A stretch of DNA of 64,000 nt. Source: a virus. The notes under the pieces were generated by a model. That model saw nothing but the letters and a program-made list of their open reading frames with translations, did no database searches and was not told the DNA's origin. Shown here piece after piece: positions 1 through 64,000 of this stretch (positions are counted from its first letter, which is position 1; each line of letters starts with the position of its first letter). The DNA is taken from positions 1-64,000 of the IMG/VR virus record IMGVR_UViG_3300046690_000348, one strand, 5' to 3'. The translations under genes and the position numbers were made by a program.

Positions 1-342
1 GATGAACTCGGCGGCGGCGGCGGTGGCTTCCTTGCGGGTCTTGCACCAGCCGGTGTCACCGAGGCAGTAGTCGAGCGTGTCGAAGTCGGGCATGTCGTCG
101 GCGAACCGGACCTTCCAGCGGGTGTAGGTCTTGGGGGACTCGCAGTAGTCGTTGCGCTCCCTCGCGTAGGGGGAGAAGGTGTCGGCGGCGAGCCGGTCGT
201 CACGTTCGAGGACGAACCTGGCGTCGTTGATCCAGGCGGCAGCTTCGGCTCGGATGTCGTCCTTGAAGCCACCCAGCCGCTTCGGAAGCTCGTACGTCGT
301 GGCGTCGATCGCCACGGGGAACGGGGTGGTGGTGGTTTCCAT
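1..342 (-). CDS. Hypothetical protein, C-terminus outside the window
   Basis: Open frame of 114 codons running off the left edge; its start is the ATG ending at 342. The N-terminus is METTTTPFPVAIDATTYELP, followed by a charged, mainly soluble sequence with a cysteine at about residue 66 and two near residues 92 and 98. No family is recognised. The ATG lies 10 bases after the -10 of a strong promoter and no Shine-Dalgarno sequence is present, so translation is probably leaderless. The METT start is shared with the genes ending at 2496 and 15082. Confidence 0.75.
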   Translation of the reverse strand, partial: METTTTPFPVAIDATTYELPKRLGGFKDDIRAEAAAWINDARFVLERDDRLAADTFSPYARERNDYCESPKTYTRWKVRFADDMPDFDTLDYCLGDTGWCKTRKEATAAAAEFI

Positions 343-352
343 CTCTATGATG

Positions 353-381
353 ATCATCTCATATGGACTACGGTTTGTCAA
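353..381 (-). promoter_or_regulatory. Early promoter P1 (TTGACA-N17-GATGAT)
   Basis: Minus strand: perfect -35 TTGACA at 376-381 and -10 GATGAT at 353-358. The sequence following the -35 (AAACCGTAGTC) is nearly identical to promoters at 1959-1988, 2507-2536 and 25446-25475. It drives the gene starting at 342. Confidence 0.75.
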
Positions 382-383
382 GT

Positions 384-635
384 CTATTCACGGGGTGAGA
401 CGGGGGCGGTGGCGAACCCGTTGGCGCACACCGGGCCGAAGAAGTCCGTGATGACGTAGCCCCACTCGTACACCTTCGCGGCGATGGCGGGGAAGCCGAC
501 GACGGTCACGGTCTCGGAGAACGGGCCGCAGATCCCGGCCTTGACGGAGCGGTACAGCATGATCTCGTACTTGGGTGTCAGCCCCTCGAAGCCGACCGGG
601 GTGGCGTTCACCTCGAAGCGTTCGATGGCGCTCAT
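384..635 (-). CDS. Hypothetical small protein (83 aa)
   Basis: Starts with ATG inside the stop of the upstream gene (ATGA overlap at 632-635). A predicted soluble protein with aromatic, mixed alpha/beta character: it begins MSAIERFEVNATPVGF and ends NGFATAPVSPRE. No family is recognised. It is the last gene of the operon that reads leftwards from about 1.9 kb and ends just upstream of promoter P1. Confidence 0.7.
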   Translation of the reverse strand: MSAIERFEVNATPVGFEGLTPKYEIMLYRSVKAGICGPFSETVTVVGFPAIAAKVYEWGYVITDFFGPVCANGFATAPVSPRE

Positions 636-889
636 GCTGACAGCCCCCGTTTCACGTCCGCCGCGGCCTCGATCAGCCTGCTCATGGCGTCGGTGGCGTC
701 GACGCGTCCGGCGACGTAGGCGTCAGCGAGGTAGCCACGCAGGCTCCTGGCGAGCCGCGCCGGGTGCTCGGCGTCGAGGTTGGCCGGTAGGACGATCGGT
801 GCTCGGCCGGGTGCCGAGATCTCGACGGCGTCGGCCCTGGCGGTGACGGTCGCAACGGTGGCGGGGGTCTTGGCGACTCGGGTGGTCAT
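632..889 (-). CDS. Hypothetical alanine-rich protein (85 aa)
   Basis: Start ATG at 889 is preceded by GAAAGGAACACC, a Shine-Dalgarno-like sequence. The N-terminal half (MTTRVAKTPATVATVTARAD) is Ala/Thr/Val rich; the C-terminal half is probably helical, with Arg and Asp (LARSLRGYLADAYVAGRV). The stop overlaps the downstream start. Function unknown. Confidence 0.7.
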   Translation of the reverse strand: MTTRVAKTPATVATVTARADAVEISAPGRAPIVLPANLDAEHPARLARSLRGYLADAYVAGRVDATDAMSRLIEAAADVKRGLSA

Positions 890-899
890 GGTGTTCCTT

Positions 900-1166
900 T
901 CACAGGTGTTCGGCGAGGTTGTCGACTCGGTACAGGAAGTTGGCGAGCGTGACAGCGGAGCCGTCACGGAATCCCCAGGCGAAGTCGTCGCGGAGAGCGA
1001 GCGATGTCGGGGTCGGATGGGGGCTGGCCGGTCCCCGTGTCGCACGGATCTTGGCGAGTTCAGCCCTGGCCCAGCGGACGGGGCGTTCGCGCTTCGCGAT
1101 CTCAGCTTCGACGTAGGCAACCCCGGCGTCCCAACCGTCGCGGTAGCGGGGGATCGGTGCTCTCAC
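900..1166 (-). CDS. Hypothetical protein (88 aa), GTG start
   Basis: GTG at 1166 overlaps the upstream stop (GTGA) and follows AAAGGAACGAA, which explains the choice over a longer frame to 1244. The sequence is Arg/Ala rich with the segment WDAGVAYVEAEIAKRERPVR and probable helices. No recognised domain; 10 bases separate it from the next gene. Confidence 0.65.
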   Translation of the reverse strand: MRAPIPRYRDGWDAGVAYVEAEIAKRERPVRWARAELAKIRATRGPASPHPTPTSLALRDDFAWGFRDGSAVTLANFLYRVDNLAEHL

Positions 1167-1357
1167 TTCGTTCCTTTCAGATGGTCGATGAGCCGCTCCC
1201 GGGCGGAGCGGGCGTCGGACCGTAGGCCGGTGTTCCAGCCGCACGAGCAGTTGTAGGCGTACCCGGAGGGGCGTCCTGACCGCCAGGCTTTCGGCTTGTG
1301 GTCGGCGGTGGCGAGTCGGCGGATGGTGGCCCGTTCCTCGGCGCCCCGGTCCCTCAT
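1163..1357 (-). CDS. Putative small zinc-binding protein (64 aa)
   Basis: Starts at the ATG overlapping the upstream stop (ATGA, 1354-1357), with GGAG eight bases upstream. Residues around NCSCGWNTG followed by a C-terminal H resemble a minimal C-x-C...H metal site, common in actinophage accessory proteins. An in-frame GTG at 1369 is an alternative start. Role unknown; a nucleic-acid-binding or anti-host function is possible but not shown. Confidence 0.65.
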   Translation of the reverse strand: MRDRGAEERATIRRLATADHKPKAWRSGRPSGYAYNCSCGWNTGLRSDARSARERLIDHLKGTK

Positions 1358-1545
1358 CGGTAGCTCCACAGTTCGCCGTCCATGTAGACGTTCTCGGGGC
1401 CGAACAGGTCGAGCGCCTCGGCGATCACCCAGCGCGCCTTCGCAGTCTTGAGATCGGCGAGCAAGGCGTAGCGGGCGCCGTTGAGCAGGTCGGCGTTCCA
1501 GTTCTCCCCGTAGGGGATCAGCTTGTTGTAGGTGGCCTTGTTCAT
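1354..1545 (-). CDS. Hypothetical protein (63 aa)
   Basis: ATG at 1545 with upstream AAAGGACAACGC. Begins MNKATYNKLIPYGENWNAD; Ala/Leu rich centre, probably helical (RYALLADLKTAKARWVIAEA), ending in GELWSYR. The stop overlaps the next start. No recognised family. Confidence 0.7.
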   Translation of the reverse strand: MNKATYNKLIPYGENWNADLLNGARYALLADLKTAKARWVIAEALDLFGPENVYMDGELWSYR

Positions 1546-1736
1546 GCGTTGTCCTTTCTGGTCATCTCGTACCTGCGGCGCCCGTCGAACACGAGCGTCG
1601 TGCGTCGACCGCCATCGGTCTCCACGAGGAACTCGATCCCGCCCTTGACGAGACTCAGTTCGGCGACGATCGTGGTCCCGAGACGGGTCCTGTCGCCAGG
1701 CTTGAAGTCCTTGGGGAACAGCGACAGGGCGGTCAT
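1542..1736 (-). CDS. Hypothetical small beta-rich protein (64 aa)
   Basis: Start MTALSLFPKDFKPGDRTRLG at 1736, overlapping the upstream stop (ATGA). Alternating hydrophobic and charged residues (TTIVAELSLVKGGIEFLVET) suggest a small beta barrel. No assignment. Third gene of the P2 operon. Confidence 0.7.
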   Translation of the reverse strand: MTALSLFPKDFKPGDRTRLGTTIVAELSLVKGGIEFLVETDGGRRTTLVFDGRRRYEMTRKDNA

Positions 1737-1912
1737 GCGGCCCTCGCAAACTCGGTGGCGACTGCGGTCCACTTGCTGGCCTCGCTCGCTGCGAGCATCA
1801 GACGCCAGCCGCCCTTGACGAACCGGACGCTGATGGCGCCGTTGTCGAGGACGTCAAGAACGTCGAACTCGAAACCCGACGCCTCGGCCCAGCGCGAGCC
1901 AACGGCGAACAT
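1733..1912 (-). CDS. Hypothetical small protein (59 aa), first gene after promoter P2
   Basis: ATG at 1912 has a good Shine-Dalgarno (AAAGGAACCACCACG). An in-frame ATG at 1948 would add MRSETTTKGTTT and lies 10 bases after the -10 of P2, exactly where other members of this promoter family start leaderless genes; both starts may be used. Content is small and mixed alpha/beta (MFAVGSRWAEASGFEFDVLD). Function unknown. Confidence 0.65.
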   Translation of the reverse strand: MFAVGSRWAEASGFEFDVLDVLDNGAISVRFVKGGWRLMLAASEASKWTAVATEFARAA

Positions 1913-1958
1913 CGTGGTGGTTCCTTTCGTGGTGGTTTCGGATCTCATCTCCACCTGC

Positions 1959-1988
1959 ATTATGCGCAGATGGACTGAGGTTTGTCAA
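1959..1988 (-). promoter_or_regulatory. Early promoter P2 (TTGACA-N18-CATAAT)
   Basis: -35 TTGACA at 1983-1988 and -10 CATAAT at 1959-1964 on the minus strand. Flanks match P3 and P4: ACACTCTTGACAAACC upstream and CATCTGCGCATAAT downstream. Drives the operon 1912 to 384. The stretch 1913-2002 holds only this promoter and the leader. Confidence 0.85.
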
Positions 1989-2002
1989 GAGTGTTGACTA
2001 GT

Positions 2003-2257
2003 TCATCGGGCGAAGTGGCGCTCGATGGCGCGTTTGGCGGTGGCGAGCGTCTTGTACGGGCGGCGGTCCCCGTTGGGGAACTCGACCTCGTAGGTCTTGG
2101 CCGTGGCCTTCATGCACGAGCGCATCAAGTCGGCGTCCTTGTCGAACAGGAGGCCGATCCGGTCGTAGATCGTGTACGCGTCGAACGCCCGGCCATCGGC
2201 GTGGAGGATGGCGTGGGGGATCGAGCCGTCAGGCTCAGACCAGCGCAGCGACTTCAT
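2003..2257 (-). CDS. Hypothetical protein (84 aa)
   Basis: Start MKSLRWSEPDGSIPHAI at 2257, overlapping the upstream stop (ATGA). Contains FPNGDRRPYKTLATAKRA near the C-terminus, an amphipathic basic helix that could bind nucleic acid. No family recognised. Second gene of the P3 unit; ends just upstream of P2. Confidence 0.7.
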   Translation of the reverse strand: MKSLRWSEPDGSIPHAILHADGRAFDAYTIYDRIGLLFDKDADLMRSCMKATAKTYEVEFPNGDRRPYKTLATAKRAIERHFAR

Positions 2258-2496
2258 GCGGTGTCCAGACTGGCGAGGCAGCCGCGCTTGGCGTCGCGGA
2301 GCGTCTCGAACAGGCTGTCGGCGCCGTTCGAGCCGGGGTAGGTGACGGCCCAATGGTCGAGGCGACCGTAGCCGCCGGTCTCGCTGGCGGGTGCCTCGAC
2401 GTGCTCGATGTAGAACCGATCACGGTAGCCGTCGCCGGTGCGGGCCTCGTAGGTCCCAGCGCCCAGGCGCTTCCAGGTCAGAGTGGTGGTTTCCAT
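2254..2496 (-). CDS. Hypothetical METT-leader protein (80 aa)
   Basis: ATG at 2496 is 10 bases past the -10 of P3, with no Shine-Dalgarno, so probably leaderless. Begins METTTLTWKRLGAGTYEA, then a small beta-rich domain (WAVTYPGSNG). The METT start is shared with the genes ending at 342 and 15082 although the bodies are unrelated. Confidence 0.7.
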   Translation of the reverse strand: METTTLTWKRLGAGTYEARTGDGYRDRFYIEHVEAPASETGGYGRLDHWAVTYPGSNGADSLFETLRDAKRGCLASLDTA

Positions 2497-2506
2497 GTCC
2501 ACCATG

Positions 2507-2536
2507 ATTATGCGCAGATCGTCCCCGGTTTGTCAA
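2507..2536 (-). promoter_or_regulatory. Early promoter P3 (TTGACA-N18-CATAAT)
   Basis: -35 TTGACA at 2531-2536, -10 CATAAT at 2507-2512, minus strand. Same core as P2 and P4 including GATCTGCGCATAATCA. The predicted transcription start lies 3-4 bases before the ATG at 2496. It sits between the end of the 2551 gene and the METT gene. Confidence 0.85.
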
Positions 2537-2550
2537 GAGTCTTGCCAGCG

Positions 2551-2790
2551 TCAGCCAGCGCGTCCGCCGATCATGCAGCCGTCGTAGCGGTTCTCGGCGT
2601 CGAGCAGGATCGTGCCGCCACGCGCCAGGCATTCCTGCTCGTGGTCATGGTTGGGGTTGCTGATGCCCGAGAGAGCGAACACGGTGATCGTGCCGAGGAT
2701 GAGGAGGATGACAACGACGATCAGAACCTCGACGGCGGAGACCCGGCGCAGGGAGTCGTTGAAGCCGGTGCGGGTCAGGTCGTCGCTCAT
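2551..2790 (-). CDS. Small membrane protein (79 aa)
   Basis: Starts MSDDLTRTGFNDSLRRVSAV with ATGA overlap to the upstream gene, then one clear transmembrane helix (VEVLIVVVILLILGTITVFA, about residues 20-40), then a soluble tail containing two cysteines (CLARGG, CMIGG). Topology is probably N-in. Function unknown. Confidence 0.75.
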   Translation of the reverse strand: MSDDLTRTGFNDSLRRVSAVEVLIVVVILLILGTITVFALSGISNPNHDHEQECLARGGTILLDAENRYDGCMIGGRAG

Positions 2791-3224
2791 GGCAGGACCA
2801 GCGGGGCGGCTTCGTAGCCGATGTCGGGCCAGTCGCCGTTCGGGTAGTGGTCCTCGGCGACAGCGAGCAGGACACGGGCGGCGCGGACGCATTGCCACGG
2901 GTCGTTGATCGGGATCGACGCTATGCGGGCGTGGCCGTCGCTTCCGCCGATCGTGATGTTGAGGCGTAGCTCGTGGGCGACGAGGCCGGGTGGGTCGATC
3001 TGGCGTGTCCCGGAGTAGAAGTTCTCGAACGACATCCAGACGCCGACGCCTTGCTCGGCGTCGCCGAACTCGATGGTGCCCGGCGTGCAGTTCGTCGTGC
3101 GGATCCCCTCCGCTTCGATCTTGCCTTCGGGGATGCGGGCGATGAGTTCGGCGCGCTGTTCCTTGTAGCCGAGTTGGGCGAACCGGGCGTGGCGTTCGGC
3201 GAGTGCGAGTTCAGCTTTGCTCAT
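2787..3224 (-). CDS. Hypothetical protein (145 aa)
   Basis: Starts MSKAELALAERHARFAQLGY with a helical N-terminus, followed by a beta-rich body (GVGVWMSFENFYSGTRQIDP) and a C-terminal helical segment with WQCVRAARVLLAVAEDHYP. No family is recognised. It is followed by the membrane protein with overlapping stop and start. Confidence 0.7.
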   Translation of the reverse strand: MSKAELALAERHARFAQLGYKEQRAELIARIPEGKIEAEGIRTTNCTPGTIEFGDAEQGVGVWMSFENFYSGTRQIDPPGLVAHELRLNITIGGSDGHARIASIPINDPWQCVRAARVLLAVAEDHYPNGDWPDIGYEAAPLVLP

Positions 3225-3254
3225 GCCGCCATCATGCGCGATGGCGGCGACAGT

Positions 3255-3431
3255 TCAGAGAACGAACCAGCCGACTGACACGAGGCAGAGGCCGAGCGCG
3301 ATGAAGTTCCACTTAGGTGGGATCGCGACGGCCATCGCCTGCAACACGAACACGATCGCGAAGATGATGGCGGCGATGAGAAAGAGGGCATCCGCGATGT
3401 CTGGATGTCCTTCGGATATGGCTGCAAGCAT
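3255..3431 (-). CDS. Two-span small membrane protein (58 aa)
   Basis: ATG at 3431 follows a strong ribosome site (GGGGGAGGACCCCA). Two hydrophobic helices: ADALFLIAAIIFAIVFVLQA and WNFIALGLCLVSVGWFVL. Small two-span proteins of this kind are often holin- or anti-holin-like, but this one is 43 kb from the endolysin gene on the linear map, so no lysis role is claimed. Confidence 0.7.
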   Translation of the reverse strand: MLAAISEGHPDIADALFLIAAIIFAIVFVLQAMAVAIPPKWNFIALGLCLVSVGWFVL

Positions 3432-3448
3432 TGGGGTCCTCCCCCGGG

Positions 3449-3553
3449 TCACTCGTCGGCGCCGTCGTCCTCGGTCTCGGTTTCCTCGTCGCCCTCGGGG
3501 GCGTCCTCGGTCTCGGTTTCCTCGGTGTCAGGCACGTCGCTCATACCCGGCAT
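3449..3553 (-). CDS. Very acidic mini-protein (34 aa)
   Basis: MPGMSDVPDTEETETEDAPE and a continuing Asp/Glu/Thr run. More than a third of the residues are acidic. The second ATG (3544) is an alternative start; neither has a good ribosome site. Such DNA-mimic-like composition is seen in phage inhibitors, but length and low complexity make any function speculative. Confidence 0.45.
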   Translation of the reverse strand: MPGMSDVPDTEETETEDAPEGDEETETEDDGADE

Positions 3554-3570
3554 TGTGCCACATCGAACAC

Positions 3571-3837
3571 TCAGACGCGGTAGCTGTCGATCACGTCGGC
3601 CAGCTTGTCCTCGCCGTAGCGGCGCCAAAGCCAGGCTTCGATGATGAGATCGTCGTCGGTCTTGACCATGTGGCGTGGCGTCCCCCACTTGTCCATGCTC
3701 AGCGGCCCGCAGACGTGCGAGATCATCCGGCGTGCTGCCCACTGGTCGAGTTGACGGTTCGAGCGATGGTCGACGTAGTAGGCGACCCCGGTGGCGAGAC
3801 CGGCGGCGAGCGCCATAGCGTTGACGATGCGTCTCAT
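3571..3837 (-). CDS. Hypothetical protein with N-terminal hydrophobic segment (88 aa)
   Basis: Starts MRRIVNAMALAAGLATGVAY, which could be a signal anchor. The rest is soluble with WLWRRYGEDKLADVIDSYRV at the C-terminus. It follows the 3839 gene by one base. Function unknown. Confidence 0.65.
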   Translation of the reverse strand: MRRIVNAMALAAGLATGVAYYVDHRSNRQLDQWAARRMISHVCGPLSMDKWGTPRHMVKTDDDLIIEAWLWRRYGEDKLADVIDSYRV

Positions 3838-3838
3838 G

Positions 3839-4108
3839 TCAGTTGGAGGGCCATTCCGGCACCTCGATGCCGAGCGCGTCGGCGAGCAGGGCGATGATCT
3901 CGGTGTCGGACAGACCGCCGCGTTCTTGGAGCCGCTCGAACGACTGGCTGAATCCCTGCCGGTTGTACTCGGCGGCGGCGGCTCGAACGATCGGCTCGGG
4001 GAGCGTGTCCGATGACTTGCCGTAGTCGCGGCGGTGCAACTGGATGCGGGCCTGCTTGCCTTCATAGCTCCCGAGGATGCCGTACCAGCGGCGCTTGTGC
4101 TGGTTCAT
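3839..4108 (-). CDS. Hypothetical protein (89 aa)
   Basis: ATG at 4108 overlaps the upstream stop. Begins MNQHKRRWYGILGSYEGKQA with a basic beta-type N-terminus, followed by helices (GLSDTEIIALLADALGIEVP). No family recognised; translationally coupled within the long leftward operon. Confidence 0.7.
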   Translation of the reverse strand: MNQHKRRWYGILGSYEGKQARIQLHRRDYGKSSDTLPEPIVRAAAAEYNRQGFSQSFERLQERGGLSDTEIIALLADALGIEVPEWPSN

Positions 4109-4299
4109 GCGCGTCTCGGTCGGTGGCGCGCCCAGAGCGCAGTGGCGAGCCACGCGGCGAACAGGAGAAGCTCGGCGTAGAGCAGCGCGTGGCGGATCCG
4201 TTCCTCGTCCCAGAACGCGAGGCGGGCCAGCGCGATGCAGATGAAGATGACCACGCCGCGCGACACCTCGACAGTTCGGGAGAGCCAGCACTGCTTCAT
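4105..4299 (-). CDS. Small membrane protein (64 aa)
   Basis: Start MKQCWLSRTVEVSRGVVIFI at 4299. Two hydrophobic segments, GVVIFICIALARLAFW and ALLYAELLLFAAWLATALWA, and a basic C-terminus (ARHRPRRA). ATGA overlaps on both sides. Unknown function. Confidence 0.7.
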   Translation of the reverse strand: MKQCWLSRTVEVSRGVVIFICIALARLAFWDEERIRHALLYAELLLFAAWLATALWARHRPRRA

Positions 4300-4520
4300 G
4301 GCTCGAACCGTGGTCCCCAGTTGAACGGGGCGTCGACGTTGGCCTTGACGACCGCCGTCTGGTACAGGATGGCGTGTGCGAGCGCTTCCGCCGTGTAGAG
4401 CGTGAACCCACCGAACACGTCGAACTCGATCTTCAAGATCGGGTCCTCGCCCGGTTCGCCAGACCAGCGCAACCACACCCCGGCGACCGGGTCGCTGTCC
4501 TTCGGGAGGGGTGCGCTCAT
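4296..4520 (-). CDS. Hypothetical protein (74 aa)
   Basis: MSAPLPKDSDPVAGVWLRWS start with ATGA overlap. Compact beta/alpha sequence with FGGFTLYTAEALAHAILYQT. No recognised family. Confidence 0.7.
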   Translation of the reverse strand: MSAPLPKDSDPVAGVWLRWSGEPGEDPILKIEFDVFGGFTLYTAEALAHAILYQTAVVKANVDAPFNWGPRFEP

Positions 4521-4765
4521 GGTTGGAGGTGCTCGTCAGCGATCACGCCGCGGTCGTAGCTCTCCCGGGCGGTCGGTTCGTCGGTGCGGGCGATCTTGTA
4601 GTGCTCATGCCACGAGGCGATGCGTTCGCCGTCGAAGTCGCCGATCACCTCGACGTTGATGGTGACCCCGTCGCCGTCGCCGACAATCATGTAGCTCGCG
4701 ATGCGGGACGGATCGAGGCCGATGACTTCGAGGACCTTGGTCGAGAACTCGAACGGGCTGCTCAT
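4517..4765 (-). CDS. Hypothetical protein (82 aa)
   Basis: Start at 4765 (MSSPFEFSTKVLEVIGLDPS) overlaps the upstream stop. Residues 25-50 look like a beta hairpin (YMIVGDGDGVTINVEVIGDF). Function unknown. Confidence 0.7.
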   Translation of the reverse strand: MSSPFEFSTKVLEVIGLDPSRIASYMIVGDGDGVTINVEVIGDFDGERIASWHEHYKIARTDEPTARESYDRGVIADEHLQP

Positions 4766-4983
4766 TGCTTCCACTCTCCGACGATGCGCCACTGCGGGAA
4801 CCGGGAGCGGACCGTTTCGAGGATCTGCATCATCTCCTCGTACGACTGCACCCGCGGGTCGAACTCGATCTTGAATGGTTGCTGCGTCCGGTCGGAGCCT
4901 TTCATCAAGATCATCACGGAGCGCTGATGTTCCAACCCTTCGCAGATCTCGTCTATCGAACCTTGGATCTGGCCTGGTGTCAT
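4762..4983 (-). CDS. Hypothetical protein (73 aa)
   Basis: ATG at 4983 with GAGGGA eight bases upstream. MTPGQIQGSIDEICEGLEHQ helical start, then a beta/alpha body (VMILMKGSDRTQQPFKIEFD). No family recognised. Confidence 0.7.
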   Translation of the reverse strand: MTPGQIQGSIDEICEGLEHQRSVMILMKGSDRTQQPFKIEFDPRVQSYEEMMQILETVRSRFPQWRIVGEWKQ

Positions 4984-5008
4984 CCGAAGTCCCTCACTTT
5001 GATCTTCC

Positions 5009-5329
5009 TCACGTCGGCACCTGAACGGCGGGACCGCCGCCACCGGCGTTGATGTCGGTGTGTACGTGTCGTTGGCCGGTCGGTTCGGAGCAACCCCGGA
5101 CGGGGCACTCCCACGGAGCGATCCCGATGTCGAGCGCGCCTTCGGGCAGGGTGACGCCGACGAACATGGTCTTGATCCCGGTGGCAGCGACGGGACCGTA
5201 GCGACCCCACAGGATCTTCTCCGCCCGGCGGGTCGCCTCCTCCATGCCGCCAGTGACGTTGAGGATCTCGGCGCCCCACACCTCGCCGTCGTCCATCTCA
5301 ACGGTGACGCTCCACGTCGACTTGCTCAT
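5009..5329 (-). CDS. Hypothetical protein (106 aa)
   Basis: MSKSTWSVTVEMDDGEVWGA: N-terminal two-thirds predicted alpha/beta with WSVTVEM and TMFVGVTLPEG strands; Gly/Pro-rich C-terminus with two cysteines in CPVRGCSEP. ATGA overlap with the upstream SPFH-like gene. Unknown role. Confidence 0.7.
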   Translation of the reverse strand: MSKSTWSVTVEMDDGEVWGAEILNVTGGMEEATRRAEKILWGRYGPVAATGIKTMFVGVTLPEGALDIGIAPWECPVRGCSEPTGQRHVHTDINAGGGGPAVQVPT

Positions 5330-5820
5330 GGCGCCTCGCTCGTCGGCGGGATCGAGTTGCCGGTCGGCTGGTCGAACCGGTCGGCTTCGAGGATCGGAAG
5401 TCCGGCTTCGGTCGGCAGGTAGATCACTTCATGGTCGGAGGTGCCGAGGTTCGTGATGTACAGGTAGCGCAGGTACGGCTCGGTCAGCGTGTTCGCGATG
5501 ATCTCCTGCGCTTTGGCGGCGCCCTTCGCTCGTTCGACTTCCGCGCTGGCCTTCGCGGTCGCCTGGGTGATGGTGGACTTGGCGGCGTACACGGCGGCGT
5601 CGGATTCGGCGTGCTGCTTCGAGATGACGCGCTGGTTCTCGATCTCGGCTTTGTGGAGGTTGACGGATGGCATCACCCACCGCCACGCCATGACCAATCC
5701 GCACAGGACGAGGAGGAGGCCGACGACCACCCCAGCGATGCGCTTCGTCCAACGCCACGCGCTCGCGTCGGCTTCTTCGTAGCCCTTGAGTTTGCGGTAC
5801 TCGCTGTCACTGATCTCCAC
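5326..5820 (-). CDS. SPFH/prohibitin-like membrane protein (164 aa)
   Basis: GTG start at 5820, with GAGGAGA nearby, overlaps the end of the 5807 gene by 14 bases. A cytoplasmic N-terminus precedes one membrane helix (GVVVGLLLVLCGLVMAWRWV, about residues 30-49). A long Ala/Glu-rich coiled-coil region follows, then LTEPYLRYLYITNL and EVIYLPTEAGLPI. That ending is typical of the C-terminal part of SPFH (stomatin/prohibitin/flotillin) proteins. The SPFH core itself is missing, so this is a shortened relative that may interfere with or join host membrane-scaffold assemblies. The match is by pattern recognition, and the function is inference. Confidence 0.65.
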   Translation of the reverse strand: MEISDSEYRKLKGYEEADASAWRWTKRIAGVVVGLLLVLCGLVMAWRWVMPSVNLHKAEIENQRVISKQHAESDAAVYAAKSTITQATAKASAEVERAKGAAKAQEIIANTLTEPYLRYLYITNLGTSDHEVIYLPTEAGLPILEADRFDQPTGNSIPPTSEAP

Positions 5821-6187
5821 TGGTGGTCTCCTCTGTTGGGGGGATTCGTTGCCAGCCGACACGGACCATGTCCGAGTCGGTCAGGTGTTCGAGGCTGGCG
5901 CCGGGCGGCAGGAACACGATCAGCGGGACGTGGACCGCTGCCCGGTCGCTCTCGCGTTGCACGGTGTACTTGGTGTCACCGAGGGCGTTCTTGATGTGTA
6001 CCTCGTCGCGGGCACGGGCGATCTCGGCGTAGTAGTCCATGACGCCATTGGAGATCTCCTGGCATTGCTCGGGGGAGAAGAAGTCTTGGCGGAACACGAG
6101 GATGTCGCCGCCCGACACCGGGCCGAGACGCTTCAAGATCTCGGGCAGATCCTTGAGGTGGTCGAACTCCACGAACTCGTCGCTCAT
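5807..6187 (-). CDS. Hypothetical protein (126 aa)
   Basis: MSDEFVEFDHLKDLPEILKR start; soluble, with VFRQDFFSPEQCQEISNGVM and LIVFLPPGASLEHLTDSDMV. No recognised family. Its C-terminal codons overlap the start of the SPFH-like gene in another frame, suggesting coupled translation. Confidence 0.7.
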   Translation of the reverse strand: MSDEFVEFDHLKDLPEILKRLGPVSGGDILVFRQDFFSPEQCQEISNGVMDYYAEIARARDEVHIKNALGDTKYTVQRESDRAAVHVPLIVFLPPGASLEHLTDSDMVRVGWQRIPPTEETTSGDQ

Positions 6188-6375
6188 CGGAGTTGGTCCT
6201 TGTATGCCTTGGCGCGCTCGGAGAGCGGGGAGTGGAAGTCGTCGTGGAGATCCTTGAAGTCGAAGAACACGATGGCTCCGCACCGGCCGCAGATGTCGGC
6301 CTGCTCGCACATCCCGCTCGGGCTGATCTGGATCCGCAGCGCGTGCCACTGCTCGGTCATCACCCAGTCAGCCAC
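6184..6375 (-). CDS. Putative small zinc-ribbon protein (63 aa)
   Basis: C-x-(6)-C-x-x-C pattern (CEQADICGRCGAIVFFDF) followed by HDDFH, consistent with a small metal-binding fold. The GTG at 6375 overlaps the upstream gene; an in-frame ATG at 6360 is an alternative start (MTEQWHALRIQ). One of many cysteine-rich miniproteins here; function unknown. Confidence 0.6.
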   Translation of the reverse strand: MADWVMTEQWHALRIQISPSGMCEQADICGRCGAIVFFDFKDLHDDFHSPLSERAKAYKDQLR

Positions 6376-6628
6376 AGCGCACCGGTTCCTCGGCGGGCAT
6401 GACGCCGTTCCACGGGGCGATCGGTTCGCCCGTGGGGACGGGCTTGAGGTAGTCGTAGCCCTGCTCGCGCCAGAACAGGAACCCGGCGTGCGGGCGGAAA
6501 CCCATGATTCGACCGGCTTCGCAGAACGTGCATGGGCACGCTGCCATGTCCCAGTGTTGGGTCATGACCAGTTCGATCAGATCCCGTGGCTCGTTGACCT
6601 GCCACGGCTCGCGGTGCTCGCCGTTCAC
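6368..6628 (-). CDS. Hypothetical protein (86 aa), GTG start
   Basis: GTG at 6628 overlaps the upstream stop (GTGA). Contains CPCTFCEAGRIMGF, a C-x-C-x-x-C cluster that may bind metal, and an aromatic middle (FLFWREQGYDYLKPVPTGEP). No family is recognised. Confidence 0.65.
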   Translation of the reverse strand: MNGEHREPWQVNEPRDLIELVMTQHWDMAACPCTFCEAGRIMGFRPHAGFLFWREQGYDYLKPVPTGEPIAPWNGVMPAEEPVRCG

Positions 6629-6816
6629 GTGTTGCAGATCGCCTTGAACACGGCCGGGAACTCCTCGTTCATCGGGTCGGCGAGCGCGACGAGCCAGGCG
6701 GCGGTGCGGAGCGCGGCTGCTTTGTCCATCGGGCCGGGCGGGAACATGAACGAGAACGTCTGCTCCGGGTAGCCCGAGACGCCGAGGAAGAAGTCGTTGT
6801 GGGTGTCGATGTCCAT
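6625..6816 (-). CDS. Hypothetical protein (63 aa), likely leaderless
   Basis: Start MDIDTHNDFFLGVSGYPEQT at 6816 was chosen because TACGGT lies exactly six bases upstream and no ribosome site exists. C-terminus helical (LRTAAWLVALADPMNEEFPA). First gene after the terminase gene; function unknown. Confidence 0.65.
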   Translation of the reverse strand: MDIDTHNDFFLGVSGYPEQTFSFMFPPGPMDKAAALRTAAWLVALADPMNEEFPAVFKAICNT

Positions 6817-6822
6817 GCGGTA

Positions 6823-6828
6823 ACCGTA
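6823..6828 (-). promoter_or_regulatory. Candidate leaderless promoter -10 (TACGGT-N6-ATG)
   Basis: TACGGT at 6823-6828 followed by six bases and the ATG at 6816. Identical hexamer and spacing occur before the gene starting at 30773. The -35 is not conserved. Confidence 0.5.
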
Positions 6829-6847
6829 GTCCCACCCGGCGACATTC

Positions 6848-8407
6848 TCAGTTCCCGGGCGGGCGGGTCGCTCCCCGGGACGGGATGATGTCGGGTTGGC
6901 CGATCCGTTCACCGGCCATCGTCGCGGTCGTGGCCTTGACTCGCTTCATCGCCAACTCGCGGAGATCCATGAACGCCTCGGATGCGGCGTCGACCATGTC
7001 GTCGTGGGTGCCGGATGGGAACACGGCGGCTTCCTCGATGAACTCCTCCCACCACTCCGGGGTGACGTAGTCGTCCTTGATCTTGTCGTAGCGGCGGACG
7101 AGAAACACGTTCTCGGCTTCCTGCTGCGCTGCGAATGGTTGCGCTTTGAGTTCCTTCTTCTGGTCGGTGCGCAACGCCTTCGCGGGGTATCCGGCGAGGA
7201 GACGCTTCACGTAGTCCTCGGCGGTGCGCTTGCCGGTGGCGCCCGGTTCCTGTTCGAGACGGATCAACACACGCCCGCCGTACATCTCATGGTCCTTGCG
7301 GGCCGTCGACTTGATCAACTCCTCGACGCCGAGCGACGAGAGGCGTTCGTGTTGGATGTCGAGGATGTAGAACTCGGAGCGGTCCGTGCGGCCCATCAGC
7401 ACACCGGCGGTGTAGTCGCCGTCGTCGGCGGTCGACGCCAGGTCCCAGCGGCGCACCAGGTGAGTCATCCGGCCGATCGGGGCGGTGTCGGCCTTCTGCC
7501 ACTTGAGGCGCTTGAAGATCTCGCCTTCGAGCGGCGCCGGGAGTTGCTGGTACATCCCGGCCCACTTGTACGGACCGGAGTCGATGCGGATGGAGTCGTA
7601 GTGCTCGGCGGAGAACCGTTCGGGCCACAGGGATTCGCCGAGGTTCCGGCCGAGGAGATCGGTCGCCGGGTCGTCGCACAGGGCGGGGATGCGTAGCTGC
7701 GTCCACCGGTGCGCGCCCTCGGAGGCGAGGATGCGCCCGGTGAGGTCGTCCTCGTGCCAGCGGGTTTGGACGATGATCACGGTCGAGCCGGGCTGCAACC
7801 GGGTCATCGGGACGGCCCAGAACCAGTCCCACACGTCTTGGCGCACGGTCGGCGAGTGGGCTTCCTTGAACGAGCGGAACGGGTCGTCAACGATGATGAT
7901 GTCGCCCGGGAGGCCGGTCATCGACCCTTCGATGCCGGACGTGCGCATCCCGCCACCGGCGGTTGTTTCCCACACGTCTCGGGCGTGGGCCAATGGTGAG
8001 ATTTGGAGGAGGAGTTCGTCGCCGAACTTCTCGACGGTGTCCTTCGTCGCTTTGCCCCACGACGCCGCGTAGCGGGCCTGGTATGAGCCGAGCAGGACGC
8101 GGACCTTGCCTTCGGTGAGGTGGTGCGCCCACGTCGGTGTCCACCGGGAGATCAGCATCGACTTGCCGGTCTGCGGTGGCTGGTTGACGATCAGCCTCCC
8201 GTTGCCTTGGGAGATCGTGTCGGCGAGGACGCGGCCGATGGCGCGGACGTGCGCCGGGCGCTGATAGGGGCCGGACATCTGGAACTCGCCGCCGAACCCT
8301 TCGGTCACGGGTTCGTGGCGGGTGATGTGGGCGGCGGTCCGGTCCGGGGTCAGCCGCCAGCCGTGCTCTGCGAGATCCTCGGAGAGGATGACACCGGCGG
8401 TCGGCAT
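6848..8407 (-). CDS. terL: Terminase large subunit
   Basis: 519 residues, a usual length for the DNA-packaging ATPase/nuclease that docks on the portal and fills the prohead. The ATPase domain has Walker A NQPPQTGKSMLI (about 75-86) and Walker B DIIIVDDPF (about 169-177). A coupling motif region follows, with TVIIVQTRWHEDDLTGR. The C-terminal RNase H-like nuclease is marked by RRWDLASTADDGDYTAGVLM (first acidic site) and GTHDDMVDAASEAF (last acidic site). The start at 8407 has no ribosome site but has TACAGT six bases upstream. A terminator-like hairpin lies upstream. The small-subunit candidate is 1.5 kb upstream (9857-10411). Confidence 0.93.
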   Translation of the reverse strand: MPTAGVILSEDLAEHGWRLTPDRTAAHITRHEPVTEGFGGEFQMSGPYQRPAHVRAIGRVLADTISQGNGRLIVNQPPQTGKSMLISRWTPTWAHHLTEGKVRVLLGSYQARYAASWGKATKDTVEKFGDELLLQISPLAHARDVWETTAGGGMRTSGIEGSMTGLPGDIIIVDDPFRSFKEAHSPTVRQDVWDWFWAVPMTRLQPGSTVIIVQTRWHEDDLTGRILASEGAHRWTQLRIPALCDDPATDLLGRNLGESLWPERFSAEHYDSIRIDSGPYKWAGMYQQLPAPLEGEIFKRLKWQKADTAPIGRMTHLVRRWDLASTADDGDYTAGVLMGRTDRSEFYILDIQHERLSSLGVEELIKSTARKDHEMYGGRVLIRLEQEPGATGKRTAEDYVKRLLAGYPAKALRTDQKKELKAQPFAAQQEAENVFLVRRYDKIKDDYVTPEWWEEFIEEAAVFPSGTHDDMVDAASEAFMDLRELAMKRVKATTATMAGERIGQPDIIPSRGATRPPGN

Positions 8408-8413
8408 TACATC

Positions 8414-8419
8414 ACTGTA
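8414..8419 (-). promoter_or_regulatory. Candidate leaderless promoter of terL (TACAGT-N6-ATG)
   Basis: TACAGT at 8414-8419, six bases before the terL ATG, on the minus strand. The 8408-8526 stretch otherwise holds no gene. A hairpin at 8527-8560 would shield this promoter from upstream transcription. Confidence 0.55.
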
Positions 8420-8526
8420 ACCACACCGCTGTGATCTGGGGTTACGTGACGGCTGCGCGCGGTGCGTGAGATCGTGTCGGTCTCGGCCCGGGGATCGGCG
8501 ACACTTTCTTCACTCAGCGTGATGGT

Positions 8527-8560
8527 GCGCCGGTCCCTCCGACCACAGAGGGACCGGCGC
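8527..8560 (-). terminator. Strong hairpin, probable terminator
   Basis: Perfect 13-bp inverted repeat: GCGCCGGTCCCTC at 8527-8539 and its complement at 8548-8560, with an 8-base loop. No T-run follows on either strand, as is common for actinobacterial terminators. It separates the small gene ending at 8631 from terL. Confidence 0.6.
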
Positions 8561-8630
8561 GGCCCCCGAACTGGCAACGAACGAGAGGATCGCCGGGGGC
8601 GAGCGTGAGATTACCCGATGGTGGATGTCG

Positions 8631-8777
8631 TCAACCGAAGAACGCGACCAGGCCGAACGTGACGCCGATCGTGATTCCGATCGTGAACAGTCGGACCCGG
8701 GCGCGGTGGCTGAGCGGGTGTGGGTCGTTTCGTTCGAGGGCGTCGAACGCGCTGAGCGGTGTGCTCGTGTTCTCCAT
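8631..8777 (-). CDS. Small single-span membrane protein (48 aa)
   Basis: Too short for ordinary gene calling but has an excellent ribosome site (AGGGAGGTCATC) before ATG 8777. Begins MENTSTPLSAFDALERNDPH, then a basic stretch (HRARVR) and a C-terminal membrane helix (LFTIGITIGVTFGLVAFFG). Predicted N-in tail-anchored topology. Function unknown. Confidence 0.65.
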   Translation of the reverse strand: MENTSTPLSAFDALERNDPHPLSHRARVRLFTIGITIGVTFGLVAFFG

Positions 8778-8824
8778 GATGACCTCCCTGCATTGGTCAA
8801 CGTGGTGGTGGGGCGTAGCGGGTG

Positions 8825-9025
8825 CTACGTCTTGGCCTCCTGGGTTCGGAGCAGCGCGAGCATGTCTCTCACCTGCTCGTGAGCCTTGTCGATGGTCTTG
8901 GCGAGGTTCATCTCGTCAGTCGAATACTCGCGGCGGGTCGCTCCCGGGAGGTTGACGTCGCCGTAGATCACGTCATCAACATCGGCGAGCAACACCCGGA
9001 CCTTGAGGAGAGCGTCGCGGGTCAT
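8825..9025 (-). CDS. Hypothetical helical protein (66 aa)
   Basis: MTRDALLKVRVLLADVDDVI start with ATGA overlap. The C-terminal half is a probable long amphipathic helix (DEMNLAKTIDKAHEQVRDML). No family recognised. Confidence 0.7.
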   Translation of the reverse strand: MTRDALLKVRVLLADVDDVIYGDVNLPGATRREYSTDEMNLAKTIDKAHEQVRDMLALLRTQEAKT

Positions 9026-9228
9026 GCGGTGAGCCTCTTGCGGATCTCGACGCCGAGCGGGCCGACCGCTGGGACGACGAAGTAGTGGACGTCGGAACGG
9101 ACACACGGATCATGTCGGCATGGTTCGAGGGTGGCGGAGCCGTCGAGCCAGGCGTGGCGGACATGCCAGTGGTTCTCGATCGCTGCCTCGACCTGGATCG
9201 TCATGTCGATCTGGGTGCTGGCGTTCAC
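9022..9228 (-). CDS. Hypothetical protein (68 aa), GTG start
   Basis: GTG at 9228 overlaps the upstream stop. Contains CRHDPCVRSDVHYFVVPAVG, with C/H residues that could bind metal. Alternative in-frame ATG at 9204 (MTIQVEAAIENHWHV). Function unknown. Confidence 0.6.
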   Translation of the reverse strand: MNASTQIDMTIQVEAAIENHWHVRHAWLDGSATLEPCRHDPCVRSDVHYFVVPAVGPLGVEIRKRLTA

Positions 9229-9380
9229 GTCGGTGCCTTCATGGCGGTCAGGCAGTCGGGGCAGGTGACGTTGGCGTGCCAGAACGTCATCGGAGCCGTC
9301 GACTTCGTGGTCTTGACTTCGGTGCCGCACTTGGCGATCTCGACGCCCTTGCGGCGTTCCTTCATCATGTGAGTGATCAT
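9225..9380 (-). CDS. Putative zinc-binding miniprotein (51 aa)
   Basis: MITHMMKERRKGVEIAKCGT at the start, then WHANVTCPDCLTAMKAPT at the end: one cysteine followed by a C-x-x-C knuckle, a likely half-ribbon. The frame is fully open and its stop overlaps the downstream GTG. Function unknown. Confidence 0.6.
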   Translation of the reverse strand: MITHMMKERRKGVEIAKCGTEVKTTKSTAPMTFWHANVTCPDCLTAMKAPT

Positions 9381-9384
9381 GCGG

Positions 9385-9657
9385 TCATACCAGTGAGCCG
9401 ATCGTTTCGTTGATCTCGCTGATCATCGCGTCGACATCCGTGCCGATCCCGCTGGTGTTGAAGCACAAGCGTTCGGCGATGGTGTGGATGTTGGACAGCG
9501 AGTCGCGTAGCTGCGTGCGGAACTCCACGAGTTCGCTCACCGAGAAGTCGAGGACGCGTTCCGGGCGGGTCGAACGGGGACGGTCGCCCAGGACGCCGCC
9601 CGCCTTGATCCGGGCGGCTTGGGCGCGTTGGAGGAGGTGTTCGGGGATCTCGCTCAT
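9385..9657 (-). CDS. Hypothetical helical protein (90 aa)
   Basis: MSEIPEHLLQRAQAARIKAG start, ATGA overlap. The second half is predicted coiled-coil/helical (SVSELVEFRTQLRDSLSNIH; DAMISEINETIGSLV). Lies between the terminase subunits; possibly a packaging accessory, but no evidence beyond position. Confidence 0.7.
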   Translation of the reverse strand: MSEIPEHLLQRAQAARIKAGGVLGDRPRSTRPERVLDFSVSELVEFRTQLRDSLSNIHTIAERLCFNTSGIGTDVDAMISEINETIGSLV

Positions 9658-9860
9658 TGGATGAGCGCTCCGATCTTGGCGTTGACCTTGTCGGTGAAAG
9701 CGTCGATCGCGGCGAGCGCCTCCGAGGCTGTCGCTGTGTCCTCGTCGTAGCCCATCGTGGCGAACGCTTCGAGGATTGCGAGGCGGGCGTTGCCGATGAT
9801 GATGCGGCCTCGGATGAGTTCGGCGAGGTTCGGTTGGCTGGGTTCGGCGGGCAGACTCAT
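9654..9860 (-). CDS. Hypothetical helical protein (68 aa)
   Basis: Start at 9860 has a ribosome site (AAGGGAGACGA). MSLPAEPSQPNLAELIRGRI, then helices containing ARLAILEAFATMGYDEDTAT. It directly follows the small-terminase candidate with an ATGA overlap. Unknown function. Confidence 0.7.
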   Translation of the reverse strand: MSLPAEPSQPNLAELIRGRIIIGNARLAILEAFATMGYDEDTATASEALAAIDAFTDKVNAKIGALIQ

Positions 9861-10411
9861 TCGTCTCCCTTTCCTTCGAGCATGACCCGGTCGAGTTCGT
9901 CGGCCAGGTCGAGCAGTTGCGGGTGGGTGCGCAGCGCGGTGAGGATGTCCGCGCCGGTGGGGCCGTCGAGTTCGACATCGGTGCGGAGTTCGTCAATGGT
10001 GACGGCTTCGCCTCGGGCTTGGCGTTCGATCTTGATGCCGAGGTCGGCGAGCATCAGAGCTTCACGGACAGTGAGTTTCTCGATGTTGATCGCGCGTACC
10101 CGTTCGGCGGCGATGTCGAGCATCTGGAATCCGAGCGCGGCGTGACGGCGCCGCATGGCGTGAACGTTCTCTACCTGCTCGATCTGGTCTTGGCGGGCGA
10201 GGTAGTCATCCCACGATCCGACCCGGTCGGGCCAGTCGTACTGCTTCGAGTAGGTCGCCAACTGTCGCAGGTTCGTTGCAGTCGCGTTGCTGGCGAGCGC
10301 GCGCAGAGAGCGTTTGTGGGCGCCTTGGTTGCGGTAGTCGATGAACAGGGCGTAGGCCCGTGGGGTTTCGCCTGGGCGGCGGTCCCACGGGTCGAGTGCG
10401 TCGGGGGTCAT
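9857..10411 (-). CDS. Probable terminase small subunit
   Basis: 184 residues. N-terminal pattern WDRRPGETPRAYALFIDYRN, then RSLRALASNATATNLRQLAT and YDWPDRVGSWDDYLARQ. This is the helix-turn-helix followed by a W-x-x-R-x-x-x-W/Y signature typical of small terminases that recognise the packaging site. A helical C-terminus follows (AERVRAINIEKLTVREALML) that would form the oligomeric ring. It lies 1.5 kb upstream of terL on the same strand. Start at 10411 is inside the upstream stop. Confidence 0.7.
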   Translation of the reverse strand: MTPDALDPWDRRPGETPRAYALFIDYRNQGAHKRSLRALASNATATNLRQLATYSKQYDWPDRVGSWDDYLARQDQIEQVENVHAMRRRHAALGFQMLDIAAERVRAINIEKLTVREALMLADLGIKIERQARGEAVTIDELRTDVELDGPTGADILTALRTHPQLLDLADELDRVMLEGKGDE

Positions 10412-10644
10412 GGTGTACCTGCCAGCCAGGAGATTGCTTCGCCGAGGTCGTCGGTGATGCGGGGTGGGACGGTGTTGCCGGATCCTTCGGCCATGCCGAC
10501 AAGCCATGACATGTCCGAGATGAGCAGGACCACCCAGGAGCGGGCGGCGGCGGCTCGGTTGACGGCGGCGGCGGTTGCGTCGGCGCCTGCGTTCATTTCC
10601 CAGTCGTGCTGGTCCTGGTCTTGTTGACGTTGGTCGTCGCTCAT
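10408..10644 (-). CDS. Hypothetical protein (78 aa), likely leaderless
   Basis: MSDDQRQQDQDQHDWEMNAG hydrophilic start, then Ala-rich helix and SWVVLLISDMSWLVGMAEGS, a moderately hydrophobic segment. TACACT lies six bases before the ATG. Function unknown; first gene of the small-terminase unit. Confidence 0.65.
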   Translation of the reverse strand: MSDDQRQQDQDQHDWEMNAGADATAAAVNRAAAARSWVVLLISDMSWLVGMAEGSGNTVPPRITDDLGEAISWLAGTP

Positions 10645-11081
10645 GGTCGGAGTGTAGACCGATCAACCGCGGACGTGCGGGGATTAGTCGGGTGGCCGCG
10701 GGGTCGGCGTTCGATGCCGAGTTCCTCGTACGCCTCCACGATGAACCGCTCCCATAGGGCTGGGTAGTTCGCACGGACCCACGCGACCGCCTTGTGTTGC
10801 GTTCGGGTTTGGATCTTGAGGAGAGCGCCATCGCGGGCGTGACGGCGCTCCCGCAGGTCGGCGGATGCGGCAGCGGTGCAACCCGGGCAGCGACACCCGG
10901 CATTCCGGTACGTGTACGCCGAGACCCGTTTGCCTTCGATGTGATGGTCGCCGCGTTCGGCCTGTTCGGCCAGACGGGCAGCGCGGCGATGCTCGGGGGA
11001 GCAGAAGTACGGGACCGTGCCTGCGCTGCTTCGCCGGGGGAACGGCTCGCCGCACCAACGGCAGATCGCCTCACTTGGCAC
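10641..11081 (-). CDS. Zinc-finger protein, HNH-like or DNA-binding accessory (146 aa)
   Basis: N-terminus AICRWCGEPFPRRSS with YFCSPEHRR (C-x-x-C...C-x-x-x-H) and a second cluster YRNAGCRCPGCTAAAS, the Y-x-x-G-C-R-C-x-x-C module seen in many actinophage small proteins. The C-terminal half is helical and basic. GTG at 11081 is the earliest start compatible with the upstream stop. A role in nucleic-acid binding is inference; no HNH catalytic set was found. Confidence 0.65.
   Translation of the reverse strand: MPSEAICRWCGEPFPRRSSAGTVPYFCSPEHRRAARLAEQAERGDHHIEGKRVSAYTYRNAGCRCPGCTAAASADLRERRHARDGALLKIQTRTQHKAVAWVRANYPALWERFIVEAYEELGIERRPRGHPTNPRTSAVDRSTLRP
10651..10656 (-). promoter_or_regulatory. 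Candidate leaderless promoter (TACACT-N6-ATG)
   Basis: TACACT at 10651-10656, six bases before ATG 10644, inside the 3' end of the 10641-11081 gene. It could provide separate expression of the terminase small-subunit unit. Confidence 0.45.
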
Positions 11082-11241
11082 GGCTGACCTGGCAGTTTGG
11101 GCAGATGTCGCGGACGCCTTCCAGGATCCAGCCGTACCACTCGGCCAGGTCGCGGCGGGTGTCGCGGGCCTGGACGCCTTCGACCGGGCCGATGTCCTCG
11201 CAGTCGTCGCATTGGATGCGGGTCACCCGCTGGATGCTCAC
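11071..11241 (-). CDS. Zinc-ribbon protein (56 aa), GTG start
   Basis: Two C-x-x-C knuckles, IQCDDCEDIG and DICPNCQVSRAK, flank a helical middle (DTRRDLAEWYGWILEG): a complete minimal zinc ribbon. GTG at 11241 overlaps the upstream stop. Such ribbons often bind nucleic acids or RNA polymerase, but the target here is unknown. Confidence 0.7.
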   Translation of the reverse strand: MSIQRVTRIQCDDCEDIGPVEGVQARDTRRDLAEWYGWILEGVRDICPNCQVSRAK

Positions 11242-11393
11242 GACTCGATCACCGTGCCGTCCGGCAGGAGATGGATCACTTCGACAATCGCCCAGGTCCC
11301 CTTGTTCAACGCGAACCGCCACACGAACGGGAGGCGTTGCATCAGCCGGTAGCGGCGCTCAACCAGCCGCTCGGTGACACACGAGTTCGTCAT
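11238..11393 (-). CDS. Hypothetical protein (51 aa)
   Basis: MTNSCVTERLVERRYRLMQR basic N-terminus, beta-rich C-terminus (TWAIVEVIHLLPDGTVIES). Overlaps neighbours by ATGA/GTGA. Function unknown. Confidence 0.65.
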   Translation of the reverse strand: MTNSCVTERLVERRYRLMQRLPFVWRFALNKGTWAIVEVIHLLPDGTVIES

Positions 11394-11596
11394 GGTCGTT
11401 CTCTCAGTTCGGCTTCGGTGAGATCCGTTCGTAGATTCCCGACAACCCAGGTCGCCATCAGCCACGCGATGAACGTCCCCGCGAAGAACCCGACGATGAA
11501 CGCCCCATGCCACACGTTGCCGATCACGACCACGACAGCGACGATCACCATCCAGAGCAGCAAGAGACCGAGGTGACGGCGGACCACATCCCTCAT
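11390..11596 (-). CDS. Two-span membrane protein (68 aa)
   Basis: Basic start MRDVVRRHLG, then LLLLWMVIVAVVVVIGNVW and AFIVGFFAGTFIAWLMATWV as two membrane helices, and a charged C-terminus (NLRTDLTEAELRERP). Positive-inside rule gives N-in/C-in. Function unknown. Confidence 0.75.
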   Translation of the reverse strand: MRDVVRRHLGLLLLWMVIVAVVVVIGNVWHGAFIVGFFAGTFIAWLMATWVVGNLRTDLTEAELRERP

Positions 11597-11766
11597 GGCT
11601 CACGCGTCCATTGCATCTCATCGACCGGGATCAGCCGATCCAGGAAGAAAGCGCACGCCTTGTTCACCAGGAAGTTGATCGACACGTCACGCGCCGCGGC
11701 CTCCTCGACCAGCCGTTCGTGCAGATCCGGCTTCAACCGGATCGCCGTTGACGTCCGCGCCGTCAT
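11593..11766 (-). CDS. Ribbon-helix-helix DNA-binding protein (57 aa)
   Basis: MTARTSTAIRLKPDLHERLV followed by EEAAARDVSINFLVNKACAF shows the Arc/HicB/ParG-type ribbon-helix-helix: one beta strand (TSTAIRLKP), helix A, the D/N-x-S-I-N-x-L-V turn, then helix B. It probably acts as a dimeric repressor, perhaps of the early promoters, which is inference. Start overlaps the upstream stop. Confidence 0.75.
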   Translation of the reverse strand: MTARTSTAIRLKPDLHERLVEEAAARDVSINFLVNKACAFFLDRLIPVDEMQWTREP

Positions 11767-12392
11767 GGTGTCACCACGGCGACGAAGTGACGGCCGGGAA
11801 CCGGCAACGGATCGAGGGTGATTGAGTGCGGCGTACCGTCAGCATCGACAAGCAGCGCCAGCCCTGTCCCGGTCGAGAGCAGCACGTAGCGGCTTGCGGG
11901 GCGCTCCACGGATTGAACATCGACCACCGGCAGGACTTCTACGGTGGCGGCGGTAGACAGCAGCACAGAGCCGTCGTCGCATTCCTTGCCATCCCACACG
12001 CACTTGCCGGTCGCCTCGTTGAGGTACTTGTGCCAGCACTCTGCTCGTATCTCGCAGGGTTCCCCGACAGCCGGATCGAACTCGATGTCGTACCCGTCAG
12101 GACCGTGATCCTGGAAGCGCACCGAACGCTCAGGCACCCGCCAATGCGCCGGTTCGATCCAATCTCGACATGGGCCGAGATAGTCGTGGCCGTTCCCGGC
12201 TTCGACGCAGAGCGGGCACACGCCTTCGATGACGATGTAGACGGGCTGCGGGACACTGCCGAATCCGTCGCAGTCAACGCATCGGTAGCTTGGCGTGCTG
12301 CCCTCGCCGGTCCCACCGCATGTCTGGCAGGTCGGCCAGGTGGCGACAGCCGCCTCCCACTGGCGGTGTTCGTCGGCGTTGAGGAGGATCAT
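11763..12392 (-). CDS. Zinc-knuckle protein with DnaJ-like CxxCxGxG motifs (209 aa)
   Basis: Early residues contain TCQTCGGTGEG and RCVDCDGFGSV, the pair of C-x-x-C-x-G-x-G motifs of DnaJ-type zinc fingers. CPLCVEAGNGHDYLGPC extends the cysteine cluster. The C-terminal half is beta-rich (RYVLLSTGTGLALLVDADGT). There is no J domain, so this is not a chaperone homologue as such. Start at 12392 follows GAGGAGACGCC. Function unknown. Confidence 0.7.
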   Translation of the reverse strand: MILLNADEHRQWEAAVATWPTCQTCGGTGEGSTPSYRCVDCDGFGSVPQPVYIVIEGVCPLCVEAGNGHDYLGPCRDWIEPAHWRVPERSVRFQDHGPDGYDIEFDPAVGEPCEIRAECWHKYLNEATGKCVWDGKECDDGSVLLSTAATVEVLPVVDVQSVERPASRYVLLSTGTGLALLVDADGTPHSITLDPLPVPGRHFVAVVTP

Positions 12393-12559
12393 GGCGTCTC
12401 CTCGCCGTCATCGAACTCGAACACGGCGCAACCATTGATCCCGTTCATCAACGTGAACACGACCCCCGGGTAGCGTTCCTGCAACTCGGCTTTGATCGGG
12501 ACGAACCGCTCCCGACTCGCCCCGACATCGACGCCGATGATCACACCAGTGCGCTTCAT
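12389..12559 (-). CDS. Hypothetical protein (56 aa)
   Basis: MKRTGVIIGVDVGASRERFV start, central PIKAELQERYPGVVFTLMNG and acidic end (EFDDGEETP). Looks like a small alpha/beta fold. ATGA overlaps on both sides support it. No family recognised. Confidence 0.65.
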   Translation of the reverse strand: MKRTGVIIGVDVGASRERFVPIKAELQERYPGVVFTLMNGINGCAVFEFDDGEETP

Positions 12560-12711
12560 GGTGCGCTCCCAGGCGTGGGGACGTGGATCGCTACCCAGTC
12601 AGCGAGTGAAGCGATCAGCAGAGCGAGATCCTCCGTGTCGGAATCCCGGGCGCGACGCGCGACCATCACGGCGGCGTCTCGGATCAGTTCGAGTTCGGTC
12701 GGCACGCTCAC
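12556..12711 (-). CDS. Hypothetical helical protein (51 aa), GTG start
   Basis: GTG at 12711; MSVPTELELIRDAAVMVARR, then DTEDLALLIASLADWVAIHV. Two amphipathic helices; no recognised family. ATGA overlap with the downstream gene. Confidence 0.6.
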   Translation of the reverse strand: MSVPTELELIRDAAVMVARRARDSDTEDLALLIASLADWVAIHVPTPGSAP

Positions 12712-12727
12712 CGGCCGACCGCCGGGG

Positions 12728-12943
12728 TCAGGACTTGAGTGCCTGCGTCACCATCTTCGACACGTCCGCGCGGGGCACACCGGTGCGCTGCGAGTACACG
12801 TCGATGAACGCCTGCTGAGAGTTGTCCACGAAGTCGGAATCGACCGTGTCCGGGAAATGGGCGACGATCGCCTTCCGCATCCCGTCGTTCCAGGCGGTGA
12901 CGGTCTTGGGCTTGGTTGTCTTGGCTGTCTGCTTGGTAGGCAT
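12728..12943 (-). CDS. Hypothetical basic protein (71 aa)
   Basis: Lys/Thr-rich start MPTKQTAKTTKPKTVTAWND followed by a helical domain ending SKMVTQALKS. The basic tail suggests nucleic-acid binding. GGCGGGTC before the ATG is a plausible ribosome site. A competing frame over the same DNA (to 12980) has a less protein-like composition and was not chosen. Confidence 0.6.
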   Translation of the reverse strand: MPTKQTAKTTKPKTVTAWNDGMRKAIVAHFPDTVDSDFVDNSQQAFIDVYSQRTGVPRADVSKMVTQALKS

Positions 12944-12976
12944 GACCCGCCAATACCCCGATGGTGAGGTAGTCAC

Positions 12977-13174
12977 TCACGGGTCAATCCCGACTTGACG
13001 CATCGACTCGCGGTGATACTCGGCGAGATCAGCGAACTCAGGTCCGGCCGCTTCGAGCTTCGCCGCTATCCGACGACCCGATGCCCCGACCTCGTACATG
13101 AGGAGACGTAACAGATCCTTGTCGGCCTGCTCCATCATCGCCTCAGTGATTGCGTACCCGGCGTTGATCCTCAT
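12977..13174 (-). CDS. Hypothetical helical protein (65 aa)
   Basis: MRINAGYAITEAMMEQADKD start with ATGA overlap; all-helical composition (LLRLLMYEVGASGRRIAAKL). No family recognised. Confidence 0.7.
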   Translation of the reverse strand: MRINAGYAITEAMMEQADKDLLRLLMYEVGASGRRIAAKLEAAGPEFADLAEYHRESMRQVGIDP

Positions 13175-13416
13175 GGCGACACGTCCGGTTTCGTGAGGTG
13201 GACCTCGTTGCAGTCGAACGGGATGTGGTAAGCGCCGTTGTACATCGCCCACCCGAAGATGTGCATCAACTCGTGCAGTTGGAACCGTTGCCAACCGTCG
13301 TCGGCGATCATCGCGCGATACACGGTCGGGTCGAGGCCGAGGTTCTCGTGGTAGCTGTCAAACAGCTTCCAGCCCCAATCGGTCAACTCCACCCACACGT
13401 TGTCGTTGGTGTTCAC
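13171..13416 (-). CDS. Hypothetical protein (81 aa), GTG start
   Basis: GTG overlaps the upstream stop. Aromatic-rich: VWVELTDWGWKLFDSYHENL, then LHELMHIFGWAMYNGAYHIP. The HELMH stretch looks like an H-E-x-x-H zinc-peptidase motif, but the protein is too short for a peptidase fold. Cotranscribed with the transglutaminase-like gene. Confidence 0.65.
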   Translation of the reverse strand: MNTNDNVWVELTDWGWKLFDSYHENLGLDPTVYRAMIADDGWQRFQLHELMHIFGWAMYNGAYHIPFDCNEVHLTKPDVSP

Positions 13417-13970
13417 ACCGACACCTGTTTCATGTCGGCGGCGTGCTTGCGCCAGTTCTTCGTCCAGTCGTTCGCTACGCGATGGAGGTTGCCGAGCGGG
13501 GCCGGTTTGTACGTGAGCGCCCACGCCCCGTCGACGTAGCTCGCGGCGTGCGGCCAGCGTGGCGTCGGGAACCAGAGGGTCGAGGGGACGTTCATCTGCT
13601 TCGCCGGGCGCGAGAACTGGCCTGCGCTCCCGTCCACGAGAGTCAGCGCGCCGTCGACGTAGCAGAACACGACGAGATGCCCGGGGTACGAGCCGGTGTC
13701 GATGGTGCCGCCCTCCTCGACGCCGACCGACCAGGCGGTGTCGGGCCACTCGGAAGTCGGGACCCCGCGGTCGAGGAGGAGGTAGCCCTCTTTGTTGATC
13801 GCCAACGCGTACGTCGGCTCGACCCACGCCTGGAACCCGGCGTCGATCAACGCTACGAGGAGAACCTTCGAGGCGAGCACGCAGCAGTTCGGGAGCAATC
13901 CGAGGTCGCGGTCCTTGACAGCCTGCCAGCGGGCCAGGATCCGCGGGAACTCGACGGGTTGGTGGCTCAT
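13413..13970 (-). CDS. Transglutaminase-like cysteine protein (185 aa)
   Basis: Catalytic-triad candidates are in the order of the papain/transglutaminase fold: Cys in LLPNCCVLASKVLLVALIDA (residues 29/30 at the start of the helix), His98 in YPGHLVVFCYVDG, and Asp113 in TLVDGSAGQFS. The intervening AWVEPTYALAINK is the usual beta segment. Members hydrolyse or cross-link amide bonds. The substrate is unknown; a host-protein modifier or a peptidase is possible. No signal peptide, so cytoplasmic. Overlaps neighbours at both ends. Confidence 0.6.
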   Translation of the reverse strand: MSHQPVEFPRILARWQAVKDRDLGLLPNCCVLASKVLLVALIDAGFQAWVEPTYALAINKEGYLLLDRGVPTSEWPDTAWSVGVEEGGTIDTGSYPGHLVVFCYVDGALTLVDGSAGQFSRPAKQMNVPSTLWFPTPRWPHAASYVDGAWALTYKPAPLGNLHRVANDWTKNWRKHAADMKQVSV

Positions 13971-14209
13971 GGTTGGGCCTGCCAGCGTTCGAGTTCGACG
14001 TCGTCCAACTCGCGGCGGAGCCGGGCGATCTCATTGAGAAGCTCGCACTCGCCCCCGCTGACCTCGATCCGAGGGATCATCGAGCCGGGGTTGGAGTCAC
14101 GGACCCAGCCGTGCCCGGCCGGACCGCCCCTACGCTTCGGCGTGTACCGGCGGATCGTCCACGTCCGGTCGCCAACAGTGAGCATGTCGGGGTAGTCGCG
14201 TTCGTTCAC
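13967..14209 (-). CDS. Hypothetical protein (80 aa), GTG start
   Basis: GTG at 14209 with GGGAGGGACT upstream and overlap with the previous stop. MNERDYPDMLTVGDRTWTIR beta start, then a C-terminal coiled coil (LLNEIARLRRELDDVELERW). Possibly oligomeric. Function unknown. Confidence 0.65.
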   Translation of the reverse strand: MNERDYPDMLTVGDRTWTIRRYTPKRRGGPAGHGWVRDSNPGSMIPRIEVSGGECELLNEIARLRRELDDVELERWQAQP

Positions 14210-14574
14210 AGTCCCTCCCGGCAGGCGGCGATCACCCAGTGCGCCTTCTCCTCCGACACCGGCAGCGTCGAATCCCACCAGGCGAGCAACTTCCAGTAGT
14301 ACGGCTCGCGTTCCTCGATGGTGAGCTTCGACCAGCACTTGTCACACAGGGCGAAGCAGCCACCGGCGCCGAGCAGCCCGACCTGACCGGTGATCACCCA
14401 CAGTTGGATGTCCAGGTCGAGCGCCCGGAAGCACTCGACCAACTCCGGGCCGTACGGGGTCGTGTGTTCCTTCACGCACGCCCACGGCATCCCACAGCGG
14501 AAACACCACGAGTAGCCCGGGTGGCGGCGCCGCGCGAACTTGGCGCGGAAGCTGTCATGGGTTGGGCGTTCCAT
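14206..14574 (-). CDS. Putative zinc-binding protein (122 aa)
   Basis: CFRCGMPWACVKEHTTPYGP near residue 24 and CFALCDKCWSKLTIEEREPY near residue 72 form two cysteine clusters, likely one or two zinc sites. WKLLAWWDSTLPVSEEKAHW is aromatic and may be a binding surface. TGATG overlap with the upstream gene. Function unknown. Confidence 0.65.
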   Translation of the reverse strand: MERPTHDSFRAKFARRRHPGYSWCFRCGMPWACVKEHTTPYGPELVECFRALDLDIQLWVITGQVGLLGAGGCFALCDKCWSKLTIEEREPYYWKLLAWWDSTLPVSEEKAHWVIAACREGL

Positions 14575-14813
14575 CAGCCACCCACCGGGTGCAAGAACTT
14601 GACCATCACGTGGACACCGCGCCCGGCGCCCCACCGCTCAGCGACAGCGACGAGTGTCTCGGTGGTCCTGGCGGACCAGTTCATCTCGCCGTCCGGTGTT
14701 TCGATCGACAGGCACCAGCGGCCATCCTCGACCTCGTCGCCCTCGTCGGTGTAGCTGACCACGTGACACGGGTCGTACCAGATGTCGGCTTTGACCTCGA
14801 CTTTGGCCGTCAT
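14574..14813 (-). CDS. Hypothetical protein (79 aa)
   Basis: MTAKVEVKADIWYDPCHVVS, beta-rich body with ETPDGEMNWSARTTETLVAV. ATGA overlap with the METT gene upstream. No family recognised. Confidence 0.7.
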   Translation of the reverse strand: MTAKVEVKADIWYDPCHVVSYTDEGDEVEDGRWCLSIETPDGEMNWSARTTETLVAVAERWGAGRGVHVMVKFLHPVGG

Positions 14814-15082
14814 GCGTTCGCTGCCCGGATCACGGCGAGCATCTCCCGCTTCTCTGTTTCGAGGTTCGCCAGGTCGATCCCGAAGTGTTCGGCGAGGATG
14901 GCGTTGACGTCGACGTGAGCCGGGACGAACTGCGGGTTGTCGTAGCCGTCGAACTCGCGCCACTCGCCGAGCGCCATGCGCTTCGAGGCCAACCAGTCGA
15001 TGAACTCGCCGATGGCTTGCGACTCGTCCTTGACGTCCATCAGCTTCGTGTGTTCCGGGTACAGGTCTGCGGTGGTTTCCAT
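14810..15082 (-). CDS. METT-leader helical protein (90 aa)
   Basis: Starts METTADLYPEHTKLMDVKDE seven bases after the -10 of P5 with no ribosome site, so likely leaderless. Mostly helical (IGEFIDWLASKRMALGEWRE; LANLETEKREMLAVIRAANA). First gene of the unit 15082 to about 10.6 kb. Function unknown. Confidence 0.7.
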   Translation of the reverse strand: METTADLYPEHTKLMDVKDESQAIGEFIDWLASKRMALGEWREFDGYDNPQFVPAHVDVNAILAEHFGIDLANLETEKREMLAVIRAANA

Positions 15083-15089
15083 GACTGTA

Positions 15090-15118
15090 ACTCTACTCTC
15101 CCCGTCGCCGGTTGTCAA
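15090..15118 (-). promoter_or_regulatory. Promoter P5 (TTGACA-N17-TAGAGT)
   Basis: -35 TTGACA at 15113-15118, -10 TAGAGT at 15090-15095, minus strand. The -35 contains the TGA stop of the methyltransferase gene. A downstream ATG at seven bases suggests a leaderless transcript. The spacer differs from P1-P4. Confidence 0.75.
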
Positions 15119-15744
15119 ATGAGTTGCGGTGGTTGTTCGGGGAGGACGGCGAACACGAGCGCCGTCGAGTAGTCCCGATGGGCGTGGACCTGGCGGCGCC
15201 CCGGCGGCTGCACCCGATACCCGTACACGTGCAACTCGTCCACCTTGTCGAGACCGAGCGTCTTGCCGTGCTCGGTCATCATGTCGGTCTGCCAATGGAT
15301 CTTGCCGGACACCACCTGGTTCATGCACTTCACGATCACGAAGTCTCGCGCCAGGCGGGCCGCTTCGGTCATCCCTCGTCGCATCAGATCGTGACGCTCG
15401 GCCGGGGAGCGGTAGTCGCCGCCCACCCCGTAGTCGTCATCCGATGTGGCCGGACCACCTTGGGATGCGGTGCCGTTCAGCTTGTACGGCGGGTCGAACA
15501 CCACCGTCGCGAACGTCTTGGAGTGCATCGGCATGTCCGTGAAGTCTTGGTGGAACCCGGTGTCCGAGATCGGGTCGGTGTCGTTCGTCACGAGATCCGA
15601 TGGCCGGTACTGCTTCCAGAAGCGGCCCTTGCCGTACGTCAAGTCGAGGACCGGGTCCGGCAGGTAGCCGAGGTTGAACAGGTCCGAGATCAGATCGGCG
15701 TTCGAGCGGCGCGGCGGATTCCCGATCGCGCGGATGTGGCTCAT
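15115..15744 (-). CDS. DNA methyltransferase (DPPY class)
   Basis: 209 residues. VVFDPPYKLNG (about 82-92) is the catalytic D-P-P-Y motif of amino-methylating (N6-adenine/N4-cytosine) enzymes. VLDLTYGKGRFWKQYRPSDL (about 32-51) is the S-adenosylmethionine-binding motif I region in a variant form. DFVIVKCMNQVVSGKIHW is a later strand. It is shorter than restriction methylases and lacks a clear target-recognition domain, so it is probably an orphan enzyme protecting phage DNA. Start at 15744 overlaps the upstream gene. Confidence 0.8.
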   Translation of the reverse strand: MSHIRAIGNPPRRSNADLISDLFNLGYLPDPVLDLTYGKGRFWKQYRPSDLVTNDTDPISDTGFHQDFTDMPMHSKTFATVVFDPPYKLNGTASQGGPATSDDDYGVGGDYRSPAERHDLMRRGMTEAARLARDFVIVKCMNQVVSGKIHWQTDMMTEHGKTLGLDKVDELHVYGYRVQPPGRRQVHAHRDYSTALVFAVLPEQPPQLI

Positions 15745-16103
15745 TCGAGCGGCTCGTACGTCGCATCGAAGATGTCGGGTCGACACACGGAGAACGTGTC
15801 GTTCATGTCCTTGATGATCCAGTCACCCGGCCTTGCTCGGAACGCGGGGTCGATCGCCAGGTACTCCGGTCCCCCGCCGGTCAGCATCGTCTCCGGGCAT
15901 GGCAGTGCTGATTGTCCGAACGGGCCGGGGATGATGCCGCGCCCGTCGCATCGGCAATGGTCGGAGTGCAGGCGCGGCGGATCGTCATGCCAGCGCGCCG
16001 TGCCCCCCTCGGCGAGAACCCAGTCGATGATCGGCGTCGCCAACTCGGGACCACCCAACCACTGGCGCGCCTCGATCTCGACCGGTCGTTTGCGGAAGCG
16101 CAT
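15741..16103 (-). CDS. Phage accessory protein of the KRPVEIEARQW type (120 aa)
   Basis: MRFRKRPVEIEARQWLGGPE is the N-terminal signature of a very common but uncharacterised phage family, ending with GDWIIKDMNDTFSVCRPDIF. The middle carries an insertion with HCRCDGRGIIPG and a further cysteine, perhaps metal binding. ATGA/TGATG overlaps with neighbours. The family is widespread in siphoviruses; its function is not known to me. Confidence 0.75.
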   Translation of the reverse strand: MRFRKRPVEIEARQWLGGPELATPIIDWVLAEGGTARWHDDPPRLHSDHCRCDGRGIIPGPFGQSALPCPETMLTGGGPEYLAIDPAFRARPGDWIIKDMNDTFSVCRPDIFDATYEPLE

Positions 16104-16531
16104 CAGACCGATGGTGTCGACTGCGAGTTGATCGGCTGTCCGACCGTCACCACGTCACCGACCGTGCCGGTCGTCACCGTGGGCGCCTGCATGGCCGAGC
16201 CGCGCAGGATGAGCGGCATGAGGTCGTTGATGGGTGCGACTTCCCACTCGTAGTCGCCGCCTCCGTCGATGCCGCCTCGGATGGCGTCCTCCATCGCCCG
16301 GGCGAGCCGCTCGGCTTGGGTGCGGTTCGGGAGGACTCGCAGCAGTTCGCTGCGGGGCCGGATGACGACCTTGCGGTTCTTCGGTGTCACCACGTTGTGG
16401 CCGGTCAGTTCGTAGCCGTCCTTTGTGCGGGTGATCGACTCGATCTCGACCGGGACGTCGTTCTCCCAGAGCACCACCTCGCCGATCTCGACTCCCGATG
16501 GTGCAACGGTTCGATAGATATGAACTTTCAT
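16103..16531 (-). CDS. Hypothetical protein (142 aa)
   Basis: Beta-rich first half (MKVHIYRTVAPSGVEIGEVV), then a basic helix (RTQAERLARAMEDAIRGGID) and a Thr/Val-rich tail. It overlaps its neighbours at both ends. No family recognised. Confidence 0.7.
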   Translation of the reverse strand: MKVHIYRTVAPSGVEIGEVVLWENDVPVEIESITRTKDGYELTGHNVVTPKNRKVVIRPRSELLRVLPNRTQAERLARAMEDAIRGGIDGGGDYEWEVAPINDLMPLILRGSAMQAPTVTTGTVGDVVTVGQPINSQSTPSV

Positions 16532-16905
16532 ACCGTCGTGGTTCCTTCCACTTGGCGGGCCTCGCGGCGCGCGGTTCGTTCCTGACACCAGGCGAGCGCC
16601 TTGCGTAGGTGGTCGATGATCTCCTGGTTCTCGGCGCACGCGAACTGGGTGTCCTGGTAGAACTCCATGCGTTGCAGCGCGGCCTCGATCACGGTCTCCA
16701 CGAAGCAGCCGTTCGGCTCGTGGCGGACACCGTCGATCACGATCGGGCCTTCCTGCCAGCGGATGTACAGCGCCGGATTGTTGAGCGCGTACTGGCCCAT
16801 CGTTCCGTTGGTCGGGTCGGTCGGGTGGGCGGTGATCAGCTTGACGACTCCGCCAGCGGGGGCTTCGTCCTTCAACCAGTTCTCGGCGTGGAAACGTTGG
16901 ATCAT
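16528..16905 (-). CDS. Hypothetical protein (125 aa), likely leaderless
   Basis: MIQRFHAENWLKDEAPAGGV start with TACTGT six bases upstream and no ribosome site. Central beta region (ALYIRWQEGPIVIDGVRHEP) and C-terminal helices rich in Glu/Arg. A 25-base gap separates it from the helicase-loader-like gene. Function unknown. Confidence 0.7.
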   Translation of the reverse strand: MIQRFHAENWLKDEAPAGGVVKLITAHPTDPTNGTMGQYALNNPALYIRWQEGPIVIDGVRHEPNGCFVETVIEAALQRMEFYQDTQFACAENQEIIDHLRKALAWCQERTARREARQVEGTTTV

Positions 16906-16911
16906 CGGACC

Positions 16912-16917
16912 ACAGTA
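16912..16917 (-). promoter_or_regulatory. Candidate leaderless promoter (TACTGT-N6-ATG)
   Basis: TACTGT at 16912-16917 precedes ATG 16905 by six bases; the same hexamer precedes the gene starting at 58907. A TTGTCA 19 bases upstream may serve as -35. Confidence 0.5.
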
Positions 16918-16930
16918 CGCGATGGTGGCG

Positions 16931-17464
16931 TCATTCTGACAAGGCGCGCAGCGACGCCGTCGAGATCGCGTCGAGCATCTGGTCGGACATGACGAGGTCC
17001 CGCTCGAAGCGGGTGACGGACTCGGCGTAGAACTGGCGGAAATGGGCACGCAGCGCGTCCTGCGATGAGCCGTCGCATAGCTGCCACCAGCCCATCGTTT
17101 GCACGGTCTCGTCAATGCAGGCGTGCGTCCAGTCGTCGTTCCAGCCGTGACGGCCTTGCTCGCGGACCCGGGTTTGGACCTCGCGCCACGCCTCGTCGGC
17201 GCCGGGCGGCAACTCACCCGAGGCGCGGGCGCGGAGCAGGATCGCGGTGCGACGGATCACACCGGCCGGTGGCACGAACTCTCGGCCCTCGGCGGCGAGG
17301 ACCTTCAATGCTGCGTAGGCGAGGTCGGCGGGGACATCTTCGAGGACGGTCAGCCATACGTCGGCCATCAACGTCACGTCGCGTTGCGTCGATGGTGCGT
17401 CGCGCCACGACGGCCAAAGCATCTGGGCGGCGCCGATCAGTTTGAGCGCGTCGGCCCGGTTCAC
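16931..17464 (-). CDS. Replicative helicase loader-like protein
   Basis: 177 residues. The N-terminal part (IGAAQMLWPSWRDAPSTQRD, then VWLTVLEDVPADLAYAALKV, EFVPPAGVIRRTAILL) matches the G39P-like phage loader/inhibitor pattern, in which a small helical domain binds the hexameric replicative helicase. The C-terminal half is long, helical and acidic. GTG start overlaps the upstream stop. It is 770 bp from the replication initiator on the same strand, which fits delivery of the host DnaB to the phage origin. Assignment is by motif only. Confidence 0.6.
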   Translation of the reverse strand: MNRADALKLIGAAQMLWPSWRDAPSTQRDVTLMADVWLTVLEDVPADLAYAALKVLAAEGREFVPPAGVIRRTAILLRARASGELPPGADEAWREVQTRVREQGRHGWNDDWTHACIDETVQTMGWWQLCDGSSQDALRAHFRQFYAESVTRFERDLVMSDQMLDAISTASLRALSE

Positions 17465-17886
17465 GACGGGTTCACGTCGATCAGCTTCGGGAACATGATC
17501 ATGGTCGGCGCGACCATGAACGGGTTGTCATCGAGTAGCCGGTCGAGGGTGCATTGCACGTACATCGGGAACTCGTTGAACCACGTCCATGACAGCCCGT
17601 CGTTCCATGTCTCGGACGTCCACGTGAAGTCGAGCGCGAGCGTCACCTCGATGTCGGTTCGCAGTGGTGCTTCGGGGACCCGGATTCCCCACGCCTTCAA
17701 GCGGACAATGTCGGCCAGCACCGGCGCCTCGGCGACGACTCGTTTCATCACGTCCGGTCGGAATGACAGCGTCGAACCTCCGCACGTCATGTTCGACTTG
17801 TAGCAGCGGCGCGCATGGTAAAGCGCGTAGTCGCGGGACGCGAGGAGACGTTCGAGCGGCGTCGTGTCGGGGTAGTCATCGGGCAT
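17461..17886 (-). CDS. Hypothetical protein (141 aa)
   Basis: MPDDYPDTTPLERLLASRDY start inside the 3' end of the previous gene (11-base overlap). LALDFTWTSETWNDGLSWTW and YVQCTLDRLLDDNPFMVAPT are aromatic-rich. No family recognised. Position between initiator and loader genes suggests a replication accessory. Confidence 0.65.
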   Translation of the reverse strand: MPDDYPDTTPLERLLASRDYALYHARRCYKSNMTCGGSTLSFRPDVMKRVVAEAPVLADIVRLKAWGIRVPEAPLRTDIEVTLALDFTWTSETWNDGLSWTWFNEFPMYVQCTLDRLLDDNPFMVAPTMIMFPKLIDVNPS

Positions 17887-18235
17887 GACGTTCACACTGA
17901 CGGTCGACCGCACGGACACGCTCGGTCACCGGACCCATCAAGTCGATGAGCGGGGTCGATGCCTGAGCCACCCGGCCGTGCGCTTCCATCGCGATCATCT
18001 TGGCGAACTCGTTGACGGCTTCCAGCCGATACCACGGCCCGTCCCAAAGTCCGATGCCATCATGCACGTGCGGGGCAAAGCAGCCCACCTCAAGCACCCG
18101 CCACACTGATCGTTGTTCCCACGGCGGGATGTCGCCCGGGATCGGTTTCTCCTCGCGGTAGATCAGTTCGCCCGCCGCGAAGCGGTGCTCGATCGGAACC
18201 TCGATGGTGACCACAGTCCGCATGTCGCCCATCAT
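17876..18235 (-). CDS. Hypothetical protein (119 aa)
   Basis: MMGDMRTVVTIEVPIEHRFA; ATG 18235 overlaps the initiator stop (ATGA). Beta-rich N-terminus, then a helix (AVNEFAKMIAMEAHGRVAQA) and a short basic tail. Function unknown; coupled to the replication initiator. Confidence 0.65.
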   Translation of the reverse strand: MMGDMRTVVTIEVPIEHRFAAGELIYREEKPIPGDIPPWEQRSVWRVLEVGCFAPHVHDGIGLWDGPWYRLEAVNEFAKMIAMEAHGRVAQASTPLIDLMGPVTERVRAVDRQCERHAR

Positions 18236-18993
18236 GCACCATCCGGGCGACATTCTTCGGCGGCGATCGCGGCGGACAGCGCGTCGAGTTGTCGGCCGGT
18301 CTTGCCCTTCGTCGCGCGGCCGTCGAGGTACTGCTCGAACACCTGCCGGGTGAACGGGCGGCGGTCGTCGTACGCCTGCTTGATCGCGCCCTTGATGGCG
18401 AGCACCGGGTAGTCGTTCGTCATCAACGGTTCGATCATCTTGACGAGCGCCATGAACGTGTAACCGACCGGTGTGTGCCCCGTTGAGCGTTGCACGTAGT
18501 CCCACCAGTCCTGGGCAATCGAACGCGCCGTCGCCGTAGGCGGCGGCTGTTCTTCTCCGTGTTCTTCTGTAAATGAATCACCTATAGGAGGGGACGTGTG
18601 GCGTCCTGGGGGTGGACGTGTGGCGTCCTGGGGGTGGACGCCTGGCGTCCTGGGGGGTGGACGTGTGGCGTCCTGGGTCGCGCCTTCCCACACGTCGAAG
18701 TCGAACGTGATTCGGAACCGTTTGCCGCCCTCGGCTTGCGGGGTGTCGATCACGTTGATCTCGATGATGGCGAGGTCGACCAGACGGGTCAGCGACGAGG
18801 AGACACGCGCCCGGGAGATGTGGGTGTGTCGGACGATCGCGTTGCGGGACACGAAGTCGAACAGGTAGCTGTCTGCGTGGGATGCCAGCCAGCCTGCGAC
18901 TCGCAGGTCGTACGGGTCGAGCGTCGGATCTTCCCAACGCCAGTTCGGCACGACGGTGAATCCTCGCCTGCCACGTGACTCGATGCCACTCAT
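18232..18993 (-). CDS. Replication initiator-like protein with internal iterons
   Basis: 253 residues. The N-terminal winged helix (PYDLRVAGWLASHADSYLFD; HISRARVSSSLTRLVDLAII) is of the phage O/DnaD/RepA-like DNA-binding type. It is joined by a Pro/Thr/Arg linker encoded by 22-bp tandem repeats to a helical C-terminal domain (WWDYVQRSTGHTPVGYTFMA; RRPFTRQVFEQYLDGRA). The architecture of binding domain, repeat-encoded linker and helicase/loader-binding C-domain parallels lambdoid O proteins, whose origin lies in the gene. Start at 18993 (MSGIESRGRRGFTVV). Confidence 0.7.
   Translation of the reverse strand: MSGIESRGRRGFTVVPNWRWEDPTLDPYDLRVAGWLASHADSYLFDFVSRNAIVRHTHISRARVSSSLTRLVDLAIIEINVIDTPQAEGGKRFRITFDFDVWEGATQDATRPPPRTPGVHPQDATRPPPGRHTSPPIGDSFTEEHGEEQPPPTATARSIAQDWWDYVQRSTGHTPVGYTFMALVKMIEPLMTNDYPVLAIKGAIKQAYDDRRPFTRQVFEQYLDGRATKGKTGRQLDALSAAIAAEECRPDGA
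18594..18677. repeat. Tandem 22-bp iterons, candidate replication origin
   Basis: Units at 18594-18615 and 18616-18637 are identical (ACGTGTGGCGTCCTGGGGG plus TGG). The unit at 18638-18660 is a near copy of 23 bp, and 18661-18677 is a partial copy. An AT-rich stretch (about 18564-18590) flanks them. Iterons plus AT-rich DNA inside an initiator gene is the classic arrangement of a theta origin. No experimental support. Confidence 0.6.
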
Positions 18994-18998
18994 CGCAA

Positions 18999-19027
18999 GT
19001 GACACGCGTGTTGTTTGGTGCTACCGT
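18999..19027 (+). promoter_or_regulatory. Promoter of the candidate small RNA
   Basis: GTGACA (18999-19004), 17-base spacer, TACCGT (19022-19027). Both hexamers are close to the consensus used elsewhere in this window, on the strand opposite to the flanking genes. Confidence 0.5.
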
Positions 19028-19033
19028 TCATCT

Positions 19034-19121
19034 GGTCCTACTCTCCAAAGGTGAGGACTTAGCCCCCGGTGGGATCCGCGTAGCTCGGCAGCGTTGCGGA
19101 TCACGCCGGGGGTTTGCTTTG
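19034..19121 (+). ncRNA. Candidate small RNA with its own promoter and terminator
   Basis: A plus-strand promoter (GTGACA at 18999-19004, 17 bases, TACCGT at 19022-19027) lies upstream of the initiator gene, facing away from it. About 90 bases later a long hairpin (arms 19063-19079 and 19096-19112, with a 3-base internal bulge) ends with TTTGCTTT. No open frame of useful length lies inside. Reminiscent of the lambda OOP RNA beside the O gene. The 142-bp gap between the initiator and VRR-NUC genes otherwise holds nothing. Confidence 0.5.
19063..19121 (+). terminator. Intrinsic terminator of the candidate small RNA
   Basis: CCCCCGG (19063-19069) plus GATCCGC (19073-19079) pair with GCGGATC (19096-19102) plus CCGGGGG (19106-19112). 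A T-rich tail (TTTGCTTTG) follows on the plus strand. On the minus strand the same hairpin could attenuate readthrough from the VRR-NUC gene into the initiator gene. Confidence 0.55.
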
Positions 19122-19135
19122 TGGGACTTGCGAAC

Positions 19136-19459
19136 CTACTCCGGTCGGAGCACGGCGTCGAGTTCCTTCTCGTCGGATGGTCGCCACAGGTGCGCCTCGA
19201 CGCCGGGGCAGCCTTTGAGCATCGCGATCACGGCGCGCTGAACGACCGAGACCCGCCCGTTCTCGGTCTTGAGTTCAGCGAACACGATCCGGGGCGGTCG
19301 GACCAGGATCAGATCCGGCAGCCCCGAGTCGTTGCGGCGTGAGTCGTTGTCGTGCCAGCACCACCACCCGTAGGCGGTGGCGCGTTCCACGACGGCTCGT
19401 TGGAACTCGGCCTCGGTGACGAAGTCGTAGATGCGCTTAGCGCGGGGCGGGGGCGACAC
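19136..19459 (-). CDS. VRR-NUC domain nuclease (107 aa)
   Basis: Compact PD-(D/E)xK nuclease: SGLPDLILVRPPRIVFAELK gives the G-x-P-D...E-x-K catalytic set, followed by VSVVQRAVIAMLKGCPGVEA as the conserved Q-containing helix. Length is typical of the stand-alone phage VRR-NUC, which cuts branched DNA or processes ends. A GTG at 19459 was taken as start; it overlaps the DUF2303 gene by 23 bases and its ribosome site is weak, so the exact start is uncertain. Confidence 0.8.
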   Translation of the reverse strand: MSPPPRAKRIYDFVTEAEFQRAVVERATAYGWWCWHDNDSRRNDSGLPDLILVRPPRIVFAELKTENGRVSVVQRAVIAMLKGCPGVEAHLWRPSDEKELDAVLRPE

Positions 19460-20378
19460 CTTCGATGGCCGTCAGGTTGAGGGCGGTGGCGACGTTGTCG
19501 GCGATGTCACGGAACGCTGCCCGTTCGACCTCGTGTGGCCGTTCGAGCGTGTAGCCGATGGTGAACTTGCCGTCCCGCAGCCGGGTCTTGAGCGCCGCCT
19601 TCACCTCGTACTTCGGGGATCCGATGAACGGGGCGACGACGATGGTGAACGACTCGGGGATCGCGATTGAACCGTTACCGGCGGACGCGTCGATCGTCTC
19701 CTCGTACACGTACTGCTGGGCGCCGTCACGAACCTGGGAACCCTTCTTGAACGTGACGCCGACCGTCGCCTGGAATGTTTCGGCGATGCGGAGCATCTGC
19801 GCCGGGGAGGGATCCGTGATCTCCAACGCGCCCTTCTCGATCGCGTCGGCGAACGTGTCCTGCGACGTCAGCTTGCCGCTGCCCGACGTCCAGTGAACCC
19901 ACTCCTCGGACCGGCTCACGTCGAGAGCGACGCGATGGTCGCGCCATCCGGCCGTCGACCCCTGGTCGTCGTTGAGGATCGCGACGAGAGTCCGGGTCGC
20001 GTCGTCGGCGTAGATCGACACCGGCGACTTGAGGATCAGCATCGGCACGACGTCCCTCGCGTCGGCCTTGCCCTCGGCGTCCGGCTTGTTCAGGTCGCGG
20101 GTCATGTGCTCGGCGAGGGTCGCGGCGAAGTCGTCGCCGGGGATCGGGCCGGACGGCCAGCGTTGCTTGACGGCGTCGATGAACCCCTTGGCGGAGCGCA
20201 CCTTGATCTCGCCGTGAGGGCGGCGCGGGTGGTCGAGCAGGCGCTCGTTGTCGGTGTAGACCACCTGCCAGCCGGGCGGGATAGCGCGCTCGGACAGTTC
20301 GCCCGGCACGCGCTCGCGGGTGTCGACTGCTGCGTCCTGCAACAGACTGTCGATGAGTGCTTGCACTTCGCCGCTCAT
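19437..20378 (-). CDS. DUF2303 family protein
   Basis: 313 residues. Features of the DUF2303 (YfdQ-like) phage family: an N-terminal helical region, RTLVAILNDDQGSTAGWRDH, ARSEEWVHWTSG-like centre (SRSEEWVHWTSGSGKLTSQD), and a C-terminal beta domain (FTIVVAPFIGSPKYEVKAAL). Such genes cluster with recombination and replication genes in many phages; the biochemical role is unknown. ATGA overlaps with the upstream gene. Confidence 0.75.
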   Translation of the reverse strand: MSGEVQALIDSLLQDAAVDTRERVPGELSERAIPPGWQVVYTDNERLLDHPRRPHGEIKVRSAKGFIDAVKQRWPSGPIPGDDFAATLAEHMTRDLNKPDAEGKADARDVVPMLILKSPVSIYADDATRTLVAILNDDQGSTAGWRDHRVALDVSRSEEWVHWTSGSGKLTSQDTFADAIEKGALEITDPSPAQMLRIAETFQATVGVTFKKGSQVRDGAQQYVYEETIDASAGNGSIAIPESFTIVVAPFIGSPKYEVKAALKTRLRDGKFTIGYTLERPHEVERAAFRDIADNVATALNLTAIEGVAPAPR

Positions 20379-20785
20379 TGGGCGTCTCCGGTCTGGTCGT
20401 TGATGGTCTTGATCTCGCCGGTGCCGGTGTCGGCAACGCGGCGTGGTTCGCCGTCGAGTTGGACGACGTTCGTGAAGTCGAGCTTCGGTCGCGTCGGGTC
20501 CTCGCGGAACAGACCGCCGTCGCGGTCCGGGTAGAAGATGTCGGCGTCGCGTGGCGGCGGCGGGATCTTCGCTTTGACATCGGCCTTGACGACGAGCGTC
20601 CGGCCCTTCTTGTCGACGTCGACCACCAACGTCAGTGACGTCTTGCGTCCGCTGATGTCGGCGGCGGCGGCGATCTCCTTGATGCCCTCATCGAGTTCTT
20701 CGAGGGTTTCGCCGTCGAGGTGCTCGCGCAGCCATCGAATGAACGCTGACGGCTCCTCCTCTGGTGGTTGCTGTTCGTCTGTCAT
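20375..20785 (-). CDS. Hypothetical acidic protein (136 aa)
   Basis: Start at 20785 has a ribosome site (AAGAGAGGACACC). MTDEQQPPEEEPSAFIRWLR, helical acidic middle, then TSLTLVVDVDKKGRTLVVKA and a Pro-rich segment ending with Asp/Thr. Lies between a glycosyltransferase and the DUF2303 gene. No family recognised. Confidence 0.65.
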   Translation of the reverse strand: MTDEQQPPEEEPSAFIRWLREHLDGETLEELDEGIKEIAAAADISGRKTSLTLVVDVDKKGRTLVVKADVKAKIPPPPRDADIFYPDRDGGLFREDPTRPKLDFTNVVQLDGEPRRVADTGTGEIKTINDQTGDAQ

Positions 20786-21876
20786 GGTGTCCTCTCTTGT
20801 GTTGCTGCCATCGGTGCAGTATGACGAATCGCGGCGACACCTGACCATGCCTCGACGTAACGGTCGACGTGATCTTCCATCACCCACCGCGACGCGACTT
20901 CGCGCCCCTGCTCGGCTTGTTCGGCGCGCAGTGCCGGGGATTGGATCAACCGGCGCAGAGCGGACACCCACTGTCGGCCTCGGTCAGCAAGGTTGCCGCA
21001 GCCCTGCGCGGTGAACCGCTTGTATTCGTCGGTCGGCGAGCAGACGAACGGGACGCCAGTCGCCGCGTAGTCGAGTGGCTTGAGCCACGACTTCGAGCGG
21101 TTGAACATCGTGTCAGCCAATGGTGCGATGCCAATGTCGAAGCGGGCGACCTCGTGCGGGTAGCGGTCCATGCTGACACCGACGACGAGTTCGGGTTCCT
21201 GGGGCAAACTGAGCACCTGGTCGACGCGGTAGTTGTCGCCGAGCACGACGAGACGGGCCGATGGCTCCGAACGCAGCACCGTCGACATCGCGCCTTGCAG
21301 AACGTTCAAGTCCCCGGCGTGCGAACCGACCTTGCCGGTCCAACCGATCTTGACGACGTCCGGGTCCCTGTCTGCCAGTACGTCGAGGTAACGGCGCGGG
21401 ATGTGGTTCTCGACCACGATCGCCCGTTTCTGCCCGTAGACACGAGCCAGGGCGGGCGTGGTGACCACCACGGCGTCGGCGTACATGCAGCAACGCGCAA
21501 GGTGCTGCCAGTTCGCCTCGGGTGACGTCGCCGGGTTGAGGTACTCGAACGCGTCATGTTGGGCGTGAACGGCCGACAGGTCGTCATCGAGTTCGACCAC
21601 GCAGCGCACACCATTCTGCTGCAAGAGTTGGATGGCGAACACGTTGCGCCACGCCAGTGGACGTTGGAACACGACCACGTCGAAGTCGATGTCGCCGGTC
21701 AGCTTCGCCTGCGGGATCCCGCGATGGTCGAGGCCGACCATGACCGGCATCGAGAGCATCGGCCCGGGGGCGAACACCGTCACGTCATGCCCGGCGGCGC
21801 GGGCGAGTTCGCCGGGCCAACGCATCCGCAGATTCCCGCACGCGCCGTTGTCAGCCGGGTACAGGTGGATCCGCAC
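20782..21876 (-). CDS. Glycosyltransferase (GT-B fold, GT4-like)
   Basis: 364 residues. MRIHLYPADNGACGNLRMRW start, Rossmann-type N-domain (HDVTVFAPGP; VRCVVELDDDLSAVHAQHDA), IVVENHIPRRYLD, and C-domain KIGWTGKVGSHAGDLNVLQG, ARLVVLGDNYR, FDIGIAPLADTMFNRSKSWL and LKPLDYAATGVPFVCSPTDE, the K-x-L-E/D-x-x-A-x-G-x-P nucleotide-sugar motif of GT4 enzymes. GTG 21876 is preferred because GAAGGCGACA precedes it; a TTG at 21888 is possible. Transfers a sugar from a nucleotide donor. The acceptor (phage DNA base, virion protein or host envelope) is unknown. Confidence 0.85.
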   Translation of the reverse strand: MRIHLYPADNGACGNLRMRWPGELARAAGHDVTVFAPGPMLSMPVMVGLDHRGIPQAKLTGDIDFDVVVFQRPLAWRNVFAIQLLQQNGVRCVVELDDDLSAVHAQHDAFEYLNPATSPEANWQHLARCCMYADAVVVTTPALARVYGQKRAIVVENHIPRRYLDVLADRDPDVVKIGWTGKVGSHAGDLNVLQGAMSTVLRSEPSARLVVLGDNYRVDQVLSLPQEPELVVGVSMDRYPHEVARFDIGIAPLADTMFNRSKSWLKPLDYAATGVPFVCSPTDEYKRFTAQGCGNLADRGRQWVSALRRLIQSPALRAEQAEQGREVASRWVMEDHVDRYVEAWSGVAAIRHTAPMAATQERTP

Positions 21877-22159
21877 TGTCGCCTTCAATCACGTCGGCCT
21901 CGATGGCGTCCGGGTACTTCTCGGGTCCGCCGATGATCTGACCGGTCGGGAACATCTCGGAGAACACCTCGCGGACCGCTGCGAGCGGATCGGTGCCGCC
22001 CGGGAAGCGGCCGAACACGGCGGTCGGCGTCGAATGGACACGCATGTGGAGGAACGCTGGCGGCGCCGGATCGGTCGACTTACGACCCGTGCGTTCGAGG
22101 AACACACGGGCGGCTTCGTCCTGTTCGGCGATCGGGTCACGTGGCGCGTCGGCGCTCAT
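21851..22159 (-). CDS. Hypothetical protein (102 aa)
   Basis: Ribosome site AGGAGCCGAG before ATG 22159. MSADAPRDPIAEQDEAARVF, then FLHMRVHSTPTAVFGRFPGG and VFSEMFPTGQIIGGPEKYPD. Its 3' end overlaps the glycosyltransferase start by 26 bases. Function unknown. Confidence 0.65.
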   Translation of the reverse strand: MSADAPRDPIAEQDEAARVFLERTGRKSTDPAPPAFLHMRVHSTPTAVFGRFPGGTDPLAAVREVFSEMFPTGQIIGGPEKYPDAIEADVIEGDSADPPVPG

Positions 22160-22559
22160 ACTCGGCTCCTGACATTCTCACGCCGCGCTTCTCGGCTTCG
22201 ATCCGGTTCGTGCCCTTCCAGTCATGGTGAGCGCGGCACGCCACCTGCACGTTGTCCACGTCGAGGTGCCCGCCGGGGGCGACGCCGCGCTGGGCGATCT
22301 CGTCGCAGTCGAGCGGTTCGCCGGGCGGATGCCAGCACTTCACCTCGGGGACGACGTCCTGCAACTGGCAGCGATACCCGGCGCGGCGAAGCGCCTCCTC
22401 GCGGACGGCGTCGCGGGCCGGGCGTTCAGCCTTGCGTTTCTCAGACTCGCGCTTGACCTGCGGCCGGGGCTTGGTCGGGTCGGGCCACCGTTTGCGGGCC
22501 TTCGGACCGGTCGTGCGCGCGAGCGGGGTGCTGCGGTCGAGCGGGGTGCTGCGCTTCAT
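22137..22559 (-). CDS. HNH endonuclease-like protein (140 aa)
   Basis: A basic N-terminus (KARKRWPDPTKPRPQVKRES) is followed by the HNH finger. Its parts are YRCQLQ with a later C, GGHLDVDNVQVACRAHHDWK giving the H...N...H set, and a cysteine in CRAHH. Phage HNH proteins commonly nick DNA near packaging or recombination sites, or act as mobile endonucleases. Here it sits between recombination genes rather than next to terminase. ATG 22559 has TAGCGT ten bases upstream. Confidence 0.75.
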   Translation of the reverse strand: MKRSTPLDRSTPLARTTGPKARKRWPDPTKPRPQVKRESEKRKAERPARDAVREEALRRAGYRCQLQDVVPEVKCWHPPGEPLDCDEIAQRGVAPGGHLDVDNVQVACRAHHDWKGTNRIEAEKRGVRMSGAEYERRRAT

Positions 22560-22598
22560 CTGGCCCCGGACGCTACCAGACCGGGAGTCTGCGGTTGT

Positions 22599-22682
22599 TT
22601 ACTGGCGCATACTCCGCGCCACGACCACGAACACCGCAATGGCGCCGATAGTGAACCCGACGATGAGAGCGGCGGCGATCAC
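22599..22682 (-). CDS. Tiny single-span membrane peptide (27 aa)
   Basis: GTG overlaps the stop of the Sak4-like gene (GTGA). The whole peptide is essentially one membrane helix: IAAALIVGFTIGAIAVFVVV followed by ARSMRQ. Too small for certainty, but the overlap and composition argue that it is real. Confidence 0.45.
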   Translation of the reverse strand: MIAAALIVGFTIGAIAVFVVVARSMRQ

Positions 22683-23905
22683 GCCGGGACGGTTTCCTCG
22701 TCGTCGGCAGCCGCTTCGGCGGGGAGACCCTCACGGATCGCGGCGGCGACCCGTGCCGCGGTCCAACGACCGTCGACCTCGACGCCGAGCGTGCGGGCGA
22801 TGTGAAGCAGATCAGCCTTGTCGCGTCCTTCCAGTCCGTCGCCGACGACCGGGATCTCCTCATCCTCGGGCAGCGGCGAGTTGATCGCCTCGACCAGTTC
22901 CTCCATGAACGCCTGCTGCTCGGGTGCGAGCGGTGGTTCGGTGATGGTGGGCCGGATCTCCGGTGGCGCCAGCCACGCGTCGACTCGTTCCTTGACCCAG
23001 TTGAACGCGGCGGCGGCGTCCTCGGCGAGCAGATCGTCGGGGGCGCCGAACGCTGCGACGAACGCCAGCTTCAAGTCGGAACGCTCGGGCGGGTCATCGA
23101 CCAGATCGAACTGGGCGAGGATCATGTTCACGTCGGCGCGACCGATCCGTTGGATGCCACCGTCGATCCACGTCGCGTAGGCGTAGGCGACGTCGGCGCT
23201 GTAGCTCGGCTCGACATCGGACATCGTGAGTTCCGGCGGGCACGACGACGACGTGACCGAGAAGTGGTGGTCGGGGTCGAGCGTGACGATCGTCTCGAAC
23301 TCGAAGTCGATCCCGAGTCGCTGGTCCGGGGCGGCGCCGATCCGGCGGGTGACGTGGACGAGCCGTCCCCCCATGTCTTTCTCCTCGACCACGTACTCGG
23401 TCTTGGAGCGGATGGTGACGATGAGGTGGCACGGCAGCCGCGCCAACGAGTCGAGCATGTCGCGGTGGACCGGCGCGCCGACCTTCCAACCCGATGGTGA
23501 CGAGTCCACGATGTCTTGCACTCCGCCACGCCCGGACCAGAACGGTGAGATCGAGTCGATCACGACGACACCGTTCGGGCCGACCGCCTCCGCGGCCATC
23601 TCGGCTTTGCGCACGAGCACGACCGGGTCGAATGGTCCGCCCCAGCAGTGATGCCAGAACATCCACGGCGGCGCCGTCAGGTCCGCGTTGCATTCCTCGC
23701 CCGGCGACGGGGCGTAGGCGGCGGCGCGGCGATGCTCGGTGTCGATCACCGCGACCGGCTTGTCGTCGGCGAGGATGCTCGCCCATTGGATCGCGAGGCG
23801 GGTCTTGCCTGCGCCCTTCGGTCCCTCGACGGCGACACGCGCATGGTGGCGTTCGCGGACGGCGGGGGCGAACCCGCGGGGTGGGCCGGTCTCGGTGTCG
23901 CTCAT
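22679..23905 (-). CDS. Sak4-like RecA-type ATPase (recombinase/annealing accessory)
   Basis: 408 residues. Walker A GPKGAGKT (28-35), AVIDTEHRRA (first acidic strand) and Walker B GVVVIDSISPFWSGRGG (about 112-128) define the RecA-fold ATPase of Sak4/AAA_24 phage proteins. The C-terminal end (RDKADLLHIARTLGVEVDGR through RVAAAIREGL) is a SAP/HeH-like helical DNA-binding motif. Sak4 proteins act as single-strand annealing recombinases, usually with a partner SSB. None was identified here. Coupled by ATGA to the Gam/Gp157-like gene. Confidence 0.8.
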   Translation of the reverse strand: MSDTETGPPRGFAPAVRERHHARVAVEGPKGAGKTRLAIQWASILADDKPVAVIDTEHRRAAAYAPSPGEECNADLTAPPWMFWHHCWGGPFDPVVLVRKAEMAAEAVGPNGVVVIDSISPFWSGRGGVQDIVDSSPSGWKVGAPVHRDMLDSLARLPCHLIVTIRSKTEYVVEEKDMGGRLVHVTRRIGAAPDQRLGIDFEFETIVTLDPDHHFSVTSSSCPPELTMSDVEPSYSADVAYAYATWIDGGIQRIGRADVNMILAQFDLVDDPPERSDLKLAFVAAFGAPDDLLAEDAAAAFNWVKERVDAWLAPPEIRPTITEPPLAPEQQAFMEELVEAINSPLPEDEEIPVVGDGLEGRDKADLLHIARTLGVEVDGRWTAARVAAAIREGLPAEAAADDEETVPA

Positions 23906-24495
23906 GTTGGTGCCTCCGCGGTGTAGAACCGGCCGAGATCGAAGTCTCCGCCGGGGTCGATCTTCAAGCCGGGGACCTTCTCCCCGGTCTCCGTAACGAT
24001 GGCGCGTCCGTCGATCACCTTGATGATCGGGTCGAGCACCTTCTTCGCCTCGGTCTTGGCAATCTCCTCTTTGGTGTCGGGGATGCGCACCGCGGTGGTG
24101 GCGTTCACCTTCGCCCATTCGAGGAACGCTGCGGCGTCGTCGTACGTCCAGCGCGGCTGAGCCTTCGCTGAACGCAGCGTGCCGGACGGCAAGTTGATCT
24201 TGAGTGCCTTCGGATCCTCTTGCAGCCGGGCGTGATGCCACAATGCGAGCGCCTGCTCCAACCATCCGATGGTGGCCTTGATCGGATCGACCTGCGCGGA
24301 GCGGGTGTCGTTCAGTTCCGCTATCAGCTTGTCGAACATCGCCTCAATGCGTTCCCGCTCAGCGCGCAAGCGCAGCAGGCGACGCAGGTAGTACATCGCC
24401 TGCACATCCTCGGCGGGCAGCGCGCTGGCTGGCGTCTCGGAGTACGCCGGTTCAGGTCCCGAAAGGACCTGCTCCATCTGATCCTCGGGTGTCAT
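23902..24495 (-). CDS. Gam/Gp157-like host-nuclease inhibitor
   Basis: 197 residues. Long N-terminal helical hairpin (YYLRRLLRLRAERERIEAMF; ATIGWLEQALALWHHARLQE), then LKINLPSGTLRSAKAQPRWT, AAAFLEWAKVNATTAVRIPD and KKVLDPIIKVIDGRAIVTET ending in PGLKI. This is the layout of the siphovirus Gp157/Mu Gam group, which binds DNA ends and blocks RecBCD/AddAB-type exonucleases. Next to Sak4, as usual. TAAGGT seven bases before the ATG suggests a leaderless unit. Confidence 0.75.
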   Translation of the reverse strand: MTPEDQMEQVLSGPEPAYSETPASALPAEDVQAMYYLRRLLRLRAERERIEAMFDKLIAELNDTRSAQVDPIKATIGWLEQALALWHHARLQEDPKALKINLPSGTLRSAKAQPRWTYDDAAAFLEWAKVNATTAVRIPDTKEEIAKTEAKKVLDPIIKVIDGRAIVTETGEKVPGLKIDPGGDFDLGRFYTAEAPT

Positions 24496-24502
24496 GGGTT
24501 AC

Positions 24503-24508
24503 ACCTTA
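24503..24508 (-). promoter_or_regulatory. Candidate leaderless promoter (TAAGGT-N7-ATG)
   Basis: TAAGGT at 24503-24508, seven bases before the ATG at 24495; the same hexamer precedes starts at 28006 and 29153. It would drive the recombination operon. Confidence 0.5.
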
Positions 24509-24525
24509 CGCGAGGGGTGCGACAG

Positions 24526-24762
24526 TTAGGCCCGGACGAGCGAGTTGAGGCACACGAGGCCGTAGAACTCGCCGTTGTCGGCATCCTCCACGTAGCACAT
24601 TCCCATCGTGCCGTTCTTCGGGCAGCCGAACGGTTGCATCTTGACAAGCCGGGCGCCATCAGGGATCGGGACGCTGCGCTTCGAGATCATGTCGAACAGG
24701 ACAGGGTCGTAGCGGTACACCGTCTTGCGTGGCGTGCGGCCAGTGCGGATCTTGGTGGTCAT
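24526..24762 (-). CDS. Hypothetical protein (78 aa)
   Basis: Excellent ribosome site (GGGAGGTGACTCA) before ATG 24762. Basic N-terminus MTTKIRTGRTPRKTVYRYDP, then FGCPKNGTMGMCYVEDADNG. Only four bases from the upstream gene. No family recognised. Confidence 0.7.
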   Translation of the reverse strand: MTTKIRTGRTPRKTVYRYDPVLFDMISKRSVPIPDGARLVKMQPFGCPKNGTMGMCYVEDADNGEFYGLVCLNSLVRA

Positions 24763-24766
24763 TGAG

Positions 24767-25123
24767 TCACCTCCCATCGCCGTCATAGCGGGTGGGCGGC
24801 GTGTAGCCGAGAGCCTTCATCACGTCTTTGATGGCGTTGATCGCCGTATAGCACTTGCCTGCCACGCTGTCGACCTTGTTGGCGTCTCGGGCCTCATCTT
24901 TGATGTCGAACAGGAGGTGGAACGCCTCGGTCAGTGCGGCGTCGGTGGCGTCCATCTCGATGGCCCCGGGGCCGTTCGGGTCAGGGGGCGTGGCCTTCGG
25001 CACTGCGTTGTGGAGGTGAACGCCGTCGCCGGTGTGCATCGCTCCGAGCGTGCCATTGGTGGCCGTATAGAACCTGACCGCCTCACCGCAGTCGAGGCAG
25101 GTCGTGTAGAACGGTTCGGTCAT
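24767..25123 (-). CDS. Hypothetical protein with CxxC (118 aa)
   Basis: ATG 25123 follows AAAGGAAACCACCACA, the ribosome-site/GAAACCACCAC element seen at other early genes. An in-frame ATG at 25153 (MTIPGKETTT) overlaps the previous stop and is an alternative. FYTTCLDCGEAVRFYTATNG is a metal-binding-like knuckle; the second half is helical (LTEAFHLLFDIKDEARDANK). Function unknown. Confidence 0.65.
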   Translation of the reverse strand: MTEPFYTTCLDCGEAVRFYTATNGTLGAMHTGDGVHLHNAVPKATPPDPNGPGAIEMDATDAALTEAFHLLFDIKDEARDANKVDSVAGKCYTAINAIKDVMKALGYTPPTRYDGDGR

Positions 25124-25149
25124 TGTGGTGGTTTCCTTTCCGGGGATTG

Positions 25150-25335
25150 TCATAGGTCGTCGCGCCACTCGCGGATGGTGCGCTCGACCATCTCGCGATT
25201 GTCGGTGATTGGTAGCCCGAGCAGTTCGCTCGTCATCTCCACGATCGCCCGGTCATACTCGGGGTTCTCGCCATCCTCGCTGATCAAGCCAGCGGCGGCA
25301 GCCAGGACGTTTCCCTTGGTGTTCATCATCCTCAT
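25150..25335 (-). CDS. Hypothetical helical protein (61 aa)
   Basis: MRMMNTKGNVLAAAAGLISE start overlapping the upstream stop (ATGA), then IVEMTSELLGLPITDNREMV and an Arg/Trp-rich tail. No recognised family. Confidence 0.65.
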   Translation of the reverse strand: MRMMNTKGNVLAAAAGLISEDGENPEYDRAIVEMTSELLGLPITDNREMVERTIREWRDDL

Positions 25336-25436
25336 TTCTTGTTCTTCGGTTTCTTCGAGCCACGCTTCGGCCAGTGACCGGCGCCGCCGACGTACTTCGT
25401 GGGGCGAGTGGTGTTCTCCGGGTCATGGGGTCTCAT
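25332..25436 (-). CDS. Very basic mini-protein (34 aa), leaderless
   Basis: MRPHDPENTTRPTKYVGGAG followed by a Lys-rich tail (KRGSKKPKNKK). ATG lies nine bases after the -10 of P4 and has no ribosome site. Its stop overlaps the next start, supporting translation. Its high Lys/Arg content suggests nucleic-acid or ribosome binding; no family recognised. Confidence 0.55.
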   Translation of the reverse strand: MRPHDPENTTRPTKYVGGAGHWPKRGSKKPKNKK

Positions 25437-25445
25437 CACGACTTG

Positions 25446-25475
25446 ATTATGCGCAGATCGACTACGGTTTGTCAA
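25446..25475 (-). promoter_or_regulatory. Early promoter P4 (TTGACA-N18-CATAAT)
   Basis: -35 TTGACA at 25470-25475, -10 CATAAT at 25446-25451, minus strand. Differs from P3 by only a few bases over 40. The TAG stop of the 25462-25617 gene lies inside the spacer (CCGTAG). Drives the leftward early operon. Confidence 0.85.
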
Positions 25476-25617
25476 GAGTGTTGCCACTCTCGATGAACGC
25501 ATAGTCCCAGGCCAGACGCCCCGTCAAAGGGTCATCTTCTGGTTCACGATCCGGTTCACGGTCATCGGGGATGTCCCAACGATCGGATGGGTCGTAGCGT
25601 GGCTCGTCGTCGGGCAT
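25462..25617 (-). CDS. Hypothetical acidic protein (51 aa)
   Basis: MPDDEPRYDPSDRWDIPDDR and a Glu/Asp-rich middle, ending LAWDYAFIESGNTLDKP. TGATG overlap with the upstream gene. The last codons double as promoter P4. Function unknown. Confidence 0.6.
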   Translation of the reverse strand: MPDDEPRYDPSDRWDIPDDREPDREPEDDPLTGRLAWDYAFIESGNTLDKP

Positions 25618-25805
25618 CAGAACACCGAGTTCTTGGCGTCGGCGCACCGGTCGGCCATCACGATCAGAGCGATCTTGCAGATCCTCGGGTTGTGCTTGCC
25701 GTCAGTCTCGATGCAGAGCGGGCATGTCGCTTTGCGCTTGAGCGCCTCGCGCAGTTCGGCCGGGGTCATCCCGACGAACTCGGCCGCGAGTTCCAGGTCT
25801 GTCAT
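25617..25805 (-). CDS. Hypothetical zinc-binding protein (62 aa)
   Basis: ATG 25805 with a strong ribosome site (TAGGAGGAAACCACC). MTDLELAAEFVGMTPAELRE helix, then CPLCIETDGKHNPRIC with C-x-x-C...C, ending DRCADAKNSVF. Small HTH-plus-zinc appearance; role unknown. Confidence 0.65.
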   Translation of the reverse strand: MTDLELAAEFVGMTPAELREALKRKATCPLCIETDGKHNPRICKIALIVMADRCADAKNSVF

Positions 25806-25825
25806 GGTGGTTTCCTCCTACCGGA

Positions 25826-25855
25826 ATCTTACGTCGCCGGGACGCATGTTGTCAA
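25826..25855 (-). promoter_or_regulatory. Promoter P6 (TTGACA-N18-TAAGAT)
   Basis: -35 TTGACA at 25850-25855, -10 TAAGAT at 25826-25831, minus strand, upstream of the ribosome-site-led gene at 25805. Back-to-back with the plus-strand promoter at 25861-25889. Confidence 0.75.
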
Positions 25856-25860
25856 CTCTG

Positions 25861-25889
25861 TTGCGGATGTCGCCGGGGTGGTGTACGCT
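25861..25889 (+). promoter_or_regulatory. Promoter of the von Willebrand A gene (TTGCGG-N17-TACGCT)
   Basis: TTGCGG at 25861-25866 and TACGCT at 25884-25889 on the plus strand, followed by a 29-base leader with AGGAGA before ATG 25919. Divergent from P6. Confidence 0.55.
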
Positions 25890-25918
25890 CCGCTCAACCC
25901 CAGACCAGGAGACTGAAC

Positions 25919-26587
25919 ATGACCAATCCAACCGCCACCCACGTCACCCTCATCGCCGACCGAACCGGGTCGATGCAGTCGGTCAAGACCGATGCCGAGG
26001 GAGCGATCAACGCGTTCCTCGCCGACCAGCGCAAGCTGACCGACACCTGCACCCTGCTGCTCGTGGACTTCGATGACCACGATCCGTTCCGCATCGTCTA
26101 CGACGGACCGGTGCAAGACAGCGTCGACTACAAGCTCATGCCTCGCGGCAACACCCCACTGCGCGACGCAGTCGGCAAGGGCATCGTGATCACCGGCGAG
26201 CGCCTCGCCGCACTCTCCGAGGACGAGCGTCCGGCCACCGTGATCTTCGTCATCCAGACCGATGGTCACGAGAACGCCTCGCGCGAGTACACCCAGGACC
26301 AGGTCAACGCGATGATCAACGAGCAGACCGAGAAGTGGGGTTGGACGTTCGTGTTCATGGCGTCCGGCCCGACCGCATGGGGTGCGTCGCAGGCGTACGC
26401 CGGGACGCAGATGGGCCAGAACGTCTATCGGTCGACCGGCACGGCGAAGGGCATGACGGTCAGCACCGCCTATCTGAGCGACACGGTCAGCGCCGTCCGC
26501 GGCGGTGTCGCTGTCGCAGCGGCGTTCGCTGGCGCGGTCGACATTGACGACGACGGCACCGTCAAGACGGACGACCCGGACGACTGA
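25919..26587 (+). CDS. von Willebrand factor A domain protein (222 aa)
   Basis: The first strand THVTLIADRTGSMQS carries the MIDAS D-x-T-G-S (Asp14, Thr16, Ser18), LMPRGNTPLRDAVGKGI the MIDAS threonine (Thr79), and VIFVIQTDGHENAS the third acidic site (Asp115). The domain spans almost the whole protein, with no signal peptide or membrane helix, so it is cytoplasmic. The acidic tail ends TVKTDDPDD. Related genes occur in actinobacteria and their phages and may mediate metal-dependent protein contacts. It is a lone plus-strand gene in a long minus-strand region with its own promoter and ribosome site (AGGAGACTGAAC). Confidence 0.85.
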   Translation: MTNPTATHVTLIADRTGSMQSVKTDAEGAINAFLADQRKLTDTCTLLLVDFDDHDPFRIVYDGPVQDSVDYKLMPRGNTPLRDAVGKGIVITGERLAALSEDERPATVIFVIQTDGHENASREYTQDQVNAMINEQTEKWGWTFVFMASGPTAWGASQAYAGTQMGQNVYRSTGTAKGMTVSTAYLSDTVSAVRGGVAVAAAFAGAVDIDDDGTVKTDDPDD

Positions 26588-26589
26588 CG

Positions 26590-26808
26590 TCAGGCGGTGG
26601 CTGGAACCTTGGCTCTCGCGCGGGCTTGCCCGCCGAGTGCCCCGGCCATCTGGAACGCGTCCTCCATCGACGGCAGCGACTCGGAGTAGCTCCCGTCAGC
26701 GAACCTGACGACGTACTCGATCTTCGAGTTCTGAGCCAATGGTTGCGGCGGCGCGTCCGCGGTGTAGACGATCTGCTCGGCGCTGGCGCCCTGGCATCCG
26801 CATCCCAT
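26590..26808 (-). CDS. Hypothetical protein (72 aa)
   Basis: MGCGCQGASAEQIVYTADAP, with cysteines at the N-terminus, then KIEYVVRFADGSYSESLPSM and an Ala-rich end. Its stop and that of the vWA gene converge two bases apart, creating the palindrome CTGACGTCAG (26584-26593). Small structural protein possible; function unknown. Confidence 0.65.
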   Translation of the reverse strand: MGCGCQGASAEQIVYTADAPPQPLAQNSKIEYVVRFADGSYSESLPSMEDAFQMAGALGGQARARAKVPATA

Positions 26809-26809
26809 G

Positions 26810-27202
26810 TCAGGCGACCGGGACGGACACGATGGTGTGGGTGCCGCCCGAGTAGTCGTGGACGCTCGACGGAAGCTCGATCGAACCGACCGGCGTCTCG
26901 ACCGTGGGATCCGGGGTGTAGCTCATGTCGGCCTCACCGGTCATCGGCGTCGGCGCCGTGTGCGGGTACTGCTCGCCGGGCACGATCTCGGCCGGTGCTT
27001 CCTCACCGGCCTTCACCTCGGCCGTCGCGATGGCGGTGAGGAGATCCTCGTTCGTCATCTTCGTGCGGCCACGAATGTTGAGTTCGGCGGCGCGTTCGAG
27101 CGCGGCGTCGTGGTCGGCGATGGCGGCTTCGAGTTCCTCGGTCGTCATCTTGCTGCGGCCTTTGATGTCGAGTTCGCTGGCTCGCTCGTGCAGTTCGTCC
27201 AT
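26810..27202 (-). CDS. Two-SAP/HeH-motif protein (130 aa)
   Basis: Strong ribosome site (GGAGGAATC). Two homologous helical modules: LHERASELDIKGRSKMTTEE and LERAAELNIRGRTKMTNEDL, each the helix-extended-helix motif of SAP/Rho-N type, known to bind DNA or RNA. A Pro/Thr/Gly-rich C-terminal half follows (GEQYPHTAPTPMTGEADMSY). Such proteins often sit near head and connector genes. Role unknown. Confidence 0.65.
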   Translation of the reverse strand: MDELHERASELDIKGRSKMTTEELEAAIADHDAALERAAELNIRGRTKMTNEDLLTAIATAEVKAGEEAPAEIVPGEQYPHTAPTPMTGEADMSYTPDPTVETPVGSIELPSSVHDYSGGTHTIVSVPVA

Positions 27203-27221
27203 GATTCCTCCTGTAACGGGC

Positions 27222-27419
27222 TTACTCCACCGTAGTACCCGAGGAGGGCATGGGACCGAACATTGCTTCGAGGTCCGCCTGCACCCGCTTGCGCCGTCCG
27301 GCCACCAGGTCGGGATCTTCCTCACGTGGGATCCCGAAGCGTTCGGCCATCTTGCGCCACTCACCCATTCGCACCGGTTCCTCCGGGTACGCCATCTCCA
27401 TGTAGGTGATGGCGACCAC
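27222..27419 (-). CDS. Tail assembly chaperone second frame (frameshift candidate)
   Basis: The stand-alone frame from GTG 27419 (VVAITYMEMAYPEEPVRMGE) lacks a ribosome site. The same frame is open upstream past 27600 over the 3' part of the 27437-28006 gene, in the -1 frame, and reads protein-like there (RLLIRGGTNLRDLTYADAAV). This matches the G/GT tail-chaperone scheme, in which a programmed frameshift adds this region. No canonical slippery heptamer was found. It would bind the tape measure protein during tail assembly. Confidence 0.5.
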   Translation of the reverse strand: MVAITYMEMAYPEEPVRMGEWRKMAERFGIPREEDPDLVAGRRKRVQADLEAMFGPMPSSGTTVE

Positions 27420-27436
27420 GGCTGCGTCGGCGTAGG

Positions 27437-28006
27437 TCAGGTCTCTGAGGTTGGTTCCGCCTCGGATGAGGAGTCGGGTCCAGAGTCCTCGGTCGAGGAT
27501 GAGTCGACAGGCACAGGCGGCGACGTAGGGTCCACGTTCGCTACCGCCTCCACCCGATCGGCGGTCTTGGTGATCACGACGTTCTGCAAGTAGTTGACGA
27601 GTTCTCGGATCTCGTTCGGGTGGCCCTGTTCCAACAACGGTCGCATCATGGTGCGCTCGTCGTCCACGATCAGCATGAGCGCCGACTCGACCTGCTGGGT
27701 GAACCGGACGCGTTCGGCGTCGGGGTCACCGCGGGTGATCTCCTCGGCCTTGGTTGGCGTGTCCGGGTCCTCGGGGTCGAGGGCGTCGATCGCTATCTGC
27801 ATCTTGCGGGCCTCGGTGCGCAACTCGCGGATGAGCATCGACCGGGCTGCTTGGAACTCCAAGATGTCCTCGAAGTTGATGCCGACCTTGGGGTGGAACG
27901 TGACCGTGCCCAGTTGCTTCGTGATGGGGTCGACGTACCCCCACTCGATGGGAGCGCCGAGGAGACGAACGCCGAATCGTTGAACCGGATTGGTCGGGGT
28001 GTCCAT
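27437..28006 (-). CDS. Tail assembly chaperone-like protein (189 aa)
   Basis: MDTPTNPVQRFGVRLLGAPI, then IEWGYVDPITKQLGTVTFHP, HPKVGINFEDILEFQAARSM and ESALMLIVDDERTMMRPLLE. Helical with a beta N-terminus, then a low-complexity acidic Ser/Pro tail. Length and position next to gp10-like, terminator-like and tail genes fit a phage chaperone G protein. TAAGGT lies nine bases before the ATG. Assignment by context and the second frame, not by a distinctive motif. Confidence 0.5.
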   Translation of the reverse strand: MDTPTNPVQRFGVRLLGAPIEWGYVDPITKQLGTVTFHPKVGINFEDILEFQAARSMLIRELRTEARKMQIAIDALDPEDPDTPTKAEEITRGDPDAERVRFTQQVESALMLIVDDERTMMRPLLEQGHPNEIRELVNYLQNVVITKTADRVEAVANVDPTSPPVPVDSSSTEDSGPDSSSEAEPTSET

Positions 28007-28015
28007 AGTCCCGAC

Positions 28016-28021
28016 ACCTTA
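28016..28021 (-). promoter_or_regulatory. Weak candidate leaderless promoter (TAAGGT-N9-ATG)
   Basis: TAAGGT at 28016-28021, nine bases before ATG 28006. Spacing is longer than at the other sites, so confidence is lower. Confidence 0.35.
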
Positions 28022-28043
28022 CACGTCCAGAGTTACGTCGTTG

Positions 28044-28439
28044 TCATCTGGTCTTGATCCAGCGGGCGTCGCGGAAACCCAACCGCACGAGACTGCGGTA
28101 CAGCCACGGGTTGGCGCGCTGCCCGGCGTGGATCCGCATCACGACCCGGGCGTTCAACCGCTTGACGGTCTGCGGTCCCGCTGTCGCTTTGGCGCGTTCG
28201 CCGGTGCCCTCGTGAACGTAGAAGTCGTAGCCAGTCGGCGCCACCCACCGGCCGACCCACGCCTTGCGATCACGAAACACCTTCATCCGACGATGGCGTG
28301 ACCGCAGCAGGCCGGTGTCGACCGGCACCTCACTGCGGAACGTCGCCTGCACGATCGGGTCGATCTCATCGAAGTACTGGATCGCGATCTCGTTGTAGAA
28401 CGCGTCGAGTTCAGCCAGGTTGGTCGTGACTGTCGCCAT
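28044..28439 (-). CDS. HK97 gp10-like head-tail connector
   Basis: 131 residues. FYNEIAIQYFDEIDPIVQAT helix, then SEVPVDTGLLRSRHRRMKVF (the V-P-V-D-T-G-x-L-R-x-S signature of HK97 gp10 proteins), YDFYVHEGTGERAKATAGPQ and a C-terminal FRDARWIKTR. These proteins sit at the neck and help join head to tail. GAGGAAGTCG before the ATG gives a ribosome site; the gene overlaps the previous one by 29 bases. Confidence 0.8.
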   Translation of the reverse strand: MATVTTNLAELDAFYNEIAIQYFDEIDPIVQATFRSEVPVDTGLLRSRHRRMKVFRDRKAWVGRWVAPTGYDFYVHEGTGERAKATAGPQTVKRLNARVVMRIHAGQRANPWLYRSLVRLGFRDARWIKTR

Positions 28440-28584
28440 CGACTTCCTCGATCTCGCATTCGATGGCGAACCCGGCCTCGATGAACTCATCGAGGGCGTC
28501 GTCGGACATGCCGAGCCGCTCCCGGGAAACGATCGTCCCGCGTGGTTGCGTGAGTAGGTTCGAGCGGATCTGGACGTAGCGCAT
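28411..28584 (-). CDS. Hypothetical connector-region protein (57 aa)
   Basis: MRYVQIRSNLLTQPRGTIVS, ERLGMSDDALDEFIEAGFAI, ending EVDGDSHDQPG. TGATG overlap with the 28584 gene upstream. Small alpha/beta. Located among head-tail genes, so perhaps a neck component. Confidence 0.6.
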   Translation of the reverse strand: MRYVQIRSNLLTQPRGTIVSRERLGMSDDALDEFIEAGFAIECEIEEVDGDSHDQPG

Positions 28585-29153
28585 CACGGTGGGGCGACTC
28601 CCATGTCGGCTGGTGGGATGCTCAACGATTGGGCACCGGCCTCGACCGGGGTCGGCAGGCAGTTGATGAGATCACATTCGAGTCGCATCGTCCACCCGGA
28701 GCATTGACCCTCGGGGATGGAGTCGTTGCGGTCGAGGAACCGCAGGCGTTGCTGGGTTGGTGTGCCGCACGCCCAGAGTCGTTGGAAGGCATCCCACCAT
28801 GACATGACGATCGACATTCCGGCGGCGGTCAAGTCTGGTGTCGGCGTCGCCTGCTTGCCGAGGTTCGACGGGAAGCACTCGCGGTAGTTGACGACGATCT
28901 CTTGCACGAGCGGATGAGCGCACCTGCCGGTCATAATCATCGCGGCAACGTCGGCGTCCTTCGGTGTGGTCTGGCCGGTTTCGACGCGCAGCACCCCGTG
29001 AGCGCAGTCGCCGGTGCAACCGGATGCGCAGCACGGGATGGTCTCGCCGGATCCGAGCGAACCAGTGTGAACCACGACATTCGACGGCATCGCCAGACAC
29101 GCGACCACCGCGTTGATCGCGGTGATCGGATCGGGGTAGCCAACGCTCGCCAT
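28584..29153 (-). CDS. Cysteine-rich neck/tail-terminator-like protein (189 aa)
   Basis: Cysteines in IPCCASGCTGDCAHGVLRV, GRCAHPLVQEIVVNYRECFP and WACGTPTQQRLRF through CSGWTMRLECDLINCLPTPV. The order (short N-terminal helix, cysteine-containing strand, helix with WWDAFQRL, final W-T-M-R-L strand) is the layout of an actinophage neck-region family found between the adaptor and major tail genes. TAAGGT precedes the start by six bases. Precise role (terminator versus connector) is uncertain. Confidence 0.55.
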   Translation of the reverse strand: MASVGYPDPITAINAVVACLAMPSNVVVHTGSLGSGETIPCCASGCTGDCAHGVLRVETGQTTPKDADVAAMIMTGRCAHPLVQEIVVNYRECFPSNLGKQATPTPDLTAAGMSIVMSWWDAFQRLWACGTPTQQRLRFLDRNDSIPEGQCSGWTMRLECDLINCLPTPVEAGAQSLSIPPADMGVAPP

Positions 29154-29159
29154 GCCCGA

Positions 29160-29165
29160 ACCTTA
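29160..29165 (-). promoter_or_regulatory. Candidate leaderless promoter (TAAGGT-N6-ATG)
   Basis: TAAGGT at 29160-29165, six bases before ATG 29153; identical hexamer to those at 24503 and 28016. Confidence 0.5.
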
Positions 29166-29175
29166 GAGGTTCGGC

Positions 29176-29871
29176 TCAGGTGATCGTGGTGAGCACGCAG
29201 GAGTCGTGCGTGTCTGCTGCCGGGCAGGTGATGACTGCCGACGTCGACCAGGCACGCCCGGTCTGGATGTCGTTGAACTTTGGTGCCCAGTGCGACAGCC
29301 ACGGCGGGAGAGTGGCCGACGTGTAGTTGTCGAACAGGTTGCCGTTCAGCAACGCCTGGCCGGTCATCACGAGCGCCGGGACGTCGGTGCCGTTGTAGGT
29401 CTCGTCGCCCGAGCGGACCCACTGGACGATCGCCGGGATGATCTGAGCGAAGCACGGCACGGTGCCGCCGGTGCAGGCATCGGCCGACGACTCGTAGATG
29501 ATCTCCAACGCCACCTTCGGGTTGCCGGTGATGTTGGAGTCCTCCCATCCGGTGATGGTGGAGCCGTTCATGTCGAGCCGCTTGTAGCCGGTGATCGACT
29601 CGAACACGGGGTGGATGCCGCAGAACGTGAGCGCCGTCGAGAAGCCTCGGTCGGTCGGCGTCGGGAACGGCTGCGTGCAGGTGCCCCCGTTCACCTTCTT
29701 CGTCACGGTCTGCTGCGGGACGTCCACGTTGCGGGTGAACGCAACGCTCTGCAAGGTGTCAGCGAGACCCTTGATCACCGTTCCCGTTGCGGGGGTGGCG
29801 GCGATACGGCCGCAGTCGTCCAGCGCAATCGCGGTGACACGGCGGATGTACTGGCGATCGAAACACGTCAT
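29176..29871 (-). CDS. Probable major tail protein (231 aa)
   Basis: MTCFDRQYIRRVTAIALDDC beta start, then TLQSVAFTRNVDVPQQTVTK, STALTFCGIHPVFESITGYK, RLDMNGSTITGWEDSNITGN, NPKVALEIIYESSADACTGG and the domain SWAPKFND-like WLSHWAPKFNDIQTGRAWST. This order (G-Y-K, D-x-x-G, A-L-E-I/L, W-x-x-x-x) is typical of actinophage major tail tube proteins. Ribosome site GAGGAGCAACGCC. Position next to gp10 and tape measure supports it. Confidence 0.65.
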   Translation of the reverse strand: MTCFDRQYIRRVTAIALDDCGRIAATPATGTVIKGLADTLQSVAFTRNVDVPQQTVTKKVNGGTCTQPFPTPTDRGFSTALTFCGIHPVFESITGYKRLDMNGSTITGWEDSNITGNPKVALEIIYESSADACTGGTVPCFAQIIPAIVQWVRSGDETYNGTDVPALVMTGQALLNGNLFDNYTSATLPPWLSHWAPKFNDIQTGRAWSTSAVITCPAADTHDSCVLTTIT

Positions 29872-29981
29872 GGCGTTGCTCCTCGGCTACATGCGGGTAG
29901 TACCACGCCGATCATGTTTGCACGTGAGCGAGGGCAAACCGCGGATTGTCTCATACCGCGGCGACATTCCAGCCGGGACGA

Positions 29982-30773
29982 CTAGAAGTCGTCGGCGCGG
30001 AGCATCCCGGCGCGGCGAGCCAACCCACTCGGGTTGACCTGCTTGATCCACGAGTCGACCACGTACAGGCCGGTCAATCCTTGGGACAGGAAGTCCATCG
30101 GATCCACGAAGCCGATGGTGACACCCTGGCGCGACACGGTTTGGACTCGTTGGGGGAGTTCGCATTCGTTGCCCGACAGGGACTTGGCGATCTCGCAGGC
30201 GTAGACGCCGGTCGCGATCTGTCCGCCTTCATCAACGGGGCGCCCGTACACGTACTCGACGGACCACGAGCCGACAGCGTCGTCGGCGGCGTCGTCGGCT
30301 TGGCAGCGCGGCCATGCGCCGCCGTCCATGCGGATCAGCCGCCGCCCGGCCAGCCGGTACGCCGAGGGGTCGAGGACGACTCCGTCGATCTTCACTTCGC
30401 GGACGCTGCGGATGCGATGGTTGGGCAGCACGATCTGGGAGACGCGCGCGCAGGCGCAGCGGCGGCTGACACACACACCGCACTGGACCCGCGCCCACGG
30501 CAGGTATGACGCGAAGGGTTCCCCGGCGATGTAGACGTAACGGGGCTGGGGCGGGTTGAACAGTTGGAGGCCGTTGCAGTCCTCCATGCACGGCCGGATG
30601 GTGCGCGCACACAGACCGAACTGCCGCCCGGACGCTGCGTGCAGGACGCCGATCGCCATCTTGTCGGCGGCGACGCCGACCTCGTAGGACACGTTGGCGT
30701 CGCATAGGTCGATGATCGACCATGCGCAGCCAGTAACAGGCTCGACGCCCGAATCGAGGACCTGCCACGTCAT
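29982..30773 (-). CDS. Head-tail adaptor/connector protein (263 aa)
   Basis: Cysteine-rich middle (VQCGVCVSRRCACARVSQIV), then LPNHRIRSVREVKIDGVVLD, DPSAYRLAGRRLIRMDGGAW and WPRCQADDAADDAVGSWSVE. The V-x-I-D-G-V/x-L...Y-R-L and R-x-x-G-x-x-W-P-x-C-Q blocks are characteristic of actinophage adaptors that connect portal and neck. The C-terminal part contains GLYVVDSWIKQVNPSGLARR. TACGGT lies six bases before the ATG. The 110-base gap to the next gene holds no clear feature other than a 6-bp inverted repeat. Confidence 0.7.
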   Translation of the reverse strand: MTWQVLDSGVEPVTGCAWSIIDLCDANVSYEVGVAADKMAIGVLHAASGRQFGLCARTIRPCMEDCNGLQLFNPPQPRYVYIAGEPFASYLPWARVQCGVCVSRRCACARVSQIVLPNHRIRSVREVKIDGVVLDPSAYRLAGRRLIRMDGGAWPRCQADDAADDAVGSWSVEYVYGRPVDEGGQIATGVYACEIAKSLSGNECELPQRVQTVSRQGVTIGFVDPMDFLSQGLTGLYVVDSWIKQVNPSGLARRAGMLRADDF

Positions 30774-30779
30774 GCGGCA

Positions 30780-30785
30780 ACCGTA
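30780..30785 (-). promoter_or_regulatory. Leaderless promoter of the adaptor gene (TACGGT-N6-ATG)
   Basis: TACGGT at 30780-30785 ends six bases before the ATG at 30773. It is one half of a divergent pair in the 65-base gap before the tape measure gene. Confidence 0.55.
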
Positions 30786-30825
30786 CCTCTCGCAGATGAC
30801 ACCGATGTGGTTACGCCGCTGTCAT

Positions 30826-30831
30826 TAGTGT
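30826..30831 (+). promoter_or_regulatory. Leaderless promoter of the tape measure gene (TAGTGT-N7-GTG)
   Basis: TAGTGT at 30826-30831, then GGCAGCC and GTG at 30839. The same arrangement, TACTGT then a seven-base GGCAGC-containing spacer and GTG, occurs at 58907. This decides the GTG at 30839 over the in-frame GTG at 30830. Confidence 0.55.
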
Positions 30832-30838
30832 GGCAGCC

Positions 30839-33800
30839 GTGGCGATCCGTACCGTTGCTCAGGCTGCCGCCGACATCCGGCTGAGCGACACGAAGGCGAA
30901 CGCCGACTTCGAGAAGATCCGTCGCGAACTGATCGCGAAGGCGACCCGCCTCGAACAGGACATGGCGCTCAAGGTGCCGGTCACGATCGACCAGGCCGCT
31001 CTGCGCAATGTCGCCGCCCGCGTGCAGCAGGGGATCCCGGCGATCGTCGTTCCGGTCACCCTCGACCAGACGTCATTGGCGGAGCAACTCGCTGGGCTTG
31101 CCTCGGCTGACGTTCCCGCCGTCGTCGTGCCGGTCATCGCCAACACGGACGAGGCGCTCGGTGACCTCGTCGCTCTCACCGAACTCGGTGGGGCCATCGA
31201 CATCCCAGTCCGCATCACGACCGAGGGTGCGCTCAACAGCCTGACCGGTCTCGGCACCGGGTTCGCTGGGATCACCGTCCCGGTACGGGCCAGCACCCAA
31301 GAGGTGACGCAGGCGATCACGCAGGTGTCGCGATTGGCCGAGGGTCCGTTCACCGTCAAGTTCGTCGGTGACGTCGGTGACGTCAAGAGCAAGATCTCTG
31401 CGGTCGGCTCCGAGTTCCCCGAAGGTGTCAAAGTCCCGATCATCGCTGACAACTCGGAGGCCATCGCCTCGGTGCGAGCGGTCGGCGATTCGGCGCAGCC
31501 GGTCTCGGTGGCGGTGCTCGCCGACGTCTCCACGATCGCCCCGACCGTCGCGAAGGTCGACCTGCCACCGCTTCACGTCCCCGTCACGGCTGCCGACGTT
31601 GGACCCGGGATCGCCAAGAGTCCGGGGCTTGCCCGGATCCGAGCCGAACTCGACAACCTCGAAGCAAACCCGCCGCACATCAACCCGGTTGTTGACACCA
31701 CCCAGGCTGTCAAGCAGATCACGGCGGTCTCTACCCTCGACTACCCGCCAGCGGTCCTGCCGGTCGTCGCTGACACCACCGCTGTCCCCGGGCAGGTAGC
31801 GGCCGTCACCGACAACGCCCAGCCGATCCACGTGCCGGTCGCTGTCGACACCACCGTCGCCGACCAACAGATCCAGACCTTCGGGTCATCGCTCGGTCAG
31901 CAGATCGAGCCAGGGGCGACCCAAGGTGGGCGAGTCGCTGGGCAGGCGTTCGGCCGGGAGTTGCTGTCCACCGCGAACAGGGTCCTGTCGGTCGGCGCGC
32001 TCGCGGTGGGCGGACTGTTGGCGTCGAGCCTTGTTGAGGGCTTCCAACGATTCACCACGATCCAAGACTCGACGGCGTCGCTGACCGTCGCTCTCAACTC
32101 GGCAGCCAAGGCAGGCGCTCTCCTCGGCGATGTTCTCAACGTCGTGCGCGGCACGCCGTTCCGGTTGGACGACTTCGCGCGTGCTGCGACGAACATGGTG
32201 TCGTTCGGCATCGCCGCCCAGAAGGTGCCGCTGTACCTCACGGCCATCGGTGAAGCCGCTGCCACCCGCGGGTCGCAGGCCAACCAGTTCGCCCAGTCGC
32301 TCGCCACGATCTTCGGTCAGGTCCAGGCGATCGGCAAGATCAATGGTGAGGACATCTGGCAGTTCGGCAACGTCGGCGTCGACGCTCTCCGAATCCTGGG
32401 CAACACGGTCGGCAAGACCACCGCCGAGATCCGCAAGATGATCTCCGAGGGGGCCATCCCCGCCGGTTTCGCTCTCGACGCGTTGGCGCAAGGCATCCTC
32501 CACGGCACCGAAGGGGTGAACGGCGCGACCGTCGCGTTCTCGGGCGTCATGGAGAAGCTCGGCGACACCCTGTCGGGTTCGATCGAGAACTTCGGTGCGG
32601 CGAAGGCCCGGTTCGGTGTCGCCATCATCGACCCGATCTCCAAGACCCTTGTCCACGGATTCCAGTCGTTCACGAAGGTCATTGACGACTTCACGGCCCG
32701 CACCAAGACAGCGTTCACGGGTCTTGAACAGTCACCCGTGTTCGAGGCCATCAACGAGTTCTTCACGAACGCCCCATCGCTCATCGAGCCGACGCTCCAT
32801 GCGCTCGAAGATCTCGGACCGGCGCTCGCCCCACTGACCATCGCGTTCGGCGCTCTCGGCCTCGGTGCCTTGTCGGCGGCGCTCGGCCCGCTCGGCGCTC
32901 TCATCCCGGGCGTCACCGGTCTCGGCGGAGCGTTCGCCGTCGCCGCGACCTCGGCGGCGCTTCTGACCCCGGAGATCCGAGACGCGTTGATCCCAGCGTT
33001 GCAAGACCTGGGGGAGATCGGCGGCGAGGTCGGCGGCACCGTCGTGCGTGGCCTCGGCGAGGCCCTCGAAGGTGTCACCCCGGTTGTGGTCCGTGCGTTC
33101 GGTGTGCTGCGAGGTTTGGCGCCAGACATCAGCACGTTCTTCACGACGTCGCTGGGTGCCATCGGTGGTCTCGGCCCCAAGATCACGCCGATCCTCAACG
33201 ACCTCGTCACGTTCGCCGAGCAGGCGCTCCCGGTAGCGTTCCGTGCCGCCGGGCAGGGGGTGGTGGCGCTCACCGGGGTGGTCGACGCCGCTCTGCCGGT
33301 CGTGGACCAGTTGATCAAGGCTGCAACCGATCTCGTGCCCACGTTCAATGCTCTGGTCTCCGCGACCGCTGCCATCGGCACGATCGCGATCCCTGTGCTC
33401 CAAGCCTTCGGTGATGTCATCGGGGAGATCCCGGTCGGTGTCCTGCAAACCCTGCTCGGTGTGTTCCTCGGGTTCAAGGCGATCAGTTTCTTCCAGACGC
33501 AGATCACGGGGATCTCGACATCGTTGGGTGGGTTCCGATCCTCGCTCCGATCGTCGGTATCGGACTTCCAGGAGTTCCGAGCCGCCGGGCAGGGCAGCTT
33601 CACCGCGTTGCGGTCCGAGCTTGCCAACCTGACCAAGTCGGGTTCGGCCGCTCAGAGCTTCGGTCTCGCCGTGAGCGGCGCGTTCTCGGGCATGGCGCTG
33701 GAATCCGAGAACGCTGCAACGCGGATCACGGGGGCGGTCGGCGCGATCGGGTCGGTGTTGGGTGGACTCGCCACGGGCGGCATCCAGGGCGGCGTGATCG

Positions 33801-36556
33801 CCGCTGCCGGTGTGGGCATCGGCCTCATCGCCCAGCATTTCATCGACGCCAAGCGGGAGTCGGACGCGTTCAAGGCATCCGTTGATGAACTCGCCAAGTC
33901 GTTGGAAGGACTCAGCAACCCGGAGACCACCGAAGCACTCGGCAAGAGGCTTCAAGACGACCTCATCAAGGCGCTGGGCGACATCGACATCAAGGACCTC
34001 CCGTTCTTGCAGAACTTCGACCTCGCAGCGATCGTCACGGAACGCCTCAACACCGGCACCGTCAGCATCCAGAACGTCATCGACCAGATCTTCGGTAACC
34101 TCAAGATCAACCCGAGCGCGATCGACGGCCTGTTCGCTCAGGTGACGGCGAACGCCGAACAGTTCGGTGTCGACTTGAAGGACGTCGTAGACGACTTCGA
34201 CGGATCGTTGGAGCGACTGCAAATCCAACGCAACGTCCGGGCATCGACCTTGGGAATCGACCCGGCGGCGCGCGCCGAGAACCAGGCTGCGCTCGACCAA
34301 CTCGACGCCTTCATCGCAACGATCGAGTCGATCCAATCCCAGTTCAAGTCGGCAGGCATCGACGGCGACGCCTTGGCGACGATCATCGAGACCATCACCG
34401 ATAAGACCTCCGGCTTCAACAAGGCCGTCGCCGAACGGGACCTCGCCGGAACATGGAAAACCACTACCGACGCCGTGGATGAAACCGCCGGTGCCGTCAC
34501 GAATGCTGGCGACCAGGCCGCCGACGCGTTGGCGAAGTGGAAGCAGGCGCTCCTCGATGACGGCATCACGATGGAGGAACTGCGCGCCCAGGCCGAGGAC
34601 CTCGGCAACGCGGCGGTCACCTCCGCCGATAAGGCCAGCGCCGCGTTCGAGCGATTCGGGAGCGTGCTTGATTCGATCAAGAGCAAGCTGGATCTGCGTA
34701 TCCAGACGCAGAATCTCGACAAGGACTTCGCCGATCTCAGCAAGTCGTTGACGTCGATCATCAACACCGAGGACCTCAAGAAAGCCGAGGGCATCGGTGA
34801 TGACATCACCGCCGTCGAGAAGCGGATCGCCGAACTCAAAGGCAAGCTGGCCGAGGAGAACGCCCGCGGGGATCTCCTGCGCGTCGACCTGCAACGCCGC
34901 ATCGCCAAGGCCGAGTCGATCGGCGCTGTCAACGCCGCGGCGACGCTGCGCACCCAGTTGGAGGAGACGTTCTTCGGTGCCCGCGACATCCAGTCCGACA
35001 TCGACGCCCAGTTCAACAAGATCGCCGAACTGCGCGGCAAGTTGTCGGAACTGAGCGCCGTCCCTCAAACGTTGCTCCAAAAGTTGACGGCGCAAGCCGC
35101 CGAAGCGAACCTGTCGTTCTTCGATTTCTTGTTGGCGGCGCCGACGCCCGAGGCGCAATCGTTCTTCCAGGATCAGATTGGCGGCTCGGTCAGCGATGCC
35201 TTGTCGCACGCCGCGGATGTCGCCGCGAAGGAAGGCCCGATCCAGGGGGCGCTCGCCGCCGAATCGTTCCTCGCCCCGTTCCGCCAATCACTGATTGATG
35301 GTGGCATCGACGCATCGACGGTCGACAAGTTGATCGCCGAGGTGTGGCCCGCCGACAAGATCAAGCTCAGCAGTGAGGAGGCGGCGCAGGCCGCGGCGGA
35401 TGCGTTCTTCGCCGAGGTCGACTCGATCAACAACGCCCCGCCCGGCACGACGGTCGACCTGCCCGCCAAGATCACCGATCTCGACAAGCAGCAAACCGAG
35501 ATCGAGAACTTCCTCAAGAACCACCCCGACATCAAGCTGCCGATCGGGTTGGACATCACCACGATGGAGAACGATCTCGGTGTCCTGCGCGAGCGCAACG
35601 CCCAGCAGATCATTGATGATCGCCTCGCCGCCGTCAAGGAAGCGGAGAAGGTCCAGTTGCTCGAAGGGTTCGGCGGTCCGGCGGCTGTCGCGCGCGCGTT
35701 CCCGACAGCGCAGGAGTTGGCCGAGGACGCGGTTCAGACGATCAAGGACCAGGTCGACCAACTCAACGCGAGCGATGAGAACGTCATCGACCTCAAGCCG
35801 AAGATCGACAACATCGACAGCGAGATCGCTGACCTGAACACGATCCTTCAAGATCCGAAGAACCATGTCGTGCTCGCCGCCGAGTTCGACCCGGACGCGT
35901 TGAAGGCAGCGTTCGAGGAGGCCGTCCGTAAGGCCACCGCCGAGTCGGCGCTGCCCTCGATCTTCAACGCCAGTCGCCCGGTGGCGCCGCCGCCCCCGCC
36001 ACCTGCCAACAACTTCGGGCAGCCGCCGCCCCCGCCCGGGTTCCATTGGGTGCTTCGCCGCGGCCACCCCGTCCTGGTCCCGCTCGACGTCAACTTCGCT
36101 GACGGCGGCATCCACGGCTTCGTGATCGACGCACCCCACACCGCCCAGATCGCTCACGGCTCCCGAACCTGGGCCGAGCCGGAAACCGGCGGCGAAGCGT
36201 ACCTGCCGCTCGCGAAGGGCAAGCGCAAGTCGGCGCTCGGCGTGTTCATGCAAGTCGCCGACATCTTCGACCTCGACGTCCAACCACGCAGCAAGTCGAA
36301 TCTCCCCGATCCTGGCTTCCCGGAACTGACCCACATGTTCCAAGCCGTTGACGCACGGACCGTTGACACGCAGACTGTTCGCAACGCGGTGATCGACGCC
36401 ATGCACGCCATTCGTCGCCCAGCGACACAGGAGGATTTGGAGCGCAACGTGATCATCGAGCGAATCGAGCAACTCACCATCGGGCCGGGCGAGACACCGC
36501 GCAAGCGGGCGTCGGAGTTCGTGCGTGAGATGCGGCTCCGGGCGGCACGGATATGA
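30839..36556 (+). CDS. Tape measure protein
   Basis: 1,905 residues from GTG 30839 (MAIRTVAQAAADIRL). The N-terminal 300 residues contain about ten degenerate units of roughly 30 residues with a V/I-P-V core (IVVPVTLDQTSLAEQLAGL, VVVPVIANTDEALGDLVAL, DIPVRITTEGALNSLTG). Next come hydrophobic segments around residues 750-830 (GLGALSAALGPLGALIPGVT), further helices and coiled coils (EKRIAELKGKLAEENARG), a Pro-rich stretch, and a C-terminal GTRTWAEPETGGEAYLPL-like end (SRTWAEPETGGEAYLPLAKG). At about 0.15 nm per residue, tail length would be near 290 nm. The 3' end overlaps the next start (ATGA). Confidence 0.92.
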   Translation: MAIRTVAQAAADIRLSDTKANADFEKIRRELIAKATRLEQDMALKVPVTIDQAALRNVAARVQQGIPAIVVPVTLDQTSLAEQLAGLASADVPAVVVPVIANTDEALGDLVALTELGGAIDIPVRITTEGALNSLTGLGTGFAGITVPVRASTQEVTQAITQVSRLAEGPFTVKFVGDVGDVKSKISAVGSEFPEGVKVPIIADNSEAIASVRAVGDSAQPVSVAVLADVSTIAPTVAKVDLPPLHVPVTAADVGPGIAKSPGLARIRAELDNLEANPPHINPVVDTTQAVKQITAVSTLDYPPAVLPVVADTTAVPGQVAAVTDNAQPIHVPVAVDTTVADQQIQTFGSSLGQQIEPGATQGGRVAGQAFGRELLSTANRVLSVGALAVGGLLASSLVEGFQRFTTIQDSTASLTVALNSAAKAGALLGDVLNVVRGTPFRLDDFARAATNMVSFGIAAQKVPLYLTAIGEAAATRGSQANQFAQSLATIFGQVQAIGKINGEDIWQFGNVGVDALRILGNTVGKTTAEIRKMISEGAIPAGFALDALAQGILHGTEGVNGATVAFSGVMEKLGDTLSGSIENFGAAKARFGVAIIDPISKTLVHGFQSFTKVIDDFTARTKTAFTGLEQSPVFEAINEFFTNAPSLIEPTLHALEDLGPALAPLTIAFGALGLGALSAALGPLGALIPGVTGLGGAFAVAATSAALLTPEIRDALIPALQDLGEIGGEVGGTVVRGLGEALEGVTPVVVRAFGVLRGLAPDISTFFTTSLGAIGGLGPKITPILNDLVTFAEQALPVAFRAAGQGVVALTGVVDAALPVVDQLIKAATDLVPTFNALVSATAAIGTIAIPVLQAFGDVIGEIPVGVLQTLLGVFLGFKAISFFQTQITGISTSLGGFRSSLRSSVSDFQEFRAAGQGSFTALRSELANLTKSGSAAQSFGLAVSGAFSGMALESENAATRITGAVGAIGSVLGGLATGGIQGGVIAAAGVGIGLIAQHFIDAKRESDAFKASVDELAKSLEGLSNPETTEALGKRLQDDLIKALGDIDIKDLPFLQNFDLAAIVTERLNTGTVSIQNVIDQIFGNLKINPSAIDGLFAQVTANAEQFGVDLKDVVDDFDGSLERLQIQRNVRASTLGIDPAARAENQAALDQLDAFIATIESIQSQFKSAGIDGDALATIIETITDKTSGFNKAVAERDLAGTWKTTTDAVDETAGAVTNAGDQAADALAKWKQALLDDGITMEELRAQAEDLGNAAVTSADKASAAFERFGSVLDSIKSKLDLRIQTQNLDKDFADLSKSLTSIINTEDLKKAEGIGDDITAVEKRIAELKGKLAEENARGDLLRVDLQRRIAKAESIGAVNAAATLRTQLEETFFGARDIQSDIDAQFNKIAELRGKLSELSAVPQTLLQKLTAQAAEANLSFFDFLLAAPTPEAQSFFQDQIGGSVSDALSHAADVAAKEGPIQGALAAESFLAPFRQSLIDGGIDASTVDKLIAEVWPADKIKLSSEEAAQAAADAFFAEVDSINNAPPGTTVDLPAKITDLDKQQTEIENFLKNHPDIKLPIGLDITTMENDLGVLRERNAQQIIDDRLAAVKEAEKVQLLEGFGGPAAVARAFPTAQELAEDAVQTIKDQVDQLNASDENVIDLKPKIDNIDSEIADLNTILQDPKNHVVLAAEFDPDALKAAFEEAVRKATAESALPSIFNASRPVAPPPPPPANNFGQPPPPPGFHWVLRRGHPVLVPLDVNFADGGIHGFVIDAPHTAQIAHGSRTWAEPETGGEAYLPLAKGKRKSALGVFMQVADIFDLDVQPRSKSNLPDPGFPELTHMFQAVDARTVDTQTVRNAVIDAMHAIRRPATQEDLERNVIIERIEQLTIGPGETPRKRASEFVREMRLRAARI

Positions 36557-37047
36557 CGTACACGGCATGGACCCCGTTCGGGTGTGACCCTGGTTGCAAC
36601 GGCACACTCACCGTCGACTCGTTCTCGCTGAACACGCCCGGGTGGATGGTGTACAACCTGTCATCGTTGTGGTTCGAGGCGAACTACCGCGGCACGAACC
36701 GGCCGATCCCGCGTTACCCGGGCACGATCGGCTACCCGAAGCGGCTCGACCCGTACGACTTCTCGCTCGTGTTCTGGGTCACCGGCCTGCTCGATGGTTC
36801 CGGCGCCCCGTGGTCGGACCCGTGGGAGGGTCTCGAACAGAACCTTGAGGATCTGTGGGACGCCGTGTTCTCCCCGGTCACGTCCGGCGATGGTGCGCGT
36901 GGCTGCACGCTGACGACACCGTCCGGCACGGACCGCACGGCACGCGTCCAGTTCCAGCCGCTCCGCAAGAACGCCGAGATCACCGACGCCACACTGGCCG
37001 AGTTCGTGATGTCCGGGACCATCCTCGAAGGCCGCTTCTCGGCGTGA
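36553..37047 (+). CDS. Minor tail protein (distal tail-like, 164 aa)
   Basis: MTYTAWTPFGCDPGCNGTLT, then SFSLNTPGWMVYNLSSLWFE, YRGTNRPIPRYPGTIGYPKR and DPYDFSLVFWVTGLLDGSGA. The G-x-N-R-x-I-P...G...P-K-R...V-x-G-L-x-D-x-x-G signature matches the short minor tail protein encoded right after the tape measure in actinophages. It probably forms the first tail-tip ring. TAATG-free gap of 41 bases follows, with a promoter. Confidence 0.7.
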   Translation: MTYTAWTPFGCDPGCNGTLTVDSFSLNTPGWMVYNLSSLWFEANYRGTNRPIPRYPGTIGYPKRLDPYDFSLVFWVTGLLDGSGAPWSDPWEGLEQNLEDLWDAVFSPVTSGDGARGCTLTTPSGTDRTARVQFQPLRKNAEITDATLAEFVMSGTILEGRFSA

Positions 37048-37050
37048 TGG

Positions 37051-37080
37051 TTACATCGTTGTAGTCCCTGCGGCTACGCT
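37051..37080 (+). promoter_or_regulatory. Candidate promoter (TTACAT-N18-TACGCT), leaderless
   Basis: TTACAT at 37051-37056, TACGCT at 37075-37080, and GTG start eight bases later at 37089. Confidence 0.5.
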
Positions 37081-37088
37081 GCGGTTTC

Positions 37089-37496
37089 GTGAGCGACCTC
37101 TACCCATCAGCGAGGACGAGGGCAGCGACGAGCGGTTTGGGTTGGACGACGAACGACATTCGGATTGTCCTGGTGGACTCGGGTTACGTGTACTCCGAGG
37201 CGCACGACTTCCTCGATGACGTCGGCGTCGGGACGCGCGTCGCCACCTCGGCTGCGCTGGCAGGCAAGACAGTCGTCGGCGGTGTCGCTGACGCCAACGA
37301 TGTCGTGTTCACCGCGCTCGCCGGTGACGCCGTCGCAGGCATCGTGATCTACCAGCACACCGGCGTCGACTCGACTGCTCCGCTGATCCTGTTCTACGAC
37401 CGCACCGCGACCGGCAGCCTCATCGCCTACTCGCCGTCCGGTGTCGACACCACCGTCCGTTGGAACAACGGCGCGACCAAGATGTTCAAGGTCTAG
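37089..37496 (+). CDS. Small structural protein, paralogue of 58434 and 59991 genes
   Basis: 135 residues, GTG start. MSDLYPSARTRAATSGLGWT, then DIRIVLVDSGYVYSEAHDFL, DANDVVFTALAGDAVAGIVI and YQHTGVDSTAPLILFYDRTA. The layout (V-x-L-V-D, H-D-F-x-D-D-V, D-A-x-D-V-x-F-x-x-L-x-G, V-I-Y-x-x-T-G) matches a common phage structural family, found three times in this window. Probably a tail decoration or fibre-associated subunit. Confidence 0.7.
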   Translation: MSDLYPSARTRAATSGLGWTTNDIRIVLVDSGYVYSEAHDFLDDVGVGTRVATSAALAGKTVVGGVADANDVVFTALAGDAVAGIVIYQHTGVDSTAPLILFYDRTATGSLIAYSPSGVDTTVRWNNGATKMFKV

Positions 37497-37504
37497 GAGA
37501 CGAC

Positions 37505-37909
37505 ATGGCAGTACCCGGCTACAACGTCACGCTGCGCAACAACCAGCTTGACCAGATCACGTCATTCGCCGGAAGCGCGGCTCTGCTTCGGATCTACGAC
37601 GGGACGCGCCCCGCGACCGGCGGGGCGATCACGACCCAGAACTTGTTGTCCGAGCACACGTGCGGAACCCCGTTCGCCGCTGGCGCTTCCGGCGGGGTGC
37701 TCACCGCCAACGCCATCGCCGACGACGCCTCCGCCAACTTTTCCGGCACCGCAAGCTGGGCGAGACTCGTCAAGTCGGACGGCACCACCCACGTGATGGA
37801 TCTCGATGTCGGCACGGTCGGCACGTCCGTCATCATCAACACGACGACGATCGTCGCCGCCGCCCCAGTCCAAGTCACTTCGTTCGTAGTCACGCGAGGG
37901 AACCCGTAA
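37505..37909 (+). CDS. Hypothetical tail-region protein (134 aa)
   Basis: Ribosome site AGGAGACGAC before ATG 37505. MAVPGYNVTLRNNQLDQITS, beta-rich and Gly/Ala/Thr-rich (LLRIYDGTRPATGGAITTQN; GTSVIINTTTIVAAAPVQVT). The overall composition is of a tail appendage subunit. No family recognised. Overlaps the next start by TAATG. Confidence 0.65.
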   Translation: MAVPGYNVTLRNNQLDQITSFAGSAALLRIYDGTRPATGGAITTQNLLSEHTCGTPFAAGASGGVLTANAIADDASANFSGTASWARLVKSDGTTHVMDLDVGTVGTSVIINTTTIVAAAPVQVTSFVVTRGNP

Positions 37910-38724
37910 TGGCGATCGGAACCGTCGACGCAGCCATCGCCGGGGCAGTCGCCCCCTTCGAGTGGCAGAAGGCCGGTATCTCGATGCGCCAGGCGGGCAC
38001 CCTGCATTCGCTCGCCTACACCGCCGGGAACCCGGGAGCGATGGTGCCACCGACCTCGGGCATCAACGGAGCAGCGGTTGACGACTCGCGCGCCGGTCTG
38101 ATTCCGTTCACGAACTCCGCCAGTTCGTACTGCTTCCGTTTGTCCTGCGCAGCGAGTCAACCCGGAACTTTGTTTCTGATCGACCGGTTGTGGGACAACA
38201 GTTCGATCACAGTCACGACCACGACCCAGCAGGCGATCACGTCGCCGACGTGGCCCGCCCGTGACCGGTTCGGATCAACGAACGGTGATGGTGTCCTACT
38301 CGGCCTCGAAGTATCGACGCAGACCTCGAACGCCAACACCGGCGCGACCGTGCAGTACACCAACTCGGCGGGCACGGCGACACGTACGGCCACATGGTCC
38401 TCGACGGCGACCACGTACTCGTTGCCGTCGTCGGCGACCGCCGGGACGTTCGTGCCGTTCCTGTTGAACGCTGGTGACGTCGGAGTGCGTTCGGTTCAGG
38501 GTCTCACCTTGAACGCCTCGCTGGGTGCCGGTGTCGTCCACCTCGTCGCCTACCGGGTGATCACCCGCCTGTCATGTCTCGTCTCTCAAGTGGAGAATGC
38601 GATCGACCTCGTCACTGGCGGCGCCGCCCGGATCTACGACGACTCGGCAATGTTCTTCGTGTGGAACCCGACGACCACAACGGCGCTCTCAGCCTCCGGG
38701 CAACTGATCCTGACGCAAGGCTGA
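37909..38724 (+). CDS. Hypothetical tail-region beta protein (271 aa)
   Basis: MAIGTVDAAIAGAVAPFEWQ; GAGGGAACCC upstream. Repeated Thr/Ser/Asn-rich strands (ITVTTTTQQAITSPTWPARD; GATVQYTNSAGTATRTATWS), Ig- or carbohydrate-binding-like in composition. Ends GQLILTQG. Probably a minor tail or adhesin protein; no recognised family. Confidence 0.6.
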   Translation: MAIGTVDAAIAGAVAPFEWQKAGISMRQAGTLHSLAYTAGNPGAMVPPTSGINGAAVDDSRAGLIPFTNSASSYCFRLSCAASQPGTLFLIDRLWDNSSITVTTTTQQAITSPTWPARDRFGSTNGDGVLLGLEVSTQTSNANTGATVQYTNSAGTATRTATWSSTATTYSLPSSATAGTFVPFLLNAGDVGVRSVQGLTLNASLGAGVVHLVAYRVITRLSCLVSQVENAIDLVTGGAARIYDDSAMFFVWNPTTTTALSASGQLILTQG

Positions 38725-38728
38725 CCTC

Positions 38729-41077
38729 ATGGCCTTGTTCATGGGGCGCGCAGACGATCCGCTGATTTCAGCGTGGTTGCGTTCCGCGGAGCAGATCCTC
38801 CCGCGAGTCAAGGACTCGGGGCGCGACTCGGGTCAGATCATCTGGACAACAGCCCTGTTCGGCACCTACCTGGCGTCAGTCCGCTTCACCGAGGACAACG
38901 ACGTCGTCGCCGCGACGGCGAACCAGAACCGTGCCGCCTATGTCCGATACACCGAGGACAACGACGTCGTCGCCGCCGTCATGTTCGCCGTTCCGACATC
39001 GCGTGTCGCGTACACAGAGGCGAGCGATGTCGTATCTGCCGTCGCCAAGTCCGGCTTCCAGATGGCGGTCGTGTTCACCGATGACAGCGACGTTGTCGCC
39101 GCCGTGGCGTATTCGTTCTTCAATACGATCTCGGCAGGGACGGTCGACGCATCGGCGTTGATCGGCCCAACGATCGAAGTTGGCCCGGTTGTCGATGAGC
39201 TACCGGCTATCGCCTCAATCGACGGGTCGAGCACTCCGGTCGGCCCGCTCTACATCGCCGACGAGGATGACCCGATCTTCACGACCGGGATCTTCATTCG
39301 CCTGTTCGCCGCCGATGGGGTCACCGCCCTCGATGACCTGGAACACGCAGCCGATGTCGTCTGGTTCGATGAGGCCAACGGCTCGGGCAGCGGGTCTTTC
39401 ACACTGCCGCTGACCGACGCGGCGACGGCCGCTCTGTGTACGCCCGGCAAGCTCGTGCGCTGCTACCTGTACGGGGTCGAAGCGTTCACGTGGGAGATCG
39501 GCGGACCGCCCGAGCGGGCCGAACTGAAACCCGGCGAGGAAGCCGACGAGAACTTCAACTTCGCCGGGCAAGGCTGGTTGGGGCTGCTCGATGACGTCAT
39601 CGTGGAACCCGCCATCCCTGTCCTCGAAGGCGAGCCGGATCTCTCCAATCCGTTCGGCGGGCGGGACCGGGTGTTCTCCTTCGCATCCCCGGACTACCCG
39701 AACGACTGGTGGGCGCACGCCTACGAGCATTACGAGTTCCTCGACCTGCAACCGTTCCGTTTCCAAACGGTCGAGACGTTGGAGGATGTGTTTGACGACC
39801 TCGCTTCGCCGGTGGGGATGCCGTACCCGTACTCGGACATCTATGACCATCGGGTGTTCTGGATCTGGCCCGGCCTCAACTTCTTCGAGGAAGGCTGGGG
39901 GTTCTTCCGAGGCATCTTGATCGACCCGCCGAGCGGAACACAGTTGACGATCTCGGTATCGGCCGACAACCTGTTCATCTTGTACGTCGACGGTGTCCCG
40001 ATTCTCGGGGAGATGGCCGACACGTTGATGTGGACCGGCTACAAAGAGGTCACCGTTCAACTCAACGAGTCGCGCTGGTACATGTTCGGTGCGGCCGTGC
40101 TGAACACCGCGGGGACCGGCGGCTACAACCCGGGCGGCTGGTTGTGCGCCTCCTACTTCCCTGACTCTCAGGGGATCCCGGCCGAACCGGCGTTGTGGTC
40201 CGACGCGAACTGGACGGCCGTGTTCTCCGCCAACGCCTGGCCTGGCTGGACGGCCGGGCAGATCATGGAACGCCTCCTGTTCGAGGGCAACACCCGCAAC
40301 GCCGTCAACGGGGCGATGACCTACACGTTCTCGGCGTTCTCAGATTCGCATGGTCTGCCGTGGACAGTGCTGATCAACGGCGTGTACAGCGAGTTCGTGC
40401 CGACGTTCGCGGTGCGTGTCGGATCGTCGGTCCTCGAAGCGTTGGCCCAGTTGCATGACGAGGGCTGGATCAACTTCCACATGCGCCCAGGCACGACCAT
40501 GCTCGACATGTGGTCCTATGACACGCCACCGCAGAACTCGGGGATCACACTCGAAGTCTCGACCGACACGTTCCTCGGGAATCTGATGGACGTCGAACGG
40601 CAACCCGACGCCCAGTTGGCGAACGCACTCCTCGTCGCCTACGACGATGGCGCCTCCACGAAATACGTGCGGTGCAGCGACGCCGGGTCGATCGCCCTCT
40701 ACGGCAAACACGAGGAGGTGTGGGACTCGGGTGGCACCTCGCCCGACGAGGCGACCCGAGCGGGCAACGTCGAACTCCGCAAGCGCGCCGTCAACGAGGA
40801 AGGCGGAGCGATCGTCGCCGTGATCGAACCGCGCAGCATGGCGGAGATGCCGTACCACGCGTTCAACGTGCTCGACTCCGTAGCGTTCCCGTCGCTCGCT
40901 GGCGGCACGTTCAACCCGGTCGTCTACTCCATCGGCGTCAAGGACGATGGCGACGGCAATCCGATCATCACGCTCGAACTGAACCGGCGTTGGCCTGACG
41001 TCACCCGCGACACATCGAAGTTGCTGCGCACCCTCGGCGGCAAGACCGAGGTCAGTTCCTTGAAGGGACGCCTGTGA
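38729..41077 (+). CDS. Large minor tail protein (tail hub/Tal-like, 782 aa)
   Basis: MALFMGRADDPLISAWLRSA. Residues about 50-130 contain four copies of a 25-residue repeat built on TEDNDVVAAVA. The centre (IFIRLFAADGVTALDDLEHA, FTLPLTDAATAALCTPGKLV, CYLYGVEAFTWEIGG) is the usual head of phage tail-hub proteins. The C-terminal half carries a PA14/GLEYA-like block (ISVSADNLFILYVDGVPILG; TVQLNESRWYMFGAAVLN), then a hub-like tail (YHAFNVLDSVAFPSLAGG). It probably forms the tail-tip hub with an inserted sugar-binding domain. Confidence 0.65.
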   Translation: MALFMGRADDPLISAWLRSAEQILPRVKDSGRDSGQIIWTTALFGTYLASVRFTEDNDVVAATANQNRAAYVRYTEDNDVVAAVMFAVPTSRVAYTEASDVVSAVAKSGFQMAVVFTDDSDVVAAVAYSFFNTISAGTVDASALIGPTIEVGPVVDELPAIASIDGSSTPVGPLYIADEDDPIFTTGIFIRLFAADGVTALDDLEHAADVVWFDEANGSGSGSFTLPLTDAATAALCTPGKLVRCYLYGVEAFTWEIGGPPERAELKPGEEADENFNFAGQGWLGLLDDVIVEPAIPVLEGEPDLSNPFGGRDRVFSFASPDYPNDWWAHAYEHYEFLDLQPFRFQTVETLEDVFDDLASPVGMPYPYSDIYDHRVFWIWPGLNFFEEGWGFFRGILIDPPSGTQLTISVSADNLFILYVDGVPILGEMADTLMWTGYKEVTVQLNESRWYMFGAAVLNTAGTGGYNPGGWLCASYFPDSQGIPAEPALWSDANWTAVFSANAWPGWTAGQIMERLLFEGNTRNAVNGAMTYTFSAFSDSHGLPWTVLINGVYSEFVPTFAVRVGSSVLEALAQLHDEGWINFHMRPGTTMLDMWSYDTPPQNSGITLEVSTDTFLGNLMDVERQPDAQLANALLVAYDDGASTKYVRCSDAGSIALYGKHEEVWDSGGTSPDEATRAGNVELRKRAVNEEGGAIVAVIEPRSMAEMPYHAFNVLDSVAFPSLAGGTFNPVVYSIGVKDDGDGNPIITLELNRRWPDVTRDTSKLLRTLGGKTEVSSLKGRL

Positions 41078-43212
41078 CCCAGAGGCGACCATCGGCGACG
41101 CGGCCGATGTTCACGATCGAGAAGTCGATCGGTAATCACATCATCGGGGCGGGGGCTACGTTGCCGCGCGTCGGCCCGGGCATCCCGACATGGCGCGGCA
41201 CGTACCGTGGTGGCCTCCGAACCGAAACCGCCTTTGCCATCGTGGAACACAACGGCGTCCTCCTCCACGCCAACTCAAGCCCGATCGGCGGCACACTCCA
41301 AACCGGCGCACCCAACCCGTCAAGCAACGGCCAATACTCGATTCCGGTCCTCTCTACTTGGGACGTCACGACCAGTCCGACAGTGCCGCCGTGGACCGGT
41401 CGAGTTCGTGTCCTGAACACCGCCTTCTCGACCCTGCACGGCATCGGCGACATCACGATGAACGGCGACATCGCGATCTGCGTCGGCAGCAGCAACAACC
41501 TGCTCCTGTGTTTCGACTGTTCCGACCCGACCAACGTCCGGTTCCTCGGTAGCGTCCAGGTCCACCCGTCGCAGACCCTCACCAATCTGCACACCGCCGT
41601 CAGAAACAACTACGCCTACGTCGTTAACCCGACGCTCTCCCAGGTGAGAATCTTCGACGTCTCGAACCCGGCAGCCCCGTTCTTCGTGAACGCCATCACC
41701 GACACTACGAACATGAGCGCGGCCAGTGGCATCGGGATCTCAGGCAGCACCCTGTTCGTCTACGGTGAACGCAACCCGAATGGTGGTCGCCTGTCGTCGT
41801 GGAGCCTGGCGTCACCAACCGCGCCGACGTTCCTGCAAGTCGTGGATGACGCCGCGACACCGGCTGGGATCGGCGAGTTCCCCGATCTGTACGTCGACGG
41901 CAACTTTGCTTACGCGATCATCAGTAGCCAGTTCACGGTGTTCAACATCACGAACCCTTCCGCTATGACCGTGCAAGGGTTCGTCGCGAGCGCACTGTTC
42001 ACGTCCAGCTTCCAAGCCTGGCTGGCGATCGACAGGCTCGACGCTTCACACATGGTCGTCGTGATCGGCAACACCGGCCTGTTCGCAGTCGTCAACGTGT
42101 CCAACCCGTCCGCTCCGACGATCACCGGGTCAACCACCCTCGGGTCCAACATCTTCTACCGTGACGTTGCCACGTTCGGCAACTACGCCTACGTACCCGC
42201 ATCCGTCTCTCACGTTGCTATCTACGACTGCACGACTCGTTCCGCCCCAACACTCATCGGCAGACTGCCAGACGACGGGCTGCTCGACCGCACCCTCGAC
42301 ATCGAGTTCAACACGGCGGACGGGGTTCTGTGGTCGACATCCGGTGATGGCACCCTGAACAAGGGGCGGCGCCTCACGTCTTGGAACGTCACCAGCACTC
42401 CGACGAATCCGCAACCGATCCAGTCGACTCCGTTCCTGACCAAGATCAACCAAGGCCAGAAACTCATCATCCGCAACAACATCGCATGGGTTGGCGACAT
42501 GTTCCAGATCGGCACCGGCGGCAACATCCAGGCGTACGACATCTCCACCGGGACGCCCGTGTTCATCGGGGCGATCACCGACCCGGCGATGGGCAACCTG
42601 ACCGGACTGATGCTCAGTGGCAACCTCGCGTTCTTCTGCACACGTTCCACCAGCGGTTGGGGGATCGTTGACATCGCCAACCCGGCCGCGATGTTCATCC
42701 GCGCCCTCGGATCAGTCAACGGTGCCTTCGAGTCAGTCATGTTCGCAGACGGGCACCTCGGGATCCTCGGCAACGGCATCATGTCGTACTTCGTCGTCAC
42801 CGACCCGAACAACCCTCAGATCATCGGTTCGACCAACGACGGCAACTTCAACAGCCCGCGCGCCGTCGCCGTCGACGGCCAGGACTTCTTCGTGCTGCGG
42901 TCGTCCAGCATCACGAAGTACACCAAGGCAGCAGGAGCCGCGGCGGCTCAGTTCCGCGGCACGTTCAGCAACGCCGCCCTATTGGTCGACGGACAGGATG
43001 TGACCATCAAAGACCAGTTCGCGTACATCGCCGACAAGGACGGTCGGCTGCTCGTCCTCGACGTCAGTGCCGGGACGCCGGTCCTCGTCCACACCGTCAA
43101 TCGGGCGGATATCGGCGACGACTACTTCTACCCGACGACCGTCGCCGTCCGAAACAACACCGTGGCGATGACTTCCTACCCGTCCGCTGATCTCTACGTC
43201 TTGACTGTCTGA
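41074..43212 (+). CDS. LVIVD-type beta-propeller tail protein (712 aa)
   Basis: GTG start overlapping the hub gene. The N-terminus contains PSATRPMF, also found in the 44688 gene (PSATRPIF). About twelve repeats of 45-55 residues follow, each with a F/Y-A-Y-V strand and a V-x-D/N-V/I-S-N-P-x-x-P motif: VRIFDVSNPAAPFFVN, FTVFNITNPSAMTVQG, FAVVNVSNPSAPTITG, VAIYDCTTRSAPTLIG, WGIVDIANPAAMFIRA. That is enough for two six-bladed propellers in tandem. LVIVD repeats are known in bacterial surface proteins. A receptor-binding role at the tail tip is inference. Confidence 0.75.
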   Translation: MTQRRPSATRPMFTIEKSIGNHIIGAGATLPRVGPGIPTWRGTYRGGLRTETAFAIVEHNGVLLHANSSPIGGTLQTGAPNPSSNGQYSIPVLSTWDVTTSPTVPPWTGRVRVLNTAFSTLHGIGDITMNGDIAICVGSSNNLLLCFDCSDPTNVRFLGSVQVHPSQTLTNLHTAVRNNYAYVVNPTLSQVRIFDVSNPAAPFFVNAITDTTNMSAASGIGISGSTLFVYGERNPNGGRLSSWSLASPTAPTFLQVVDDAATPAGIGEFPDLYVDGNFAYAIISSQFTVFNITNPSAMTVQGFVASALFTSSFQAWLAIDRLDASHMVVVIGNTGLFAVVNVSNPSAPTITGSTTLGSNIFYRDVATFGNYAYVPASVSHVAIYDCTTRSAPTLIGRLPDDGLLDRTLDIEFNTADGVLWSTSGDGTLNKGRRLTSWNVTSTPTNPQPIQSTPFLTKINQGQKLIIRNNIAWVGDMFQIGTGGNIQAYDISTGTPVFIGAITDPAMGNLTGLMLSGNLAFFCTRSTSGWGIVDIANPAAMFIRALGSVNGAFESVMFADGHLGILGNGIMSYFVVTDPNNPQIIGSTNDGNFNSPRAVAVDGQDFFVLRSSSITKYTKAAGAAAAQFRGTFSNAALLVDGQDVTIKDQFAYIADKDGRLLVLDVSAGTPVLVHTVNRADIGDDYFYPTTVAVRNNTVAMTSYPSADLYVLTV

Positions 43213-43649
43213 TGTCGAATCCGGTTACAACTCCGCTTTGGAACAAGCGGATCCGTCGCGGGTCGTTCGCTCAACGGGCGCCGCGGGTGACAGGAACACT
43301 GACATGGACTTGGTCGGGAATCATCACCCCGGCGAGCTATGTGAACTGGCCGGTGCGCTACCCGCTGTCGGACGGAACTCTGCTCTCGATGAACGCCACC
43401 GTGCTCACCCCTGACATCACGATGCTCAACAGCGGCCCGTACTTCTACACCGTCGATCTGTTCTCGAACGGCACGCCCGTCGCCTCAGTGCTCTGGAACT
43501 ACAACACCGTTGGAGCCAGCACCTCGGTATTCTCCGTGGCGGGGGTCAACGAGACCATCCCGGTGTACCCGCGGATCGCCCCCATGCCGTGGGGTGGCGC
43601 TTACGATCTCACGATCACCCTCACTTACGAACATGCCCCTGTCGCATAG
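43212..43649 (+). CDS. Hypothetical tail-region protein (145 aa)
   Basis: ATG overlaps the preceding stop (TGATG). MSNPVTTPLWNKRIRRGSFA, then a beta sandwich-like body (LTWTWSGIITPASYVNWPVR; YDLTITLTYEHAPVA). No family recognised; part of the tail-fibre operon. Confidence 0.6.
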   Translation: MSNPVTTPLWNKRIRRGSFAQRAPRVTGTLTWTWSGIITPASYVNWPVRYPLSDGTLLSMNATVLTPDITMLNSGPYFYTVDLFSNGTPVASVLWNYNTVGASTSVFSVAGVNETIPVYPRIAPMPWGGAYDLTITLTYEHAPVA

Positions 43650-44688
43650 CGCCCTGTTCCGCGATCCGACCGAACCGGCCGGGTTCGATGCCAAGCCGCA
43701 GTATCCGCTGCGCGGACCGTTCGGCTACTGGGACACCCGCGATCACAACCACGGTGGCACCGGCTACGTCGTCCGGGACGCCGGGAACACCGCCACGATC
43801 GTCTCCACCGGGACTCTGCCCAACAGCGGTTCGGCCGGATCGACGTTCGACTTCCCGATCACCCAAACCTCCCAATGGCAGGGGGGGACCGTCCCGCCCT
43901 ACGCCGTCTACCTGACCGAAGGCACGATCAGCGATCTCACCCCGAGCGCCTCTGACGTGACGGCGTACATGGGAGGACTCCCTTCTGCCGGGCCGTACAC
44001 ATTCATCTATGCCACCGGGAACGCCACCGACACGCGTCTCATTGATCCCAGCACCGGCAACTACTCGGCGTTCCTACGCAACCAGTACCAGGTCAATCCG
44101 ACAACGGTCTCAGGTCCCGTGATTTGGCGCTGGTCCGACGAGTTGGGCTACGGCTTCACGAACTATTCGATCGAGCATGACAACGCTGTCTACCCGGCGA
44201 TCTCGGCGAACGGCAGCAACGACTGGTCCGTCCAGGACCGCAGCAACTTCAACATGACGCTGGCATCCGGGTTCCTCGACAACAAGTTGATGGTCGACAT
44301 GATCGACATCGTCTCGGGACTGTTCGACTTCCAGTTGAACGGGGTCTGGCAAACCGACGACGACAACCACGGCATCACACCGTTCAATCGGTTCAACTCA
44401 TGGTGGCCGTTGCCCGGCAACAGCAGTGGCTTCGCGAACCCGGCGAACGCAGACCGCAACGTGGCCCGCCGCAACAACAGCAACGGGTGGGCGACCGCCG
44501 CCGTGGTCGACCAGTGGTACAACCCGGGCACAGCGCAACGCTGGGACGGGTTCGCTGCCACCTGGAACTTCTTTAACTCGCGACCAGTCCAAGGGCAGCC
44601 CTGGCCGCTCATGCGCGCCTGGGGACTGTGGCGCGGCACGCCGACCGCCGCAGACCTTGCTGCGATCGCAACCGACATGGGGTTGTGA
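43633..44688 (+). CDS. Probable tail fibre / lectin-like protein (351 aa)
   Basis: Starts MPLSHSALFRDPTEPAGFDA with a 17-base overlap. Contains GPFGYWDTRDHNHGGTGYVV, WQGGTVPPYAVYLTEGTISD, LMVDMIDIVSGLFDFQLNGV and the aromatic C-terminus (WDGFAATWNFFNSRPVQGQP, PWPLMRAWGLWRGTPTAADL). The composition, rich in W/Y/N/D/G, resembles carbohydrate-binding modules. No catalytic motif or family recognised. Confidence 0.55.
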   Translation: MPLSHSALFRDPTEPAGFDAKPQYPLRGPFGYWDTRDHNHGGTGYVVRDAGNTATIVSTGTLPNSGSAGSTFDFPITQTSQWQGGTVPPYAVYLTEGTISDLTPSASDVTAYMGGLPSAGPYTFIYATGNATDTRLIDPSTGNYSAFLRNQYQVNPTTVSGPVIWRWSDELGYGFTNYSIEHDNAVYPAISANGSNDWSVQDRSNFNMTLASGFLDNKLMVDMIDIVSGLFDFQLNGVWQTDDDNHGITPFNRFNSWWPLPGNSSGFANPANADRNVARRNNSNGWATAAVVDQWYNPGTAQRWDGFAATWNFFNSRPVQGQPWPLMRAWGLWRGTPTAADLAAIATDMGL

Positions 44689-45830
44689 TGCCGCACGAAC
44701 CAGGACAGAAGCCCAGTGCGACACGGCCGATCTTCGAGCGTGACATCACGAGAACCACTCCAATCGTGTTCGATTCCGGGGATCCAGTCCTGACGCTCCG
44801 CGGAAGCACCGGGTCGGCTGGAACGGCGTTCCTGCCTTCCGTCGAGGGGTTGAAGTATCGGGATGGGATCGTGCATTGCGCGTGCTTCGGCGGGAGGTAC
44901 ACGGCGGTCAACGTGATGGATCCCGACAATCCGTATGTTGTCGGGTCGGTGCTCGATCCTGCCGCCGTTGGCCCGTTGCAGTTCGCGTTGAACGGGGTCA
45001 CCGAGATCGTCCTCAAGGATCAGTACGCGATGCTGGCGGCGTTCGGCTTCGGGTTTCTCACCACTGTCGACTTCTCCGACCTCACCAACCCGCAGATCGT
45101 CAACAAGCTCACGTTGCAGCCGCCGACCGTCACCAAACTCTTTCACCTGCGCGGTCTCGCCAGTCACGGCAACGTCGCCTACGGGTCGTGTGACATCGGG
45201 TCCAACTTCGGCAACTTCCACACGTTCAACATCTCCGATCCGGCCCATCCCTCGATCATGGATTCGATCGCTGAGACCGTCAGCCTCGGCCCGCTCCAAC
45301 AGGCATGGCATCTCGACATCAACGAGGACGCCACGCTCGCGTTCGTCGCCACCCAGGCGGGGTCCCCGAACAGCAGGCTGACAGTCATCGACATTGCCGA
45401 CCCGTGGAACATCAATGTCATCGGATCGACCATCGTGGGTGGCGCACCGAACTCGCCGGGCTGGGGCTGCTCGTACCGCGGCGGCTACTGCTACGTCGGT
45501 GGCGGCGGGCGTCTGCTCGTGGTGGACGTTCGCGTACCGACAGCGCCGGTCCTCGTCGGCAGCGCCGGTTCGACACTCGGCAACCCGACCGTGTACGGGA
45601 CGTTGCCGTTGCGCTCCCACCATGTGTTCGCCTGCAACCCGTTCAACGACCGGCTCCAAGTCTGGAACGTCAGCGATCCGGCCAACCCGACGACCGGCTG
45701 GACGGGATCGAGTGTCGCCAGTTCGATCTCGTTGGACGGTGCCCGTGACGTGGTGCTCGATGACCACGGCAACTTCGCGTACGTCGCCGCGTATGACGGC
45801 AGCCGGGTGACGGTTGTGCAGATCACCTGA
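44688..45830 (+). CDS. LVIVD-type beta-propeller tail protein (380 aa)
   Basis: TGATG overlap with the fibre gene. MPHEPGQKPSATRPIFERDI shares its PSATRP leader with the 41074 protein. Six to seven repeats: YTAVNVMDPDNPYVVG, LTTVDFSDLTNPQIVN, FHTFNISDPAHPSIMD, LTVIDIADPWNINVIG, LLVVDVRVPTAPVLVG, LQVWNVSDPANPTTGW. A single propeller, followed only by the lysis genes. It likely shares a partner or receptor with the larger protein. Confidence 0.75.
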   Translation: MPHEPGQKPSATRPIFERDITRTTPIVFDSGDPVLTLRGSTGSAGTAFLPSVEGLKYRDGIVHCACFGGRYTAVNVMDPDNPYVVGSVLDPAAVGPLQFALNGVTEIVLKDQYAMLAAFGFGFLTTVDFSDLTNPQIVNKLTLQPPTVTKLFHLRGLASHGNVAYGSCDIGSNFGNFHTFNISDPAHPSIMDSIAETVSLGPLQQAWHLDINEDATLAFVATQAGSPNSRLTVIDIADPWNINVIGSTIVGGAPNSPGWGCSYRGGYCYVGGGGRLLVVDVRVPTAPVLVGSAGSTLGNPTVYGTLPLRSHHVFACNPFNDRLQVWNVSDPANPTTGWTGSSVASSISLDGARDVVLDDHGNFAYVAAYDGSRVTVVQIT

Positions 45831-45855
45831 CCGGGTTGGCGCGGGGGACTACGGT
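45827..45855 (+). promoter_or_regulatory. Candidate promoter of the endolysin (CTGACC-N17-TACGGT)
   Basis: CTGACC at 45827-45832 and TACGGT at 45850-45855, followed by eight bases and ATG 45864. The -35 spans the stop of the preceding propeller gene. Confidence 0.55.
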
Positions 45856-45863
45856 TGCGTGGC

Positions 45864-46742
45864 ATGAGCACTGTCATGGATCCGGCCCGACCCCCGTTCG
45901 CTATGAAGCCGATCAGTGTTCTGACTGGTGTCCCGAACGGCGAACTGCCCCGGGCGTTATTGGCGACGTCATCGGTTCGAGGGTTGATGTTGAACATCGT
46001 CAGCGTTCGTTCGTTCAACGCGTTGCAGTCCGCCGCGATCCGGGCCGGGATCGCGCTGTCCTCGACCGGTGATTATCGGAGTCTCGCCGCGCAGATCGGG
46101 TTGCAGGATCAGCGGTACGACAAGGGGTACATCGCCGGTCGTGCCGACTACAACTTCTACGAGGGGTCGTACTACTCGTTGAAGCCGGGGATGGCGCAGG
46201 CGGCGACGCCTGGTTCCTCGAACCACGGCAAGGGCCGCTCCCGGGACTTCGCCGAGATGCTCAATGGTGACACGATCCCCGACTCGCTCAGCTTGAGCAC
46301 GCGTCAGTGGCTCGCTCACAACGCCCCGCAGTTCGGGATCTACTTCGAGGTGCCGTCCGAGGACTGGCATGGGAGCGACTACGTCGGCGACGCGATCACG
46401 GAGCGCACCCTCACGGAGGAAGGCGGCGGCGGCGGCGGTCCTGTCATCCCGCCGTTCAACCCGCAACTCGGCCAGTGGTCGCTGTACCCGCTCGACACCG
46501 GCAAGGCCACGATCTACTTGAAGGATCCGCATTTCAAGTCGGATCTCGTGCGCTACCTGCAAGGTGTGCTCGTGCGCAAGGCGCTCGCCAAGCTGACGAT
46601 CGACGGGGACTTCGGCGCGCAGACCGAGGCGTCAGTCAAGGCGTTCCAGGGCGTCAACGGTCTCACCGTGGACGGTCACGTCGGCCCCAAGACGTGGGCG
46701 AAGGTCGATGCTTGGGCGCTCGGCACGCTGCCCGCTCACTGA
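45864..46742 (+). CDS. Endolysin: M15-type peptidase with peptidoglycan-binding domain
   Basis: 292 residues. The peptidase domain has STGDYRSLAAQIGLQ, TPGSSNHGKGRSRDFAEM (His121, Asp128: the S-x-H-x-x-G-x-A/S-x-D zinc site of M15/VanY enzymes) and FGIYFEVPSEDWHGSD (Glu162/166 and His169). A Gly linker (EEGGGGGGP) leads to a PG_binding_1 domain, about 226-285, with LTIDGDFGAQTEASVKAFQ and LTVDGHVGPKTWAKVD. It cleaves peptide cross-links of the host wall at lysis. ATG 45864 is likely leaderless. Confidence 0.88.
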   Translation: MSTVMDPARPPFAMKPISVLTGVPNGELPRALLATSSVRGLMLNIVSVRSFNALQSAAIRAGIALSSTGDYRSLAAQIGLQDQRYDKGYIAGRADYNFYEGSYYSLKPGMAQAATPGSSNHGKGRSRDFAEMLNGDTIPDSLSLSTRQWLAHNAPQFGIYFEVPSEDWHGSDYVGDAITERTLTEEGGGGGGPVIPPFNPQLGQWSLYPLDTGKATIYLKDPHFKSDLVRYLQGVLVRKALAKLTIDGDFGAQTEASVKAFQGVNGLTVDGHVGPKTWAKVDAWALGTLPAH

Positions 46743-46747
46743 GGTCC

Positions 46748-46776
46748 CCGACAACCGCAGTCCCCTGTCGTAGGGT
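46748..46776 (+). promoter_or_regulatory. Candidate promoter of the holin (CCGACA-N17-TAGGGT)
   Basis: CCGACA at 46748-46753 and TAGGGT at 46771-46776, then seven bases and the ATG at 46784. It gives the holin its own timing, independent of the endolysin. Confidence 0.55.
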
Positions 46777-46783
46777 TTCGGGC

Positions 46784-47083
46784 ATGAACAATCTCGCCGC
46801 CCGCATCAAGGTGCTCGGCACCGCTGTCAACACGTGGCTCGTCGCCATCGCTCTGATCGTGCCGATCGCCGTCAGCGAGATCGCACAGGAGTTGCCGTCC
46901 GACAAGGCCGAAGCGGTCACGAAGTGGGGCGGGAAGTTGATCGCGTGGATCGGTGTCGCCGTTGCGATCGTGCGCCGCTCGACGCCGGTCATCAAGTCGC
47001 AGCGCGGTCTCCTCGCTCCGGGCGAGGGCGTGCCGGTGGTCCCGGTCGCGAACGTCGCTGGTGGCGACGCTCACTCCGGTTAA
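46784..47083 (+). CDS. Holin-like protein
   Basis: 99 residues. MNNLAARIKVLGTAVNTWLV then a membrane helix (TWLVAIALIVPIAVSEIAQE), a charged linker, a second hydrophobic stretch (WGGKLIAWIGVAVAIVRRST) and a Pro/Val-rich tail. Two helices with short charged loops immediately after the endolysin gene fit a class II-type holin. No ribosome site, but TAGGGT-N7-ATG. The stop codon shares TTAA with that of the convergent giant gene. Confidence 0.75.
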   Translation: MNNLAARIKVLGTAVNTWLVAIALIVPIAVSEIAQELPSDKAEAVTKWGGKLIAWIGVAVAIVRRSTPVIKSQRGLLAPGEGVPVVPVANVAGGDAHSG

Positions 47084-50000
47084 TCCGCTGACTGCGTCAA
47101 CGTCACGGTTGGGGCGAGCACTGTCAACGTGACGATGGTCGCCCCGCTGACGAGTGACACGGTCGGCGCCAGCACGTCGAGGATGAGCGTCGGGACGAGC
47201 ACTTCGAGCGTGCAGGTCGGGACCAGCGTCTCCAAGTCGACGGTGCCACGGAACAGGACGCCGACCGGGACCCCGGTGAGAACGAGGACGCCGGGCGGGA
47301 CCGGGATCGAGGTTGCGAGTCCGCTGCCCGCCACTGATGGCGCACGGCCCGTGATCGTCAACTGACCTGTCGGGACGAGCACCGTCCCGGAGCCGGTGGC
47401 CGTGATGATCGGGGCGACACCGACGATGGTGAGCGCGGCGGGTGGGATCTGGTTGGCGGAAGCAGCGCCGGTCACGACCGGCGGCACACCGGTGATCGTC
47501 AGGTTGCCCGTTGGAGCGAGGATCGTTGCCGTGCCGGTCCCGGTGATCGTCGGGGCGCGCCCGGCGACGATGAGCGTGCCGCTCGGGATGAGGATGGTGA
47601 CCGACCCGGCCGTGATGATCGGTGCGACGCCGGTGATTGTCAGCGCGGCGGGTGGGACCGTGATCCTCGTGAACGCTGCGACCTGTGGTGCAACGCCGCT
47701 CAGCGTCAGAACGCCGGTCGGCGCGACGATGCTGCGCGTCCCGGTCCCCGAGACGGTCGGGGCGACACCCAGGAACGTGAGGTCGGCGGGCGGGACGACG
47801 ATGGTGGACGGTGCGCCGAGGATGCTCGAACCGACCCGGCGGATGCGCTGAACCGGGCGGACTGGTGGGCGGCGGACTGCAACGTTGCGGGTCGAGCGGC
47901 GGCGACCCTGGTCGTAGATGAGCGCAATGTCCATCCCGGCCGTGACAGTCGGCGGGGTGTCAGTCGCGAATGTCAGATCGGCAGGCGGGACGACGATGGT
48001 TTGCGGGTAGGCGACGAGGTTGACGTCGAGGCGCGACTTGCGAACCCAGAACCGGGGTGGGATGCGCCGGACGGCGACAGCGAGTGTCGAGCGGCGCCGG
48101 TTGGTATCGACGTACAGCGCCGGATCCATCCCGACCGAGACGACCGGCGGTGTGTCGGTCGCGAACGTGAGGTCGGCGACGGGGGCAAGGATCGTCGCCG
48201 TGCCGGTGGCCGTGATGATCGGCTCGACGCCGACGAGGGTGAGATCCGCCGGTGGGATCGGGATCGTCTGCGCTTCGCCTGCGGGTGGCGCTTGGTGGAA
48301 CCGGCGCGCCATGACGTACTGGGCGGCGGTCGACACGACGCGGCGCCCGGCGACGAGGCGGACCTGCAACTGTTCGCGGCCCGAGAAGTTCGGGACAAGC
48401 GGGATGCCAGCCGCTACGGCGGAGGCGAGCAGCGCGCCCTGGCGATCGCGCCGGTAGCGGTTGAGGTAGTAGCGCCACGGTGCTGAGCGGTCCGGGTCGC
48501 GGCGGGCAGCGGTGTTGACGGCCTGGCGGTAGGCGGCACCGGCGTCGATCGCGTAGATCGGGTCGTCACCGGCGAGGACGACCGGGGCGATTCCCTCGAA
48601 CGTGATGGGGCCGACCGGGAGCAGGATTGTGGCCGTTCCGGTGGCTGTAACGGCCGGTGCGACGCCGGTGACGGTGAGCGCACCAACGGGGGCGAGGATG
48701 GTCGCTGTGCCCGTAGCGGTGACCACAGGGGCCACACCGGTGAACGTGAGGTCCGCCGGTGGGATCGTGATGGTTTGTGGGAAGGCGATGAGGTTCGGGT
48801 CGAGGCGGCGGAGGCGCACCCAGAAGCGGGCCGGGAGGCGACGGACGGCGACGGCGATGGTGGAGCGGCGACGGTTGACGTCGACGTACAGCGACGGGTC
48901 CATGCCCGTCGACACGACGGGTTCGACGCCGGTGAGGACGACTTGGCCGGTTGGGACTTGAACGTTGAACCCGCCGGTCGAGGACACGAACGGGGCGACG
49001 CCGGTGATCGTCAGCGCTCCGGTCGGTTCGAGGATGCTCGTCGTGCCGCTGCCACTGAGTGTCGGCGCCACGCCGGTGAACACGAGATCCGCGTTCGGCA
49101 CCAAGATCGTCTGCGGATAGGCAACGAGATTGGTGTCGAGACGACGTGGCCGCGGGTGCAGCCGCGCCGGGAGGCGGCGGGCTGCGACGGCGATGGTCGA
49201 GCGACGCCGGTTGATGTCGATGTACAGCCCGGGGTCGATCGACGTCGACACGGTCGGCTCGACACCGGTGAACGTGATGATGCCCGGAGGGACCGGGATG
49301 GTCGCCGGGGCGGTGATCGTCGGCGCGATGCCGGTCAGCGTCAGGTCCCCTGGCGGGATTGTGATGGTCTGCGCTTCGCCGAGGATCTGCGACTGGCGCC
49401 GGGGTGCCGGACGTTGCACGATGGCGCGTCGGGTCGCTGTGTTGACTGTGGTGCGGCGCCGACCCTGGTCGTAGATGAGGGCGATGTCCATCCCGGCCGT
49501 GACGCCCGGCTCGACGCCGGTGAACACGAGATCGGCGGGTGGAACGAGGATCGTTTGCGGGTAGGCGATCAGAGCGACGGTGTCGCGTCGGGAGCGAGGC
49601 CAGATACGAGCGGGAACACGCCGGACGGCGGTGGCGAGGGTTGAGCGTCGGCGGTTGACGTCGTTGGCGGTCGACAGGTCGAAGCCGGTCGTGACGGTCG
49701 GCTCGACGCCCGTCAGGACCAGATCGCCCGGCGGGATCGTGATCGTCTGCGCGTAGGCGAGCAGGTTGACGTCGAGGCGACGCGCCCGGGGCAGAGGCCG
49801 AGCCGGGAGTCGCCGGGTTGCGACTGCCAACGTCTGGCGACGTCGGTTCTGGTCGACAACGAGCGTCGGGTCGATGTTGGTCGTGACGACTGGTTCGACG
49901 CCGGTGAGGACCAGATCCGCGGGTGGGATCGTGATGGTCTGCGGGTAAGCGACGAGGTTGACGTCGAGCTTCGACTTGCGGACCCAGAAGCGGGCCGGGA

Positions 50001-53000
50001 TGCGCCGAGTCGCGACTGCGAGGGTCGAGCGACGGCGATTCTGGTCGGCGAGGAGCGCCGGGTCGAGGCCGACATCCACGGTCGGCGGCGTGTCCGTGGC
50101 GAACGTGATGTCGCCGTTCGGAATGAGGATCGTCTGAGGGAAGGCGATGAGGTTGACGTCGAGGCGGCGAACTCGATGCAGGTAGGCAGGCGATGGTGGG
50201 CCGCGGCGACCGGCGGCTGCGAGCGCCCAGCGGCGACGGTTGATGTCGGTGATGAGGGGCGGGTCGTAGGCGGTCGTGACGACAGGCGCGACGCCGTCGA
50301 TCGTGATGACACCGGGCGGGATCGGAATGGTCGCTGTCCCGGTGCCTGCGACGGTCGGCGCAACACCGTCGATCGTGAGCACACCGGCAGGGATCGCGAT
50401 CGTCGCGGTGCCGGTGCCCGCGACAGTCGGTTCGACGCCGACGAGAACGAGATCCCCTGGCGGGATGTCGATCGACTGCGCTGTGGTGGCGACCAGGTCG
50501 AAGTTGAACTGGCGGAACCGTGCCGTCGCGTTGCGGGCCTGGGCGTTGCGGTCAGGATCGCGGCGCACGGCCGTGGCGATCGACCGGCGGTCCCTCGCGT
50601 TGGAGTTCGCGTTCCGCAGCGCCCAACCGTCGATCGAGAGCGAGTTGACTGGCGGGATCGCGATGGTGCTCACGAACCAGAAGTTGGACGTTGCGAGCAG
50701 CATCGTCCCCGGGTTCTCGCTGGGCGTCGTGATGTCCCTGGATGCTGTTGCTACCGACGCGGCGTCGACAGTCAGGCGGGACAGTTCCGAGTACCCGACG
50801 GACGCGTACGCGTCCGCTGGCACGGCGGTGTTGGAAACCACGGCCTCGATGACCAGATAGTCGAGGAATGGCGACGGGGCGACCCCGTCGATCAACATGG
50901 TCACGTTCGCCGGGTCAGGGATGGTGCTGTTCCCGCTTTGGCCACCCCCCGCCGTGATGTCATTCTTGAGGTCGCGCACGCCGTGCTGGACGACGCGGTG
51001 AACGATGACGGCCATGTCCCTGTTGGCACTGTTCCCCAACAGAATGCTCGCCGGGTCTGCCCCATCGGAGATCCGGCCGAACACGGCGATCGAGTTACTC
51101 GATCCAGCGCCAGCGATGAGGTGCCATCCGTCCGGGATCTCGATCCTCGTGCCCGATGTCGGGATCGCTCCGACGTAGGCCAGAAGCAGGTCGCCAGCCT
51201 CGACGCCTGCGGGAATGTTGAACGCGAAGGGCGTCCCGATCGCGCCCGTATCCGGGATCGACGTGGTGGCCGACTCGATGACGTACGGGTAGCGGAATAC
51301 GCCCTCCCACACGACGTGGCGTTTGAGCGCGTTGCGGAGTGCGGCGTTGCGGTCCGGCGGGCGGCGCACCGCGACGTCGAGCGCGGAGCGTCGACGGTTC
51401 TGGTCGACGTACAGCGGCAGGCCGTTGTCGAGAACGTCGATGTTGCTGACGAAGCCGTCGTCACCGGCGAGAACGAGATCGCCTGGCGGGATCGGGATCG
51501 TCACGCTGGACAGGAAGTCCACGAACGTCTGGCGGTAGCGGCGTTGCGCGTACCGCCACGGCGCGGAACGATCCAGGTCGCGGCGTGTGGCGACGTTGAG
51601 CGTTTCGCGGCGGCGGCTCTGGTCTACCTGCAACGGCAGGGCATCGGTGTTGACGTTGCCGATGTCCGGGACGAGACCCGAGAACGTGAGTACGCCGACA
51701 GGCACGTTGATGCCGAACGGTGGGATTGCCAGCGTGTACGTGCGCGAAGTCTGCGAACCAGACTTGTGCATGACGCCGGGATCTTCGGTCGTCGCCGTCA
51801 GGTTCCGGCCGCCGACCATGACGTTGCCGTTGGTCCCGGCCGACGTCAGGACCGGTCCGTAGTCCGTCGACCAGTAGACCGCTGACGGGCTGTCGATGCC
51901 GAACCCGGAGGATTCCAGCCACAGCCAGTCGCCAGGTCTCGGCACGGTCAACGACGGCGGGTCTGGGCTGGTCGAGGCTCCGCTGGCAGCCGCCGTGACC
52001 GCGATGTCCGAGACGGACGGTGCATCAGCGAGTGATGTGACGCCGTGGTTGACGATCCGCGCGATCGCGTACGCGAGGTTGGAGAACGTCGGGGTCGTCT
52101 GGATCGTGGTCGCATCCGACCCGGTTGCGAGCCTGGCCCAAATGTTGAGCCGTGGACCGTTGCCCTGCTCCGCGATCAGCGACCAACCCGCGCTCAGCGT
52201 CAACGCTGACGCGCCGCCCGCCTCGGCCCACAGGATGAGCAGATCGCCGCTGACGATCCCAGCGGGCAGTGTCAACGATTGAGGGCTGGATGGTGAGGTG
52301 AAGTTGCTTGAGAACGTGGACGCGATCCACGGGAAGCGACGGATCTCCTCGGGGACGGTGTGCCGCTTCTGAGCGTGAAGGTACGGGGCGAAAGTCGGTG
52401 GTCCTCGAACGAACGTGCTTCGCACTGCGACGTCGATGGTGATCCGATGGCGTGAGTGGTCGACTAGGAACTCAAGCTCTAGTTCGGGCGGGTGGATGAT
52501 CTCGTCGGGTGGCTGCTGGTAGCGGCGGCGGAGCGCCTGGTTCCAAAGCGCAGACCGATCTGGTGGGCGACGCACGGCCGCATTGAGCGTCTGGCGGCGG
52601 CGCATCTGGTCAAACACCAGTACCTCAACGACGGGGGTCGTGCGCGCCACAACGGGAGCCGTCGACATGTTCCCGAACTCAACGTTGTCAACGTTTCCAG
52701 ATGCCTGCGTCGAACTCTTGAAAACGAAGATGCCCGGTGCTCCGCTCACCGGCGAGTGAACGTCTTTGGTGACCCGTAGCGTCCCGTCGAAGTAGACCCT
52801 GAGAACCTGGTTGAACACTTCGAGACGAACAACCCCGGACGTCGCTAGGCCCGTCACGGTGAGGAGGGTGGTGGACACGAACCCGACGATCTGTGTGACG
52901 CGCAGCGTGCCAGTACCGGCCGATTCGGCAAGGAAGGCCGTGTAGGCGTTCCCTCTGTCGCTGTCGGAGAGGACCACGACCCCGGCTTGCGAAGTGAGGC

Positions 53001-53301
53001 CGGGTACGGACACGGTCGCCTGCACATATTGGGAGTCGGTGAACACTCGGTCCGTGTACAGCGCCCCGTGGAAGGTGCTGCCGGTGGCCGTGCCGATCAC
53101 CGAGTTCGAGTTGATCTCCGGGACGCTGTAGCCGACGATCGTGGTGTAGGCCGAACCGAGTCCACCATCCGCACGGTTGAAGTTGTCGCTGACAACGAGA
53201 TCGCTGACGAGCAGGTCGCCGGTCGGGACGCTGATCGAGATCGGCGGCGGCGGGGATGCCAGCGCCGAGGTCCAGCGCGCGGAGATCCAGGGCAGGCTCA
53301 T
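47080..53301 (-). CDS. Giant Arg-rich repeat protein (2,073 aa), probable tail fibre/adhesin
   Basis: From residue ~200 to the end two modules alternate: (1) a basic segment V-D-x-N-R-R-R-S-T-L-A-V-A-x-R-R (for example YVDTNRRRSTLAVAVRR, LLADQNRRRSTLAVATRR), present at least twelve times; and (2) beta-like units IPPADLTFTGVAPVV or ILAPVGALTVTGVAPAV, often repeated two to four times between basic segments. The N-terminal 700 residues contain jelly-roll-like domains (LPAGIVSGDLLILWAEAGGA; IPAGVEAGDLLLAYVGAIPT). No catalytic motif. Probably a long fibre or surface coat; no family recognised. Confidence 0.75.
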   Translation of the reverse strand: MSLPWISARWTSALASPPPPISISVPTGDLLVSDLVVSDNFNRADGGLGSAYTTIVGYSVPEINSNSVIGTATGSTFHGALYTDRVFTDSQYVQATVSVPGLTSQAGVVVLSDSDRGNAYTAFLAESAGTGTLRVTQIVGFVSTTLLTVTGLATSGVVRLEVFNQVLRVYFDGTLRVTKDVHSPVSGAPGIFVFKSSTQASGNVDNVEFGNMSTAPVVARTTPVVEVLVFDQMRRRQTLNAAVRRPPDRSALWNQALRRRYQQPPDEIIHPPELELEFLVDHSRHRITIDVAVRSTFVRGPPTFAPYLHAQKRHTVPEEIRRFPWIASTFSSNFTSPSSPQSLTLPAGIVSGDLLILWAEAGGASALTLSAGWSLIAEQGNGPRLNIWARLATGSDATTIQTTPTFSNLAYAIARIVNHGVTSLADAPSVSDIAVTAAASGASTSPDPPSLTVPRPGDWLWLESSGFGIDSPSAVYWSTDYGPVLTSAGTNGNVMVGGRNLTATTEDPGVMHKSGSQTSRTYTLAIPPFGINVPVGVLTFSGLVPDIGNVNTDALPLQVDQSRRRETLNVATRRDLDRSAPWRYAQRRYRQTFVDFLSSVTIPIPPGDLVLAGDDGFVSNIDVLDNGLPLYVDQNRRRSALDVAVRRPPDRNAALRNALKRHVVWEGVFRYPYVIESATTSIPDTGAIGTPFAFNIPAGVEAGDLLLAYVGAIPTSGTRIEIPDGWHLIAGAGSSNSIAVFGRISDGADPASILLGNSANRDMAVIVHRVVQHGVRDLKNDITAGGGQSGNSTIPDPANVTMLIDGVAPSPFLDYLVIEAVVSNTAVPADAYASVGYSELSRLTVDAASVATASRDITTPSENPGTMLLATSNFWFVSTIAIPPVNSLSIDGWALRNANSNARDRRSIATAVRRDPDRNAQARNATARFRQFNFDLVATTAQSIDIPPGDLVLVGVEPTVAGTGTATIAIPAGVLTIDGVAPTVAGTGTATIPIPPGVITIDGVAPVVTTAYDPPLITDINRRRWALAAAGRRGPPSPAYLHRVRRLDVNLIAFPQTILIPNGDITFATDTPPTVDVGLDPALLADQNRRRSTLAVATRRIPARFWVRKSKLDVNLVAYPQTITIPPADLVLTGVEPVVTTNIDPTLVVDQNRRRQTLAVATRRLPARPLPRARRLDVNLLAYAQTITIPPGDLVLTGVEPTVTTGFDLSTANDVNRRRSTLATAVRRVPARIWPRSRRDTVALIAYPQTILVPPADLVFTGVEPGVTAGMDIALIYDQGRRRTTVNTATRRAIVQRPAPRRQSQILGEAQTITIPPGDLTLTGIAPTITAPATIPVPPGIITFTGVEPTVSTSIDPGLYIDINRRRSTIAVAARRLPARLHPRPRRLDTNLVAYPQTILVPNADLVFTGVAPTLSGSGTTSILEPTGALTITGVAPFVSSTGGFNVQVPTGQVVLTGVEPVVSTGMDPSLYVDVNRRRSTIAVAVRRLPARFWVRLRRLDPNLIAFPQTITIPPADLTFTGVAPVVTATGTATILAPVGALTVTGVAPAVTATGTATILLPVGPITFEGIAPVVLAGDDPIYAIDAGAAYRQAVNTAARRDPDRSAPWRYYLNRYRRDRQGALLASAVAAGIPLVPNFSGREQLQVRLVAGRRVVSTAAQYVMARRFHQAPPAGEAQTIPIPPADLTLVGVEPIITATGTATILAPVADLTFATDTPPVVSVGMDPALYVDTNRRRSTLAVAVRRIPPRFWVRKSRLDVNLVAYPQTIVVPPADLTFATDTPPTVTAGMDIALIYDQGRRRSTRNVAVRRPPVRPVQRIRRVGSSILGAPSTIVVPPADLTFLGVAPTVSGTGTRSIVAPTGVLTLSGVAPQVAAFTRITVPPAALTITGVAPIITAGSVTILIPSGTLIVAGRAPTITGTGTATILAPTGNLTITGVPPVVTGAASANQIPPAALTIVGVAPIITATGSGTVLVPTGQLTITGRAPSVAGSGLATSIPVPPGVLVLTGVPVGVLFRGTVDLETLVPTCTLEVLVPTLILDVLAPTVSLVSGATIVTLTVLAPTVTLTQSAD

Positions 53302-53311
53302 GGTTGTCCCG

Positions 53312-53641
53312 TTAGAGCAGGATCGCCGACCACTCGATGGAACGACCGGTCCCGGCGGTCTGCTTCAACGTGAACTTCACCGACCAGACAGTGGGGATCG
53401 GAACGAACAGCTTGACCTCGTCGTCGGTCGGTTGCGCATCAGCCCACGCGTCGATGTACAACACCTGTTCGGTGGAGCCGGTCAACACCTTGAGGTAGGC
53501 GCGGGCCTCGATCACGTCACCGGCGGCGAGCGGCGCCAAGTTCAGCGCGAGGACATACGTCCCCGCGGCCGTTCGGGTCGTCAAGGTGTGCTCGGTTGAG
53601 ATCACACACGTCTGGGTTCCATCAGCGGAAGCGGTAGGCAT
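53312..53641 (-). CDS. Hypothetical structural protein (109 aa)
   Basis: Ribosome site AAAGGACGG before the ATG. MPTASADGTQTCVISTEHTL; beta-rich (YVLALNLAPLAAGDVIEARA; FVPIPTVWSVKFTLKQTAGT), of tail-associated composition. It lies directly before the giant gene and may cap or anchor it. No family recognised. Confidence 0.6.
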   Translation of the reverse strand: MPTASADGTQTCVISTEHTLTTRTAAGTYVLALNLAPLAAGDVIEARAYLKVLTGSTEQVLYIDAWADAQPTDDEVKLFVPIPTVWSVKFTLKQTAGTGRSIEWSAILL

Positions 53642-53651
53642 CGTCCGTCCT

Positions 53652-54794
53652 TTACGTTTCTTCTAGACCGAAGTTGAGCACACGCACCAGACCGCCACGG
53701 GGAGGGAACCCGCCCGACGTCTCGTAGATCGTCACGAACGGCGTCGTCGCGTGCGCGACCGCGAGGAATCGACCGTCCGGTGAGAATGCGCAGCCGTTGC
53801 CGTTACCGGTGGGCAGAGTGCTCGGATCGGCGAGTTTCGTGAACGTCGTCCCGGACCGGTCGTAGATCGTGACGAACGGGGTGCTCGAATGACCGACAGC
53901 GAGGAACCGTCCGTCTGGGGACCAGGCACAGGAGCGACCGTCATCCGCTGGCAGCGTCGCCGGGTCCGCGAGTTTCGTGAACGTCGTCCCGGACCGTTGA
54001 TAGATCGTGACGCGCGGAGAAACAAAATGAGCGGTTGCGAGCAGGCTGCCGTCCGGCGAGAACGCAATCCCGGTCACGATGTTCGCTGGCAACGATGCCG
54101 GGTCGGAGAGTTTCGTGAACGTGGTGCCGCTCCGTTCGTAGATGATGACGAACGGCGTGGTGCCGGTGCCAAGAGCGAGGAACCGTCCGTCCGGCGACCA
54201 GCAGCACCCAGTACACAGGTCAGGTGGCAACGATGCCGGGTTGGAGAGTTTCGTGAACGTCGTCCCCGAGCGTTCGTAGATCGTGACGAACGGCGTGCTG
54301 CCGGTGCCGACAGCGAAGAACCGTTCATCTGGCGACCAGGCGCAACTCAAGGTGCTTCCTGCTGATGGTTGCGTGATGCCCGCGATGTTCGTGAACGTCG
54401 CCCCGGTGCGTTCGTAGATCGTGATGGCGATGCCTTGGGCGAACGCCAGGAATCGGCCTGACGGCGACCATGCGCACGATTGTGCGTCGCTGCCGAGCAG
54501 CGTCACCGGGTCGGGCAGGGCCGTGAACGTCGACGCGGTCCGGTCGTACGTGACGAAGTAGTTGATCGCGCCAGCGCCGCTGACGGTGAGGAACCGGCCG
54601 TCAGGCGACCACGAAGCAGCGAGACCATTCCCCGGCGGCAAGGTCCCCGGGTTGGTCAGCTTAGTTGGGGTGATCCACGGATAGACCAACTCGGCCCGTG
54701 TCGATTGCGGCCGGTCCTGGCCGACGTCGCCGCCGTCTTGGGTAGAGAGGTTGCGGACGACGAGCGTCATCGAAGGTTTCAAGGCGTCGGCCAT
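53652..54794 (-). CDS. Seven-repeat SPDG beta-propeller (380 aa)
   Basis: Seven copies of a roughly 42-residue unit, each with C-A-W/F-S-P-D-G-R-F-L-A-V and F-V-T-I-Y-E-R-S-G-T-T-F-T-K-L. SPDGRFLTVSG, SPSGRFLAFAQ, SPDERFFAVGT, SPDGRFLALGT, SPDGSLLATAH, SPDGRFLAVGH and SPDGRFLAVAH mark the blades. Seven units make a closed seven-bladed propeller. An N-terminal 45-residue leader precedes them. Function probably binding (sugar or protein). TGATG overlap with the 54794 gene. Confidence 0.8.
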   Translation of the reverse strand: MADALKPSMTLVVRNLSTQDGGDVGQDRPQSTRAELVYPWITPTKLTNPGTLPPGNGLAASWSPDGRFLTVSGAGAINYFVTYDRTASTFTALPDPVTLLGSDAQSCAWSPSGRFLAFAQGIAITIYERTGATFTNIAGITQPSAGSTLSCAWSPDERFFAVGTGSTPFVTIYERSGTTFTKLSNPASLPPDLCTGCCWSPDGRFLALGTGTTPFVIIYERSGTTFTKLSDPASLPANIVTGIAFSPDGSLLATAHFVSPRVTIYQRSGTTFTKLADPATLPADDGRSCAWSPDGRFLAVGHSSTPFVTIYDRSGTTFTKLADPSTLPTGNGNGCAFSPDGRFLAVAHATTPFVTIYETSGGFPPRGGLVRVLNFGLEET

Positions 54795-56050
54795 CAGAGT
54801 TCCCCCGGATCTGGCATCCACAGATAGAAGTCGTCCTCGTACACCGTCTCACCGGACGTCTCGTAGAACAGGATGTCGGTGGAGCCGGATGACATGGGCA
54901 GCGTCATAAACCTTCCGTCCGGTGACCAGGCGCTCCCCTTGGTCGATCCGTTGCCGGTCGGCAGGACGGGGGCGACCATCGCCAGGAACTCGGAGCCGAA
55001 CCTGCGGTACAGAGTCACTGTCGCTCCGACGTGCATGAGAAGCGAGCCGTCCGGCGACCACGAGCAGCCACCCGCCGCCCCGGGCAGTGTCGCCGGGTTG
55101 GGAAGTTTCGTGAACGTGTTACCCGATCGTTCGTAGATCGTGATGAATGGGGTCGTGGAGTGGCCCATTGCGAGGAAGCGGCCATCCGGGGAGAACGCGA
55201 TGCCACCCGAGCCGTTGCCCGCTGGGAGGGATCCCGGGTCGGTGAGTTTCGTGAAGGTCGTGTCGGTGCGTTCGTAGATGGTGATGAACGGCGTGGTCGC
55301 GTGGGAGACGGCGAGGAAACGTCCGTCCGGCGACCAGCAACACCCTGCGGCGCTTCCTGTTGGTTGCGTCGCCGGGTTGGTGACTTTCGTGAATGTTGTC
55401 CCGGTGCGGTCGTAGATCGTGATGCGGATTGTCACGTTCGTCGTGTGGGCGACCGCGAGGAACCGTCCATCGGGCGACCATGCGAGTCCGTTGACGCCCT
55501 GCCCAGGCATCGACGCCGGGTCGGCGAGCTTCGTGAACGTCGTCCCTGAGCGTTCGTAGATGATGAGGAACACGGAGGCTCCGCCGCCCTCGGCGAGGAA
55601 CCTGCCATCCGGCGAGAACGCGATCGTGCTTCCCGCTGACAGCGCGGAGGCCGGATCGGCGAGTTTCGTGAATGTCGTCCCGGAACGCTCGTAGATCTTC
55701 AACGGCGGGGTGCCGGTGTGAGCGACGGCCAGCATCCGGCCATCGGGCGACCATGATGTCTCGAACGTCGAACTGCCCGGCAGCACCGCAGGCGGTGAGA
55801 GCCGCACCGGCTTGTGCCAGCGGAACAGGGGGACGAGATATTTGCCCCACTGGTCCTGTCGCAACACCGCGGTGATGGTGCGGGCGACATAGCTGCGGTA
55901 CCCGGCCAACGGGTATTTGACCGGGACATAGGTGATGGTTTGAGCGGTGTCGGTTTCGACGGCCTGCTCGACATCAACGAGCAGCAGACGCGTACGTGCG
56001 CCCTGAACGATACGAACATTGGTCGGTTGGCCGCGGCCTAGCTGGGCCAT
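54794..56050 (-). CDS. Seven-repeat SPDG beta-propeller (418 aa)
   Basis: Paralogue of the two neighbours: the blade motifs SPDGRMLAVAH, SPDGRFLAEGG, SPDGRFLAVAH, SPDGRFLAVSH, SPDGRFLAMGH, SPDGSLLMHVG and SPDGRFMTLPM give seven. The N-terminal 90 residues differ (MAQLGRGQPTNVRIVQGART; TQTITYVPVKY-like beta region) and may attach it to the particle. Start follows the stop of the 56061 gene closely. Confidence 0.8.
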   Translation of the reverse strand: MAQLGRGQPTNVRIVQGARTRLLLVDVEQAVETDTAQTITYVPVKYPLAGYRSYVARTITAVLRQDQWGKYLVPLFRWHKPVRLSPPAVLPGSSTFETSWSPDGRMLAVAHTGTPPLKIYERSGTTFTKLADPASALSAGSTIAFSPDGRFLAEGGGASVFLIIYERSGTTFTKLADPASMPGQGVNGLAWSPDGRFLAVAHTTNVTIRITIYDRTGTTFTKVTNPATQPTGSAAGCCWSPDGRFLAVSHATTPFITIYERTDTTFTKLTDPGSLPAGNGSGGIAFSPDGRFLAMGHSTTPFITIYERSGNTFTKLPNPATLPGAAGGCSWSPDGSLLMHVGATVTLYRRFGSEFLAMVAPVLPTGNGSTKGSAWSPDGRFMTLPMSSGSTDILFYETSGETVYEDDFYLWMPDPGEL

Positions 56051-56060
56051 CAGCTACCGC

Positions 56061-56528
56061 CTAGATGCGAGTCACCGAAAGAGTGCCGCGGGCGTTGACC
56101 GTCGCAGTCGTGTTGATCCGCAAGACGAAGCCTTCACCGAGCGCGCAGTCTGGTTCGGTGCCGAGCGGGAAGTTGTAGATGAGAAGCCCGCCGTTCGGCG
56201 TGAGGTACTTCTCAAGCAATGGTGTCACCGTTGTCGGCTCCGACGTCCACAGCGTGCCCGATGTGAACCCGGCGGTCAGGACGCGGCCGAGTCGTTGACG
56301 TGGCGTCGTTGACGTCGAGTTCGTGCCCGGCGAGTTCGTCGCCCACGTGCAGTAGCACAGTTCGACCGATGCGGGGACGGCGGATGCGGAGATCCCGTCG
56401 AAGGCGATCTCGAATCCGACGACCTGCAAACCGGAGTTGGCGTGGGCTTTGACGCCGAGCATCGACTTCGCCCCGGTCGTGAACGACCTTGCGGCTTCTG
56501 TCGAGCAGTCGTAGATCGGGGCTGGCAT
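56061..56528 (-). CDS. Hypothetical structural protein (155 aa)
   Basis: MPAPIYDCSTEAARSFTTGA, then MLGVKAHANSGLQVVGFEIA, LWTSEPTTVTPLLEKYLTPN and a C-terminal strand (TTATVNARGTLSVTRI). A jelly-roll-like virion accessory protein by composition; AGGAACCC before the ATG. It lies between two propeller genes. Confidence 0.65.
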   Translation of the reverse strand: MPAPIYDCSTEAARSFTTGAKSMLGVKAHANSGLQVVGFEIAFDGISASAVPASVELCYCTWATNSPGTNSTSTTPRQRLGRVLTAGFTSGTLWTSEPTTVTPLLEKYLTPNGGLLIYNFPLGTEPDCALGEGFVLRINTTATVNARGTLSVTRI

Positions 56529-56545
56529 GGGTTCCTATCTTTCCA

Positions 56546-57310
56546 TCACCAGCGGGTCGATCGGTGGACTGCGAACGTCTTGACGACCGGGTCAGGTGTG
56601 GTGGTGAACGTTTCGGTGAAGATCAGGCAGCCGGTGATCCAGTCCGATGAGGTGCCGGTCGCGCTGAACGACTGGGTGGCGGTGGCGTTGACGACTTTCG
56701 ATTGGAAGTAGGCGGCCATGCCGGTCGCACCGGCACCGTTGAACGTGCCGTACACCGCCGACCATGAGCCGTTGGTGGTGTCGGCGTCGCCGGTGACCGC
56801 AGCACCGTTCTCGTGACCGACCCAGCACAGTACGCCTTCATCCTGGGTCACGGATGGTGTGACGAGCGCCGTCGAAGCTGCGGCACCGACCGTGTTGCCT
56901 CCGGTCGCCCCCGAGTTCGTGCGATACGTGAGCACCCCGGGGGTGGACACCTTCATAAACGCGACAGCGCGGGCGACGAGCGTGCCGGACCAGGCCACGT
57001 TGACGGACGTGCCCGAAGCGATGAACGAGGTGACCGGGAACGCGACGCAGCGGACGTCGAGACCGTTGCTGGCGGTGGACGGGTCGTTCGCCCCGGTTTG
57101 GGCTGACACGGAAGCACCGACCGACCCGGACGCCGGGGTGAAGGTGATCGTGCCCGACATCGGATCAGCGCCACCGCCACCGGAGTTGTCATAAGCGATC
57201 AACGCGACGACGATGTCGCCGACGTTCAGATCGACGGCGGTCGTCACGGCCTGCGGCGACGCACCCGACGCGGCGTTCGCTGTACCGGCCCCGGTGAACG
57301 TGATCGTCAT
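56546..57310 (-). CDS. Hypothetical Gly/Ala/Thr-rich structural protein (254 aa)
   Basis: MTITFTGAGTANAASGASPQ, then VTTAVDLNVGDIVVALIAYD, similar in layout to the jelly-roll segments of the giant gene (x-V-G-D-x-x-x-A-x-I). TGVLTYRTNSGATGGNTVG-like repeats and FTPASGSVGASVSAQTG follow. Likely tail-adhesin or capsid decoration. TGATG overlap with the next gene upstream. Confidence 0.6.
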   Translation of the reverse strand: MTITFTGAGTANAASGASPQAVTTAVDLNVGDIVVALIAYDNSGGGGADPMSGTITFTPASGSVGASVSAQTGANDPSTASNGLDVRCVAFPVTSFIASGTSVNVAWSGTLVARAVAFMKVSTPGVLTYRTNSGATGGNTVGAAASTALVTPSVTQDEGVLCWVGHENGAAVTGDADTTNGSWSAVYGTFNGAGATGMAAYFQSKVVNATATQSFSATGTSSDWITGCLIFTETFTTTPDPVVKTFAVHRSTRW

Positions 57311-58434
57311 CAGTCACCACCGAGCCACGGCCGGAACGTCAACGCATATGGCATCTCGGTCAAGCGGCCCGTCTCGTTCGTCTCGTAGATCGTGACGAAC
57401 GGCGTCGTGGTGTGCGGGACCGCGAGGAACCGGCCGTCAGGTGAGAACGCGCTCACTTCGCTGAGTTGAGGCAGTGTGGACGCCGGGGCCGTCAGTTTGA
57501 TGAACCTTGTTCCGGCCCGTTGGTAGATCGCGATGTACGGCGAGTTGCTGTGGCCGACCGCGAGGAACTGGCCGTCCGGCGACCAGGCGCAGCCCTGGCC
57601 GTCGCTGGCCGGAAGCGAGTTCGGGTTCGCCGTCTTGGTGAACGTCGAACCGGACCGTTCATAGATCGTGACGCGCGGCGAGGTCGAGTGGGCGATAGCG
57701 AGGAACCGTCCATCGGGCGACCAGCCAGCACCTTGCCCAAGGCCGGTGGGCAGCGACGCCGGGTCGGCGAGTTTCGTGAGGGTCGTGTTGGTGCGTTCGT
57801 AGATGTGAACGTATGGAGTCAGCGTGGTGACGAGAGCGAGGAAGCGGCCGTCCGGCGACCACGCGCAGCCGTTGCCGTTGGTGGCTCCGATCGGCAGGTC
57901 CGCCGGATCGGCGAGTTTCGTGAACGTGGTCCCCGACCGTTCGTAGATATGGATGAACGGGGTCGAGGTGCTGGCGCACGCGAGGAAACGTGTGTCCGGT
58001 GACCACGCGACACCGAACGTCGTGCTGCCAGGTAGCGACACCGGATCGGTGAGTTTCGTGAACGTCGTGCCCGACCGTTCGTAGATGGTGATGAACGGCG
58101 TGGTCGTATGGCCGACAACAAGGAAACGCCCGTCCGATGAGAACGCACAAGAGTACGACGTCCCGGCGGGCAGCGTGCCCGGGTCGGTGAGTTTCGTGAA
58201 CGTCGTCCCGGCACGCTCGTAGATCGTGATGTTCGGCGAAGTGAAGTGAGCGACGGCGAGGAACCGGCCGTCCGGCGACCATGCGCACGTGTGACCGGTT
58301 CCGGTCGGCGGCGTTCCCGGGTCCGTGAGCTTGTTGGGAGCGGACCAGCGTGAGGTGACGGCCTGTTGCTGGCCGATCGAGGATGGGATCGAGGCGACGG
58401 TGGCGACACCGCCGAGGCGTGGGGCGTCAGCCAT
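57310..58434 (-). CDS. Seven-repeat SPDG beta-propeller (374 aa)
   Basis: Third SPDG propeller: the blades are marked by SPDGRFLAVAH, SSDGRFLVVGH, SPDTRFLACAS, SPDGRFLALVT, SPDGRFLAIAH, SPDGQFLAVGH and SPDGRFLAVPH, each followed by a V/I-T-I-Y-E-R-x-G-T-T-F-T-K-L strand. The N-terminus is MADAPRLGGVATVASIPSSI; the start overlaps the 58434 stop. Arose by duplication with the 53652 and 54794 genes. Confidence 0.8.
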   Translation of the reverse strand: MADAPRLGGVATVASIPSSIGQQQAVTSRWSAPNKLTDPGTPPTGTGHTCAWSPDGRFLAVAHFTSPNITIYERAGTTFTKLTDPGTLPAGTSYSCAFSSDGRFLVVGHTTTPFITIYERSGTTFTKLTDPVSLPGSTTFGVAWSPDTRFLACASTSTPFIHIYERSGTTFTKLADPADLPIGATNGNGCAWSPDGRFLALVTTLTPYVHIYERTNTTLTKLADPASLPTGLGQGAGWSPDGRFLAIAHSTSPRVTIYERSGSTFTKTANPNSLPASDGQGCAWSPDGQFLAVGHSNSPYIAIYQRAGTRFIKLTAPASTLPQLSEVSAFSPDGRFLAVPHTTTPFVTIYETNETGRLTEMPYALTFRPWLGGD

Positions 58435-58907
58435 CACGCGGCCCGGTAGAACCCGGCGCTGGCGATCCGGGCGAGAATGTCGGCCCCGTCCGGGGTGACG
58501 GCGAAGTCGTGCAACGTCAACGGCACCATCAGAGCGTCGGTCACCCCGGCCGATGACGGGTCGTAGCAGATCACCAGTTTCGACCATCCGTCCCCGGTGC
58601 CGATCCCGGTCCATGTCTGATCGGGAATGTCGAGATCGAAGCGGTCGTTCGCGTCGTCCGGGGTGATCGCCGCGAGGTCGGCTGCGGCGAGCACTTTGCG
58701 GGCGTACCCCGAGTTCGTCACCTCGTTCGTCGCCCCGGCGATCACCGCCGCGAACGTGTCCAGGTCGAGCAGCGTCGCATCCGACTGCAACCCGGACGTG
58801 GCGAGCGCGGCGATGACGAGCCGCGACCCGGACGGATCGCCGAGGTCGACACGGTTATATAGCTCAGTGACGCGGCCCTTGGCGATGTTAAAGACCGACG
58901 CTGCCAC
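58434..58907 (-). CDS. Small structural protein, paralogue of 37089 and 59991 genes
   Basis: 157 residues from GTG 58907 (MAASVFNIAKGRVTELYNRV). RLVIAALATSGLQSDATLLD, ATNEVTNSGYARKVLAAADL, DANDRFDLDIPDQTWTGIGT and GDGWSKLVICYDPSSAGVTD keep the family order. TACTGT with a 7-base spacer precedes the GTG. Forms part of the virion-surface block with the propeller genes. Confidence 0.65.
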   Translation of the reverse strand: MAASVFNIAKGRVTELYNRVDLGDPSGSRLVIAALATSGLQSDATLLDLDTFAAVIAGATNEVTNSGYARKVLAAADLAAITPDDANDRFDLDIPDQTWTGIGTGDGWSKLVICYDPSSAGVTDALMVPLTLHDFAVTPDGADILARIASAGFYRAA

Positions 58908-58914
58908 GCTGCCT

Positions 58915-58920
58915 ACAGTA
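58915..58920 (-). promoter_or_regulatory. Candidate leaderless promoter (TACTGT-N7-GTG)
   Basis: TACTGT at 58915-58920 and seven bases (AGGCAGC) before GTG 58907; near-identical to the tape measure promoter region (TAGTGT plus GGCAGCC). Confidence 0.55.
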
Positions 58921-58950
58921 CGAGTCGCGTCGCGCGACGGCGGGGGATGC

Positions 58951-59187
58951 TCACACCCGCTCCGAGCACGCCGGGCAGAGTTCCTGACCTTGTGGGGCGA
59001 AGTCTGCGGCGTACCCGTTCGTGATCGCCCAACGGCCACACAGGGTCGTGCCGATCGTCTTGCCTGCGTCACCGACCTGCGGGATGGCATGACGGCCCGG
59101 TTGCATGATGTGCCACGGGCGCAGCGGGTTCTCCTGGTCGACGCCGAGCACGGCCAGCTTGCGGCCGACCATGATCAGCTTGCCCAT
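58951..59187 (-). CDS. Hypothetical zinc-binding protein (78 aa)
   Basis: MGKLIMVGRKLAVLGVDQEN, RPWHIMQPGRHAIPQVGDAG, then ending ELCPACSERV. A C-terminal C-x-x-C plus one upstream Cys and several His. Unknown role in the head region. Confidence 0.65.
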   Translation of the reverse strand: MGKLIMVGRKLAVLGVDQENPLRPWHIMQPGRHAIPQVGDAGKTIGTTLCGRWAITNGYAADFAPQGQELCPACSERV

Positions 59188-59192
59188 CGCTG

Positions 59193-59495
59193 TCAGCCCG
59201 AGATGGCTACTTCGACCGACCCGAACGCGAAGTGGGAGTAGCCGCGCTCGACTTCGATGGTGTGCTCGACACCGTCTGCGTCAACGGTCGACACCCAGCA
59301 ATACAGGTTCTCGCCGCGCTTGTCGGTGCGCTGCACGATCCGCACTCGGGTCCCGTCCTCGGCGTCCCATTCGGTGAGCGTGCCATCTTCGCCCGGGGAG
59401 GCCGACAGCGTCTCCGCTGCCACGCCCTTGCCCGAGGGGTAGAAGTAGCCGCGCGCTGAAACGGTGTCCGGGTAGTGCGTGATCTTCACCTTCAT
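59193..59495 (-). CDS. Hypothetical protein (100 aa), likely leaderless
   Basis: MKVKITHYPDTVSARGYFYP, beta-rich (YCWVSTVDADGVEHTIEVER; GYSHFAFGSVEVAISG). TAACCT lies exactly six bases before the ATG, overlapping the stop of the 59505 gene. No family recognised. Confidence 0.65.
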   Translation of the reverse strand: MKVKITHYPDTVSARGYFYPSGKGVAAETLSASPGEDGTLTEWDAEDGTRVRIVQRTDKRGENLYCWVSTVDADGVEHTIEVERGYSHFAFGSVEVAISG

Positions 59496-59501
59496 GGACT
59501 G

Positions 59502-59507
59502 AGGTTA
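59502..59507 (-). promoter_or_regulatory. Candidate leaderless promoter (TAACCT-N6-ATG)
   Basis: TAACCT at 59502-59507 before ATG 59495; hexamer overlaps the stop codon of the upstream gene. Confidence 0.4.
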
Positions 59508-59978
59508 GTACGAGAACTCAAGCCACGTGACACCGTGCAGCCAGTTGCCGGTCGGGGCAACCGAGTGCTTCAACCCGATGAACTCGGACGGGCCGAGGCC
59601 GATGCGCTCCTCGGGGACCGGGAGGTACAGGCAGCCGTTGCCGACGATGTTCAACCCCTCGTTCCAGAGGTAGTTCGTCAGGTCGGTGCCCTCGACCGTG
59701 GCGGTGATGCCGGTCGCGGCTGAACCACCGACGCACTTCGATGCCTGCATACCGTCCGTCAGGAAGTCGGGGGTACGCGACGTCACGGTCGCGGCTGCGG
59801 ACTTCTTGATGAGACCGAGCGCGGTCGCTGCGGACGTCGTGGACGACGACTGTCCGCCCCACGCGCGGATGATGTCGATCGCGACGTTCGCCGGTGTGGC
59901 GACCTGGATGACAGTGATCGCCGTGGTGGTCGAGACGTTCGATCGAACGACGGCGTAGGACCCGGATGGTGCTGGCAT
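59505..59978 (-). CDS. Hypothetical structural protein (157 aa)
   Basis: Ribosome site TAGGAGAATAGAGCC. MPAPSGSYAVVRSNVSTTTA, then beta-rich with RAWGGQSSSTTSAATALGLI and NEGLNIVGNGCLYLPVPEER, ending HGVTWLEFSY. Possibly a capsid decoration or head-completion protein. No family recognised. Confidence 0.65.
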   Translation of the reverse strand: MPAPSGSYAVVRSNVSTTTAITVIQVATPANVAIDIIRAWGGQSSSTTSAATALGLIKKSAAATVTSRTPDFLTDGMQASKCVGGSAATGITATVEGTDLTNYLWNEGLNIVGNGCLYLPVPEERIGLGPSEFIGLKHSVAPTGNWLHGVTWLEFSY

Positions 59979-59990
59979 GGCTCTATTCTC

Positions 59991-60455
59991 CTACGAGGCT
60001 CGGTACAGATCGGTGATGGTCAACGTGATGTCTGACCCGTTGGTTGGGATTCCGGGCGCGTCCAACAGGAACACGCTGATGACCGGGGAGTCGGTGTCGT
60101 TCGTCACGAACTCGAACACGAACCCGCCGATGATCGTCTCCCCGGCGGCGACACCGGAGATGACCACATCGGAGGCGTCCATGTTGACCCGGTCGTTGGC
60201 GTCGTCCTCGGTCGCGTTCGAGCGCGTGAGGTTCTGACGCGAGTACCCGGCGACCGTCAACTCGGCGACGCCGGTCGCTGCGAGGAAGTCGGTGACGAAG
60301 TTGATGTCCGCGACCTCGGCCGCGGTGTCGATCCCTGTCGGACGTGACGTGCCGTTGATGAGGCCGAGCCGGAACGCCGTGCCGCCCGAGTCATCCCAGT
60401 CGCCCTGGATGAGCTTGAGCTTGCCCTTGTTGGTCAACCAGTTGACGGATGCCAT
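59991..60455 (-). CDS. Small structural protein, paralogue of 37089 and 58434 genes
   Basis: 154 residues. MASVNWLTNKGKLKLIQGDW, FRLGLINGTSRPTGIDTAAE, DINFVTDFLAATGVAELTVA, GYSRQNLTRSNATEDDANDR, VNMDASDVVISGVAAGETII and GGFVFEFVTNDTDSPVISVF. Same order of motifs as the other two copies. Ribosome site GGAGGAGTGTTC. Confidence 0.65.
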   Translation of the reverse strand: MASVNWLTNKGKLKLIQGDWDDSGGTAFRLGLINGTSRPTGIDTAAEVADINFVTDFLAATGVAELTVAGYSRQNLTRSNATEDDANDRVNMDASDVVISGVAAGETIIGGFVFEFVTNDTDSPVISVFLLDAPGIPTNGSDITLTITDLYRAS

Positions 60456-60524
60456 TGAACACTCCTCCGGGGAGAACTACGTCGACAGGAATCTAGTTGA
60501 CCGCACGTGATCATTCGGGGACCA

Positions 60525-60857
60525 TCAGACGTACACGGCGGCTCTGACAACGGTGAACCACGTCGACTTCGACGCTCCTCCACCGACGAACGTGACGACC
60601 CACTTGCCGGTCTCGGTCAGCGGGTCAGGGAAGTTGAAGTCCCAGTAGCCGACCTCGGTCGAGGAGATCTCAACGGTCGGCGTGGTGTAGTTGGTGATGA
60701 CACCCGATGGTGACTTGGTGGTGACCGTGATCGTCGTCGGGTCGAACAGGTCGCCTTCGGTTTCGCCCGGCTCGGGGATGTCGTGATACGTCCCGCGCAC
60801 GGTCGGCATCACCCCCTGCTCGTACTCGCCTGGCCCGCATTCGCGTGTGGTTCTCAT
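60525..60857 (-). CDS. Hypothetical Ig-like structural protein (110 aa)
   Basis: MRTTRECGPGEYEQGVMPTV then PTTITVTTKSPSGVITNYTT and WDFNFPDPLTETGKWVVTFV. The alternating beta pattern with a W-x-F-N-F/x-T-G-K-W-V-V centre is an Ig-like domain as found on phage capsids and tails. TGATG overlap with the membrane peptide gene. The 69-base stretch 60456-60524 downstream holds only the next ribosome site. Confidence 0.65.
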   Translation of the reverse strand: MRTTRECGPGEYEQGVMPTVRGTYHDIPEPGETEGDLFDPTTITVTTKSPSGVITNYTTPTVEISSTEVGYWDFNFPDPLTETGKWVVTFVGGGASKSTWFTVVRAAVYV

Positions 60858-60973
60858 CACTCGTACCATCCGTCGCGGACACGCGGGTCACGGGTGCGGA
60901 GCAGCGGGGCGGTCGCGAACACGAGCATCGTGAACGCGACCATCACCGCGAAGCCCCGCCAACCGGCGGGCAT
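60857..60973 (-). CDS. Small single-span membrane peptide (38 aa)
   Basis: MPAGWRGFAVMVAFTMLVFA, then TAPLLRTRDPRVRDGWYE. One membrane helix near the start and an Arg-rich tail. The stop and start overlap both neighbours by TGATG, which supports a coupled gene. Unusual inside a head-gene cluster. Confidence 0.5.
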   Translation of the reverse strand: MPAGWRGFAVMVAFTMLVFATAPLLRTRDPRVRDGWYE

Positions 60974-61905
60974 CAGCCACCGCCACCACTGTTGCTCGAA
61001 GCGTTGAGGAGGATCGCCGAGTGGCAGCACGGGTCGAAGCGGACGAGTGCCTGTCGTTCGGCGCGCATCTCGACAACGTTCGTGCGACGGTCGAACGACT
61101 CGGAGAGCGTCTCGCCGATCATCACGCCCTCGTCAATGTAGATCTCGACCGGTCCGGTCGCGTAGATCCACGTGTCGAGGTTCGTGATGGCGAGACCGTT
61201 CGGGCCGGTGCCCGGGTAGCCGGATCCGGCGACGACACGATCCTCGCGGCCTGCGGTCACGAGGTAGCCGTCCTTCTCGTAGACGATGCCGTCGCCGATC
61301 CACAGTGTCACAAGCCACGCCGGTGCGTGGATCATGCCCTTCGTCCCGGCGCCGCATCCCGACAGCGCGCGCTCGGCCATCGCCAGGCCGACCTGACGGT
61401 CGAAGATGGTGGAGCCGGTCACGACCGTCGCCGCCGACGTGAGACCGGTGATCTCGGTCGCTGCCGAGTCGAGGGACTGCATCCGCGAGCCGAGAGTGCC
61501 CGACCAGAACTGTGCCTCCAACGCCTTCGGTGTGCCGAGATCCAACTGCATCAGAGCGATCCGGCGGTACTCGTCGGTCACGAGGCCGTTGGCGTTGCCG
61601 ACGAGCGTGCAGGAGATCGCTGTCTCGATCACGAACGTGTCGGTCTCCAACATCGCCGGGATGGTCGGCGGTGTCGACTTGTTCTCTTTCGGGAAGTTCC
61701 CGCAGTTCGGATCCCATGCGTTCGCGCCGACGCAGCCGGTCGGACGCCACTTCACGCCACCGCGCCAGGCGTGCTGCCAATCCTCGCTGATCCCGGGGAT
61801 GTTCGCCCAGTCCGGGTCAACCTGTCCGGGCCATGCGGCGGCGAGCAGGTTGTGCGGGGGAACCTCGCCCGCAATCGGTTGTGCCTGGACCCGTAGACCC
61901 CACAT
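60973..61905 (-). CDS. Capsid-like structural protein (310 aa)
   Basis: MWGLRVQAQPIAGEVPPHNL; then TDTFVIETAISCTLVGNANG, EYRRIALMQLDLGTPKALEA, GLAMAERALSGCGAGTKGMI, HAPAWLVTLWIGDGIVYEKD, DTWIYATGPVEIYIDEGVMI and ESFDRRTNVVEMRAERQALV. This is the actinophage structural family ending F-D-R-x-T-N-x-V-x-x-x-A-E-R-x-x-x-V-x-F-D. It is possibly a second HK97-fold capsid or vertex subunit, but the role is not established. Ribosome site AGGAGTG. Confidence 0.6.
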   Translation of the reverse strand: MWGLRVQAQPIAGEVPPHNLLAAAWPGQVDPDWANIPGISEDWQHAWRGGVKWRPTGCVGANAWDPNCGNFPKENKSTPPTIPAMLETDTFVIETAISCTLVGNANGLVTDEYRRIALMQLDLGTPKALEAQFWSGTLGSRMQSLDSAATEITGLTSAATVVTGSTIFDRQVGLAMAERALSGCGAGTKGMIHAPAWLVTLWIGDGIVYEKDGYLVTAGREDRVVAGSGYPGTGPNGLAITNLDTWIYATGPVEIYIDEGVMIGETLSESFDRRTNVVEMRAERQALVRFDPCCHSAILLNASSNSGGGG

Positions 61906-61943
61906 GATTCACTCCTGGTTCTCGATGGTTGACAGGACGGTTC

Positions 61944-61976
61944 GGGTGCCACCTCGGCTGCTACAAGGTGGCACCC
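61944..61976 (-). terminator. Hairpin between major capsid and capsid-like genes
   Basis: Perfect 11-bp inverted repeat GGGTGCCACCT (61944-61954) and AGGTGGCACCC (61966-61976), 11-base loop, no T tail. It would reduce readthrough from the major capsid gene, giving a stoichiometric drop. The 112-base gap holds nothing else but the next ribosome site. Confidence 0.6.
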
Positions 61977-62017
61977 TCGCCGCGTCCTATCACTGTTGAG
62001 TCGTTGAGGAGGTCAGA

Positions 62018-63763
62018 TCACGGGCAGGTGCAAGGCGTGACCCCGGCAGGACCCGAGCCGTTGACGCACAGCGTGCTCAGGAGGCCGACCGACTCGAAGC
62101 CGAGCTTCGCGATGCCGATCCACTCCTCCATGAACAGTTGCAGGTCGTTGGTGCGGTTGAGCGTGCTGTCACGCACGAGGCCGACGTCGAGCGTGCCGCC
62201 GTCGAGACGCACGAACGTCCCTGGTGCGTAGATGTACGCCTTGACCTTGGTCGGGAACTGGTTGAGGCCACCGACCGCCTGCGCAGCGTTGAACTTCTGG
62301 GACGGCGTGATACCGGTCGGGTTGTCGTTGTACCAGATCGCGTCGATGTTGCGGGCCGACAGGGCAGCGGCGAGGTGGGCGTCGGTGATGTCGAAGTACG
62401 ACAGACCTTGATACCCGTCCATCGCCATGTCGAGCTTCACGGCCTCACGTGCCCAGTCCGGTGCGGCGACGACCATCGTCGCGTCGGACGCCATGCCCTG
62501 ACGCTTGCGGTAGCCGACCGTCGCCACGACCCAGTCGTGCAGCAAGCTGCGCGAGAAGCCGTAGCAGAAGTTCCCGGTGACCGCCGTCGAGTTCGAGTTG
62601 ACGTAGTCGAGGTAGAACACCTCTTTGGTCGACGTGAACTGGACGGCGACGTCCTCAAGGAACGCCGACACCTGCTCCGGGAACACCTTGTAGTTGAGGT
62701 TGTCGAACGTGACGCACTGCGACACGGCCGACACCTCTGCCGACGAGGTGCTCGGGCAGGAGACGGTGATGCACGCCTTCGGCCCGGCCGAGAACTGGAC
62801 GAAGCCCGCCGCGAAGTTGCGGTTCTGAGCCGAGATGTCGATCGCCGCGGCGGCGGCGGCGACGGACGGCGGCACGATGTAGTTGATGCCGCCACGCGGA
62901 GCCTGCACCACGCTGGTGCCTTGCTCAAACGGGTTCTGCGGCTCGGCCAGCCGGAAGAACTCGTAGCTCGGGGCGTACGCCGCGCAGGCGTGGCCCGAGG
63001 CGACGAGTGCCTTCGGGGCACCGGCCTGGACATCGCGGAGGATGCGGAAGTTCTCCGCCGCGTCCATCTGCGAGAGACCCTCGCCCTCGATGAACTTGTC
63101 GGTGTGGGCGATCGACACGAAGTCGCGCGTCCCGCCCGGCACCGACGTCAGGCTGAGCCGCTTGTTGACGATCGCCGAAGCGACGGCCAGCGGATCCTCG
63201 AACGGCGTGCCTTCCCGCATGTGCGGGGCGTGCGCCGTGGCGACCATGAAAGCGTCGCTGGCGTCCTTGCCTTCGCGGAGCTTCGAGCGGGCCGACTGGC
63301 GGGCCGACAGAGCCGCGACGTTCCCGGGCACTCCGCCCTTCGGCGCCGTGAACCCGGCGACTGCGAGCGCCTGGGTGACACCGGCCGAGACCGCTGCGGC
63401 GATCTGGTCGATGACGGCTGGCTCGGGCGCCGCTTCCTTGGCCTTCGGCTTGCCGTTCTCGTCCAGGTCCTCGTCGTTCTCGCCGATGACGGTCGGGGCA
63501 GGCTCGCTCACGATGTCCTTCTTGAAGCGGCCACCGGCGGCTTCCTTGCGGCCGTCGAGTTCGGCTGCCTCGGTCGAGCGCCGGTTGTTCTCGGCGTCGA
63601 TGGCGTCGGCCTGCTGCGAGAGCAGTTCGAGTTCCTCGACGCTCTCGGGCGAGGACTCGGCGTCGGAGAGTTCCTCACCGCGCGAGTTGATCTGCTGCTC
63701 CAAAGCCGTCAACTGATCGGCTTCGAGTTGCGTGAGGTCCTGGGGGAAGTTGATGACGTCCAT
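62018..63763 (-). CDS. Major capsid protein with N-terminal scaffold-like region
   Basis: 581 residues. The first ~190 residues are acidic, helical and coiled-coil-like (TALEQQINSRGEELSDAESS; LLSQQADAIDAENNRRSTEA), with GRFKKDIVSEPAP and a linker. This is the delta/scaffold domain normally removed by a maturation protease. The rest has HK97-fold features (AAENFRILRDVQAGAPKALV, FVQFSAGPKACITVSCPSTS, EVFYLDYVNSNSTAVTGNFC, VVAAPDWAREAVKLDMAMDG, FVRLDGGTLDVGLVRDSTLN). Ribosome site GCAGGAGC before ATG 63763. Confidence 0.85.
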   Translation of the reverse strand: MDVINFPQDLTQLEADQLTALEQQINSRGEELSDAESSPESVEELELLSQQADAIDAENNRRSTEAAELDGRKEAAGGRFKKDIVSEPAPTVIGENDEDLDENGKPKAKEAAPEPAVIDQIAAAVSAGVTQALAVAGFTAPKGGVPGNVAALSARQSARSKLREGKDASDAFMVATAHAPHMREGTPFEDPLAVASAIVNKRLSLTSVPGGTRDFVSIAHTDKFIEGEGLSQMDAAENFRILRDVQAGAPKALVASGHACAAYAPSYEFFRLAEPQNPFEQGTSVVQAPRGGINYIVPPSVAAAAAAIDISAQNRNFAAGFVQFSAGPKACITVSCPSTSSAEVSAVSQCVTFDNLNYKVFPEQVSAFLEDVAVQFTSTKEVFYLDYVNSNSTAVTGNFCYGFSRSLLHDWVVATVGYRKRQGMASDATMVVAAPDWAREAVKLDMAMDGYQGLSYFDITDAHLAAALSARNIDAIWYNDNPTGITPSQKFNAAQAVGGLNQFPTKVKAYIYAPGTFVRLDGGTLDVGLVRDSTLNRTNDLQLFMEEWIGIAKLGFESVGLLSTLCVNGSGPAGVTPCTCP

Positions 63764-63787
63764 GCTGCGTCGTGCTCCTGCGTCGTG

Positions 63788-63831
63788 ATAGCCCTCGCGG
63801 GCGGTGGATGAACTCACCGCGGGACGGCTAT
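63788..63831 (-). promoter_or_regulatory. Leader hairpin upstream of the major capsid gene
   Basis: ATAGCC (63788-63793) pairs with GGCTAT (63826-63831), and GCGGTG (63801-63806) with CACCGC (63815-63820): an imperfect stem ending 24 bases before the start codon. It could control ribosome loading or mRNA stability. No gene lies in 63764-63949. Confidence 0.4.
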
Positions 63832-63911
63832 GCCGCTCGCTCACGACGGAACTACGCGCGTCGATCGACGCCCAAGTTACATGGGTGTCGTTACCGGAAT
63901 GGTGGATACCC

Positions 63912-63946
63912 CGCGACTCTCGCGTGGGAAACACGCGAGAGTCGCG
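63912..63946 (-). terminator. Strong 15-bp hairpin upstream of the capsid gene
   Basis: Perfect inverted repeat CGCGACTCTCGCGTG (63912-63926) and its complement (63932-63946) with a 5-base loop, four bases downstream of the stop of the partial gene at 63950. Acts as its terminator or as an RNA-stability hairpin. No T-run. Confidence 0.65.
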
Positions 63947-63949
63947 AGA

Positions 63950-64000
63950 TCAGACGAGGGAAGCGACGCGGTCGGAGTCGTCCAGCACGAACGTGACGCA
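63950..64000 (-). CDS. C-terminus of an upstream gene, partial
   Basis: The frame CVTFVLDDSDRVASLV plus a TGA stop at 63950-63952 runs in from the right edge. By position it may be a prohead protease, portal or other head gene, but 16 residues are not enough to tell. Confidence 0.55.
   Translation of the reverse strand, partial: CVTFVLDDSDRVASLV

Follow-up and report, generated by a model that had tools for sequence, protein, structure and literature searches.

What does a phage do with three neighbouring genes for the same kind of repeat protein, placed at the end of a row of head genes? We analysed bases 1-64000 (hereafter the window) of the 66,926-base IMG/VR virus record IMGVR_UViG_3300046690_000348, in which three minus-strand genes, here named A, B and C, encode SPDG-type repeats (Table 1). 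The sequence-only reading of this DNA had proposed three tandemly duplicated, closed propellers within a structural block, which may diversify host-surface recognition. The coordinates and the count of seven repeats per gene were confirmed. Each repeat is a blade of ~46 residues, with anchors 44-48 residues apart (138 nt in the DNA) that span residues 62-337 in A, 100-375 in B and 52-330 in C. The N-termini do differ, with 61, 99 and 51 residues ahead of the first anchor in A, B and C, respectively, and the N-terminus of B gave no match. The interleaving of small genes holds between C and B, where two are found, but not between A and B, which overlap (TGATG).

Table 1 Propeller genes, their neighbours and other features of the window.
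Feature	Position	Strand	Remarks
LVIVD-repeat protein, 712 aa	41074..43212	+	PF08309 8e-26; tail-tip segment
LVIVD-repeat protein, 400 aa	44628..45830	+	PF08309 1e-11; tail-tip segment
Repetitive protein, 2073 aa	47080..53301	-	Closes the row; 45% identity to sister phage over 1188 aa
109 aa protein	53312..53641	-	Follows A; assigned to no known family; not present in sister phage
Propeller gene A	53652..54794	-	380 aa, seven blades; start overlaps B stop (TGATG)
Propeller gene B	54794..56050	-	418 aa, seven blades; ~80-residue N-terminal part with no assigned fold
155 aa protein	56061..56528	-	Between C and B
254 aa protein	56546..57310	-	Directly after C; start overlaps C stop
Propeller gene C	57310..58434	-	374 aa with seven SPDG blades; TGATG overlap of its start with stop of preceding gene
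218 aa ORF	58434..59090	-	Before C; phrog_26662, 6e-36; true start probably further in
Major head protein ORF	62018..63934	-	phrog_777, 2e-64; same gene row as propellers

The minus strand carries head genes, whose products include several small proteins and one of 310 aa (phrog_779). The propellers come next in the order C, B and A, and then the 2073 aa repetitive protein. A plus-strand tail module, convergent with this row, opens with the tape measure protein (30830) and has a VanY/peptidoglycan-binding protein near its end. The propellers of this phage come after head genes and not after tail genes. Nearly all annotated phages with a relative of the major capsid protein (MCP) infect actinobacteria, so an actinobacterial host is probable. 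Just past the window end, the head-gene row contains a 697 aa portal/protease-like ORF (L006 7241-9334, minus strand) with matches to portal phrog_859 and head maturation protease phrog_18402, possibly a portal/protease fusion or a shared domain. On the record, ~55 kb separate the large terminase (6848-8407, minus strand) from the portal and head genes; unless the genome is circular, so wide a spread is unusual. The 2073 aa protein consists of many short repeats of the TITIPPGDLTLTGVAPTVT and VDxNRRRSTLAVATRR types, without a match in Pfam, PHROG or the phage collection. Searches of the phage collection by tblastn gave no matches for the 155, 254, 712 and 2073 aa proteins. In IMG/VR, 10 other loci encode relatives of the 155 aa protein, and in the stretches examined these loci have no propellers; 4 other loci encode relatives of the 254 aa protein.

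Matches of A, B and C to Pfam propeller profiles, with E values of about 1e-10 to 1e-21, rule out chance as the source of the repeats. The whole-protein scores against PF00400 were 61.6, 47.8 and 48 bits (curated cut-off 27), and single repeats hardly pass alone. The phrog_19311 profile matched across the propeller (9e-45 for A, 6e-51 for B and 1.5e-40 for C). Enzyme readings as a lactonase or as DPPIV were dropped as generic repeat matches. The AlphaFold model of A is a seven-bladed propeller with a mean pLDDT of 86 and a pTM of 0.84; that of B (pLDDT 79, pTM 0.78) leaves the first 75 residues unmodelled, and most of its blade residues exceed 90. The best PDB matches for both were the designed WRAP-T proteins 7big and 7bie, the WD40 domain 5yzv from Thermomonospora, and 2ymu, which is highly repetitive; the single-domain entries 7big, 7bie and 5yzv gave target TM-scores of ~0.8 with A and B. 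In all three proteins the last blade is without an outer strand, and an N-terminal segment of the KLT/NPGTLP type provides one (for example NKLTDPGTPPTG in C). This segment is predicted to supply the strand that closes the ring, the usual propeller closure, and the prediction agrees with the strand pattern in the models of A and B. The models and the fold search thus support the claim that A and B are closed seven-bladed propellers, with blades of four strands, and for C the sequence supports the same fold.

As in the WD40 and PD40 (SPDG) propellers (PF00400, PF07676; 5yzv, 2ymu, 7big/7bie), seven four-stranded blades, the SPDG turn and closure by an N-terminal strand are found in A, B and C. 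Unlike canonical WD40 repeats, their blades lack the GH and WD dipeptides and end in IYER or IYDR, with IYER in place of the WD ending. Identity to the solved matches is ~14-25%, and the blade consensus is nearest to phage proteins. The same blade type occurs in phrog_19311 (1023 aa, no assigned function) and in phage proteins named "WD40 repeat" or "WD40/YVTN repeat-like" (MW202701, POR1 and uncultured Caudovirales phages). In contrast to these, A, B and C are free-standing single propellers, three to a gene row.

Scanned with the A/B/C alignment, IMG/VR yielded relatives at 68 loci; C alone as the query yielded none. Seven blades were counted in 43 of the 70 distinct complete proteins with at least three blades, six in 10/70 (in which one diverged blade was probably missed) and fourteen in 3/70. 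The best viral match had an E value of 3e-106 at 53% identity, compared with 4e-21 at 27% for the best among the matches listed from bacterial and archaeal genomes. Judged against those listed cellular matches, this is strong evidence for a blade type carried mainly by phages. The triplet, for which the sequence-only reading knew of no counterpart in a phage, is not unique: at locus L015 three free-standing seven-bladed genes adjoin one another, and locus L017 has three seven-bladed genes in a row that carry LamG and tail-fibre-like parts. Both belong to unrelated phages and lie in tail modules, whereas A, B and C follow head genes. At another locus (L030; record G013, contig 10093-12696) the propeller frames are broken mainly by TAG (4 TAG in one, 3 TAG and 1 TAA in another); either the genes have decayed or TAG is a sense codon in this phage.

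How the three copies arose is less clear-cut than the proposed tandem duplication. In a tree of 48 rows, A, B and C fall on one branch, which is weakly in favour of duplication with an SH-aLRT of 94 (below the 95 mark). Against it, their end branches are long (0.57-0.94) and comparing their blades in register gives little or no more similarity than comparing them rotated: in-register identity is not above rotated for A-B and B-C, with a weak register signal for A-C. This register test gives no support to a recent tandem duplication, which does not fit, and an old duplication with later blade exchange does. The long branches and the absent register in A-B and B-C also speak for a separate gain of A, B and C from other phages, without duplication in this lineage. 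So does a copy-to-copy identity of ~46-57% (C is 51-54% identical to B and A), which is near that to unrelated phages (best segment 53%). We nevertheless consider separate gain somewhat unlikely, given the common branch, the weak A-C signal, the fact that the three are each other's nearest by blade identity, and their common IYERSGTTFTKL where most relatives have IYKRSGDTFTKL.

Comparison with a sister phage (L081/L082, record G001) showed how variable this part of the genome is. Its MCP is 91% identical, and it is colinear with the window over the compared stretch, with identities of ~90% for head genes and ~52% for the tape measure; the 2073 aa protein evolves faster than the head genes. A glycosyltransferase-like gene (20782-21888, minus strand; phrog_7162), whose product may modify host or virion glycans, is 87% identical in the sister. 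From 53312 to ~58950, however, the window has no match in the sister (slot 53.3-58.95 kb). The slot there holds other genes, one of which matches a minor tail family (phrog_553), and no SPDG propeller was detected in the whole sister record at the sensitivity used. Likewise, no propeller was found near the MCP in any MCP relative, five of which were searched over the whole record. Since the propellers are missing from the sister and from the surroundings of the MCP in the more distant relatives, the propeller cassette is accessory and exchanged as a block, as seen against one sister lineage. Unrelated phages do have the domain in their structural operons; the absence near the MCP of its relatives therefore points to an accessory cassette and does not refute a virion role. 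Most of the tail-tip segment (37.1-46.7 kb) is likewise replaced in the sister: a match of 31% persists for a 782 aa protein, and next to none for the others. This segment encodes the two LVIVD-repeat proteins, whose repeat type is commonly regarded as propeller-forming. The phage may thus carry propellers, putative in the LVIVD case, in both segments that differ from the sister.

We then considered which proteins carry the blade domain elsewhere. Adjoining genes of locus L013 (7320-11080) encode a Baseplate_J protein with a propeller (PF04865 4e-29, phrog_6) and a gpI-like protein with a propeller (phrog_4920, weakly phrog_203). The blade sequences of the two L013 propellers are almost alike (80% cross identity), which suggests that a propeller was copied recently between the neighbouring genes. 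Propellers were also found inside a phrog_376 tail protein (L028, L046), and in L017 they have a tail-fibre-like N-terminus ahead of them and a LamG domain behind. In L047, L052, L063 and others the propeller is flanked by short stretches ending GYAKESG..G.SKKV, as if inserted in a small domain. Among 81 flanking genes of relatives, matches to tail-fibre, baseplate and tail families predominate in a family scan that had no matched control set. The L015 triplet has major tail proteins on one side and a tail-completion protein on the other, and in annotated phages the blade domain is found beside capsid, tape-measure or baseplate genes. By their sequence families, the common denominator of these carriers and neighbours is host-contact machinery. 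The proposal of a structural block with a part in surface recognition gains indirect support from the tail and baseplate fusions, the tail-fibre and baseplate neighbours and the replaced sister slot, and loses from the lack of a propeller near the MCP of MCP relatives.

We consider it probable that A, B and C are accessory virion adhesins, free-standing propellers that bind the host surface and are encoded in a swappable cassette. The three proteins would be translated, partly coupled, at the end of the late head-gene row, consistent with the observed gene order and stop/start overlaps. Each would fold into a ring, with its own N-terminal strand completing the closure (a confident prediction for A and B), and may attach to the particle through the differing N-termini or neighbouring proteins. 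The ring would then bind a host-surface ligand, such as a glycan of the cell wall or capsule, or a protein exposed there, and the three diverged copies may provide three specificities or denser binding. The cassette is exchanged as a whole, with the tail-tip genes differing too, as observed against the one sister phage. No ligand site was identified: blade variability is highest in the B-C loop columns, with one A-B loop column and one strand-a column also high, and does not single out one face. Diversification by a diversity-generating retroelement was rejected, as no reverse transcriptase (PF00078) was found in the record, which may be incomplete.

The position after head genes makes head decoration a real alternative. 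The propellers would then sit on the capsid surface and lend a general stickiness to cells, mucus or other matter without setting the host range, comparable to capsid-displayed Ig-like domains such as Hoc of T4, which is described as a variable capsid-displayed fibre (PMC10385173). A, B and C do continue the row of head genes, with the tail module convergent on the other strand, and some relatives match phrog_24741, filed under head/virion structural. Most carriers and neighbours of the domain elsewhere are nevertheless tail or baseplate proteins, and the phrog_553 match in the sister slot is to a tail family; we therefore regard head decoration as unlikely.

WD40-type propellers are common intracellular scaffolds, and A, B and C could instead be late-expressed proteins that are no part of the virion and work inside the infected cell, either as scaffolds that bind other proteins, perhaps to counter host defence, or as helpers in assembly. 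No particle-attachment signal was found in A, B or C, and the unmatched N-terminus of B is compatible with such a role. The repeated fusion of this blade type to baseplate and tail proteins and its housing in structural gene rows of annotated phages make a non-virion role distinctly improbable compared with the adhesin reading.

A propeller is already part of a known host-recognition device. The receptor-binding protein of Staphylococcus phage phi11 has one, and this phage depends on GlcNAc of wall teichoic acid (PMC4901313). There it is one part of a single multi-domain protein, and the likeness to A, B and C lies in the use of a propeller. No phage SPDG/WD40 propeller family described as a virion adhesin was found in open-access papers. 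The locus is a good example of a widespread, poorly described phage domain rather than a new kind of system. More tentatively, the SPDG propeller could be a phage-specific plug-in recognition domain, passed among unrelated phages on baseplate, phrog_376 tail, tail-fibre and free-standing carriers, and a main receptor-binding scaffold like Ig-like or C-type-lectin folds; the present phage would then hold two classes (three SPDG and two LVIVD) in the segments replaced in its sister. Phage WD40-like repeat proteins now bear automatic names or 'unknown function' in PHROGs. If the proposal is true, recurrence, varied tail carriers and cassette exchange would give these families a function, a route to receptor-binding genes in uncultured phages would follow, and the propellers would offer a regular scaffold for binding studies.
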